Source: Calothrix anomala FACHB-343
GTDB lineage: Bacteria; Cyanobacteriota; Cyanobacteriia; Cyanobacteriales; Nostocaceae
NCBI RefSeq assembly: GCF_014696435.1
Contig: NZ_JACJQG010000079.1
Location: 1-44,004 of the forward strand
DNA length: 44,004 bases
Direction: 5' to 3'
A program made the translations under genes and the position numbers. Below, one piece after another: positions 1-44,004 of this stretch. How positions within the stretch are numbered: position 1 is the stretch's first letter; each line of letters starts with the position of its first letter. Below the pieces are notes generated by a model, which was given only the letters and a program-made list of their open reading frames with translations, searched no databases and was not told the DNA's origin.

Positions 1-50
1 CTGCCCAATGCCCCATGCCCAATGCCCCATGCCCCATGCCCCATGCCCAA
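1..50. repeat. STRR of CCCAATG/CCCCATG units
   Basis: The window opens inside a run of degenerate heptamers (CCCAATG and CCCCATG alternating). The same units recur near 11014-11038, 16818-16893, 21285-21321 and 27351-27380. This is the short tandemly repeated repetitive sequence type known from heterocystous cyanobacteria. No coding role is apparent; it ends about 40 bases before the first gene. Confidence 0.8.
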
Positions 51-92
51 AGATATACTTAAAGATAGATTCATCAAAAATTTATCAGGCCT

Positions 93-3032
93 GTGTTTTC
101 TAACAGCGAAGTAGCAAGACTGGAAGCCTTACATCAGTATCAAATTCTCGATACAGAAGCGGAAACAGCCTACGATGATATTGCTAAGTTAGCTGCATTT
201 ATTTGTGGTACTCCCATAGCTTTAGTTAATTTTATTGCCGAAACTCGTCAGTGGTTTAAAGCCAAACTAGGTATAGATGTACCGGAAATGCCCCGAAGTG
301 TGGGTTTATCTTACCTTTGCTTAGAAAGACAAGAAATGGTAGTGATACCAGATGTTTTGACTGATGCAGAGTTGGCAAAAAATCCGGTGGTGGTTGACTA
401 TCCCTTTGTGCGGTTTTATGCGGGTGTGCCTTTAGTTACTCCTAAAGGTGATATTCTCGGTACTCTCTGCGTGATTGATAATGTACCGCGAGAACTCAAC
501 CAGCAACAAATAGAAGCACTTCAGGCTCTTAGCCGTCAGGTAATTGACCAATTAGAGCTAAGACGCCATGTAGCGGAATTATCTCGTAAGACTGCAGAAC
601 AACAGCAGGTAGAAGTTGCTTTGCGCCGTAGTCAGCAAAAGTTGACAGATTTTGTGGAGAATGCTGCTGTTGGAATGCACTGGGTAAAGGCTGATGGCAC
701 AATTATTTGGGCAAATCAGGCAGAACTTGACCTTTTAGGCTACAGTCGCTTTGAGTATATTGGGCATTCTATCACTGAGTTTCATGTGGATCGCCATGTA
801 ATTGAAGATATTATGGCAAGATTGGGCAGAAATGAAACTCTACAAAACTATGAAGCCCGATTGCGTTGCAAAGATGGCTCAATTCGTTATGTATTAATTC
901 ACTCTAACGTGTTGTGGGAAAATGGCAAGTTTATCCATACGCGGTGTTTTACCAGAGATATTACCACCAGGAAAAAGATAGAAGCTGCTCTCAAAGAAAG
1001 CGATCGCCGTTTAAGATTAGCATTAGAGGCAGCTAAATTGGGTTCTTGGGAGTTAAACTTAGCTACAGGCAAGTTAAATACATCGAAGCAGTGCAAAGCT
1101 AACTTTGGTTTGCCAGAATCCTATGAATTTACCTATGAGCTATTATTAGAAAGCATTCATCCTGAAGATCGCACTTACATGCAAGAGTCTGTGCAACAAG
1201 CGCTTGTCAAGCATGGCGATTATGAGGCAGAATACCGCAATATTTGGCCGGATGGTAGCGTTCACTGGGTATTGGCTAGAGGTGTCGGTATATACGACAA
1301 TACTGGTATTCCTACGCGGATGATTGGCGTTACCCTCGACCTCACCGCCCGTAAGCGAGCAGAACAGGCGTTACAAGAAAGCGAGCAACGTTGGCAATTA
1401 GCTCTACAAGGTAATAATGATGGCATTTGGGATTGGAATGTGCAAACTAATGAGGTATTCTTTTCTCCTCGCTGGAAAGAAATGCTCGGTTATCAAGACC
1501 ATGAAATCGTCAATAATATAGAGGAATGGTCTAAACGAGTGCATCCTGACGATTTAGATTGGGTATTACAAGCGATTCAGGATCATTTTGCTAAAAAAAC
1601 ACCTTATTACGTCACCGAGCATCGCGTCCAATGCAAAGATGGCAGTTATAAATGGATTTTAGATCGGGGACAAGCACTCTGGGATAATGCGGGTAATGTC
1701 GTGCGGATGGTAGGTTCCCATACCGATGTTGACGATCGCAAACGCGCCGAAGAAGAAATTAAACGCCAAAATCGGCGATCGCAATTATTCTCAGAAATTA
1801 CCCTAAAAATCCGCGAATCCTTACAATTAAATGATATCCTGCAAACAACAGTCACGGAAATTCAAAAACTCCTCCATGCTGACAGAGTCTTAATCTTTCG
1901 CCTGTCCTCAGATGGTTCGGGTACAGTAGTACAAGAAGCGGTGTTACCTGGCTTAACTGTCACCTTGGGACAAACTATTGACGACCATTGCTTTAAGGAA
2001 AATTACCTAGAAAAATATCGTCAAGGCAGAGTCAGCACGATTACAGATGTAGCTAAAGCAAATATTAGCGACTGTCACCGGGAATTTTTGCAGCGATATA
2101 GTGTCCAAGCTAACCTAGTTGTACCCATATTAATTAGAGATGGCGTCTGGGGTTTGTTAATCGCCCATCAATGTCATAGTCCGCGAGAATGGCAAAGTTC
2201 TGAACTAGATTTACTCCAACAACTAGCCAACCAAATCGGCATTGCTTTAGCTCAAGCCCAACTTTTAGAACAAGAAACCCGCCACGCTCAAGAATTAGGG
2301 CGTTCTAATAGCGAATTAGAACAGTTTGCTTATATTGCATCCCATGACTTACAAGAACCATTGCGCATGGTGACGAGTTATTTACAACTCCTAGAACGGC
2401 GGTACAAAAATCAATTAGATGCTCGTGCCGATGAGTTTATCAACTATGCTGTAGATGGTGCCCAACGGATGCAAACCTTAATCAACGATTTATTGAATTA
2501 TTCCCGCGTCAGTACCAGGGCCCAACCCTTTAAATTAGTTGATTGTAATACGGTGTTAGCAAAAGCGATCGCTAATTTGCAAATCGCCATTCAAGAAAGT
2601 CAAGCCACAATTACAGCCGAACCTCTCCCCCAAGTAGTTGCCGATAACAGCCAATTAATTCAAGTATTTCAAAACTTGCTAGCCAATGCCATTAAATTCC
2701 GCCAAGAGGAACCCCCGCAAATTTACATCACAGCTACCAGAAACACTAGAGAATCAAATCCCGCAAATTCTCACCGCCATTCCTTAGAAGCAGAATGGTT
2801 ATTCTCATTCCAGGATAACGGAATTGGTTTAGAATCTCAGTATGCTGAAAAGATTTTTGTCATCTTTCAACGGTTACATAGTCGAAGTAAGTATCCGGGT
2901 ACTGGAATTGGTCTGGCTATTTGTAAGAAAATCGTAGAACGCCACGGTGGCCGCATCTGGATGGAGTCGAAACCGGGGAAAGGCTCGATTTTCTACTTTA
3001 CCATTCCAGAGCAAACAGGAAAGCAACCGTGA
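93..3032 (+). CDS. GAF/PAS multi-sensor histidine kinase
   Basis: Soluble sensor kinase of 979 residues. Visible domains in order: an N-terminal GAF (about 20-160, preceded by the usual [13 protein letters not shown] lead-in), three PAS/PAC units (about 175-295, 300-425, 428-553), a second GAF (about 570-735), HisKA with the phospho-acceptor histidine in [10 protein letters not shown], and a HATPase with the DNGIG and [12 protein letters not shown] boxes. No membrane segment is seen, so it probably senses a cytoplasmic signal; the second GAF is of the phytochrome-like sort but I see no obvious chromophore cysteine. The start is [16 protein letters not shown] fits the family N-terminus. Its stop overlaps the next gene by 4 bp, so kinase and receiver are likely co-translated partners. 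The ligand is unknown. Confidence 0.9.
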
Positions 3033-3475
3033 ACGATCGCTCTCTACTTATGCCTATCGAGGTTTTGTTAGTCGAAGACAATCCAGGCGATGCGCAACTA
3101 ACACGCATCGCCTTAGAAGATAGCAAAATTTCCGTGAATCTCAGTGTTGTAGAAGATGGGGTAGAAGCAATGGCGTTCTTACGCAAACAAGATAAATATG
3201 CTACAGTACCACATCCCGATATTGTGCTACTGGATTTAAACCTACCTAAAAAAGATGGTCGTCAAGTTTTAGCAGAAATTAAAAGCGACCAACATCTCAA
3301 AAGAATTCCTGTAGTTGTGCTAACAACCTCTCAAGCCGAAGAAGATATTGTTAAAGCCTATAATTTAGCAGCCAACTGTTACATTACCAAACCTGTTGAC
3401 TTCGATCAATTTGTGAGAATTATCCGGACTATAGAAAACTTTTGGTTTGCGATCGTCAAACTCCCACCGGAGTAA
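3029..3475 (+). CDS. Rcp1-like single-domain response regulator
   Basis: A stand-alone receiver of 148 residues. It has the acidic pocket in [10 protein letters not shown], the phospho-acceptor aspartate in [12 protein letters not shown], the switch threonine in VVLTTSQ and the lysine in YITKPVD. The NPGDA form and the basic NLPKKDG loop are typical of Rcp receivers paired with phytochrome-like kinases. The GTG start overlaps the kinase stop (GTGA) and has AGGA about 8 bases upstream; an in-frame ATG at 3050 is the alternative. There is no output domain, so it probably signals by protein contact or relays phosphate to another protein. The next gene begins six bases downstream. Confidence 0.9.
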
Positions 3476-3480
3476 TAGCA

Positions 3481-5763
3481 ATGACAGGAGAAATTATCAA
3501 AGTTCTCTTAGTGGAAGATAACCCCGGTGATGTCCTATTATTACAAGAATTTTTAGAGGATGTCACCCCGACCTTAGTCGAATTAAAACCAGTTGAGCAG
3601 CTAGACGAAGCATTAAATTATTTACTGCAAGAACATTTTGATGTCATGCTCTTAGATTTATCTCTCCCAGATAGTCAAGGATTAGAAACCTTTATTCGCG
3701 CCCATCATCAAGTCAAATCAATACCGATTATTGTCTTAACGGGAATGGCTGATGAAAATTTAGCCTTGAGAGCCATGCAAGAAGGCGCACAAGATTATTT
3801 AGTTAAAGGACAAGTTACAGGCGATTTATTAGTTCGTTCCATGCGTTATGCTATCGAACGCCAACGCATTGAAGATGCTTTAAGACATAGTGAAGAACGT
3901 TTCCGCGTCGCCTTAAAAAATTCTCCAATTTTTGTCTTTAACCAAGACCAAGAATTACGTTATACCTGGGTTTATAACCCCGCCTTTGGTTTAACCTCCG
4001 AACAAATGTTAGGTAAAAGAGATTCAGAATTAATTCCCTTAGAAACCGCCCAATATTTAACAGCATTAAAACTCGGCGTATTAGTCACAAATGTCGGGAT
4101 TAGAAAAGAAGTATCGCTGACAACAGCCCAAGGAACTAAATATTACGACTGCACCATAGAACCATTGCGCAACGAAGCCCAACAAGTAATTGGCATCACC
4201 GGTGCTTGTATTGATATTAGCGAACAACAAGCCGCCCTAGAACAGCGCAAATTAGATAATGAAACCATTCGCGAACAAGCCGCATTATTAGATATTGCTA
4301 CCGACGCTATTCTTGTCCGCGATTTACAAAATAAAATTTTATTCTGGAACAAAGGCGCAGAAAAACTTTACGGTTGGTCAGCAGCCCAGGTTATAGGTAA
4401 AAAAGCTAGCGAAGTGTTGTATATTGACGAACAAGCATCAGAAATTGAAACCGCACTGTTAACTGCGATCAGTCAAGGTAAGTGGGAAGGCGAGTTAACT
4501 AAATTTACCAAAACCGGGAAAGATGTTTTAGTTTCTAGTCGTTGGAGTTTAGTTTGTGATGAACAAGGTAAACCCAAATCAATCCTCACCGTAGACACAG
4601 ATATTACAGATAAAAAACGCTTAGAAGCCCAATTATTCCGCGCTCAAAGATTAGAAAGTATTGGCACTTTAGCGAGTGGAATTGCCCACGATTTAAATAA
4701 TATTCTCACACCAATTTTAGCCGGAGCGCAACTACTACCCCTCAAATTTCCCGATGCTGACGAACGCACTCACCATTTATTAGAAATTCTGGAAATTAAC
4801 GCCAAACGGGGCGCTGATTTAGTCAAGCAGGTATTATCCTTTGCTAGGGGTGTAGAAGGTAAACGAATTAATCTGCAAATCAGACATCTGATTGTGGAAA
4901 TTTCTAAAGTCTTAAAAGAAACATTACCAAAAACAATTCAAGTCTCCGTTGATGTTCCCCACGACTTGTGGATAGTTTCCGGCGATAGTACGCAAATCCA
5001 TCAAGTGTTAATGAATCTCTGTGTTAACGCCCGCGATGCTATGCCAAATGGTGGTAATTTAACAATCTCTGGCAAAAATTTGTTTATTGACGAAAACTAT
5101 GCCCAGATGAACTTAGAAGCCAAAGTCGGCCCTTATATTGTGATTACAGTCAGCGATACAGGCGTAGGTATTCCTGATGAAAATCTCGATAGAATTTTTG
5201 AGCCATTTTTTACCACCAAAGAAGTCGGACAAGGTACCGGGTTAGGACTTTCCACAGCCTTAGGAATTGTCAAAAGCCACGGTGGTTTTGTGACTGTATA
5301 TAGCGAAAAAAATGCGGGAACGCGGTTTAAAATTTATTTACCAGCCATTGAAGGGATAGAAACCCATCAAATAGATGAGCCGCAAGTGGTAAACGCCCAA
5401 GGGGAGACAATTTTGATTGTAGATGATGAACCGGCAATTCAAGAAATTACGCAAACATCCCTAGAAACCCATAACTACAAAACCATTTTAGCCAGTGATG
5501 GCATTGAGGCGATCGCAGTTTATGCTAAACATATAGATTGCGTTAGCGTTGTCCTCATAGACTTAATGCTACCTTCCCTCGATGGCGTCACAGCCATCCG
5601 CACCTTAAAGAAAATCAACCCCAACGTCAAAATTATTGCTACCAGTGGCTTGATTTCTAAGCAAAAAATTGCCGCCTTAGCCAGTACTGGCGTCACCACA
5701 TTTCTACCCAAACCCTACACCATCAACGAATTATTGCTGATGTTACAGCAAGTCATGGCTTGA
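3481..5763 (+). CDS. REC-PAS-PAS-HisKA-HATPase-REC hybrid kinase
   Basis: Hybrid sensor kinase of 760 residues. Order: an N-terminal receiver ([29 protein letters not shown]), two PAS units (about 145-260 and 270-385), HisKA with the histidine in GIAHDLNN, a HATPase (DTGVGIPDENLD, GTGLGLSTALGI) and a C-terminal receiver (ILIVDDEPA, LIDLMLPSLDG, ATSG, FLPKPYT). The NtrB-like HisKA (AHDLNNILTPI) together with a terminal receiver is a common cyanobacterial arrangement. I chose ATG 3481 because GGAG lies eight bases upstream and the protein then begins directly with the receiver; the longer frame to 3442 overlaps the preceding gene. It is third in an operon with the kinase and Rcp-type receiver, consistent with a phosphorelay. 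Confidence 0.9.
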   Translation: MTGEIIKVLLVEDNPGDVLLLQEFLEDVTPTLVELKPVEQLDEALNYLLQEHFDVMLLDLSLPDSQGLETFIRAHHQVKSIPIIVLTGMADENLALRAMQEGAQDYLVKGQVTGDLLVRSMRYAIERQRIEDALRHSEERFRVALKNSPIFVFNQDQELRYTWVYNPAFGLTSEQMLGKRDSELIPLETAQYLTALKLGVLVTNVGIRKEVSLTTAQGTKYYDCTIEPLRNEAQQVIGITGACIDISEQQAALEQRKLDNETIREQAALLDIATDAILVRDLQNKILFWNKGAEKLYGWSAAQVIGKKASEVLYIDEQASEIETALLTAISQGKWEGELTKFTKTGKDVLVSSRWSLVCDEQGKPKSILTVDTDITDKKRLEAQLFRAQRLESIGTLASGIAHDLNNILTPILAGAQLLPLKFPDADERTHHLLEILEINAKRGADLVKQVLSFARGVEGKRINLQIRHLIVEISKVLKETLPKTIQVSVDVPHDLWIVSGDSTQIHQVLMNLCVNARDAMPNGGNLTISGKNLFIDENYAQMNLEAKVGPYIVITVSDTGVGIPDENLDRIFEPFFTTKEVGQGTGLGLSTALGIVKSHGGFVTVYSEKNAGTRFKIYLPAIEGIETHQIDEPQVVNAQGETILIVDDEPAIQEITQTSLETHNYKTILASDGIEAIAVYAKHIDCVSVVLIDLMLPSLDGVTAIRTLKKINPNVKIIATSGLISKQKIAALASTGVTTFLPKPYTINELLLMLQQVMA

Positions 5764-6059
5764 TCAGAAGAAAGGCAGGGGGCATGGGGTAGGGGGCAGG
5801 GGGCAGGGAGCAGATGTAGGTTGGGTTGAGGAACGAAACCCAACACCCCCAAGCTCTGTAATTGTTGGGTTTCACTCCGTTCAACCCAACCTACTAGCGC
5901 TGCAAGTCTAAAATGTTGGGTTGACTAATCAGAGACTATGTTTATTGTTTGTGGATTTTCTAGATTGTTTTAACCCAATATTTTAAGCTTGTCACGCTAC
6001 TACGCATCTTTGTCTAAACTAAAACTTGACTAAAATGAGAGAAAATTAGTACAGTCCTA
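5764..6059. repeat. Intergenic STRR plus TAGGTTGGGTTGA hairpin
   Basis: A short GGGGCAGG-type repeat follows the kinase stop. A strong inverted repeat occupies 5816-5894: arms GTAGGTTGGGTTGA and TCAACCCAACCTAC pair over 14 bases, and a second inner pair AAACCCAAC/GTTGGGTTT lies inside. The same hairpin module occurs in the duplicated element at 26023-26303. It could fold in RNA and end transcription of the signalling operon, but no U-tract follows, so I treat it as a dispersed repeat. The remaining bases up to the methyltransferase show no gene. Confidence 0.75.
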
Positions 6060-6779
6060 ATGTCTAAAAAGCCTTCGCCGACACCTTTCAACCTCCCTAA
6101 CCATAACCCAGACAGATGGCAAGAAAGAATCGCCCAAGTTGCATTAAGGTTTAACAAGGAATATCAAAATCAACCCTTTGACTTACCAGCCGAAGTCCAA
6201 GAAATGCCAATCTATCGAGATTGGATTGCTGGTACTTTACCTGGAAGGATTGCTTCTGGCTTTTGGGAAATCGCCAAACCGCAAAAAAATCAGCAATGTT
6301 TAGATATTGGCTGTGGTGTCAGCTTTTTAATTTATCCTTGGCGCGATTGGCAAGCATACTTTTACGGTCAAGAAATTAGTATCATTGCCAGAGATACCCT
6401 CAATTCTCGCGGTTCGCAGTTAAACTCTAAGCTATTTAAGGGAGTGGAGTTAGGCGCAGCGCATCAGTTAAAGTATGCTGCTGATCAATTTGATTTAGCG
6501 ATCGCTACAGGATTTAGCTGTTATTTTCCCCTAGAATACTGGAAGGCTGTATTGCTAGAAGCCAAGCGAGTCCTCAAACCCGGCGGAATCTTCGTCTTTG
6601 ACATCCTCAACCCCGAACAGCCACTAGCAGAAGATTGGGCGGTGCTGGAAACTTATTTAGGTGCAGAAGTATTTTTAGAACCCCTAGCTGAGTGGGAAAA
6701 AACAATTAAAGCCACTGGCGCTAAAATTCTCTCCCGTCAGTCAGGAGAATTGTTTAATTTATATAAGCTGCAATTTTGA
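6060..6779 (+). CDS. Class I SAM-dependent methyltransferase
   Basis: Cytosolic protein of 239 residues with the Rossmann methyltransferase core. Motif I is CLDIGCGVS at about 79-87, an acidic strand follows in YGQEISI, the motif IV region is FDLAIATGFS, and the post-IV segment VLLEAKRVLKPGGIFVFDIL is characteristic of Methyltransf_11/25 proteins. The N-terminal 70 residues (rich in W, R and Q) are a cap of the kind that often helps bind the substrate. The substrate cannot be read from the sequence. It stands alone, with repeats on both sides, and has no recognisable operon partner. Confidence 0.85.
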   Translation: MSKKPSPTPFNLPNHNPDRWQERIAQVALRFNKEYQNQPFDLPAEVQEMPIYRDWIAGTLPGRIASGFWEIAKPQKNQQCLDIGCGVSFLIYPWRDWQAYFYGQEISIIARDTLNSRGSQLNSKLFKGVELGAAHQLKYAADQFDLAIATGFSCYFPLEYWKAVLLEAKRVLKPGGIFVFDILNPEQPLAEDWAVLETYLGAEVFLEPLAEWEKTIKATGAKILSRQSGELFNLYKLQF

Positions 6780-7001
6780 TTCAATTCAAAATTCAAAACT
6801 TGTACTGAAGCTCACTCGAAGTATTCGCCCATTAAACAAAGCAAATTTTGATTGATAACAACAGACGCGATTAATCACCATGTACAGACAAGGGTTATCG
6901 CGTCTCCAACAAATGACAAATGACAAATGACAAATGACTATTGACTCTTCCCCTCCAGGACAGTAGCAAAAGGCGTAGGTATTTCATATAATGCTTGTAC
7001 T
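6780..7001. repeat. STRR and interrupted GACGCGAT hairpin
   Basis: Contains TTCAAAATTCAAAA units after the methyltransferase stop, an interrupted member of the GACGCGAT...ATCGCGTC hairpin family (6866-6904, its loop widened by about 20 extra bases), and tandem CAAATGA heptamers at about 6911-6940. No gene or clear promoter was recognised before the ABC transporter start. Confidence 0.6.
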
Positions 7002-8882
7002 ATGAGCACCTACCCATCCCTCAAAAAATCTGACACACAATACCGTCGGCGTGACAATGACTGGCGGTTATTTTTACGCTTAGTACCATACGCCCGTCGT
7101 CATGGAAAATTACTAGCGCTGTCAATGCTTTTACTCGTACCCATCGCTATAGCTAACGCGGTACAACCACTCATCATTGGACAAGCAATTTCTTTAATTC
7201 GTCAAGAACCTAGCGTTTACGAATTTCTGAAAAATCGTCCTTTGATGCAAGGGTTAAACATTTTAGAAGGTTTATTACTGGTAGCGATTATTATCAGATT
7301 GATATTAACTGGTTATCAAGGGTATCTCGTACAGAAACTAGGACAAAATATCACAGCAGTCATTCGTGACGATTTATTCCATCACGTAACATCTTTATCT
7401 GTACGTTTCTTTGATCGCACGCCTGTTGGTAAATTAATTACCAGACTCACCAGCGATGTAGAAGCTTTGGGAGATGTGTTTTCTACCGGCGCAGTCGGGA
7501 TTGTCTCCGATTTATTTTCCATGCTGGTGATTATTGGTTTAATGTTTTCTCTGCAATGGGAATTAGCAAGTTTATTGTTGGTAATTCTATTACCCATTAG
7601 CTTGGTAATTGTTTATTTACAAAAACAGTATCGCCAAGCTAACTACAAAGCCAGAGAAGAACTATCAATGCTGAATTCTCAGCTACAGGAAAATATTGTT
7701 GGAATTAATGTAGTTCAACTATTCCGCCGCGAAAGATTTAATGGACAATTGTTTCGTAAAACTAACGAACGTTACAAACATCAAATCGATAGAACAATTT
7801 TTTATGATTCCGCAGTTTCCGCTATTTTAGAATGGATTAGCTTAGTCGCGATCGCTGGCGTTTTAGTATTAGGTGGTTCGTTGTTGCTGGGTAAGACAAT
7901 TACCTTTGGAATTTTATCATCATTTGTGTTATATGCCCAGCAATTATTTGACCCCTTGCGCAACTTTGCGGAAAAATTCACCGTAATTCAAGCAGGTTTT
8001 ACGGCGATTGAGCGAGTTACGAATATTTTAGACGAACCGATAGAAATCCGCGATCGCTATAATTCTCGCATTTCCATTTATGATGCCAAATTCGGTTACA
8101 TAGATGAAGTAGTAGCGAATCTAGAATCCCCCAATCCTAACCCTACACCAGAATTAGGCGAAATCCGCTTTGAAAATGTCTGGTTTGCTTATAAAGATGA
8201 TGATTACGTCATTAAAAACTTAGATTTTACCATTCGTCCCGGCGAAAAAATTGCCTTAGTCGGCCCTACAGGTGCAGGTAAAAGTTCGATTATTCGTCTT
8301 TTATGTCGTCTTTACGAACCCACCCAAGGACGAATTCTCGTTGATGGTGTCGATATTCGCGACTTACCGCAAGCAGAATTACGTCGTTATTTAGCCGTAA
8401 TTTTACAAGAAGGATTTCTCTTTGCTGGTGATGTTAAAAGTAATATTACCCTGGGCGATAACTACAGTTTTGATGAAATTCAAACAGCAGCACAACAAAC
8501 AAATATCGATCAATTTATTGAACTATTACCCCAAGGATATGATACGCAATTAAGAGAAAGAGGGACAAATCTTTCGAGCGGACAAAAGCAGCTTTTAGCC
8601 TTTGCTCGTGCTGCCATTCGCAATCCGCAAATTTTAGTATTAGATGAAGCCACCGCTAGTTTAGATGTGGGTACAGAAGCCTTAATTCAGCAAGCATTAA
8701 ATAAACTTTTGGTAAGACGTACCGCGATTATTATCGCTCACCGTTTATCAACAATTCGCAACGTCGATCGGATTTTTGTGTTGAAACGTGGCGAACTTAT
8801 TGAGCAAGGAAGCCATGAAGAATTAGTTCATCAAGGGGGTATGTACGCTACATTACATCAATTACAAATGTTAGGCGCTTAG
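7002..8882 (+). CDS. ABC exporter, fused membrane and ATPase domains
   Basis: A half-transporter of 626 residues that should act as a dimer in the membrane. The N-terminal half carries six predicted transmembrane segments in an ABC_membrane fold (about 35-330), including the coupling-helix-like stretch RFFDRTPVGKLITRLTSDVE. The nucleotide-binding domain (about 385-620) shows Walker A GPTGAGKSS, a Q-loop (VILQEGFLF), signature LSSGQKQ, Walker B ILVLDEATASLD and H-loop AHRLSTI, all intact. The family is MdlB/MsbA-like, exporting lipids, peptides or drugs; the cargo cannot be assigned. It is monocistronic and flanked by repeats. ATG 7002 is the first in-frame start and gives a normal length. Confidence 0.9.
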   Translation: MSTYPSLKKSDTQYRRRDNDWRLFLRLVPYARRHGKLLALSMLLLVPIAIANAVQPLIIGQAISLIRQEPSVYEFLKNRPLMQGLNILEGLLLVAIIIRLILTGYQGYLVQKLGQNITAVIRDDLFHHVTSLSVRFFDRTPVGKLITRLTSDVEALGDVFSTGAVGIVSDLFSMLVIIGLMFSLQWELASLLLVILLPISLVIVYLQKQYRQANYKAREELSMLNSQLQENIVGINVVQLFRRERFNGQLFRKTNERYKHQIDRTIFYDSAVSAILEWISLVAIAGVLVLGGSLLLGKTITFGILSSFVLYAQQLFDPLRNFAEKFTVIQAGFTAIERVTNILDEPIEIRDRYNSRISIYDAKFGYIDEVVANLESPNPNPTPELGEIRFENVWFAYKDDDYVIKNLDFTIRPGEKIALVGPTGAGKSSIIRLLCRLYEPTQGRILVDGVDIRDLPQAELRRYLAVILQEGFLFAGDVKSNITLGDNYSFDEIQTAAQQTNIDQFIELLPQGYDTQLRERGTNLSSGQKQLLAFARAAIRNPQILVLDEATASLDVGTEALIQQALNKLLVRRTAIIIAHRLSTIRNVDRIFVLKRGELIEQGSHEELVHQGGMYATLHQLQMLGA

Positions 8883-8912
8883 GAAACTCCAAAAAATAAA
8901 TTATGCCAAATT

Positions 8913-9185
8913 GTAGGGGCGGGGTGCATTGGTGTCAACTTAAGTATCTCTGGCTTACCCAATAGACCGCCCACAGGCTGTAAGCCTGGGGCTAACGCTA
9001 CAAAGCCCACCTTTGTGGGCTAAGAAAATTCAGCCCACACAGGTAAGCTCATGTTCAATTAGCCGCACCCTTCGAGGGTGACGGCGGTTTATTGGGTAAG
9101 CGAGGGGTTGGGGATGAAGACAAAACCTTGTCAACCAAAAGGGTTTCACGTTAAGTTGACACCAATGGGGGTGACCCCGCCCCTA
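8913..9185. mobile_element. Three nested inverted-repeat elements
   Basis: Three palindromic frames sit one inside another. The outermost arms are GTAGGGGCGGGGT (8913-8925) and ACCCCGCCCCTAC (9173-9185). Inside lie the arms TTGGTGTCAACTTAA (8929-8943) and TTAAGTTGACACCAA (9151-9165). Innermost are GCTTACCCAATAGACCGCC (8953-8971) and its complement at 9083-9101, matching at 18 of 19 bases. The innermost core resembles the hairpin MITEs at 11652 and 31364 (shared AGCCTGGGGCTA string). This suggests successive insertion of non-autonomous elements. No transposase gene is present, so they depend on proteins encoded elsewhere. Confidence 0.7.
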
Positions 9186-9235
9186 CGAGTTGTTATCAAA
9201 AGTTGGCGTAACCACCACAAATGACAAATGACAAT

Positions 9236-9264
9236 TGTACAGACGCGATGAATCGCGTCTCTGA
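9236..9264. repeat. GACGCGATGAATCGCGTC hairpin repeat
   Basis: One copy of a dispersed hairpin of the form TTGTACAGACGCGAT-loop-ATCGCGTCTCT, followed by a CAAATGA unit. Other copies are at 6866, 17881, 27409, 32580, 39635 and 42228. The central bases differ between copies (GAA, TAA or TCA) while the arms are kept. Confidence 0.75.
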
Positions 9265-9371
9265 CAAATGATACCAATTCGCCAAAATTCAGCAACAGAT
9301 CCAAACTCATAAACCCTGGTTGTATATGGATTTCTTAATTTTGAATTTTGAATTTTGAATTTTGAATTAGT

Positions 9372-10925
9372 ATGACTAACACAACGGGCAAAGTTTACCT
9401 CCTGGGTGCGGGGCCAGGAGATGTAGCATATTTAACAGTAAAAGCCGATTATCTCTTACAACAAGCGCAGGTATTGGTATACGATGCCCTGGTAGATGAG
9501 CAATTATTGCAGCGCGTCGCGACTGATTGTCTCAAGTTAGATGTCGGGAAACGTGGCGGTAAACCCAGCACACCCCAAGCAGAGATTAATCAGTTATTAG
9601 TCAACTACTGTCAGCAGGGTAAACAAGTTGTGAGACTGAAATCAGGCGATCCGTTTATTTTTGGGCGGTGTACTGCGGAAATTCAGGCTTTAAAAGCTGC
9701 TGGCTGTGTATTTGAAGTAGTACCGGGTATTTCCTCCGCCTTAGCCGCACCGTTACTCGCAGGAATTCCCCTCACAGATCCAGTTTTCAGCCGTTGTTTT
9801 GCAGTTTTAACCGCTCACGAACCAGAAGCTTTAGACTGGGAAGCTTTATCTAGGCTAGAAACATTAGTAATTTTGATGGGCGGACAACATCTAGCTGAGA
9901 TTATACATCGCCTAATTCGTCAAGGGCGATCGCGTCTCACACCTATAGCCATTATCCGCTGGGCAGGAACAGTTAATCAACAAATTTGGACAGGGGAACT
10001 GGGAAATATTTTAGAAATAACCGCTGGTTTATCGCTTTCACCCGTGGTAATCGTCATTGGCGAGGTAGTTGGGCTACGGAATTACCTCCAACCTGAGAAA
10101 ATAACCTCAGAGCAGTTAATCCTTCCAACCATGACAGCTAATTCCCAACTTCCCCTCAATGGTAAAACAATCTTAGTCACCCGTGCGGCGGGACAATCTA
10201 GCCAATTTTGCGATCGCCTGACAGCCGCAGGTGCTAAAGTAATTGAAATGCCGACTTTAGAAATCGGCCCCCCTGCAAGTTGGCAAGCCTTAGATAATGC
10301 GATCGCAAATTTAACTGACTTTGATTGGTTAATTCTCACCTCTACCAACGGCGTAGACTACTTTTTTGACAGATTAACCGCAATTGGTAAAGATAGCCGT
10401 CACCTAGCTAATGTGAAAATAGCCGTAGTTGGCGAGAAAACAGCCCAAAGTTTAAAAAAACGCGGTTTACAACCCGATTTTATTCCCCCTAATTTTGTTG
10501 CTGATTCTTTAGTAGAACACTTTCCCGAACAATTATTAGGTAAAAAAGTATTATTTCCCAGAGTTGAAAGTGGCGGCAGAGAAGTTTTAGTCAAGGAATT
10601 AACAGCAAAGCAAGCACAAGTCATCGAAGTTCCCGCTTATCAATCTTGTTGCCCGAGTAATATTCCCGCAACTGCGGAATTAGCCCTAAAAAATCACGAA
10701 GTAGATATAATTACCTTTGCCAGTTCTAAAACAGTGCAATTTTTCTGCCAATTAATTAATAGCAGATTCCCCAGTATTGCAGATGTCTTAGCCGGAGTTT
10801 GTATCGCCTCCATCGGCCCCCAAACCTCAAAAACCTGCCATGATTTACTAGGAAGAGTCGATGTAGAAGCCGAGGAATATACTCTAGATGGCTTAACCCA
10901 AGCATTAATTATCTGGGCACAATAA
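9372..10925 (+). CDS. cobA-hemD: Uroporphyrinogen-III C-methyltransferase / synthase fusion
   Basis: Bifunctional tetrapyrrole enzyme of 517 residues. The N-terminal part (about 5-245) is SUMT, which methylates uroporphyrinogen III twice with SAM to give precorrin-2 for siroheme and cobalamin. Its motifs are VYLLGAGPGD, RLKSGDPFIFGR, VVPGISSALAAPLLAGIPLT and LVILMGGQ. The C-terminal part (about 262-517) is uroporphyrinogen-III synthase (HemD fold), starting at LNGKTILVTRAAGQSSQF and containing the LTSTNGVDYFFDRL and ITFASSKTVQFF segments. A SUMT-HemD fusion supplies both the precursor and its first branch step. ATG 9372 follows TTTTGAATT repeats with no clear Shine-Dalgarno. The downstream coaE is separated by STRRs, so an operon is uncertain. 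Confidence 0.9.
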   Translation: MTNTTGKVYLLGAGPGDVAYLTVKADYLLQQAQVLVYDALVDEQLLQRVATDCLKLDVGKRGGKPSTPQAEINQLLVNYCQQGKQVVRLKSGDPFIFGRCTAEIQALKAAGCVFEVVPGISSALAAPLLAGIPLTDPVFSRCFAVLTAHEPEALDWEALSRLETLVILMGGQHLAEIIHRLIRQGRSRLTPIAIIRWAGTVNQQIWTGELGNILEITAGLSLSPVVIVIGEVVGLRNYLQPEKITSEQLILPTMTANSQLPLNGKTILVTRAAGQSSQFCDRLTAAGAKVIEMPTLEIGPPASWQALDNAIANLTDFDWLILTSTNGVDYFFDRLTAIGKDSRHLANVKIAVVGEKTAQSLKKRGLQPDFIPPNFVADSLVEHFPEQLLGKKVLFPRVESGGREVLVKELTAKQAQVIEVPAYQSCCPSNIPATAELALKNHEVDIITFASSKTVQFFCQLINSRFPSIADVLAGVCIASIGPQTSKTCHDLLGRVDVEAEEYTLDGLTQALIIWAQ

Positions 10926-10927
10926 CA

Positions 10928-11035
10928 ATGTTGACTGTTGACTGTTGACTGTTAACTGTTAACTGTTAACTGTTGACTGTTGACTGTTGACTGTTGACTA
11001 TTGACTCTTAACCAATGCCCCATGCCCCATGCCCC
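10928..11035. repeat. STRR of TGTTGACTG and CCCCATG units
   Basis: A tandem array of TGTTGAC/TGTTAAC heptamers (about 10928-11005) is followed by CCCCATG units (about 11014-11038). The second array creates several spurious ATG codons just before coaE, and the true coaE start is the last of them. The array begins within five bases of the cobA-hemD stop. Confidence 0.85.
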
Positions 11036-11626
11036 ATGAATAAACGCATTATCGGCTTAACTGGAGGTATCGCCACAGGTAAAACTACTGTCGCTGATTA
11101 TTTGGCTAATGCTTATAATCTGCCGATTTTTGACGCAGATATTTATGCTAGAGATGCAGTAACGGTAGGTTCGCCAATCTTAAATGCGATCGCTCTACGT
11201 TATGGTACAGATATTCTACTCCCAGATGGCAGCCTCAACCGTCCTAAATTGGGGGAAATTATTTTTTCCCGTCCAGAAGAACGTAATTGGGTAGAGGGTA
11301 TAATTCATCCTTACGTAGGCGATCGCTTTCGTCAAGGAATTGCCCAATCTTCTGCACCCACATTAGTCTTAGTCATCCCCCTACTGTTTGAAGCCAAGCT
11401 AACTCATTTAATGACGGAAATCTGGGTAGTATCTTGTTCTCCATCTCAGCAGTTGCAAAGATTAATGCAGCGCAATCACTTAACTCAAGAACAAGCACAG
11501 GCGCGAATCAATAGCCAAATGTCTCTTGCAGAAAAAGCCGCTCTCGCAGATGTGGTGTTAGATAATTCCTCTACACTAGAAATATTACTGCAACAGGTAG
11601 ATAATGCTCTGATAAAAGGTACCTGA
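11036..11626 (+). CDS. coaE: Dephospho-CoA kinase
   Basis: Last step of coenzyme A synthesis: ATP-dependent phosphorylation of the ribose 3'-hydroxyl of dephospho-CoA. The 196-residue protein has the P-loop GLTGGIATGKTT, the conserved FDADIYARDAV segment (dephospho-CoA site), the IHPYV helix and VLVIPLLFEAKL, with WVVSCSPSQQLQRLMQRN near the lid. Length and motif order are normal for CoaE. I chose ATG 11036 (MNKRIIGLTGG) rather than the in-frame ATG at 11015, because the seven extra residues are only translated CCCCATG repeat. Confidence 0.92.
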   Translation: MNKRIIGLTGGIATGKTTVADYLANAYNLPIFDADIYARDAVTVGSPILNAIALRYGTDILLPDGSLNRPKLGEIIFSRPEERNWVEGIIHPYVGDRFRQGIAQSSAPTLVLVIPLLFEAKLTHLMTEIWVVSCSPSQQLQRLMQRNHLTQEQAQARINSQMSLAEKAALADVVLDNSSTLEILLQQVDNALIKGT

Positions 11627-11651
11627 TTTAATAATTCAATTTGATTTTTAC

Positions 11652-11812
11652 GGGTACATTCCAGTTTTGAAAACGCCCGCAGGCTGGAAGCCTGGGGCTA
11701 TAAAGACGAAGCCTGCCTCCGCAGGCTATAAGTTTTTGAAGCCTGCGGAGGCAGGCTTTGTTTGTGTAGCAATACCCTTCTAGGGTATTGATTAAAAAAG
11801 TGGGATGCTCCC
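11652..11812. mobile_element. 161-bp hairpin MITE (GGGAGCATCCCA family)
   Basis: Non-autonomous element with the right end TGGGATGCTCCC and a decayed left end GGGTACATTCCA (9 of 12 matches to the complement). It is flanked by ATTTTTAC and ATTTTTTC, a likely 8-bp target duplication with one change. It contains three hairpins: GCAGGCTggaAGCCTG, a long AAGCCTGCCTCCGCAGGCT arm pairing with its complement, and AATACCCTtctAGGGTATT. The same layout in opposite orientation is at 31364-31523. Confidence 0.8.
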
Positions 11813-12533
11813 ATTTTTTCTTTCATGTGACAGTCCAATTACTGTCACTTAAAATACAAAATTAATTGTAAATCTGTTACTTTACCACATTTACCAGCAA
11901 TATACTGATTTTTTGATTAGATTGATATAAATCTTGGTATTTTCACAGTAGACGAAGATATTAACTAGGTTGTAAACTGTTGGATAATTGAGCATCTATA
12001 TTGAGGGTATCAAGCTAAATATAACCAAATTAACCCTAGTATTAGACATGATATAGGGGTCAGAGGCAAGCAAAGCAATGGTTAAAATATAGCTTCATTA
12101 ACCCAAGATTGATTTTTTCGGGTACTGACTTTTTCAAATACGCAATAAAAATAACCGGACTATATTTGGTGAAGTTTTACCTAATATATCCGCAGTTACT
12201 TGTTTACTGATACATAAAATCATATCTTGATTTTATCGGTATCTAATTGAATTTTTGCAGATGTGATTTTTGCTAATTAAAGCAGTTATTACCAAATATC
12301 ATCAGGTTTTACTAGACATAAATATACTTACTTGGTAGGCATAAATCAATTAAAAATTTTCTGCCTTTGACTAATCATCTAGATCAGAGTTTCGTTGTAA
12401 AAAATAATTTTTTACTATCGGAGGAAATATCTGATTAAATTAGATATTATCAAAAGCGAATCTTTTAACTTCTAATTTTCAATTGTTAATGCTATTAACA
12501 ACTGGCGCTTAAAAATAATTGGAGAACTCACTT
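11813..12533. other. Long AT-rich gap without recognisable gene
   Basis: About 720 bases of AT-rich sequence with stops in all frames. I see no tRNA, no HIP1 site and no convincing remnant. The last part is the leader of the small secreted protein gene and carries the GGAG ribosome site at 12521-12524. It could hold a long 5' leader or a small RNA, but nothing in the sequence identifies one. Confidence 0.5.
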
Positions 12534-12860
12534 ATGTCTTTAATTAAAACAGGTATTAATTTCACCTTTATTTTATTCAGTGTGTTCTTACCCCTACGTT
12601 CTTTTGGCAAGGAATTAAAACTCAATCATAAAGTACATGACTATAGCCAATTAGTTGCGGGAAAAGATTACATCTTAGAAATTATTGACGAAGGTATGAA
12701 AGCTTACATGACCGCAACAGGTAAAGATATTAAACCCGAAGATTACATTATTTTACAATCAAATTCTCAAAATTATCGCTATAAAGTTGAGTCAATAGAT
12801 TACTATACAGATCCATCCGATATGTGGATGGCGTTACTCAAGAAAGTTAGATTTGATTGA
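12534..12860 (+). CDS. Small secreted protein of unknown function
   Basis: A 108-residue protein I do not recognise. Residues 1-25 form a typical signal peptide (a lysine, a hydrophobic stretch TGINFTFILFSVFLPLRS, then a polar FGKE region). The mature part is about 83 residues, mixed charge, with repeated tyrosines and a WMALLKKVRF end. ATG 12534 is preceded by GGAGA at good spacing, which favours it over the upstream in-frame TTG at 12519. It sits after a long AT-rich gap with no operon partner; the downstream neighbour is convergent. No cysteines and no lipobox, so it is likely periplasmic or released. Confidence 0.6.
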   Translation: MSLIKTGINFTFILFSVFLPLRSFGKELKLNHKVHDYSQLVAGKDYILEIIDEGMKAYMTATGKDIKPEDYIILQSNSQNYRYKVESIDYYTDPSDMWMALLKKVRFD

Positions 12861-12907
12861 GAAGGCAGGAGGCAGAGGGCAGAAGGGAAACCCCTATAAA
12901 TAAATTT

Positions 12908-12973
12908 AGTAGGGGCGGGTTTATTTGGATCTTTGTTAATAAATGGGGATATCGGTGAACCCGCCCCTACTTT
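12908..12973. repeat. GTAGGGGCGGGTTTA inverted repeat
   Basis: Arms AGTAGGGGCGGGTTTA and TGAACCCGCCCCTACT face each other across about 34 bases between two convergent genes. Close relatives of these arms form the outer frame at 8913-9185. It may serve as a bidirectional terminator here, but no T-run follows either arm, so the dispersed-repeat reading is safer. Confidence 0.65.
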
Positions 12974-13103
12974 AAACCCTTTTGGCAGAGGGTAAAAATT
13001 ATATTTTCTTCCTTCAGCATAGCTGCCTCCTGCTCTCTGCCTTTCTTCGATCATTAATATATAATTTTATCGGGTGAGCATTGCCCACCCGACAAAATGC
13101 TAT

Positions 13104-14507
13104 TTATTGAATATTGACTAAAAAATGGGCAATTAAGCTATTTCTTTCATAGGAAAGTAAGTAAAGATGCAACAGATTTGGGTTATCTTTATCTAAATGC
13201 ATAATTGTCCCATCAACGCCTAATTGGTGATGATTAAGCCAACGATTTTGAGAATCTAGCAACAGGCTAAAATATGGATTTTCATCGGGATGTTTTTTGT
13301 TTAAGTCTGTGTAGCTTTGGATAAATGGCGGTAATCCTATACCTAATGGCATAGATAAGCCTTTAGCATAATCAGCAATTGGTAATTTTGGTAACTCTTG
13401 TAAGTTAAACCCGCTAATTAATAATTTATTCTTTTCCCCTGTTTTGGTATCGGTAAATAACAACTCAATTTCCTGTAAATTGGCTTGATTATTCACAGGC
13501 TTCACGTTACGTAAAATACCTTTCTCAAATTTACCGATTCGCCAATATTGAGTATTCCAAGGTTGGGTGGGTTGATAAAATCCTGGCGCACGAAAGGTTG
13601 CAAATTGGATTTCGCGTTGATTGTTGTAAAAATCTCGCCAAATTGTCAGGTTTTTGGTAAGTGTAGTTCTAATTTTTCTCGTCTGTTCTCCAGCAGAAAT
13701 GATTCTTTCATCTAAAGGAAAGGTGATATTAGCTGATTTTTCATCAATTACAGTTCGCAGGAGATTATTTTTAATTAAAGCATGGCTTGGTTCTTGCCAA
13801 TGTTCTAATTGCCACCAATAATCCCAATAGGAAATTTTATTATTACTTTCAAAGAGATTTTTGTAATATCCTAAGGGGAAAGTAAACCAACCTTGGTAAT
13901 ACAAAGATTTATTGTTATCCTCTTTCGTAAATAGTGCTACTTCCCAATAACCAGCATTTAAGCAATTGTTACTTAAGGCAATTTCGGTGAGATTTTCTGT
14001 TTCAAAACCATCGCCGCCAGTAATTTCGATATTTTCGGAATTAGCGGGAAAACTTACCTGCTGTCGGTTCCATTCTCGCTCAATTAAAGCTATTAATTCT
14101 AAATTTTTATCTTTTTTTACCCATTCTGGGACTTTAGGTACTAGTAATTGCAAGTCAACATTTTTGATAATTATCTTTGCTGTTTTGCTGTTTGTTGGTT
14201 CTAGGACAAAATCAAAGCGGTTAGCATCTTTTTTGAGAATAGTTAATTTACGATTAGCATATCTTTGGTAATTTTTGCTGAGTAAAGCCGGATTAGCCGG
14301 ATAATCAGCGTTAGAAAATTCTGTGATTTTAACTGGCATTTTATTAGTAAATTTATACCTACCAGTAAACCAGAAACCACCTAAAGCTAGTAAAGCAAAA
14401 AATACAATTAAGGAAGTAAAGCCGATTGTCTTTTTAGTAAGTCTGAAATTAAATCTGCTCAATAGGGAATGAATGGCGCTGCTTTGCGTCTGGGAAGTTT
14501 TATTCAT
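13104..14507 (-). CDS. Membrane-anchored protein of unknown function
   Basis: A 467-residue protein with a short cytoplasmic N-terminus, one hydrophobic segment (about 28-48, TIGFTSLIVFFALLALGGFW) and a long hydrophilic C-terminal part, expected to be outside the cytoplasm. I recognise no named domain. The exported part is rich in W, Y, N and K, with aromatic stretches such as YWDYWWQLEHWQE and a C-terminal part suggesting beta structure. No catalytic motif is evident. It is alone on its strand, with its stop facing the small secreted gene. A conserved cyanobacterial hypothetical protein is the best description. Confidence 0.65.
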   Translation of the reverse strand: MNKTSQTQSSAIHSLLSRFNFRLTKKTIGFTSLIVFFALLALGGFWFTGRYKFTNKMPVKITEFSNADYPANPALLSKNYQRYANRKLTILKKDANRFDFVLEPTNSKTAKIIIKNVDLQLLVPKVPEWVKKDKNLELIALIEREWNRQQVSFPANSENIEITGGDGFETENLTEIALSNNCLNAGYWEVALFTKEDNNKSLYYQGWFTFPLGYYKNLFESNNKISYWDYWWQLEHWQEPSHALIKNNLLRTVIDEKSANITFPLDERIISAGEQTRKIRTTLTKNLTIWRDFYNNQREIQFATFRAPGFYQPTQPWNTQYWRIGKFEKGILRNVKPVNNQANLQEIELLFTDTKTGEKNKLLISGFNLQELPKLPIADYAKGLSMPLGIGLPPFIQSYTDLNKKHPDENPYFSLLLDSQNRWLNHHQLGVDGTIMHLDKDNPNLLHLYLLSYERNSLIAHFLVNIQ

Positions 14508-14527
14508 GACTCAACTACCTCTCACAC

Positions 14528-14611
14528 TAAATCCTGTTAACAGAGGGGAAAATTTTGATGAGCAGTTTTCCCTCTGTTAGTTAATTGCTGATACAAATAC
14601 AACAGGATTTA
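14528..14611. repeat. Short element with TAAATCCTGTT ends and inner hairpin
   Basis: Terminal arms TAAATCCTGTT (14528-14538) and AACAGGATTTA (14601-14611) are perfect complements. Between them lies a second hairpin, TAACAGAGGGGAAAA paired with TTTTCCCTCTGTTA (about 14538-14580). It lies directly upstream of the start of the 467-residue gene, so it would be in or near its promoter region. The ACGCAGAGCA sequence after it resembles the GGACTTACGCA repeats at the window end. Confidence 0.65.
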
Positions 14612-14676
14612 CGCAGAGCATGAACAAGTCAAACATGGGATGTGTTTGCCCTATTCTTAACAGCATAGCCTACAGA

Positions 14677-14730
14677 TTCGTAATTCGTAATTCGTAATTC
14701 GTAATTAATGATTAATAATTACGAATTACA
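14677..14730. repeat. TTCGTAA heptamer array with inverted end
   Basis: Four TTCGTAA heptamers followed by an inverted copy (TAATTACGAATTAC), giving a long AT-rich hairpin just past the tldD stop. It may stabilise the 3' end of the tldD message. Confidence 0.7.
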
Positions 14731-14737
14731 ATTTTTT

Positions 14738-16150
14738 TTAACTTTCGCCACCAACTACTACGTCACGAATTCGTAAACTGGGGCCGCCACAACCTACAGG
14801 TAAACCATTTTGTCCGCCTTTACCACAACCACCGGATTCATCCCAGTAAAAGTCATCACCAATGGCTTCAATATCAGCTAATGTTTGAAAAACGTTACCG
14901 GAAAGGGTGACATCTCGCACAGGTTCGGCTATTTTACCGTTTCTAATCATCCAGGCTTCGCCAGCACTAAAGGTAAACATTTCGCCATTAGTCATTCCAC
15001 CTAACCAATTACGCGCATATACCCCTTCTTTAATGTTAGTAAATAAGTCTGCAACTGGTGTTTTACCGCGTTCAATCCAGGTATTTGTCATCCTGACTAT
15101 GGGCATAAAATGATAATTTAAACACCGTGCATTACCTGTGGGTGTTTCATCTAATTTGCCGGCGGTTTCACGAGAATGCAAACGTCCAACTAATACACCA
15201 TCTTTAATTAGTTGGGTGGTGGTGGCTGGCGTACCTTCGTCATCGTAAAAATAACTACCACGATGTCCTGCTGGTGCAGCACCATCAAAGATTTGCAATT
15301 CTTCGGGGCCAAATCTTCTACCGATGGTCATAACCTCTAATAAATCTGGGTTTTCGTAAGCCATGTCTGCTTCCGAAAGATGTCCAAAGGCTTCGTGGAC
15401 AAATAACCCAGTAAGTATGGGGTCGATGACGACGGTATAAGTTTTACCTTTGACTGGTGGTAGAGCTAAGGCTGCGATCGCTCTTTGAGCTGCACTTTTA
15501 ACTTGTGTGTCTAAATTGGTTAAATCTTCGTAACCTTTGCGGGAACCGGTGGTTTCTCTCCCGGTTTGTACTGTTTCGCCGTTTCTCGCTGTCGCTGCAA
15601 AGCGCATTTCCATATCCACCCAAGATTGCTCAATTAATGTTCCTTCGGAAGTGGCGAGGATAATTTTTTGGGCGCTATCAGCGTAGCGGACTGAAGTTGT
15701 AGTGATTCGCGGATCGACGCTTTTGAGGACATCAGAATAGCGATCGCATAATTCTTTCTTCTGACTTAAAGAAATTTTGCGCGGATCTGTCCCCGTGAGG
15801 GGAAGCTGACATATTGTTTGAACTGGATCTATCGGTGCGAGTACAGTTTCTTCATCGCCTACCATGCGCGCAGCAGCGATCGCTTCTTCGATCCGTTCTT
15901 GAATTGTTGAAAGTCGATTAAAACAGCTGAGTCCCCAGCCACCTTTATAACAAGCGCGAATATGTCCGCCCATTGAAATCCCTTCGCTCAAGGTTTCTAC
16001 CTTGTCTCCCCGCAACAAGATATCTGTACCTTCTGCTTGTTCTAAGCGAATCATCAAGTAATCTACACGAGATGAGTAGCGGGAAATTAAATCAGCAAGC
16101 AAATTTTGGACATCAGCAAGTTTGTTCGGCATTTCGTAGGTAGTAACCAT
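14738..16150 (-). CDS. tldD: TldD/PmbA-family metalloprotease
   Basis: TldD-type protein of 470 residues from ATG 16150. The family forms a TldD-TldE metalloprotease that trims peptides, with roles in microcin maturation and CcdA degradation in enterobacteria; its cyanobacterial substrate is unknown. The zinc motif HEAFGH (HExxxH) and downstream metal-site region CGKGGQNGLPVGCGGPSLRIRD are present, as are GSYFYDDEGTPA and SRETAGK blocks. An in-frame TTG at 16192 adds 14 residues with no support, and ATG 16132 is a further alternative. The partner TldE is not in the window. A moaD-like gene lies 105 bases upstream on the same strand. Confidence 0.9.
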   Translation of the reverse strand: MVTTYEMPNKLADVQNLLADLISRYSSRVDYLMIRLEQAEGTDILLRGDKVETLSEGISMGGHIRACYKGGWGLSCFNRLSTIQERIEEAIAAARMVGDEETVLAPIDPVQTICQLPLTGTDPRKISLSQKKELCDRYSDVLKSVDPRITTTSVRYADSAQKIILATSEGTLIEQSWVDMEMRFAATARNGETVQTGRETTGSRKGYEDLTNLDTQVKSAAQRAIAALALPPVKGKTYTVVIDPILTGLFVHEAFGHLSEADMAYENPDLLEVMTIGRRFGPEELQIFDGAAPAGHRGSYFYDDEGTPATTTQLIKDGVLVGRLHSRETAGKLDETPTGNARCLNYHFMPIVRMTNTWIERGKTPVADLFTNIKEGVYARNWLGGMTNGEMFTFSAGEAWMIRNGKIAEPVRDVTLSGNVFQTLADIEAIGDDFYWDESGGCGKGGQNGLPVGCGGPSLRIRDVVVGGES

Positions 16151-16255
16151 GAACCATGACCAACTGCAATTAGGGTGCAAATATTCGAGCAATATCTGCT
16201 ACTCAATTACTAGTCTAAGGAATTTCCCTGGTTCCTGGCGATTCACCGGAATGAT

Positions 16256-16516
16256 TTAACCTCCGCTTACCGGTGGAATTAACACTACTTCATCACCATT
16301 TTGTAAAATAGTATCTGGTTTCACAAATATCAGATTAATTCCATAGCGGGTAACATCTCGCCATTTGCTCAATTCTGGATGTTCGGCAATTAAGCGATCG
16401 CAGACTGCACTCACCGGTGTTTCGTCAGGGAATTCTAACACCAGTTCTGATTTTCCACAGGCTTCTTGATATGCGGCAAATAGCTTGACGGTTATAGTAA
16501 TTGCAGAATTAGACAT
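16256..16516 (-). CDS. MoaD/ThiS-family sulfur-carrier protein
   Basis: A beta-grasp protein of 86 residues ending in the diagnostic Gly-Gly (PPVSGG), which is adenylated and thiocarboxylated to carry sulfur. The strand pattern TITVKLFAAYQEACGK, the helix VSAVCDRLIAEHP and the C-terminal LQNGDEVVLIPPVSGG match MoaD, the small subunit of molybdopterin synthase. No molybdopterin, thiamine or cysteine biosynthesis gene is adjacent, so MoaD proper, ThiS-like and CysO-like roles are not separated by context. It precedes tldD on the same strand. Confidence 0.85.
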   Translation of the reverse strand: MSNSAITITVKLFAAYQEACGKSELVLEFPDETPVSAVCDRLIAEHPELSKWRDVTRYGINLIFVKPDTILQNGDEVVLIPPVSGG

Positions 16517-17073
16517 ATTATTTACTGTTCCCCATTCACTAATCTGGGGATTTCCGATTTTGAAATTGCATTATTCCTGAGAGGCTTTCACCGACACCAG
16601 GTAATTATGTTTATGCTTTAAACTTTATGATGAAAGCAAAAATTTTCTTGGAAACATAATACTACTTTATCTATCATTCAGTGAAATTTTTTCTATAGCA
16701 ATCCGATTTGATGCGGATAAATTATAGGCGTAGTTAGGTATCTGTTGCCCTCGCTTATTTTCAAGTTAGTCCCTCACGAGAAAATCTCACAACCAAACAT
16801 GAATAGCTGTTTTTTTCATGCCCCATGACGCCAGTTGCTTCAAGTCTGGCGACCGAACGCACTGGCTCCCCCATGTGCCATGCCCCATGCCCATTTTTGA
16901 CCTAGAGAGCGATTCACAAAAAACCGAGAACTGACAAGAAGTTTTTACAAAACTAATTATTTTAGCTAATATATTAGCGAAAAATTAGATATTTATATTC
17001 ACAATTCACATCAGTATTAATGGGGAAACAATATCAATAATTGTGTAACTACACTCTGTAACATTTATATTTG
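16517..17073. other. Intergenic region with dispersed repeats
   Basis: No gene recognised in about 560 bases between divergent genes. It includes a 40-base sequence (16758-16797) shared with 36096-36137, built around TGAGAAAATCTCA-like dyads, and a CCCATG repeat cluster (16818-16893) that encloses a GCCAGTTGCTTCAAGTCTGG segment of a kind common in Nostoc intergenic DNA. Promoters of the moaD-like and binding-protein genes must lie here but are not obvious. Confidence 0.55.
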
Positions 17074-17880
17074 ATGACAGTGAAAGTAATTAAGTGGAAA
17101 TGGCATCAACTAATTTTGGGCTTAAGCTGTCTGCTATTAACGGTTGCTTGTCATGGGTTGCTGCAAACGAATAGCATTAGCTCAAACTCTGGATGGAAAA
17201 CGCTGAAAGTAGCTACAGATCCCACCTTTGTACCCTTTGAGATGAAAGATGCTAATGGTAATCTTGAGGGGTTTGATATCGATTTGATGAATGCGATCGC
17301 TCAGGTAGCAGGTTTACAAGTGCAATGGGAAAGTCTACCCTTTGATGGCATGATATCCACATTACAAGCCAAAAGAGTAGATGCAGCGATTAATGGGATT
17401 ACCATTACCCCCGAACGCCAGAAAACAATTTCCTTTTCTCGACCTTATTTTAAAGCTGGACTTGCGATCGCAGTTCGCGCCAACAACCAAGATATTCAAG
17501 ACGTAAACAGCCTCAAAGGTAGAAAAATAGGCGTGCAAATCGGCTCAACAGGTGCAGATTTCGCCAAAACCATCCCCAACGCCCAAATTATTACCTTTAA
17601 TTCCGGCCCTGATTTCTTTCAAGACTTGCAAAATGGTAACGTTGATGCAGCAATTAGCGATGCCTTTGCTACATTGTATGCCATTAAAACTGGTCAACTC
17701 AAAGGTATTAAAGTTGTGAGTAATCTGCTCACAGAAGAATTTTATGGGATTGCTACACCCCATAATTCTCCTTATTTAGAGACAATCAACAAAGGTATAG
17801 GCACTTTGTTGGCTAATGGAACTTATGAGCAAATTTATCAAAAATGGATGGGTACTAAACCGCCAAAGTTACCAAATTAG
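17074..17880 (+). CDS. Family 3 ABC solute-binding lipoprotein
   Basis: Periplasmic substrate-binding protein of 268 residues for a polar amino-acid-type ABC importer (GlnH/HisJ family, SBP_bac_3). The signal sequence ends in the lipobox LTVAC, so the cysteine should be lipidated and the protein membrane-tethered. The binding core shows LKVATDPTFVPFEM, GFDIDLMNAIAQVAG, GMISTLQAKRVDAAINGITITPER, GRKIGVQIGSTG and VDAAISDAFA. ATG 17074 is preferred over the TTG three bases earlier. No permease or ATPase gene is beside it, so it is an orphan binding protein or belongs to a distant transporter. Confidence 0.88.
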   Translation: MTVKVIKWKWHQLILGLSCLLLTVACHGLLQTNSISSNSGWKTLKVATDPTFVPFEMKDANGNLEGFDIDLMNAIAQVAGLQVQWESLPFDGMISTLQAKRVDAAINGITITPERQKTISFSRPYFKAGLAIAVRANNQDIQDVNSLKGRKIGVQIGSTGADFAKTIPNAQIITFNSGPDFFQDLQNGNVDAAISDAFATLYAIKTGQLKGIKVVSNLLTEEFYGIATPHNSPYLETINKGIGTLLANGTYEQIYQKWMGTKPPKLPN

Positions 17881-17942
17881 TCAGAGACGCGATTAATCAT
17901 AGACGCGATTAATCATAGACGCGATTAATCGCGTCTCTACAA
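17881..17942. repeat. Three GACGCGATTAATC units
   Basis: Three successive TAGACGCGATTAATC-type half-units, the last completed by ATCGCGTCTCT, directly after the binding-protein stop. It looks like a local expansion of one arm of the dispersed GACGCGAT hairpin; the completed copy could act as a hairpin at the 3' end of the message. Confidence 0.75.
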
Positions 17943-17954
17943 TTGTCAATTATT

Positions 17955-18173
17955 CTACTCTTTGGTAAAGCCAATCATCTCGTCGGTGGGTTCATCTAGC
18001 ATTTCTGGGACTAAAGCTGGGTTGGAGCGACGTTCTTCGGCTGATTGTTCGCGGATGACATCATCCATTTTCGCTGGATGTTTGATTTTATCCAGGGTTT
18101 CTGGGCTTAATTGCGATGCATCACCTTCAGGATTCATCTTTTCGGCTTGACTAGGAACAGTTTCTTTATTCAT
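17955..18173 (-). CDS. Small acidic hydrophilic protein, unknown
   Basis: A 72-residue protein, highly charged, rich in E, D, P and M, without hydrophobic segments (MNKETVPSQAEKMNPEGDA at the start). It is likely a soluble, partly disordered cytoplasmic protein. I recognise no domain. GGGG precedes the start at plausible spacing. The opposite strand also has an open frame (17962-18150), but its serine-rich composition looks like a shadow. It lies convergent to the binding-protein gene. Confidence 0.55.
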   Translation of the reverse strand: MNKETVPSQAEKMNPEGDASQLSPETLDKIKHPAKMDDVIREQSAEERRSNPALVPEMLDEPTDEMIGFTKE

Positions 18174-18757
18174 GACTATTTACCCCAATTTATACGCCAA
18201 GCTTAAATTTTCTGGTTGCTAGTTACACACTATCTGGGGGCTTAAATTGCTCATCCTGGGGACGCAATAAGGCTTCTAGATATGTGGGTAATAACAAGCG
18301 CTTGAGGCATAGGGCATTAGTGAGAGTTAATCCCAATCCGCATTTTGATACGTAATTGTAGGGGTTTCCCCGCCCTTGTTTGGGGTTCAATGTTGACATT
18401 TACAAACACAGTTTAACCCAAAGCTTAATCTGAGCTAACCTAAAGATGATGTTTAAAAAAAATTTTGTATTTATTTTTATCTTTAGTTAAAGTAAGGCAA
18501 AAGAAAAGAAAATGTTTTCACATAAGCGTTTTAAACTCAATATAAACAGATTTAAAACCTCTGCCAATATTGAATTTGTAAATTTAAAATTACAGGGATT
18601 GATAATCAAGGTACGCGCTTCTGGGCATGGCGGTGCCAGTGCCCCTACAATCAACGATAATCTGTATCTCAAAAACTGACAATATGCTGTAAATATTTTA
18701 TCTATTTCCTGCTTCACTTTTACACTAATAACTATTAATTTGCGGTCAGTAACCGCC
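18174..18757. other. Intergenic region with gene remnant and hairpin element
   Basis: About 580 bases. A coding-like minus-strand tail lies at 18223-18350, cut off by a GTAGGGG...CCCCGCCC element at about 18357. A hairpin element with GGTAC ends lies at 18608-18670, related to 25445-25507. A GCGGTcagtaACCGC hairpin (18742-18756) abuts the start of the next gene. No complete gene was recognised. Confidence 0.5.
18223..18350 (-). pseudogene. Possible truncated C-terminal gene remnant
   Basis: An open minus-strand stretch of about 42 codons ends at a TAA (18223-18225). It reads as a coding-like, leucine-rich helix followed by an acidic tail (...KRLLLPTYLEALLRPQDEQF...). It has no good start, and upstream it runs into a GTAGGGG repeat element. 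I do not recognise the family; it may be chance. Confidence 0.3.
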
Positions 18758-21175
18758 ATGAGAATTCTATTAGTTGAAGATGATGAAATTATTGCAGAAT
18801 CTCTGGCTAAATCCTTGAGAAATCAGCATTATGCTGTTGATATCGCCAAGGATGGGCAAGAAGGTTGGGATTTAGCAGAGTTATTTACTTATGATTTAAT
18901 TCTGCTGGATGTGATGTTGCCTAAGCTAAACGGGATTCACTTCTGTCAGCGATTGCGCGCTAATGGTAATCAAACACCTGTGCTTTTATTAACGGCTCAA
19001 GACAATAGCACAAATAAAATTATGGGTTTGGATGCTGGCGCGGATGATTATGTTGCCAAGCCCTTTGATTTTCAAGAGTTATTGGCGCGGGTTCGGGCTT
19101 TATTACGTCGAGGTGGTTCGAGTTTACCACCGCTATTGGAGTGGAAAAACTTACAACTCGATCCCAGCAATTGTGAAGTTACCTGTGAGGGTAAACTATT
19201 GCATTTAACTCCTAAAGAATACGGTTTACTGGAGCTATTTCTGCGCAACAATCACCGCATCTTTAGTTGTAGCGCTTTAATCGATCATTTGTGGTCATTG
19301 GAAGAACCACCAACAGATGATACAGTGCGATCGCACATGAAAGGCTTACGCCAAAAACTCAAAGCCGCAGGAGTTGCAGACGATCCCATTGAGACGGTTT
19401 ATGGAATTGGCTATAAACTCAAGCCAGCCGATAGAGCAACTGTAGTTAAGGGAAAATCCCAGTCTTCGATACGGGAAAGCAAAGAGCCACAACCCACTCA
19501 GCAAGAGAACTTTACACCCAAGTGGCTGCAACATTATAACCCCGATAATAATGGGAAAAAATCGCCAGCTACGGCGCAAAATCAAGTAGCAACGGGAATT
19601 AGTAAAGTTTGGCAAGAGGTATCCCAGAAACTCGAAGAACGAGTAGCCACGATTGAGCAAGCTTCTACTATGTTACGACAGGGTAAACTTTCTCAGGAAA
19701 TGTGGTCAAAAGCTAAGATGGAGGCGCATAAATTAGCCGGTTCTCTGGGAATGTTCGGTTCTGATGAAGGTTCGCGTTTAGCGCAAGAATTAGAATCTTT
19801 GTGGGAAACAGGTACTAAATTTAAGTCACAGATAAAACAGCAGATTTATCAATTAGTTGAAGCGTTGCGTCAAGAATTGCAACAGTTAAACTCTGAGTAT
19901 CAGCAGGATTTACTTCCAGAAAATCAACTAGTGGATGAACTTCCTTTGCTGTTGATTGTGAACCAAGATAGAGAATTAGCAACAGCATTGGCGACAGAAA
20001 CTAATAGTTGGGCGATGCGATCGCAAATTGTACCCGATGCGATCGCGGCTAGGGAATTCATGGCGGAAAATTCCCCTGATGTTGTCTTATTAGATTTGAG
20101 TGCTAGCGACAGCACAGAAAATACTCTCGCTTTCCTTGGCGAACTCAACGCTTGCCAATCTCCCATACCTGTAATAGTTTTAACCGATAAAGACAGTTTA
20201 CTCGACCGGGTGAAAGTCGCTCGTTTAGGTGGTAGCGGGATTTTACAAAAGCCTGTATCTCCCCACCAAGTTTTAGATACTGTGACGCAAATATTACAGC
20301 GCACTCACTCCACCCAAGCCAAGGTAATGGTAGTAGACGACGATCCCCACATTTTAGCTGCGCTCCAAACTTTACTCATACCTTGGGGATTAAAAGTTTA
20401 CACCCTAGAAAATCCCCTGCGGTTTTTAGAAGCAATGGCAGTGGCGCAACCCGACTTACTAATTTTAGATGTGGAATTACCGGAGGTAAGCGGTATAGAG
20501 TTATGCCAAGTTATTAGAAACGATCCGCAATGGAGTGGTTTGCCAATTTTATTTCTCACGGCTCACAACGATACTAAAACCAGACATCAGGTATTTCTTG
20601 CAGGTGCTGACGACTACATCAGCAAGCCGATTGTCGAACCAGAACTGATGACAAGGATACTCAATCGCCTAGAGCGATCGCGCTGGCTGCGTAATTTAGC
20701 CGAACTGGATGGATTAACACTCGTTGCTAATCGGCGCAAATCCACAGAAGATTTAAACCGCTATTTGCAATCCAGCGAACGCCACCAACAACCATTTTGC
20801 TTCGCTATTTTAGAGCTAGACAACCTCAAAGAAATTAATCAAAAATACGGACATGCAATAGGCGATCGCGTCTTATCGCGACTCGGTGAACTATTACGCC
20901 AGACATTTCACACTCAAGATGTAGTCGGGCGCTGGGGCGGTACAGAATTTGTTGTTGGGATGGCAGGTATGACTAAAACAGATGGCGAGCAACGGCTGTT
21001 AGATCTGCTCAAAAGCCTACGTCAAATAGAATTTACCGCTACCAATGGCGATAATTTCCATGTCTCCTTAAGTACAGCCGTTGTTGACTATCCCCAAGAC
21101 GGTGCGAATTTACAAGCACTCTATCAAGCGGCGGATGCAGTTCTAGAAAGGCAGGGGGCAGGGAGCAGGGGGTAG
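18758..21175 (+). CDS. REC-wHTH-Hpt-REC-REC-GGDEF regulator
   Basis: Composite response regulator of 805 residues. Receiver 1 has Asp51 in LILLDVMLPKLNG and lysine in YVAKPFD. An OmpR/PhoB winged helix follows (about 125-225, LTPKEYGLLELF and VYGIGYKLKP). An Hpt helix bundle carries His324 in AHKLAGSLGMFG. Receiver 2 (about 390-515) is degenerate at its start (LLIVNQDRE). Receiver 3 is intact (VMVVDDDPH, LILDVELPEVSG, YISKPI). The C-terminal GGDEF domain has GGTEF at 727-731, so diguanylate cyclase activity is doubtful. The final residues (RQGAGSRG) are translated from a GGCAGGGGGCAGG repeat. ATG 18758 is chosen over TTG 18740 because it starts the receiver directly. Confidence 0.88.
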   Translation: MRILLVEDDEIIAESLAKSLRNQHYAVDIAKDGQEGWDLAELFTYDLILLDVMLPKLNGIHFCQRLRANGNQTPVLLLTAQDNSTNKIMGLDAGADDYVAKPFDFQELLARVRALLRRGGSSLPPLLEWKNLQLDPSNCEVTCEGKLLHLTPKEYGLLELFLRNNHRIFSCSALIDHLWSLEEPPTDDTVRSHMKGLRQKLKAAGVADDPIETVYGIGYKLKPADRATVVKGKSQSSIRESKEPQPTQQENFTPKWLQHYNPDNNGKKSPATAQNQVATGISKVWQEVSQKLEERVATIEQASTMLRQGKLSQEMWSKAKMEAHKLAGSLGMFGSDEGSRLAQELESLWETGTKFKSQIKQQIYQLVEALRQELQQLNSEYQQDLLPENQLVDELPLLLIVNQDRELATALATETNSWAMRSQIVPDAIAAREFMAENSPDVVLLDLSASDSTENTLAFLGELNACQSPIPVIVLTDKDSLLDRVKVARLGGSGILQKPVSPHQVLDTVTQILQRTHSTQAKVMVVDDDPHILAALQTLLIPWGLKVYTLENPLRFLEAMAVAQPDLLILDVELPEVSGIELCQVIRNDPQWSGLPILFLTAHNDTKTRHQVFLAGADDYISKPIVEPELMTRILNRLERSRWLRNLAELDGLTLVANRRKSTEDLNRYLQSSERHQQPFCFAILELDNLKEINQKYGHAIGDRVLSRLGELLRQTFHTQDVVGRWGGTEFVVGMAGMTKTDGEQRLLDLLKSLRQIEFTATNGDNFHVSLSTAVVDYPQDGANLQALYQAADAVLERQGAGSRG

Positions 21176-21321
21176 GGGGACAAGGAATGAAAGGCAGGGG
21201 GCAGGGAGCAGGGAGCAGGGGGACAAGGAATGAAAGGCAGGGAGCAGGGGGGACAAAGAAAACCATTGATAAATGACTCTTGAGCAATGCCTAATGCCCA
21301 ATGCCCAATGCCCAATGCCCC
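21150..21321. repeat. Compound STRR GGCAGGGAGCAGG / GGACAAGGAATGAAA / CCCAATG
   Basis: Purine-rich array of GGCAGGGGGCAGGGAGCAGG units separated by repeated GGACAAGGAATGAAA spacers, followed by CCCAATG units. It begins inside the coding sequence of the preceding GGDEF protein, supplying its last residues and stop codon, and ends some 20 bases before the next gene. Confidence 0.85.
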
Positions 21322-21340
21322 ATATCTAATCGGAGGCTAA

Positions 21341-24300
21341 ATGTTAGAATTATTACATGCATTTTTTATTTCCAGCCCATTTATATCTCAAAACCATTGC
21401 TATCTATGGAATTCAATTACAGTAGTAATTTCAGTGCTGGTAGCATTTGTGGTAGTAAGATTATTGCCGAAACAGGTAGAAGCAGCTAACCAAGAACTGC
21501 AACGGGCAATTTTAGATAGTGCAAACTACACAATTATTTCCACCACACCCGAAGGTATTATCCTCACCTTTAATGCAACGGCGGAACGATGGCTAGGATA
21601 TGCAGCCCATGAGGTAATTGGGAAAACAACTCCAGCCATTATTCATGACCAAGATGAAATTGTCAAAGTTGCCCAAGAACTGTCTCAAGAATTGGGTGTG
21701 AATATTGAGCCAGGTTTTGAGGTATTTGTGGCGAAGGCGCGACGGGGACAAATAGATGAGCGGGAATGGACTTATATCCGCAAAGATGGTTCGCGCTTTC
21801 CGGTGTTGCTATCAATCACAGCTTTGCGCGATGCTGACAATCAAATTACAGGCTTTCTTGGCATTGGCAGCGATATTAGCGATCGCAAAGCGACTGAAAA
21901 GGCTTTGCGTCAAAGTGAAAATCGCTATGCAACTTTAGCCCAAGCTGTACCAGTAGGAATTTTCCGTACTGATGCTTTTGGGCACTGCGTTTTTATGAAC
22001 AAACAAGGCTGTGAGATTATCGGTGGAAGTTTGGAAGAGTTACTGGGAGAAGGCTGGACAACATTTTTGCATCCGGAAGACCGTCAGCGCGTAATAGATA
22101 CATGGTCTGCAAGTATACATAATGATTTGCCATTTAAATCAGAGCATCGGGTATGCGATCGCAATGGCAAAATCACTTGGATTTTTGCACAGGCGGTAGT
22201 GGAAAGAGGAAACCAAGGAGAGGTTATAGGCTCAATTGGTACCATCATAGATATTAGCGATCGCGCCTTAGCAGAAGCAGCACTCAACCAAAGCGAAGCC
22301 ACCTTGCGCAGTTTCTTTGACAGCGCGCCGATGCTGATGGGAGTTGTGGAGGTGCTAGATAATGATATTCTCCATATTTCTGATAATGCCACCGCCGCAA
22401 AATTTTATGGAATGACACCAGCTACCATGCAAAATCGCCGAGCTAGCGACATGGGTGCGCCACAAGATTATATTAACCAGTGGATTGAAAATTATCGCGC
22501 CGCCGAACGCAGCCATGCTCCAGTTCGCTTTGAATATGCTCATGAAACACCTACAGAAACAAAATGGCTATCAGCTACAGTGTCCGCAATTAATAGCGAT
22601 CGCAATCGGCGATCGCAATTTTGTTATTTAGTCGAAGATATTAGCGAGCGCAAACGCGCCGAAGAAGAGCTGCGTTATCTCAGCCAAGCTTTAGAATGTG
22701 CAGTTGAAGGTATTTCCCAGTTAGATACTCAAGGACGTTATCTGAAGATAAATCCCGCCTACGCTAACACCGTTGGTTATCAACCAGAAGATATGATTGG
22801 TATGGAATGGGTGTTAACTGTTCACCCAGAAGATTTAGAAAAATTGAATGCAGCCTATCAATTCATGCTCACCAACGGCAAAGTGGAAGTAGAAGCCAGA
22901 GGTGTGCGTAAAGATCAATCGATATTTGACAAGCAAGTGGTAATGGTGAAAGCCTACAACCGCCAGCGTCAATTCATCGGCCATTATTGCTTTATGAAAG
23001 ATATCAGCGATCGCCGAGAAATTGAACGCCTCAAAGATGAATTTGTTTCCGTCGTCAGTCATGAATTGCGCACACCACTAACTTCCATTGCTGGCGCTTT
23101 AGATTTATTAGCTGGTGGCGTTCTCCAAGCCGAACCAGAAGAAGCGCAACGAATGTTAGATATTGCGGCTAGTAACACAGAACGCTTGGTACGGCTAATT
23201 AACGACATTTTAGATATCGAGCGCATCGAGTCAGGTAAAGTGCAAATGACGCAGGAACTCTGCGACGCTGGGGAGTTAATGACGCAATCTATCGAAACTG
23301 TGGAGGAAATGGCAGAACAAGCCGGGGTGATATTATCAGTTTCACCCTTATCTGCACCACTTTGGGCAGATCCCGACCGGATAATTCAAGTTTTCACCAA
23401 CTTACTCAGCAATGCCATTAAATTCTCTTCTCCAGGTGCAACGATTTGGCTAAGTGCCGAAATTATAGCCGAAAAAATCCAATTCCAAGTTAAAGACCAA
23501 GGTCGAGGTATTCCCCCGGAGAAACTAGAATCTATCTTTGAGCGCTTTGGACAAGTTGACGCTTCCGACTCGCGCCAAAAGGGAGGAACAGGCTTAGGTT
23601 TAGCGATTTGTCGCAGTATTTTACAGCATCATCACGGGCAAATCTGGGTGGAAAGTACCTTAGGCGAAGGTAGCACTTTTTTCTTTACCCTGCCAATTCT
23701 TGCAGAAACCAGAGAAAAAGAGCGAGAAAATCTGAAAAATCCTGCTTTATCTTTACTAATCGCTAGTTCTCCCCATTCGCCTTTAGTACTAGAGTGCGAT
23801 GACGATGCTGGCGTGCGGGTTGTCGTGCAAACCATGCTAGAACGCCAAGGTTACCGCGTCATAGTCGCCGCATCAGGACAAGAAGCTGTCGAGCAAGCCA
23901 AACTATACCATCCCGATGCGATTATTCTTAACTTAATGATGCCGGGAATGGATGGTTGGGAAACTTTGGCGATTCTTAAACAACAGCCACACACCCAAAA
24001 TATCCCCGTGATTATTCTCAGTGGTTTGTTACCCGATGCGAATAAAATTTTACCCAACAGTATTAGCGATTGGATTGTCAAACCGCCCAATGCTAAGTTG
24101 TTGTGTCAAGCTTTAGAAAAAGCTACAGTAACTCAAAATCAATGTATTAAAGTATTAATTATCGAAGATGACCTGGATTTAGCCCAGGTACTCATTGCTT
24201 TATTCAATCGTCACGGTATTACTAGCTTTTACGCCCAAACAGGCACACAAGCAATCCAAATTAGTCAGAATATTTTACCTGACTTATTGGTACTAGATTT

Positions 24301-24550
24301 AGGATTGCCAGAAAACGACGGTTTTGCGGTGGTTGATTGGCTGCGTCAACATCAACGCTTGTGCCAAGTACCATTAGTGGTGTACACAGCGCGGGATTTA
24401 GACGATCGCGATCGCGATCGCTTAAAGTTAGGACAAACCCTATTTTTCACCAAAGGACGGATTACTCCCCAAGAATTTGAGCAGCGAGTGATCAATTTAC
24501 TTAACCGCATGATTGGCGATCGCAGCGAAGTCAGCCAAAACCCAATATAA
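21341..24550 (+). CDS. PAS-rich hybrid histidine kinase with two receivers
   Basis: Membrane-anchored hybrid kinase of 1069 residues; ATG 21341 has a strong CGGAGG site. The first 50 residues include HCYLW and one hydrophobic segment (about 27-43) ending in LLPKQVEAANQELQ. Four PAS/PAC units follow (about 50-185, 190-310, 315-435, 440-560). HisKA has His574 in VSHELRTPL, and the HATPase has DQGRGIPPEKLESIF and GGTGLGLAIC. The first C-terminal receiver has asparagine (Asn864) in place of the phospho-acceptor aspartate (IILNLMMPGMDG); the second keeps Asp986 (LLVLDLGLPENDG). It follows the composite regulator in the same direction, so the two may form one relay, though STRRs separate them. Confidence 0.9.
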   Translation: MLELLHAFFISSPFISQNHCYLWNSITVVISVLVAFVVVRLLPKQVEAANQELQRAILDSANYTIISTTPEGIILTFNATAERWLGYAAHEVIGKTTPAIIHDQDEIVKVAQELSQELGVNIEPGFEVFVAKARRGQIDEREWTYIRKDGSRFPVLLSITALRDADNQITGFLGIGSDISDRKATEKALRQSENRYATLAQAVPVGIFRTDAFGHCVFMNKQGCEIIGGSLEELLGEGWTTFLHPEDRQRVIDTWSASIHNDLPFKSEHRVCDRNGKITWIFAQAVVERGNQGEVIGSIGTIIDISDRALAEAALNQSEATLRSFFDSAPMLMGVVEVLDNDILHISDNATAAKFYGMTPATMQNRRASDMGAPQDYINQWIENYRAAERSHAPVRFEYAHETPTETKWLSATVSAINSDRNRRSQFCYLVEDISERKRAEEELRYLSQALECAVEGISQLDTQGRYLKINPAYANTVGYQPEDMIGMEWVLTVHPEDLEKLNAAYQFMLTNGKVEVEARGVRKDQSIFDKQVVMVKAYNRQRQFIGHYCFMKDISDRREIERLKDEFVSVVSHELRTPLTSIAGALDLLAGGVLQAEPEEAQRMLDIAASNTERLVRLINDILDIERIESGKVQMTQELCDAGELMTQSIETVEEMAEQAGVILSVSPLSAPLWADPDRIIQVFTNLLSNAIKFSSPGATIWLSAEIIAEKIQFQVKDQGRGIPPEKLESIFERFGQVDASDSRQKGGTGLGLAICRSILQHHHGQIWVESTLGEGSTFFFTLPILAETREKERENLKNPALSLLIASSPHSPLVLECDDDAGVRVVVQTMLERQGYRVIVAASGQEAVEQAKLYHPDAIILNLMMPGMDGWETLAILKQQPHTQNIPVIILSGLLPDANKILPNSISDWIVKPPNAKLLCQALEKATVTQNQCIKVLIIEDDLDLAQVLIALFNRHGITSFYAQTGTQAIQISQNILPDLLVLDLGLPENDGFAVVDWLRQHQRLCQVPLVVYTARDLDDRDRDRLKLGQTLFFTKGRITPQEFEQRVINLLNRMIGDRSEVSQNPI

Positions 24551-24577
24551 TTACTGATATTTTTAGAATAAATAAGT

Positions 24578-25387
24578 ATGGTATATAACATAATACATGA
24601 TTTACCGCCGCAGTTTGCACCACTGCGATCGCTCCTAGAAGCAAACTTAATACCTTACATCAAAATCATTACCGACGAATTTGGATACCTTAATTCTGCT
24701 GAAGACGCAGATCCCTTAGAACCTTGGCAAAGTAAAATTGGCGGTCATCCCTATCTTCCCAAAGGTATAAGCTATCCTATCGATGGCGAAACTGGTGAGA
24801 TGATGATGTTTTTAATGCAGATAAACTGCGCCGATTTACCCATAATTGACGGATTTGCGCTACCTCGCCAGGGAATTTTACAATTTTACTCCGGCTTAAA
24901 TGTCCCCATGTGTGAGCTAAGTCCCCAACAACACCACATCCTCTATTTCCCAGAAATCTCCCAAGATAAAAATAACTTAGTCACTGACTTTAGCTTTTTA
25001 GCCAGTACCAGCGAGCAATTAGAATGGTATAGAGATATTTATGCTTTAAGATTTGTCTTACAGCAGGATGTGTTTTGGCAAGCTCGCTCTCTATACGCTC
25101 CCCTGAATATTCCTGAAGAACTCACAGCACTCAGTCAGGAATTTGATGAATGGATTTGGAACTATGAACAGGAAAACAACCTTGTAGAACAACGCGGTAA
25201 TAAGTTAGGCGGGTATGTAGAGCTGCATTCTTACGTTGACGAAACCATCGAAGGCGCAAAGGGAAGATTACTATTAGAACTGAATCACCCCTCTGAGGTT
25301 GATGACAACTTCTACTTTTTTGTGGAAGACTGTGATTTAATCAACTTGGATTTTAGCAAAGTTGAATCTTATTTCTTTCGTCAATAA
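24578..25387 (+). CDS. DUF1963 (YwqG-like) protein
   Basis: A 269-residue cytosolic protein of the DUF1963/YwqG family, whose biochemical function is not established. Typical family features are the early LEPWQSKIGGHPYLPKG motif, MMFLMQINCADLP and GILQFYSGLN, and near the C-terminus GNKLGGYVELHSYVDE, where the conserved KLGGY(P) element sits. Length is normal. It lies 27 bases after the hybrid kinase and may be co-transcribed with it. Confidence 0.8.
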   Translation: MVYNIIHDLPPQFAPLRSLLEANLIPYIKIITDEFGYLNSAEDADPLEPWQSKIGGHPYLPKGISYPIDGETGEMMMFLMQINCADLPIIDGFALPRQGILQFYSGLNVPMCELSPQQHHILYFPEISQDKNNLVTDFSFLASTSEQLEWYRDIYALRFVLQQDVFWQARSLYAPLNIPEELTALSQEFDEWIWNYEQENNLVEQRGNKLGGYVELHSYVDETIEGAKGRLLLELNHPSEVDDNFYFFVEDCDLINLDFSKVESYFFRQ

Positions 25388-25444
25388 GAGATTGATAAGA
25401 CTCATCTTTTTTGATTCCCTGTTCCCTACATACAGCCGGTGGGT

Positions 25445-25525
25445 GAGGTACAGATTATCTTTGATTGTAGGGGCAGTGGCACTGCCATGCCCCAAAGCGC
25501 GTACCTCATTTACCTGAAATATGCT
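25445..25525. repeat. Hairpin element with GAGGTAC/GTACCTC ends
   Basis: Arms GAGGTAC (25445-25451) and GTACCTC (25501-25507) enclose an inner GGGGCAGTGGCACTGCC palindrome. An AATATGCTGTAA string follows on the right. A related copy is at 18608-18690, with the core in the opposite orientation but the same AATATGCTGTAA flank. It lies in the leader of the small receiver gene. Confidence 0.7.
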
Positions 25526-25606
25526 GTAATTCATCAACCCCAATCAAGGCAAGAGTCTCAGCCGTGCAGTTTTTGGAATAATTCATTCTTTCTAGGCAAA
25601 TTTTCC

Positions 25607-25981
25607 ATGACTACAAAACGGATTCTTATTATTGATGATGAATATGACATCAGGGCAGTAGCTGAACTCGCCTTGAAAACAGTAGGCGCTTGGCAAGTTT
25701 CCACCGCCGCCTCTGGTAGTGAGGGAATAGCCAAAGCAGTAGCCGAACAGCCAGATGCTATTCTCTTGGATGTGATGATGCCAGATATGGATGGTATCGC
25801 TACCTTTCAAGCCTTACAAGCCAATCCAGTCACCCAGTCAATACCCGTAATATTGCTGACGGCGAAAGCTCAAGCCACCGAAAAACGGCGATTTGCAGAA
25901 CTCGCAGTTAAAGCCATTATCACCAAGCCTTTTAAAGCGATGAAATTACCTGCACAAATCGCTGCGGCGCTCAACTGGTAG
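25607..25981 (+). CDS. Single-domain CheY-like response regulator
   Basis: Stand-alone receiver of 124 residues: acidic pair in ILIIDDEYD, phospho-acceptor in ILLDVMMPDMDG, threonine in ILLTAKAQ and lysine in IITKPFKA. No output domain. The frame is open back to 25439, but those 56 codons only translate a repeat element; ATG 25607 begins exactly at the receiver. The pattern resembles receivers encoded beside cyanobacterial hybrid kinases, so the kinase ending at 24550 is a candidate partner, with the DUF1963 gene between. Confidence 0.9.
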   Translation: MTTKRILIIDDEYDIRAVAELALKTVGAWQVSTAASGSEGIAKAVAEQPDAILLDVMMPDMDGIATFQALQANPVTQSIPVILLTAKAQATEKRRFAELAVKAIITKPFKAMKLPAQIAAALNW

Positions 25982-26022
25982 CTAAGAAAAATTCTTGGCT
26001 AATAGCGATTCAAGATGAAGAT

Positions 26023-26303
26023 GCATATAATCCAATACGGTTCAGTTAAGAATAATTGTAGGTTGGGTAGAGCGATAGCGAAACCCAACATTAAAGCGGC
26101 TTTGTTGGGTTTCGTTCCTCAACCCAACCTACATCTTTTCAGGTTTTTGACGCTAACTGAACCGTATTGGCATATAATCCAATACGGTTCAGTTAAGAAT
26201 AATTGTAGGTTGGGTAGAGCGATAGCGAAACCCAACATTAAAGCGGCTTTGTTGGGTTTCGTTCCTCAACCCAACCTACATCTTTTCAGGTTTTTGACGC
26301 TAA
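26023..26303. repeat. Tandem duplication of a 147-bp hairpin element
   Basis: Two copies (26023-26169 and 26170-26303 onward) appear identical as far as the second continues. Each carries terminal arms CCAATACGGTTCAGTTA and TAACTGAACCGTATTGG and an inner hairpin (26058-26132 and 26205-26279) built on GTAGGTTGGGT/ACCCAACCTAC. The period is a multiple of three, which leaves an apparent 119-codon open frame through both copies; it is not a gene. The hairpin is related to 5816-5894. Confidence 0.85.
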
Positions 26304-26401
26304 GGCATCAAGTAAAAATAAGTAGTGCGAGCATCTTGCTCGCGCGGGCAAAATGCCCGCACTACAAATATTAAATTGTTCAACTTATTTTCACACGACT
26401 C
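26304..26401. mobile_element. 98-bp MITE inserted into the duplicated element
   Basis: Interrupts the right arm of the second 147-bp copy: CTAA (26300-26303) is duplicated at 26402-26405, after which the arm resumes (CTAACTGAACCGTA). Inner ends GTAAAAATAAGT and ACTTATTTTCAC are near-complements (11 of 12). It encloses GTAGTGCG...GGGC/GCCCGCACTAC hairpins (26322-26365). No coding capacity. Confidence 0.75.
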
Positions 26402-26511
26402 CTAACTGAACCGTAAAAGGATTGCTATTTTGCTCTCAAACTCCACTGGCTGACTTTCAACGCTATCTTATTATGTAGCGTCAACTGTTAAATTTTGTAA
26501 ACACATAACTT

Positions 26512-27348
26512 ATGCAGCGTGAATTTGCCAGTCGGGACGAATTAATCGCTTATCTCAAAGAACAATTCCCCCAAGCCGCAGAACGCGACGATAGTGTCAG
26601 CGAGATAGTTGGGGGCAGAAAAGCCGCCCAAACAGCCTTAAAAAAGGTTAAACCAGCCTTATATGCAAAAACACGCAATTTTTTAACAGGTGATGTCACT
26701 AAACTTTCACCATATATCCGTTATGGAGTTTTGAGCCTGCGAGAAATCCGCGATTACGTCTTACATAAAGTCCAAAACCGCGATGATGCAACAAAACTAA
26801 TTAACGAATTAGGTTGGCGGGATTACTGGCAAAGATTATATGCCAAACTAGGAAATAACATTTGGCAAGACCAAGAAGAATATAAAACAGGCTACACCAT
26901 AGCAGAATACGCCCCAGAATTACCCCAAGATATCAAAGATGGGAATACAGGCTTAGTTTGCATCGATAAATTTAGTCAACAATTACGCGAAACTGGCTAT
27001 TTACATAACCATAGCCGCATGTGGTTAGCCGCCTATATTGTCCATTGGCGGCGGATTCGCTGGCAAGCAGGTGCAAAATGGTTTTTACAACATTTATTAG
27101 ACGGCGATCCTGCCAGTAATAATATGTCATGGCAATGGGTAGCCAGCACTTTCAGTCATAAACCTTATTTTTTCAACCGCGAGAATTTAGAAAAATACAC
27201 AAAAAGTGTGTATTGTCAACAATGTCCTCTCTACGGTAATTGTGATTTTGAAGGTAGCTACGAACAATTAGAAAAACGCCTATTTCCCAGAGGCGAATTT
27301 ACCAAAAAACCCAACAGTCAAAGCTGGCAAAAAGGTAAGAAGAAATAG
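26512..27348 (+). CDS. Photolyase/cryptochrome FAD half with Fe-S-type cysteines
   Basis: A 278-residue protein equal to only the C-terminal, FAD-binding half of a photolyase. Family landmarks: TKLSPYIRYGVLS (63-75, flavin phosphate site), ELGWRDYW (99-106; Glu99 and Trp102 match the lesion-contact residues of CPD photolyases), HNHSRM (165-170), Trp184, DGDPASNNMSWQW (197-209; the Asn pair faces the flavin, and the tryptophans belong to the electron-transfer chain). Four cysteines, Cys150, Cys235, Cys238 and Cys244, lie where [4Fe-4S] ligands lie in CryB/PhrB-type enzymes. The N-terminal antenna domain is absent, and a matching domain is encoded by the next gene. Likely role: light-driven DNA repair or blue-light sensing. 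Activity is inference. Confidence 0.85.
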   Translation: MQREFASRDELIAYLKEQFPQAAERDDSVSEIVGGRKAAQTALKKVKPALYAKTRNFLTGDVTKLSPYIRYGVLSLREIRDYVLHKVQNRDDATKLINELGWRDYWQRLYAKLGNNIWQDQEEYKTGYTIAEYAPELPQDIKDGNTGLVCIDKFSQQLRETGYLHNHSRMWLAAYIVHWRRIRWQAGAKWFLQHLLDGDPASNNMSWQWVASTFSHKPYFFNRENLEKYTKSVYCQQCPLYGNCDFEGSYEQLEKRLFPRGEFTKKPNSQSWQKGKKK

Positions 27349-27350
27349 GA

Positions 27351-27437
27351 ATTGGGCATTGGGCATGGGGCATTGGGCATAGTGAGAATAACAAATGATA
27401 AATAATAATTGTACAGACGCGATTAATCGCGTCTCTA
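27351..27437. repeat. CCCATTG STRR and GACGCGAT hairpin at a gene start
   Basis: GGGCATTGGGCATGGGG-type units (27354-27380) are followed by TGTACAGACGCGATTAATCGCGTCTCT (27410-27436). The hairpin begins about 12 bases inside the open frame of the antenna-half gene, so it is translated as CTDAINRVS. Confidence 0.8.
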
Positions 27438-27847
27438 ACCCAATAATTTGGATACATGGCGACTGTTTGAGTCCGGAAAACCCGGCTTTACAAGAATACC
27501 CAAATGCACCTGCAATTTGGGTTTGGGATGATACTTTGATAGAAGAATGGCAACTGAGTCTCAAGCGAATAACGTTTATTTACGAGTGCTTGCTAGAGTT
27601 ACCTGTAGAAATTCGTCGCGGTAATGTAGCAAAAGAAATTTTAGCTTTTGCTCAAGAAAACAAGGCTGATTTAGTAGTAACAACTGATAGCCCTAGCCCG
27701 CGTTTTCATAATATCTGTGATGACATTGAGCGTTCTTTAAAATTAGAAGTGTTTGAAGTAGAACCGTTTTTTGATTACGACGGATATATTGACCTCAAGC
27801 GCTTCTCTCGCTATTGGAAAGTAGCAGAAAAGTATGTTTTTGACTAA
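27395..27847 (+). CDS. Photolyase alpha/beta-domain-like protein (antenna half)
   Basis: A 150-residue protein resembling the N-terminal alpha/beta domain of photolyases. From residue 16 it reads PIIWIHGDCLSPENPALQ (compare the family pattern of a first strand followed by LRLxDNPAL), then AIWVWDDTLIEEW, a long helix, VEIRRGNVAKEILAFAQE (strand and helix matching the RxGxxxEVL region) and ADLVVTTDSPSPRF. No FAD domain follows. It lies 46 bases after the FAD half on the same strand, so the two probably assemble into one enzyme. Codons 6-14 come from a dispersed GACGCGATTAATCGCGTC hairpin just after the ATG; the original start may be lost, and no other in-frame ATG is close. Confidence 0.7.
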   Translation: MINNNCTDAINRVSNPIIWIHGDCLSPENPALQEYPNAPAIWVWDDTLIEEWQLSLKRITFIYECLLELPVEIRRGNVAKEILAFAQENKADLVVTTDSPSPRFHNICDDIERSLKLEVFEVEPFFDYDGYIDLKRFSRYWKVAEKYVFD

Positions 27848-28068
27848 CAATATTTCTCAGCAAGTACCAACCTCAGCTTTTTCTGGTTCCATAGGTGATG
27901 TGAGTAGATATTATAGCATATTTTCGAGGCGACTTTGGAATTGCGATCGCCTGCCAGATACGTACAAAAATGGTCGGTTATTACTCACCCCAAGCTCATT
28001 GCAATTTCGTCAGAATATAGTTAGGCAATCAATTGCACTGTTAAAACAGCTAAATACAGAGGTTAACT

Positions 28069-28260
28069 ATGTTTCCTATGTTTCCTTTCTGGGGTAATTC
28101 CTGTTGTGGCAGCGAACCCATTTCCCACAAAGCTAACTTAGAGCGGAAATTAAAATTCCTGACTTGGATCAGAGATGATTTAGAATCTAGACTAGCTGCC
28201 GTTAATGCTTCTATTGATACCATTCGTCAGCAAATTGAACGTTCTGATACAGCTGCGTAG
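28069..28260 (+). CDS. Small coiled-coil protein, unknown
   Basis: A 63-residue protein with a short N-terminal FPMFPFWGNSCCG stretch carrying adjacent cysteines, then a predicted helical, charged segment (NLERKLKFLTWIRDDLESRL, then AAVNASIDTIRQQIERS) likely to form a coiled coil. GAGG lies at good distance before ATG 28069. I do not recognise the family. The CC pair near the N-terminus could bind metal or form disulfides, but this is speculation. The 220 bases before it hold no convincing gene. Confidence 0.6.
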   Translation: MFPMFPFWGNSCCGSEPISHKANLERKLKFLTWIRDDLESRLAAVNASIDTIRQQIERSDTAA

Positions 28261-28392
28261 AATTTATTTCTATCCGTGGTTTGTAGTTGAGTTGAATGTA
28301 ACTAATTAGTGACTGGGCGCTGTACGAAGCTGCATCCATTTTGTAGGTTTTTGTGCAGTGCTTGGTCACTTAATTTACCAAAAATTATCACC

Positions 28393-29088
28393 ATGACAAA
28401 TACTATCGCTAAAGTTTGGCATAATTGGTTCAAACCGCATCAAGAATCTGTTTTGCTATTTGACTCCATTTCTACAGCTAATGAGATAGCCTTAATGCTT
28501 AATGGTGAGTGGGATGGCTGTAATGGTGTGATGATAGCTCAATGTGATGAGATAGCTGTTAACACTGCTGCCAAACTATTAGAAGCAAAATGGTGTTATC
28601 AAGGCGCATCACAAGTTGTTTTAAATAGAGTCACAACGGATGAAATTTTACGCCGTTACGCGATTGGCGAAAGATATTTTGTGAATGCTAATTTGCGGTG
28701 TGCAGTACTAAAATCGGTGACACTGGTGGGAATTAATTTAAGTTATGCCAAACTAAATTTTGCAGATCTAAGTCAAGCCGATTTAAGTCAAGCTGATTTA
28801 ACCGCATCAAACCTTAATCAAGCTAATTTAAGTAAATCTAAGCTCAATAAAGCATCCCTGATGAGGGCTAATTTCACAGGTGCAAATTTGCAACAAGCCT
28901 CATTGAAAGGAGCGAATCTAAGTGGTGCTAATTTAACTGAAGTTAACCTTACTGATGCAGATTTAACAGGAGCCAATCTAGCATTAGCAGATTTAAGAGG
29001 GGCAAATTTTTATGCTTGTAATTTGGCTGGCGCTAATTTAAAAGGTGCCAAGGTAATTGAAAGTGATTTGGCTTTAGCAAAACAATGA
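28393..29088 (+). CDS. Pentapeptide-repeat protein with novel N-terminal part
   Basis: A 231-residue protein. Residues 1-100 form a non-repeat domain (WHNWFKPHQESVLLFDSIST start) that I do not recognise. From about residue 115 the chain is a regular A(N/D)LxxA array (GINLSYAKLNFADLSQADL and onward), roughly 20 pentapeptides, which should fold as a right-handed quadrilateral beta-helix. Family roles range from topoisomerase protection to unknown scaffolding. ATG 28393 is preferred to an open frame from 28309, whose extra 28 residues are cysteine- and proline-containing and look untranslated. A second pentapeptide gene lies at 33346. Confidence 0.82.
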   Translation: MTNTIAKVWHNWFKPHQESVLLFDSISTANEIALMLNGEWDGCNGVMIAQCDEIAVNTAAKLLEAKWCYQGASQVVLNRVTTDEILRRYAIGERYFVNANLRCAVLKSVTLVGINLSYAKLNFADLSQADLSQADLTASNLNQANLSKSKLNKASLMRANFTGANLQQASLKGANLSGANLTEVNLTDADLTGANLALADLRGANFYACNLAGANLKGAKVIESDLALAKQ

Positions 29089-29115
29089 GAGGTTATTTAT
29101 AAAGTATAGCTGTAG

Positions 29116-30024
29116 TCACACATCTTCAATCCCTTGCAAAAAATTTTGCAAAACAATAGATTTATTATCTTTTCGCCAAACAGTAATGATTTCTAATATT
29201 GGTGATTGTTCTTGAATATCACGATAGACTACTCCATTTCGTCGCAAATTTTCCACATTAGCTGGTAGTAGTGAGATTCCCATTTCCCCTGCAACTAAAC
29301 TCAAAATTGTTGATATCCAAGCTGCTTCTTGTCTAACTTTAGGCTGAAAACCTGCCTCTTGACAAAGATTTTTAATCTGCTCGCGTAAGCTATTTAATAG
29401 GTGTTCTGGTGGCAAAATAAATTGTTCATTTGCCAATGTCTTTAATGAAATGCTGGTTTGTTTCGCACAACGATGGTTTTCTGGTAAAACTATGACTAGT
29501 TTTTCTTTGAGAATACTCTTGCAATCGAATATATCATTATTTCTCTGGGTATTTTCTAAGTTATGTCGATGAAAGAAGCCTAAATCTATTTCTTGGTGTC
29601 GCAATTTCTCAATTTGTTCGTAAGACGGCATTTCATATAAAATTATTTCTACTGCTGGGAACTGGTGCTGAAATTTTTTGATGATTTTGGGTAATAGACT
29701 GTTGGACATAGATATATTAATTCCTATATTGATTTGTTCTTTTTCAGCCCGATGTAATTGTTGACATAATTCAATTTTTTGCTCAAATTGATTGATAATT
29801 TGACGAGCTACAGTTAAAAACTCATTACCCGCATCTGTTAATTTGACTGGACTTTTTCTAGTTTTAAATACTTGGAACTCTAAGCGGTTTTCTAGAGATG
29901 TGATTTCTCTACTCAAAAACCCTTTATCAATGTTCAAATATTCAGCAGTTCTCGTAAGTCCCTGTTGATCGTATAAAGCGATCGCATACTTCAATTGTTG
30001 CAAGTCTATTTCATATCTGCTCAT
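29116..30024 (-). CDS. LysR-family transcriptional regulator
   Basis: A 302-residue LysR-type regulator. The N-terminal winged HTH occupies about 7-66 (LQQLKYAIALYDQQGLTRTA, LNIDKGFLSREITSLE, KLTDAG), followed by a linker helix and a periplasmic-binding-like effector domain (about 93-295, INIGINISMSNSLLPKIIKKF). LysR proteins usually control the adjacent divergent gene, here an aspartoacylase-like hydrolase starting 177 bases away, so an N-acyl amino acid is a guess for the co-inducer. The recognition helix has DKGFLSREI where SQPAxSxxI is usual, a somewhat divergent form. Confidence 0.88.
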   Translation of the reverse strand: MSRYEIDLQQLKYAIALYDQQGLTRTAEYLNIDKGFLSREITSLENRLEFQVFKTRKSPVKLTDAGNEFLTVARQIINQFEQKIELCQQLHRAEKEQINIGINISMSNSLLPKIIKKFQHQFPAVEIILYEMPSYEQIEKLRHQEIDLGFFHRHNLENTQRNNDIFDCKSILKEKLVIVLPENHRCAKQTSISLKTLANEQFILPPEHLLNSLREQIKNLCQEAGFQPKVRQEAAWISTILSLVAGEMGISLLPANVENLRRNGVVYRDIQEQSPILEIITVWRKDNKSIVLQNFLQGIEDV

Positions 30025-30109
30025 CTATACAGTGACGCAAAATGTTTATTTTTTGAGCATTATATAGCAACTCTAAATTGTTTTTGAATAATTACCTCAA
30101 CTAAATAGT

Positions 30110-30137
30110 CATCAACTGTTGTCTAAAACAGGTGATG
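30110..30137. promoter_or_regulatory. Candidate LysR operator, 28-bp inverted repeat
   Basis: Arms CATCAACTGTT and AACAGGTGATG match at 10 of 11 paired positions around a six-base centre, about 64 bases before the aspartoacylase start and 86 bases before the LysR start. The position fits a shared operator; binding is inferred. Confidence 0.4.
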
Positions 30138-30200
30138 TGATGACAGTTTTTTCAGATATGTTAATGACAACAAAGCAACTCGTCAGAGGAAACACTAGTA

Positions 30201-31094
30201 ATGAAACTTAATAATCATTCTATCAATCGTGTTTTGATTGTAGGTGGAACTCATGGGAATGAGTTAACTGGAGTATATTTAGTTAAATTGTTTCAACAAC
30301 ATCCTGAACTAATTCACAGAGCTACTTTTGAAAGCCTAACTTTGTTAGCTAACCCACAAGCCATTAAAGCTGGAAGAAGATACATTGATAAAGATTTGAA
30401 TCGCTCCTTTTTAGAGGAAAATTTAGAGGATGGAACTCTAGTTAATTATGAAGATTTGTTAGCTAAAAATATCAATCATATATATGGTCAAAATGGTAAA
30501 TATCCTGTGGATTTCATAGTAGATTTGCATAGTACAACATCCAACATGGGTGTAACTGTTCTTTTAGATGATGATCAAAAATTTAATTTGCAATTAGCTG
30601 CTTATTTAAGCTCTTTACATCCTGAAATAAAAATTTACAGTTCAGGAAGCTCTGGGCGGGGTAAACATGGGCTGCGATCGCGTGCTAAATTCGCTATAGG
30701 TATTGAAGTAGGTGCAATACCTCAAGGTGTTGTAAATGCAGATTTATTTCTCAAAACTCAAACCATAGTTTACGCAACTTTAGACTATTTAGAACTTTAC
30801 AACCAGAATAAACTACCTACATTTTCCCAGAGTTTTACTTTGTATAAATACCTGGAAAAAATTGATTATCCCCGCAATGAACACGGGGAAATTACAGCCA
30901 TGATTCATCCGCACATTCAGTATAAAGACTATCAGGCTTTGAATCCTAGCGATCCAATGTTTCTAACATTTGATGGTCAAACAATAACTTATGCAGGCGA
31001 ATCTCCAGCATACCCTATATTCCTAAATGAAGCCGCCTATTATGAGCAAAGCACAGCAATGTGTTTAACTCAAAAACATCAAATGACAATCTAA
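30201..31094 (+). CDS. Aspartoacylase / AstE-AspA family zinc hydrolase
   Basis: A 297-residue zinc carboxypeptidase-fold amidohydrolase that should deacylate N-acyl amino acids such as N-acetylaspartate. The zinc ligands are in GGTHGNE (His18, Glu21) and the later VDLHST histidine. Substrate-binding DLNRSF and the catalytic glutamate in GIEVGAIPQG are present. Length and order fit prokaryotic aspartoacylase rather than the longer succinylglutamate desuccinylase. It is divergent from the LysR gene, its probable regulator. AGAGGA about 10 bases upstream supports ATG 30201. Confidence 0.88.
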   Translation: MKLNNHSINRVLIVGGTHGNELTGVYLVKLFQQHPELIHRATFESLTLLANPQAIKAGRRYIDKDLNRSFLEENLEDGTLVNYEDLLAKNINHIYGQNGKYPVDFIVDLHSTTSNMGVTVLLDDDQKFNLQLAAYLSSLHPEIKIYSSGSSGRGKHGLRSRAKFAIGIEVGAIPQGVVNADLFLKTQTIVYATLDYLELYNQNKLPTFSQSFTLYKYLEKIDYPRNEHGEITAMIHPHIQYKDYQALNPSDPMFLTFDGQTITYAGESPAYPIFLNEAAYYEQSTAMCLTQKHQMTI

Positions 31095-31140
31095 AAAGAT
31101 TACACGAGGAATTTAGGAAAAACTTGGTTCTTTGGGGACA

Positions 31141-31622
31141 ATGAATCAAACAAACAATACGAATGTTCGCAATTCAAATATTAATCCTCTACTTGCAATC
31201 TCCTATCTCAAACAGGGTTTCCAATACTATCAAAACGGGGAATACCAGAGTGCGATCGCAGCCTATAATTTAGCACTCGCCAACGACCCTAGTTATGCTG
31301 CTGCTTATCTTGCTCGTTCTATGGCGTTATCAAATTAGGAGACAGAGACAATGCTTATTTAGAGGGAGCATCCCAATTTTGACGCAATACCCTCAAGGGT
31401 ATTGCTATACCAACAAAGCCTGCCTTCGCAGGCTATCAAACTTTTAGCCTGCGAAGGCAGGCTTCGTATTTCTAGCCCCACCCTTATAGGGTGAGGGCGT
31501 TTTTGCACATTTGGGATGCTCCCTATTTAGATGCAAGAAGGGCAGCTTATTTATCTCGCCAACAAAACAATCAGAGAATCTATAATGCAGCGCAAAAATT
31601 TCAGCGTGCAATCAATCGTTAA
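31141..31622 (+). pseudogene. TPR protein gene broken by frameshift and MITE
   Basis: The 5' part encodes a TPR motif (YLKQGFQYYQNGEYQSAIAA, then YNLALANDPSYAAAYLARSM). After ALS the frame hits TAG (31336-31338). A one-base shift restores LGDRDNAYL, which is interrupted at TATTTAGA by a 160-bp MITE. Beyond it DARRAAYLSRQQ continues to a TAA at 31620-31622. Removing the MITE and one duplication and adding one base gives a protein of about 104 residues. ATG 31141 follows GGGGAC. The remaining product would be a 65-residue fragment. Confidence 0.85.
31364..31523. mobile_element. 160-bp hairpin MITE with perfect 8-bp target duplication
   Basis: Ends GGGAGCATCCCAA and TTGGGATGCTCCC are perfect 13-base complements. 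The flanks are TATTTAGA at 31356-31363 and 31524-31531, an exact duplication. Three internal hairpins: AATACCCTcaAGGGTATT, AAGCCTGCCTTCGCAGGCT paired with its distant complement, and CACCCTtatAGGGTG. The copy at 11652-11812 has the same architecture. Confidence 0.9.
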
Positions 31623-31815
31623 CAATTCAAAATTCAAAATTCAAAACAGTCTTTAATTGTGCGGAAAGTCTGAGCGGAGGTTTCCTCCGTACACCGAAGG
31701 GGTTGCCGTTCGCGTAGCGTCTCCGACAGGAGAAGGCATCAGAACTTTCCAAGAGAGAATTTTGAATTGTTAAGCTATAGCGGTGCGTTGCGCTACGCGA
31801 CAACACACCCTACTT
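31621..31815. repeat. AACAATTCAAAATTC element with GTTCGCGTAGCG core
   Basis: Perfect ends AACAATTCAAAATTC (31621-31635) and GAATTTTGAATTGTT (31757-31771) enclose a structured core containing GGAGGTTTCCTCC and GTTCGCGTAGCGTCTCCGAC, a string common in cyanobacterial intergenic DNA. A GGTGCGTTGCGCTACGCGAC repeat follows to about 31815. It begins at the stop of the broken TPR gene. Confidence 0.7.
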
Positions 31816-31837
31816 TTAGCTACTTTTAGCTCATAAA

Positions 31838-32014
31838 TTAGCGAACCACACCAAAATAAGCAGTCGCAGCCGCAAGTATAATTATTAAAACTCCTAAGAC
31901 AACGCTAACTGAAAATTCAACCGAAGTCTTCTGATTTAATTCTTTCTTGCTTTCGGTTTCCTGAGAATTACTCGAAGTAATATTGCGGGGGTTTTTGGTT
32001 TTTTCAGTAGTCAT
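31838..32014 (-). CDS. Small single-span membrane protein, 58 aa
   Basis: A short gene on the minus strand. The first 32 residues are hydrophilic and rich in K, N, S and T (MTTEKTKNPRNITSSNSQ start). A single transmembrane helix follows (FSVSVVLGVLIIILAAATAY), then a short FGVVR tail. The positive N-terminus suggests it stays in the cytoplasm. No clear ribosome site is seen. I do not recognise it, but the layout (polar tail plus clean helix) and absence of a competing frame support a real small protein. Confidence 0.6.
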   Translation of the reverse strand: MTTEKTKNPRNITSSNSQETESKKELNQKTSVEFSVSVVLGVLIIILAAATAYFGVVR

Positions 32015-32265
32015 GGCTATGATGATTTACGCTTACTTATCTCTAAGTTTGCTGTAATAACCAGAAACTACATCTTGCTTGGGGACTACTAAAAAAGTTA
32101 TAAAAAAAGGCTTCAGTGGTATTGGTGATTTATAGAACATTTATACTAAAAAAAAGCGATCGCCTGCATTCCTCATCTAACCCAGTATTATCCCGAAAAA
32201 CCACACATTGCCATTGATGTTAAAGGCGAGAAGTTAAAAAACTACCTGAATCACCATCAATACCA
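32015..32265. other. Gap with coding-like remnant
   Basis: No intact gene in about 250 bases. From 32156 to 32311 one frame stays open for 51 codons without a start codon (HLTQYYPEKPHIAIDVKGEK and onward) and runs into the next gene out of frame. It may be the tail of a decayed gene. Confidence 0.35.
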
Positions 32266-32544
32266 ATGTCCCTTGTACTCAAATTTTTATTTATCTTTTG
32301 CTGCTGCATGATTTTCTCTGCGGTGCTGTGGGAGCATTTAGTCGTCAACAATATTTATGCTTGCGTTTGGTCAAATGCATATATTGATTTCTTTTTCCCC
32401 GATAACTGGTATCATGGTGCCGACAGTGGTGACATGATGAAACCAGGCTGGAGTAAAAGTAAGCTGCTGACTCTGTGGTATTTAATTATTGGTGTTTCAT
32501 TCTTTTTCAGTGCTGCGTTTACCGCCTATAGCAATAAAAATTAA
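32266..32544 (+). CDS. Small membrane protein with two spans, unknown
   Basis: A 92-residue protein with two predicted transmembrane helices, about 5-25 (LKFLFIFCCCMIFSAVLW, containing three adjacent cysteines) and about 68-88 (LLTLWYLIIGVSFFFSAAF). The loop between is aromatic and acidic (FFFPDNWYHGADSGDMMKPG) and probably faces the periplasm or lumen. I do not recognise a family. It stands alone, with repeats downstream. Confidence 0.6.
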   Translation: MSLVLKFLFIFCCCMIFSAVLWEHLVVNNIYACVWSNAYIDFFFPDNWYHGADSGDMMKPGWSKSKLLTLWYLIIGVSFFFSAAFTAYSNKN

Positions 32545-32579
32545 AAAAGTTGCTTTTTATACAATCAAATGACCTCACA

Positions 32580-32609
32580 TTGTACAGACGCGATTCATCG
32601 CGTCTCTGA
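32580..32609. repeat. GACGCGATTCATCGCGTC hairpin repeat
   Basis: Copy of the dispersed TTGTACAGACGCGAT hairpin, followed by a CAAATGA unit as at 9236. It lies between the two-span membrane protein gene and ccmP. Confidence 0.75.
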
Positions 32610-32693
32610 CAAATGACTAATGAGGACTGACTATCGGTTACACTCATATATTGCAACCGATCGCATTTAGCCCCATGACTGGAGATTAATACC

Positions 32694-33335
32694 TTGGGAA
32701 TAGAACTACGCAGTTTCGTATTTCTCGACAATCTGCAACCTCAACATGCAGCATATATGGGAACCGTAGCTCAAGGTTTCTTACCATTACCAGGGGATAC
32801 ATCGCTATGGATTGAAATTTCTCCTGGTATTGAAATTAATAAAATTACAGATATTGCTTTAAAATCCGCCTCTGTGCGTCCTGGTGTACAGGTAGTTGAA
32901 CGACTTTATGGTTTATTAGAAGTTCATTCTAGCTCCCAAGGGGAAACACGCTCGGCTGGTCAAGCGATTTTGGCAGCTTTAGGGGTGAAAAGAGAAGATT
33001 GTATCAAACCACGGGTAGTTTCTAGCCAAATTATCCGCAATATCGATGCTTACCAGACGCAATTAATCAATCGCACCCGCCGGGGACAGTTATTATTAGC
33101 CGGACAAACTCTGTATGTTTTAGAAGTTGAACCTGCGGCTTATGCTGCATTAGCTGCAAACGAAGCCGAAAAAGCAGCTTCGATTAATATTCTGGAGGTA
33201 CAAGCTGTAGGTAGCTTTGGACGGCTGTATTTAGGCGGACAAGAACGAGATATTCTTGCCGGTGCTGCTGGCGCATTAACAGCGATTGAAAATGTGACAG
33301 GTCGGACAAATCCCCAAAGTGGTCGTCAGGAGTAA
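32694..33335 (+). CDS. ccmP: Carboxysome shell protein CcmP (tandem BMC)
   Basis: A 213-residue tandem-BMC (BMC-T) shell protein. CcmP forms pseudohexameric trimers that stack and are thought to gate metabolites into the beta-carboxysome. The two BMC domains are about 5-105 and 108-205. Strings such as [40 protein letters not shown] and [20 protein letters not shown] match CcmP as I know it. The start is TTG, with GGAG ten bases upstream; MGIELRS is the conserved N-terminus, so no ATG start is available. Like other ccmP genes it is away from the main ccm cluster. A pentapeptide gene starts 10 bases downstream and is probably co-transcribed. Confidence 0.93.
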
Positions 33336-33345
33336 AGGAGAGACA

Positions 33346-34131
33346 ATGGCGAATCGAGAGCATCTAGCTTTGCTGAAAGCTGGTGCGGTTCAATGGCTTG
33401 AGTGGAGAAATCAAAATCCCCAGATTGAACCAGATATCAGTGGTGCAAATCTCTGTGGAGATAACCTTAGAGGTGCTAACCTGCAAGGGGCGAATTTAAC
33501 GAGAACCGATTTAAGTTATGCTTTGCTGGTACGAGCAAACCTGAGCGGCGCTGACTTAAGTAGTGCTAATCTTTACAGCGCCAAGCTAATTGAAGCGAAT
33601 TTGAGTGCAGCTAACTTCAGCGTTGCTAATTTAAGCGGAACTAACTTAAAACAAGCGAATCTTAGCCATGCTAACCTGATTGGCTGTGATTTGAGTTGGG
33701 CAAATTTGAGCGATGCGGCGATCGCAAATGCTAATCTCATAGGTGCAGATTTAAGTAATGCTGACTTAAGAGAGGCTGATTTAGATGGCGCTAAACTCAT
33801 TCGCGCTAATCTTTGTTTTGCTAATCTGATGCAGTCTAACTTAATTGCAGCTGATTTAAGCGAAGCTTATTTACACGAAGCAGAATTAATAGAAGCTTAC
33901 CTTTACAAAGCTAACTTTTATAAAGCCAATCTCACCAAAGCTCACCTTAGCGGTGCATATCTATTCCGCGCCAACCTCAGCGAAGCCGATTTACGGGGTG
34001 CAAACTTATCTTGGACTAATCTTAAAGGCGCAAACCTCGCCGGCGCAAACCTCAGAGGCGCTAAACTCCAGGGAGCAAAACTTGACGGTGCTAATCTGCA
34101 AGAGGCGATAATGCCGGAAGATGAGGATTGA
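33346..34131 (+). CDS. Long pentapeptide-repeat protein downstream of ccmP
   Basis: A 261-residue protein, almost all pentapeptide repeats. After a 30-residue lead ([20 protein letters not shown]) it runs [20 protein letters not shown] and onward for about 44 A(N/D)LxxA units, enough for roughly 11 turns of a quadrilateral beta-helix, with one tyrosine- and lysine-richer patch near the middle. No signal peptide. ATG 33346 has an excellent AAAGGAGA site; the frame open from 33319 overlaps ccmP. Tight coupling to ccmP suggests a link to the carboxysome, which is inference. The stop TGA lies in the first unit of a TTGACGG repeat. Confidence 0.85.
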
Positions 34132-34225
34132 CGGTTGACTGTTGACTGTTGACGGTTGACTGTTGACGGTTGACTGTTGACTGTTAACGGTTAACCACTG
34201 ACAACTGACGACTGACTACTAACTA
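34128..34225. repeat. TTGACGG/TTGACTG STRR
   Basis: A dozen or so heptamers (TTGACGG, TTGACTG, TTAACGG, then degenerate ACTGACA) starting at the stop codon of the pentapeptide gene. The complementary array is at 34834-34906 on the other side of the retropepsin-like gene, so that gene is framed by inverted STRRs. Confidence 0.85.
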
Positions 34226-34276
34226 TTGGGTAATCTAATAACAAAGGGTATTAGGAATTGCGGAGCAAATTATCCT

Positions 34277-34828
34277 ATGAATAATGCTAAGAAGCGTTGG
34301 ATGACTCTTAACTTAGGTGTAGTGGCAATAATGCCAACGTTAATATTTTTAGCATTTCTCCATCGTGCTACGGCTGACGATCCCGGAAGCTGTTTTATGG
34401 TAACATCCTCTGGGAAAACTGTTAGTTTAGGTAGCCTTTGCGGTGCAACACCTGTAGATAGTAGGGTTTTTCGCATTCCTATCAAGCGGCGGATGGGGAA
34501 AACTCCGGTTGTTGATGTCACCTTCAATCAACAACAAACTTTTGAGATGATTTTAGATACTGGTGCTAGCAGTACCTTGATTACTCAAAAAATGGCGAAT
34601 GCCCTGAAACTTCAGCCTACAGGGAAAATCAACGCCCAAATAGCCGATGGTACAGAAGTACAATTTGTTACTAGCCAAGTCCAAAATATTACTGTGGGAT
34701 CGGCTGTAGCTAGTAATATTGAAGTTGCGATCGCACCTAAAGCCGCGATCGGATTATTAGGTCACGATTTTTTTGAGAATTATGATATCAAGATTCTGGA
34801 AAAAGAAGTAGAATTTCGTCATCGTTGA
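34277..34828 (+). CDS. Secreted retropepsin-like aspartic protease
   Basis: A 183-residue protein with a signal peptide (about 1-33; NLGVVAIMPTLIFLAFLHRA ending ATA-DD). Next is a short region with two cysteines, CFMVTSSGKTVSLGSLCG (39-56), seen in other exported cyanobacterial proteins. The single-lobe aspartic protease domain follows (about 65-180): catalytic Asp94 in LDTGASST, the flap-like ADGTEVQF, and IGLLGHDFFENYD near the end. As in retroviral proteases, it should be active as a homodimer. ATG 34277 is preferred over TTG 34226, since the signal peptide then begins properly. Confidence 0.82.
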   Translation: MNNAKKRWMTLNLGVVAIMPTLIFLAFLHRATADDPGSCFMVTSSGKTVSLGSLCGATPVDSRVFRIPIKRRMGKTPVVDVTFNQQQTFEMILDTGASSTLITQKMANALKLQPTGKINAQIADGTEVQFVTSQVQNITVGSAVASNIEVAIAPKAAIGLLGHDFFENYDIKILEKEVEFRHR

Positions 34829-34833
34829 TTTGG

Positions 34834-34906
34834 TCAACAGTCAACAGTCAACAGTCAACAGTCAACAGTCAACAGTCAACCGTCAACCGTCAACCGTCAA
34901 CCGTCA
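34834..34906. repeat. GTCAACA/GTCAACC STRR
   Basis: About ten GTCAACA and GTCAACC heptamers. The array extends into the end of the minus-strand oxidoreductase gene, whose last codons and TGA stop it provides (34897-34906). Confidence 0.85.
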
Positions 34907-36024
34907 ACAAAACTGTCCAAGTTGGGTACATTTACCCAGCTTGCTGCTTGATGGGATTCATGGCATAAATCCATTAATAATTGCGAGTAAACGCCTTCTC
35001 GTAGTGATGGAATTATTTGTTGCTGGCTGTAAATTCCTTGAACCCATTGATCTACTACGCGGATAAATGCGGAAATGCGTCCATCGGCGTGGTTTTGGGG
35101 AAACATTAAATCAGAGGGAATTTCAATTTCACTTAAGGTTTTACCTGGTTCGGAACCCCAAACCCGAAAACCGTGGATGTAATCTTTTTGATTTTCACTA
35201 CCTAAAACTAAAGTACCGCGATCGCCATATACTTCTACCCAATGAGTTCTCGGTGCATGAACTACTGCACTAATGGTAAGCTGGCAAGGTGTACCATCGG
35301 CTAATTCTAACGTTAGCACGCAGGTATCATCTGTATTCACTGGCTTGCTTTCGCCAGTAGCGGGATCGATGCGTGTGGGAATAGCGGTGGTTAAATGGGC
35401 GCTGAGTCGGCGTACCGGGCCAAATAACCAATATATATAATCAAAGGCGTGGGAACCTAAGGAACCTAATGCACCACCTCCCTTATCTTGAGAAGAATAC
35501 CAATTCCAAGGGCGGGAAGCATCTGCACGGGAAGAACCTAACCAATCAATTCTAATTAACCGCTTGTTTCCTACATAATCTGCTGATAATAGTTGAGCAA
35601 ACTTTTGCCATCCTGGAACAAAGCGAAATTCAAAGTCTACAGTTGCTATTACACGTTGCTTTTGCGCTAACTGATAAAGTTCCTTCGCTTCAGTTGCGTT
35701 TAAAGCCGTCGGTTTTTCCAGTAATAAATGTTTCCCTGCTTGCAGTACTGTTTTTGCCATTTCATAGTGCAAAAACGGTGGGGTAGCGATGGTAACTGCT
35801 TGAACTGCGGGTAACTTGACGATATCTGCAATTGTATCGCAGGCATGGGGGATGTTATTGGATTTAGCGATCGCTCTAGCTTTATTGATATCTCGATGAT
35901 AAACTGCCACCACCTCCGTTTGCGGATGTGCTTGCAATCCAGGGATGTGGACTTTTTGCCCAAATCCTGTACCAACAACCGCCACGCCTATCTTTTGTTG
36001 ATTTGTTTGCAATGTAGAAACCAT
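34897..36024 (-). CDS. Gfo/Idh/MocA-family NAD(P)-dependent oxidoreductase
   Basis: A 375-residue dehydrogenase. The N-terminal Rossmann fold has GTGFGQ (about 17-22), the conserved EKPTALNATEAKEL helix with the EKP motif (about 99-101), and VDFEFRFVPGWQKF. The C-terminal alpha/beta domain has the DYIYWLFGPV segment and a catalytic-histidine region LGSLGSHAFDYIYWLF (the family H in GSHxxD). Substrates in this family are sugars, inositol or biliverdin; the length and sequence do not suggest BvdR, so the substrate is open. The C-terminus (LDSFVDG) and stop are encoded by a STRR. Confidence 0.88.
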   Translation of the reverse strand: MVSTLQTNQQKIGVAVVGTGFGQKVHIPGLQAHPQTEVVAVYHRDINKARAIAKSNNIPHACDTIADIVKLPAVQAVTIATPPFLHYEMAKTVLQAGKHLLLEKPTALNATEAKELYQLAQKQRVIATVDFEFRFVPGWQKFAQLLSADYVGNKRLIRIDWLGSSRADASRPWNWYSSQDKGGGALGSLGSHAFDYIYWLFGPVRRLSAHLTTAIPTRIDPATGESKPVNTDDTCVLTLELADGTPCQLTISAVVHAPRTHWVEVYGDRGTLVLGSENQKDYIHGFRVWGSEPGKTLSEIEIPSDLMFPQNHADGRISAFIRVVDQWVQGIYSQQQIIPSLREGVYSQLLMDLCHESHQAASWVNVPNLDSFVDG

Positions 36025-36303
36025 ATAGTTGACAGATTTATCACACTATGCATAAAAGGGAAGGGGAGAAGGGGGACAAGGAAAGGGAGATATAAATATT
36101 TCAAGTCAGCTAATCGTGAGAAAATCTCATAACCAAGTATGGAAATCTTTCCTAGCCCCTAGCTTTCTCATCAAGATTACAGGAAATCTTGGAGCGTTGC
36201 AAAAATTAGATCCCCGAATTAGCGATCGCCCCACCTCTACAATTTGGCATAATTTAATTTTTGCAGTTCCCGGAGTCTGAGGGCGTTAATGTGTTAGCGA
36301 TAT
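36025..36303. repeat. Intergenic repeats between same-strand genes
   Basis: Contains the second copy of the TTTCAAGT...GAGAAAATCTCA sequence (36096-36137) and an element with GCAAAAATTA/TAATTTTTGC-like ends (about 36192-36278). Part of it (AATTATGCCAAATTGTAG on the complementary strand) recurs at 8899-8916. No gene recognised. Confidence 0.55.
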
Positions 36304-38262
36304 TTAGATGAGTACAGATGTGTGCAAATGATCCATTGCTGCTAACGGATTTGCACCTGGAGCTAAAATTTCATAAGGTCGCATCATTTCATTATCTTCA
36401 TGGGAGAGGATGTGACAATGCCAGACGTACTCTCCGGGAAGCTCAAAGGTAGCTGCAACACGAATCACTTCGCCTGGCTCAATGACAACGGTGTCTAGTA
36501 TACCCGCTTCTTGGGGCGCGGCTGGAGTCGCTGCTCCCTGATATTGAATATTGGTTAATGGTGCTAATGGATCGATTTGAGTTGCAGTAAAATCTTGTCG
36601 GCTGAGTAGTTGAAAACCTGCTTCATGTAAATGGATGGGATGGGAGTCACGTGTAGTATTATAAATTTCCCAAATCTCCGTATCACCAAGCTGAACATAC
36701 TCAGTAATCGGATCGTGCCACATTAAAGCACCATCTCGAATGGTTCCTAACATGGGTGTAATTCGCCCAAAATCATCGCTAGGATTTTCAAATAAGGCTA
36801 ACTGTTTAGCAATTGGTAATCCAGTTAGAGGATCTTTAACAATTTTGGTGAAATCTGGTTTTTTGGGATTTTTACTACTAGCAACAAAAGTCTGATCGAG
36901 CCAATCAATGCCATCGTTAAATTTCTGAATAATTTTTTGATCGGTTACTAGGCCAGTATAAGTTGGCAAAGCATCAGGTTGACCTTTACCTCCCCTCAAG
37001 GTTGTTGGTAAAGGAGTATCAGCAACAGTTACCTGATTCCCAACTTTAAAAGCCATGATTTGACCTGTAGTATCTGGGTTATTGGGAATTGGTTCGCTAG
37101 TAATACCACCAGCAAAATTATTCAGAATCAGAGTCTCTCCCTGATATCCTTTAAAGTCTACAATTACATCAGCTCGTTGACCTGGCGCTAGTTCCAACTG
37201 ACTAAGTTTCACTGGCTTGTTGAGTAAACCTAAGTCTGTACCAATTTGATAAAAGTCTAACCCTTTTTCCAGTTGGAGGCTGTAGAAACGCGAGTCAGAA
37301 CCATTCAGCAGCCGGAATCTGTATTTGCGCGGTTCAACATCTAATAAAGGCCAGGCCTTACCATTAACGAGGATGACATTACCAGAACCGAACTCTGGAA
37401 TCACGCTGGGATTGGGTGCGGATGGCGGAAGCATCGCTTCTAACCCTGCTGCTGCTAAATCTGCGTTGGAGGCTGGATAAAATAACTGACCATCAGCTGT
37501 AAATATCTTGTCTTGAATAACTATGGGATATTCATAGTAAACATCTGGGTCTTTTCGCGAATCGCCTTGGTAATCAAAATTGACGTAATTACCTGGAAGT
37601 GCGTTTTCAATGCGAGAGGTTTTGGGATTATCTGGTCTTCCCGTATCATGGTTATCTCGCAAGATATAAAAACCTGCTAACCCAGCATAGACATTGAGGC
37701 GAGTGATTCCTAAAGCGTGGTCATGATACCAAATGGTTGCAGCTTGTTGATCGTTGTAATATTTATAGGCTTGTGTCGCACCTTTATTAATAGCTAACTT
37801 TCCGCCTTGACCGGTAGAGGTAAACCAAGCATCGGGAAGACCATCATATTTAGATTTGCTTTTTCCACCATGTAAATGGGCAACTACAGGCACACCATCT
37901 TTGCTGATACTATAATTGGTGCCTGTATAAGCCCAGTGTATGGTTGTATCTACTGGTAGTAAATGTTTTTTAGGCAGCTTGCTTTGCCAATTAATAGTGA
38001 TGGGCTTACCTTTTTGCGCAACAATAGTAGGGCCCAGGTAATTTAGACCAGCTGCATCCCAAGTTGGAGCTGAAGGACTATGGTAACCCCATGTTTGCGC
38101 TAGGGGTATTCCCTCGCCTAAACCAAAGTCATGAGTACCTTGACTCATGGTGATTGTATATTTACCTTTACGCCTAGCATCAATAAAAAGTCCTGGCTGG
38201 AGTAAATTTGGTAATGGATTTTTATATTTATCAATGGTGAGTGGATTCAGTAGCGACACCAT
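36304..38262 (-). CDS. CotA/bilirubin-oxidase-like multicopper oxidase
   Basis: A 652-residue three-cupredoxin oxidase that should oxidise a phenolic, bilin or metal substrate and reduce O2 to water. The type 2/3 copper ligands are in HLHGG (His129, His131), WYHDHAL (His180, His182), HPIHLHEAG (His544, His546) and HCH (615-617). The type 1 site is His541, Cys616, His621 and Met626 within WHCHILSHEDNEMMRP, the CotA-like ending. No clear signal peptide or Tat motif is seen at the N-terminus, unusual if it is exported. It stands alone; a candidate structured element lies 168 bases upstream. Confidence 0.9.
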   Translation of the reverse strand: MVSLLNPLTIDKYKNPLPNLLQPGLFIDARRKGKYTITMSQGTHDFGLGEGIPLAQTWGYHSPSAPTWDAAGLNYLGPTIVAQKGKPITINWQSKLPKKHLLPVDTTIHWAYTGTNYSISKDGVPVVAHLHGGKSKSKYDGLPDAWFTSTGQGGKLAINKGATQAYKYYNDQQAATIWYHDHALGITRLNVYAGLAGFYILRDNHDTGRPDNPKTSRIENALPGNYVNFDYQGDSRKDPDVYYEYPIVIQDKIFTADGQLFYPASNADLAAAGLEAMLPPSAPNPSVIPEFGSGNVILVNGKAWPLLDVEPRKYRFRLLNGSDSRFYSLQLEKGLDFYQIGTDLGLLNKPVKLSQLELAPGQRADVIVDFKGYQGETLILNNFAGGITSEPIPNNPDTTGQIMAFKVGNQVTVADTPLPTTLRGGKGQPDALPTYTGLVTDQKIIQKFNDGIDWLDQTFVASSKNPKKPDFTKIVKDPLTGLPIAKQLALFENPSDDFGRITPMLGTIRDGALMWHDPITEYVQLGDTEIWEIYNTTRDSHPIHLHEAGFQLLSRQDFTATQIDPLAPLTNIQYQGAATPAAPQEAGILDTVVIEPGEVIRVAATFELPGEYVWHCHILSHEDNEMMRPYEILAPGANPLAAMDHLHTSVLI

Positions 38263-38907
38263 AGTAGATAACCCCTGTGTAGTTCAGATAAAACCTATAT
38301 AAAAAACCACAGCACAACCAGCTAAAACATCGCTTTTAAGTATCGTTGTTTTAGAGCTATGTAGCGATCGCATCGCCGATGTCGTTGAGTTAATTTGTGG
38401 TCGATTAAATGTTCAGAAATACTTAGACTCTCTCGATCTATAAGCAGCACCGAGATTTAAGAAAAATCTCACCTTCATCACCTTTCCAGGAAATGAAGGT
38501 TCTGATTTCGAGAGTCAAAGCTTTTATGTAATTAAATTTAGGTAATAAATGTGAGGAACTTGTGAGGAGGAAAAGAATTAATAATTTGCAAAATATTTTC
38601 TGTTTGGGGAGAATGAGCGCGATCGCTATTTTGAATATATCAAGTTTTGTTAATTATTAAACAGCTATATCTGGCAAGTATTTTACAATCTGAAATAAGT
38701 ATAACGGCAAAAATAATTAAAGGTTTGTAGTCAGGGATAAAATCCTGACTACACAATAAATTCTCAATTTTTACATTGCTTAATATAGCTTGGATAGTCC
38801 TGATTTTTCTTGAATGCGATCGCCCAAAACTATCCCACAACTGAGGGAGAAAAATCAGCATTCTCTGACAAATCACAATCATAATTTTGTCAGTCAAAAA
38901 AAGCGAT
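38263..38907. other. Intergenic region with hairpins, no gene
   Basis: About 645 bases upstream of the oxidase and downstream of the devA-like gene. Apart from the structure at 38430-38514 and a perfect hairpin TGTAGTCAGG/CCTGACTACA (38726-38753), no gene is convincing. A minus-strand open frame at 38640-38897 reads through the second hairpin and has no family likeness. Confidence 0.55.
38430..38514 (-). ncRNA. Candidate three-way-junction RNA or small MITE
   Basis: Outer stem CTCTCGA/TCGAGAG (38430-38436 with 38508-38514) encloses two adjoining hairpins with no base between them: GAGATTT/AAATCTC (38452-38458 with 38464-38470, 5-base loop) and ACCTTCAT/ATGAAGGT (38471-38478 with 38493-38500, 14-base loop). 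On the minus strand it would lie in the leader of the multicopper oxidase. It matches no riboswitch class I know; a short mobile element is the alternative. Confidence 0.4.
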
Positions 38908-39609
38908 TTACGATAGAGCAGAAACTATAGCCCGATCCTGAGCTAATTTACCATCTTCCATGTGGACAATGCGATCGGCAATATCTAAAATTCGGTTGTC
39001 ATGAGTCACCATCAAAATAGTACAACCTTGTTCTTTAGCGAGTTTTTGCATCAGGTTAACTACATCTCGACCGGATTTACTATCAAGCGCTGCTGTTGGT
39101 TCATCTGCTAAGACAATTCTCGGACGACTAACTAAAGCACGAGCGATCGCAACTCTTTGTTTTTGTCCCCCTGATAAATCATCAGGATAGTAATTGAGGC
39201 GATGTCCTAATCCCACTTGTTCCAGCATTTCAGCAGAACGAGTTTTCATTTCTTGGGGTGAAATATCCTTGTGTAGTTCTAAACCCATACGCACATTTTG
39301 CAGTGCGGTCAAACTACCATGCAAGTTATGTGCTTGGAAAATATAGCCATGACTGCGCCTAGCTTCGGTAAGTTGCGCCGCATTCGCACCACAGAGTTCT
39401 CGACCTAATACTTGCAAACTCCCAGATTGCGCCGAACGTAAACCGCCTACCAAAGTTAGCAATGTAGTTTTACCAGAACCCGAAGGCCCTGTCATAATGA
39501 TAATTTCACCAGCGTTAATTTCTAAGGTGATATCAAAGAGAACTTGCTTTTTCAGTTGACCTTGACCAAAGTAATGGTCGAGATTTTGCACAGAGATTAC
39601 TGGATTCAT
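38908..39609 (-). CDS. devA: DevA-type ABC transporter ATPase
   Basis: ATP-binding subunit, 233 residues, of a DevBCA-type exporter. Walker A GPSGSGKTT, signature LSGGQKQRVAIARAL, Walker B IVLADEPTAALD and the H-loop MVTHD are all present. The Q-loop region YIFQAHNLHGSLTALQNVRM is typical of DevA. ATG 39609 is preferred over the TTG two codons earlier. It is last in a devB-devC-devA order on the minus strand, 51 bases after devC, with a GACGCGAT hairpin in the gap. The symbol is by family; this may be a paralogue of the heterocyst glycolipid exporter. Confidence 0.88.
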   Translation of the reverse strand: MNPVISVQNLDHYFGQGQLKKQVLFDITLEINAGEIIIMTGPSGSGKTTLLTLVGGLRSAQSGSLQVLGRELCGANAAQLTEARRSHGYIFQAHNLHGSLTALQNVRMGLELHKDISPQEMKTRSAEMLEQVGLGHRLNYYPDDLSGGQKQRVAIARALVSRPRIVLADEPTAALDSKSGRDVVNLMQKLAKEQGCTILMVTHDNRILDIADRIVHMEDGKLAQDRAIVSALS

Positions 39610-39634
39610 ATTCAATAGGAGACAAGGAGGAAAA

Positions 39635-39662
39635 TTGTACAGACGCGATTCATCGCGTCTCT
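39635..39662. repeat. GACGCGATTCATCGCGTC hairpin between devC and devA
   Basis: Another copy of the dispersed hairpin, touching the devC stop codon and lying inside the operon. In the transcript it would form a stem between the permease and ATPase cistrons and could affect their relative expression. Confidence 0.7.
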
Positions 39663-40836
39663 AAAACATATCTGCGGGGTCGGCTGATTGAACTTTGCGA
39701 GTAGCGATCGCGCCGGATATCATACACATGATTAGCGTTAAGATTTGGACTTGGATGGCTCGAGCTAAGGTCATGTATAGTGGTAAATTGGTGGCGTTTC
39801 TGGTGAGTGCATAAAGTCCTATAGATACGCCAAAGCCAGGAAGAAAGCCTAATATAGCCATAATTACAGCTTCTTCAAAGACAATCCCTAATAAATAGAG
39901 GTTGTTATATCCCATCGCTTTGAAGGTGGCGTATTCTTTCATGTGGGCGTTGACATCTGTAGACAGAACTTGATACACAATTATCACGCCCACCATAAAG
40001 CCCATTCCTACACCCAGGCTAAAAATAAAGCCGATCGCAGTGTTAGTTTGCCAATAATATTTTTCAAATTCAATAAATTCTTCTTTGGTTAAAACTTTAA
40101 CATCTTCACCTAAGTGAGATTTTAAGGTATTCGCTGTTTGTTTGGGGTCATAACCTGGTTGTAATTGAATCAAGCCAAGGCTGAGGCTACTAGCATCGCG
40201 CCGAGGAAATAGCCGCAAAAAGTTCTGGTCGCTGGTAATTAATGTACCATCGGCAATGAAGGATGCACCGATAGAAAATAAACCATTAATACTGATGGTA
40301 CGGCGATCGAGTTCTGTGGTTACAGGTTTTCCTGCATTAATTTGCGCGATCGCTTCTTGATAATCTCCCCGCGCCGCGCGGTCAAAAAGCATGGTATCTG
40401 GTAATTTAACCATATCTTTTTGGCGGTTCACTTCCGGTAAATCAAATACCTGTTTATCCGGATTGAACCCCATCACCAGTACTGCTGTCTTTTTCTTGGT
40501 TTGGGGATTCTTCCAATCTGCAAAGTTAATATATACTCCCTCCGCTGACTTAATCCCTGGTAAGTCCATTGCTTGATACAATCGCCGTCTAGTAAAGCTG
40601 GACATATTCGCCAAGTTACGCGCTTGGGGACTCACCAGCACAATATCAGCTTCCAGACTGCGGTGTATTCTGGTGTTACTGTCATACAACGCAGTCTGAA
40701 ACCCTAGCTGCATAAACATGAGGACATCTGCAAAAGCAATACCTGATAATGCAACTAATAAACGGCTTCTTTGATGACTTAATTGCAACCATCCTAAAGG
40801 TGTACGTCGCTGAAGTTGAGATATAAAACCAATCAT
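39661..40836 (-). CDS. devC: DevC-type ABC transporter permease
   Basis: Permease of 391 residues with four predicted transmembrane helices and a large periplasmic domain between the first (about 25-45) and second (about 270-295), the FtsX/MacB topology. The N-terminal GWLQLSHQRSRLLVALSGIA and the C-terminal TRKVQSADPADMF are hallmarks of DevC proteins. It overlaps devB by 4 bp, so the two are translationally coupled. Together with DevB and DevA it should drive substrate out through a TolC-like outer-membrane protein not encoded here. Confidence 0.9.
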   Translation of the reverse strand: MIGFISQLQRRTPLGWLQLSHQRSRLLVALSGIAFADVLMFMQLGFQTALYDSNTRIHRSLEADIVLVSPQARNLANMSSFTRRRLYQAMDLPGIKSAEGVYINFADWKNPQTKKKTAVLVMGFNPDKQVFDLPEVNRQKDMVKLPDTMLFDRAARGDYQEAIAQINAGKPVTTELDRRTISINGLFSIGASFIADGTLITSDQNFLRLFPRRDASSLSLGLIQLQPGYDPKQTANTLKSHLGEDVKVLTKEEFIEFEKYYWQTNTAIGFIFSLGVGMGFMVGVIIVYQVLSTDVNAHMKEYATFKAMGYNNLYLLGIVFEEAVIMAILGFLPGFGVSIGLYALTRNATNLPLYMTLARAIQVQILTLIMCMISGAIATRKVQSADPADMF

Positions 40837-42140
40837 TGTTCAATCACCGCCTTGACTTGCAAATTGGTAAATTGGGCAGCTTTGGCGCTGGATGCAGAAT
40901 CTAGCTTGATATGTACTTCAACGATTCTGGCATCAATATTACTAGAGGGATCGGCGTTAATTACATTTTGTCGTTGTACTTGCATCCCTATCCAATCGAC
41001 AGTTCCCTGCAATTCGTTGGGGAGAGAATCGCTGGTAACTTTGACAAGCTGTCCTGGCTTTACTTTATGAATATCACTTTGATAAACTTCTGCCACTGCA
41101 TACATCTGGTCAGTTTGACCTAATTCAACAATTCCATCATTCCCCACGGTTTCACCCGCGCGGGTATGAATCTTTAGAATTTGTCCAGATTTGGGAGCGC
41201 GAATATATGCTTGGTTAAGTTGGGCTTGAATTTTATCAACGGTAGCTTGGGCGCTGTCTACTTCCGCTTGGGCGTTGGCGATATCTGTGGGGCGAACTTC
41301 TGCAGTTTGATTGAGGGTGGCTTTGGCTTCGCTAATTTGTTGTTGTAATGTGGCGATAGTTTTGTCGCGGTTGGCTTTAGCTTCGTTAATTTGCTGTTCT
41401 AGGGTGGCGACAGTTCTAGTTTTGGTGGCTTGGCTTTCAACAAATTGCTGGGTGCTGGTTTCAGCGCTTAATCTGCGACGATCTACTTCTTGGCTGGAAA
41501 TTGCGCCTTCTTTGTATAAACTTTCGTAACGTTGGACATCAGCTTGGGCGTTGCGCTTTTCAGCAGCGACACGGGCGACGGTTGCTTGTAAACTTTGTTG
41601 TTGTCCTTGTAATTCTGCTTCTAGACGGTTAATTGTCGCTTGCTGGGTTCTAATACTTCCTTCCAATTCCACTTGCAAACGATTAATCGCCGCTTGACGC
41701 GCTGCAATTTCGCCTTGCTTTGCACCTGCTTTTACTTGCGCCAGTCGGGATTTAGCCACTTGTACTTGTCTTTGCGCTTCACCCAAACTCGCCTGTAAGC
41801 GATCGCGACTATCCATTATTGCAATTACTTGTCCAACTTTCACGCGATCGCCTTCTTTCACCAACAATTGTTCTACCCGATTTCCTTCGTTCACCGTCGG
41901 TGCTGACAGTTTAATTACTTCTCCATTGGGTTCTAACCTGCCCAACGCTGTGACAGTTTTTACAACTGGTTGCATAGGCGTTGCTAGTTCTGGCTTCTTC
42001 CCAGACTCAGTCTGGAACTTGGTAACCGTATAAACACTAGCCCCGGCTGTAATTAAAGCTGTAATTATTGCCAGGATGGTAGGTGACTTAAAAATACCTT
42101 GGGAAGCCCGAAAACCTAATAAATTCCAGTTTTGCGCCAT
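40833..42140 (-). CDS. devB: DevB-type HlyD membrane-fusion protein
   Basis: Periplasmic adaptor of 435 residues. One N-terminal membrane helix (about 22-40, ILAIITALITAGASVYTVTK), a lipoyl half (LGRLEPNGEVIKLSAP, LLVKEGDRVKVGQVIAIMD), a long Ala/Gln/Glu-rich coiled coil (about 115-320) containing repeated IATLQQQISEAKA-type heptads, and the closing lipoyl/beta-barrel part (YIRAPKSGQILKIHTRAGE). The coiled coil should dock to a TolC homologue. It is first in the operon, divergent from a TetR regulator, which suggests inducible control instead of NtcA/HetR control; no GTAN8TAC box was seen upstream. Confidence 0.9.
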   Translation of the reverse strand: MAQNWNLLGFRASQGIFKSPTILAIITALITAGASVYTVTKFQTESGKKPELATPMQPVVKTVTALGRLEPNGEVIKLSAPTVNEGNRVEQLLVKEGDRVKVGQVIAIMDSRDRLQASLGEAQRQVQVAKSRLAQVKAGAKQGEIAARQAAINRLQVELEGSIRTQQATINRLEAELQGQQQSLQATVARVAAEKRNAQADVQRYESLYKEGAISSQEVDRRRLSAETSTQQFVESQATKTRTVATLEQQINEAKANRDKTIATLQQQISEAKATLNQTAEVRPTDIANAQAEVDSAQATVDKIQAQLNQAYIRAPKSGQILKIHTRAGETVGNDGIVELGQTDQMYAVAEVYQSDIHKVKPGQLVKVTSDSLPNELQGTVDWIGMQVQRQNVINADPSSNIDARIVEVHIKLDSASSAKAAQFTNLQVKAVIEQ

Positions 42141-42167
42141 AGTATTCCCCTTTTGTTGGCGGCATTG

Positions 42168-42220
42168 TTAAACTAAACCGTCCAGTTCAAAATTATGCTA
42201 AACTAAACCGAGTAGTTTAG
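42168..42220. promoter_or_regulatory. Paired TetR-type operators in the devB/tetR gap
   Basis: The decamer AACTAAACCG occurs twice, at 42171 and 42201, exactly 30 bases apart. Each sits in a partial palindrome: TTAAACTAAACCGTCCAGTT and CTAAACTAAACCGAGTAGTT. The A/T-rich arms with a central CCG are typical of TetR operators. They lie 28 to 80 bases from devB and about 95 to 150 from the regulator, so both genes could be repressed. Confidence 0.6.
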
Positions 42221-42227
42221 TCAAGGG

Positions 42228-42257
42228 GCAGAGACGCGATTAATCGCGTCTGTACAA
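42228..42257. repeat. GACGCGATTAATCGCGTC hairpin repeat
   Basis: A perfect copy of the dispersed hairpin (reverse orientation, AGAGACGCG...CGCGTCTGTACAA) between the paired operators and the regulator gene. Confidence 0.75.
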
Positions 42258-42315
42258 TTTTCCTCCTCTACCTCCTTGTCTCCCTTTTCCCCCTCATCCC
42301 CCAATCCCCAGTAAG

Positions 42316-42969
42316 ATGGTTATAAGCAAAATTGATAGACACATGGCACGGATCAAAGTTGACGAAGTAGAAAAAGAGAATTCCCTTGATAAAGTGGAAC
42401 AAATTCTGCAAGGAGCGATGCAGGAGTTCCTGAAAAATGGCTATGCTGGGACAAGTATGGATAAGGTAGCTGTCGCTGCGGGTGTGTCTAAAGCCACAGT
42501 TTACAGCCACTTTCAAGATAAAGAAGGACTGTTTAAGGTATTAGTAGAAAAACTGGCAGGTAAGAAATTTAATTCTATATTTGGTACACAACCTCCAGAG
42601 GGAGATCCAACAATTGTTCTGCGTCAATTAGCAACCAAAGCATTAGAGTTAATGGCTATAGACCAAGAACATTCAGCATTGATGCGCGTGATAATTGGCG
42701 AATCTGGTCGTTTTCCTGAGCTAGCTCAGATTTGTGTCCGCGCCATGATTAAACCAGTGGTAGAAACTCTGACTCAATACCTCGCTAGTCATCCCGAATT
42801 GAAAATCAACGATCCAGAAGCACTGGCTAGGATACTTGTAGGCTCATTAGTGCATTTTCATATTGTTCAAGATGTCTTGCATGGTAAAGATATTTTACCA
42901 ATGGAGAGCGATCGCCTAATTAATACCATGACCAACTTAATTATTAATAATGCTCAAGCTAGTTCATAA
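42316..42969 (+). CDS. TetR/AcrR-family transcriptional repressor
   Basis: A 217-residue TetR regulator. The N-terminal HTH is clear: ILQGAMQEFLKNGYAGTSMD, then KVAVAAGVSKATVYSHFQDK with recognition helix SKATVYSHF, followed by EGLFKVLVEKL. The C-terminal helical ligand domain (about 85-210) resembles the TetR_C AefR/YcdC type. An in-frame ATG at 42343 (MARIKVDEVEKE) is an equally plausible start; neither has a good ribosome site. Position and paired operators argue that it represses the devBCA-like operon until a toxic substrate or lipid signal binds. Confidence 0.88.
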   Translation: MVISKIDRHMARIKVDEVEKENSLDKVEQILQGAMQEFLKNGYAGTSMDKVAVAAGVSKATVYSHFQDKEGLFKVLVEKLAGKKFNSIFGTQPPEGDPTIVLRQLATKALELMAIDQEHSALMRVIIGESGRFPELAQICVRAMIKPVVETLTQYLASHPELKINDPEALARILVGSLVHFHIVQDVLHGKDILPMESDRLINTMTNLIINNAQASS

Positions 42970-43063
42970 CTTTCACAACCAACCAAATAGATAGGCTTGA
43001 TAACTAAACTAACTATAGGAATCTGATTTGATTTTGGCAAAACTCTAAATTACTTGCCAATCT

Positions 43064-43894
43064 TTATGGAAACCGCCTCTGAAATGCTTTCAGTGTTTCT
43101 GAATTACGGCTCGAAGTATGTATCGCAAAAGTGACTCGATCAAAGCAACCCGCAAAACATCGATCCGCAAGCCACTTACCAAAGACATCTGCCACCATGT
43201 TAGGATCGTTGCAAAATACACCACAACCCCAAGCTCCAAGTAATAAGGAACGATGTCCGTTATCTCGTGCAATAGATAGGATAATACCAGCGCGTCGGTG
43301 AAGTGCCAAGGCGATGGCTGGGCTACATTGTGGATCGCGACGTAAAGCTTGTCCGGCGTTTGGTGCAGGTGCTGTAATAACTGATGCCAGAAAAACGTCA
43401 TCTAGCAAGTCATAATTTTTGACCCGAAACCACGGTACTTTGGGCGAGTATATAACATGATCCGTATATAAAAGAGACTCTTGATTTCGATTGGATTCAT
43501 AGTAGGTGGGTTGAGTTAGCAGGCAAGGGTATAATCCCGAACACCGAGCCAAATCTTCTTCCTGCGCTTTTGCACCATTTATAAATCCACCTCCAGGATT
43601 CCTTGCTGATGCGAAGTTTAACAATACCAAATCCTCACATCCCTCAACTTGGACAAGTCGATGGGCTGCTGCTTGAGTAGTTTCGTTTGTTACCTCAATT
43701 ACAGGTTCTTGCTTCCCTTCACCAGAGATTTGTTTTTCTAATAGCGAATATGACTGTATTGGTGTATACAACACCGTGTTGGCGATCGCCATCTGTTGAG
43801 CAGCCAGAAATTCAACTGTTTTTCCGGAATCTGTAATATATTTTCCTTCTTCGACTATGCGTAGAGTTTCTTTAGCAATACCTTTGAGTGACAT
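43064..43894 (-). CDS. Bacterial PARG-type ADP-ribose glycohydrolase (TIGR02452/DUF2263)
   Basis: A 276-residue macrodomain-fold protein of the microbial poly(ADP-ribose) glycohydrolase type. The ADP-ribose loop NPGGGFINGAKAQEEDLAR (99-117) includes the GGG-X7-QEE catalytic signature with Glu112 and Glu113. The N-terminal family segment is LRIVEEGKYITDSGKTVEFL, and the C-terminal LLLGAWGCGVFCNDP is the diphosphate-binding loop of macrodomains. It should remove ADP-ribose from proteins or nucleic acids, or serve in NAD metabolism or phage defence. No ADP-ribosyltransferase is adjacent. Confidence 0.87.
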   Translation of the reverse strand: MSLKGIAKETLRIVEEGKYITDSGKTVEFLAAQQMAIANTVLYTPIQSYSLLEKQISGEGKQEPVIEVTNETTQAAAHRLVQVEGCEDLVLLNFASARNPGGGFINGAKAQEEDLARCSGLYPCLLTQPTYYESNRNQESLLYTDHVIYSPKVPWFRVKNYDLLDDVFLASVITAPAPNAGQALRRDPQCSPAIALALHRRAGIILSIARDNGHRSLLLGAWGCGVFCNDPNMVADVFGKWLADRCFAGCFDRVTFAIHTSSRNSETLKAFQRRFP

Positions 43895-43909
43895 ATACAG
43901 GACTTACGC

Positions 43910-43991
43910 AACTGGCACAGGCGATCGCTAAATTTTAGTACATTTGTATTGATATGGACTTACACAACTGATACAGAGCGATCGCTATCTA
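43910..43991. repeat. Direct repeat GGACTTACGCAACTGGCACA with HIP1
   Basis: Two copies (43910-43932 and 43956-43989) of GGACTTACrCAACTGryACA followed by GCGATCGCTA, about 46 bases apart, directly upstream of the PARG-type gene. The ACTTACGCA string is a common end of small cyanobacterial elements. Confidence 0.7.
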
Positions 43992-44004
43992 GTAGTACCT
44001 TTGT

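Follow-up and report, generated by a model that had tools for sequence, protein, structure and literature searches.

The gene pair phr4 and phr5 of Calothrix anomala FACHB-343 is best explained as the Nostocales representative of the phr4/phr5 photolyase already in print and probably encodes a two-subunit, light-driven DNA repair enzyme in which Phr5 docks on Phr4. Phr4 would be the FAD-binding catalytic subunit, probably carrying a [4Fe-4S] cluster, and Phr5 would be a free-standing antenna-type alpha/beta domain, folded like the N-terminal domain that ordinary photolyases carry and docking on Phr4 in trans. Flavin photochemistry would drive the repair of CPD rather than (6-4) lesions, as suggested by Asn166 and Met170, and energy would be transferred from an antenna chromophore of Phr5, unless Phr5 is purely structural. 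The two-subunit reading is well supported, because the genes co-occur without being adjacent and because FAD-first fusions are found in two lineages. The pair is already described in kind; the new elements are evidence in favour of an enzyme that needs both proteins and a challenge, open to testing, to the published lesion assignment.

The window (the whole analysed stretch of 44,004 nt, contig NZ_JACJQG010000079.1) contained phr4 at 26512..27348 (forward strand, 278 aa) and phr5 at 27395..27847 (forward strand), separated by an intergenic spacer at 27349..27394 (no strand assigned) with heptamer-like repeats (GGGCAT units). Phr4 matched FAD_binding_7 in a Pfam search (E 4.7e-25). The part of Phr5 homologous to its relatives spanned approximately residues 13–150. 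The preliminary description had claimed a split pair with the gene for the C-terminal half before that for the N-terminal half, and this was confirmed, as an ORF for the FAD domain was followed by one for the alpha/beta domain. The 150-residue protein did match the photolyase alpha/beta fold, as had been proposed, but its Pfam score lay below the curated cut-off. The fold match was closest to the N-terminal part of the FeS-BCP proteins PhrB/CryB; in hhalign comparisons, which are modest profile alignments, the probability was 69 against class I and 25 against FeS-BCP. PF04244 (DPRP) matched neither Phr4 nor Phr5 in the Pfam search. Compared with near relatives, synonymous change far exceeded amino-acid change in both genes (dN/dS per site against near relative L001: phr4 0.015/0.111, phr5 0.016/0.118). 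A structure prediction of Phr4 had a pLDDT of 48.7, probably owing to low alignment diversity, and was set aside. The 44 solved photolyase/cryptochrome sequences matching Phr4 were each at least 420 residues long, versus 278 for Phr4. By PF03441, PF00875 or PF04244 matches, the sole second photolyase-family gene of the Calothrix genome was of class I type (contig C102, 17213–18616, L081/L129; 479 aa). Class I CPD photolyases consist of one chain with the antenna domain first, and the Calothrix pair fits neither feature.

Haney et al. (2022; PMC9426592) described phr4 and phr5 as neighbouring ORFs in every marine Synechococcus strain and in half of six Cyanobium strains, and attributed an identical phr complement to Nostoc punctiforme. 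The accessible portions of that paper also describe the fused phr6 and the four cysteines, and raise the possibility of a heterodimer or a +1 frameshift, so that the novelty implied in the preliminary description was lost. Common to both accounts are a FAD gene followed by an antenna-domain gene, the four cysteines and related fusions. The junction differs, with seven base pairs in marine Synechococcus/Cyanobium versus 46 bp with repeats in Calothrix, and the N-terminus of Calothrix Phr5 lies in repeat DNA, unlike that of the marine Synechococcus/Cyanobium Phr5. The seven-bp junction is not defining for Nostocales, since it was reported for marine strains and the same complement was given for Nostoc punctiforme. 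Disruption of phr4 in marine Synechococcus lowered UV-C survival 20–30 fold, with an effect on UV-B survival that was not measurable, and phr4/phr5 in E. coli protected against UV-C and very little against UV-B (PMC9426592). The two-gene pair was not met in the accessible portions of PMC9649867, PMC9498864, PMC9178010 and PMC4619345.

Both genes were present together in 81 of 386 cyanobacterial genomes, versus 82 with Phr4 (score >180 bits) and 83 with Phr5 (E up to 1e-5), which is the co-conservation expected of a pair; these counts are phylogenetically non-independent and rest on a limited number of candidates scored per genome. Phr4 matches at E up to 1e-20 occurred in 163 genomes, 81 of which were left out as other photolyases with lower Phr4 scores (at most 115 bits among the matches listed). 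The exceptions to co-occurrence were G060, with a 451-aa single chain, G376, in which Phr5 started at a contig edge and Phr4 was not found, and G419 (L115), in which Phr5 was interrupted by stops and Phr4 was not found. Joint decay of the pair is likely in G419; neither gene was found in the close relative G137. Viral contigs contained no relatives of Phr4 or Phr5.

The genes lay on the same strand and at most 2 kb apart in 58 of the 81 pair-bearing genomes, with overlapping genes in one (G273), and were non-adjacent in 21. Twelve of the non-adjacent pairs were located on one contig with the genes at least 25 kb apart, and nine were spread over two contigs, where the distances to the contig ends imply a separation of at least 6 kb. 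In G410 each gene lay at a contig end (approximately 190 and 180 nt away), so the two are probably neighbours separated by a gap in the assembly. Phr5 was found within the fetched flank of 46 of 80 named loci. All 34 genomes whose fetched locus had none contained a Phr5 match elsewhere; some of these loci end early at contig ends, which leaves linkage possible in part of the 34. A stop inside the Phr4 match was flagged in six cases, and in four of the five that were read it was the natural end of the protein, all four belonging to non-adjacent pairs. In the linked pair of G076 the Phr4 stop fell at residue 251 of 277, past the last cysteine. The Phr5 match of G004 contained a TGA.

Programmed frameshifting could join both ORFs into one FAD-first, Phr6-like chain, a possibility that Haney et al. 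raised for the marine Synechococcus strains. In its favour are the known Phr6 fusions and the unvarying junction of the marine strains (PMC9426592), as well as 12 of the 46 loci with flanking Phr5, where the ATG of Phr5 and the TGA of Phr4 share ATGA, an overlap of 4 nt in another frame. Even so, such a fusion seems highly improbable, as 46 nt with repeats separate the genes in the window and the genes are non-adjacent in more than a quarter of the pair-bearing genomes (21 of 81). Overlaps of this ATGA type are usually read as a sign that two proteins are translationally coupled.

FAD-first single frames were present in two cyanobacterial genomes (G404 and G304). A plasmid search gave Phr5 matches in 4 of 72,556 records (E up to 0.01), all from Deinococcus; three were fused and FAD-first (AJ005, wulumuqiensis, psychrotolerans), and the QL22 plasmid carried split genes with a 4-nt overlap. 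In the tree, the cyanobacterial fusions grouped with split picocyanobacterial Phr4 (98/91) inside a picocyanobacterial clade (100/98), the Deinococcus fusions were placed apart from them (100/100), and the split Deinococcus protein fell outside, on a long branch. This topology suggests at least two separate fusion events, with the deeper forks unsure because of long branches. That the fused proteins keep the order of the split genes argues strongly, at the sequence level, for joint action of Phr4 and Phr5. The two-subunit assembly envisaged at the outset thus draws on co-occurrence without adjacency and on fusions in two lineages; the physical complex itself we infer.

In a further reading, which we judge quite unlikely, Phr4 would be a short photolyase that needs no partner, and Phr5 would serve independently as a regulator or a Usp-like stress protein. 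Some proteins of the SPL class reportedly have four cysteines, and one is said to have CPD repair (Xu et al. 2021). SPL is the name of a FAD-only protein class that includes SephrC of Synechococcus elongatus; Phr4 may work alone because this class is described without an alpha/beta domain (PMC9178010, PMC9649867). The accessible portions of the two papers mention no separate alpha/beta partner, in contrast to Phr5 here.

Other single-chain, FAD-first relatives, encoded in G060 (L106) and on a Persicobacter plasmid (L128), lacked the cysteines. Their C-termini resembled the FSRYW helix of Phr5 and matched the Phr5 profile weakly (probability approximately 11–13). For the C-terminal domains of Phr7/NewPHL the probability against the Phr5 profile was 0.1, from a three-row alignment, so that sequence homology of these domains with Phr5 gained no support. 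The Persicobacter and Niveispirillum stretches had zero annotated features. NewPHL/Phr7 proteins have the FAD domain first, as in the order of the Calothrix pair, but form a single chain that lacks the Fe-S cysteines, as Emmerich et al. are said to have described for NewPHL in 2020, whereas the Calothrix genes are split. Five rows, which we take, partly from PMC9426592, to be NewPHL/Phr7, formed a separate clade (100/100) with Phr4 outside.

The cysteines of Phr4 were assigned from sequence and conservation and are encoded on the forward strand at 26959..26961 (Cys150) and 27214..27243 (Cys235–Cys244, C-x2-C-x5-C). C150, C235, C238 and C244 were invariant in all 81 sequences of a Phr4 set that consisted of the best 80 of 157 relatives and the window sequence. 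They aligned with the cysteines of cyanobacterial FeS-BCP, the last spacing being x5 in the window versus x12 in FeS-BCP, and the motif singled out in the preliminary description was borne out. In an alignment of diverse relatives and outgroups, all four cysteines occurred in 22 of 30 rows, namely the cyanobacterial and Deinococcus Phr4-type rows. The eight rows without the full set were G263 (L105), G060 (L106), two Persicobacter frames (L128), two Phr7-like rows, Ruegeria and one classical photolyase. Judged from conservation and alignment at the sequence level, Phr4 probably holds a [4Fe-4S] cluster, as had been proposed. On the other side stands G263, whose divergent Phr4/Phr5 pair is adjacent but has none of the four cysteines, so that the Fe-S cluster would be dispensable for the two-gene arrangement.

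Haney et al. predicted a (6-4) photolyase from the Fe-S cysteines and the UV-C versus UV-B phenotypes (PMC9426592). A two-subunit (6-4) photolyase would agree with cysteines placed as in PhrB, with the UV-C bias of these phenotypes, and with the genome profile search, in which PF04244 had no match in the Calothrix anomala genome or in 25 of the 41 sampled pair-bearing genomes of its family. We regard this assignment as doubtful because of the active site. At the columns of PhrB His366 and Leu370, all 81 Phr4 sequences had N166 and M170. FeS-BCP rows had H and L at these columns (4/4) and class-I-like rows N and M (4/4); the other 30 rows, of diverse origin, all had N166, and 27 of them had M170, the remaining three having Leu. 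Phr4 E99 aligned with the Glu of class-I-like proteins in 26 of 30 diverse rows (Gln in four), and the FeS-BCP rows had no Glu at this column, where the alignment is gapped. In PhrB, H366N and L370M were built as CPD-photolyase counterparts; (6-4) repair was absent in H366N, and repair was reduced but retained in L370M (PMC4619345). Given the Asn166/Met170 active site and the PhrB H366N result, CPD is favoured over (6-4) as the putative lesion of Phr4/Phr5; the UV-C bias of the phenotypes and the rows with Gln at E99 or Leu at M170 speak against this reading.

The likeness to PhrB/CryB drawn in the preliminary description thus stood for the cysteine positions, as far as sequence can tell, and gave way at the active site, where the residues are of CPD type (Asn/Met versus His366/Leu370). 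PhrB/CryB are furthermore single chains with the opposite domain order and PF04244, none of which applies to the Calothrix pair. A PF04244 match was present besides the pair in 51 of the 81 pair-bearing genomes, so a replacement of PF04244 photolyases by the pair is not clearly supported, which also counts against the (6-4) assignment. In the genomes where PF04244 was absent, (6-4) lesions would have to be repaired in some other way if the pair repairs CPD.

Two questions of the 2022 paper are addressed by these results, with a heterodimer favoured over a frameshift fusion and CPD over (6-4). We give even chances to the stronger claim of an obligately two-subunit photolyase, in which an antenna supplied in trans from any genomic location acts on a CPD-specific Fe-S subunit. 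If this is true, DNA repair would include a modular light-harvesting subunit, and the Fe-S cluster would be decoupled from (6-4) specificity. Mixing the two purified proteins would be a way to test both their assembly and the antenna transfer, provided that Phr5 truly acts as an antenna in trans.

The start of phr5 coincides with repeated DNA. The dispersed palindrome AGACGCGATTAATCGCGTCT at 27415..27434 (no strand assigned) sits where relatives have the Phr5 start codon, and in place of their ATG the Phr5 start would be upstream (27395) or a non-standard codon. The palindrome had 131 exact places in the genome versus 0 for the reversed control. Six copies with up to 2 mismatches were located in the window, at 9241, 17917, 27415, 32586, 39641 and 42232. 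Upstream of phr4 there was an exact 134-nt direct duplication (26023–26156 and 26170–26303, spacing 147), the duplicated unit being an intergenic element with inverted arms.
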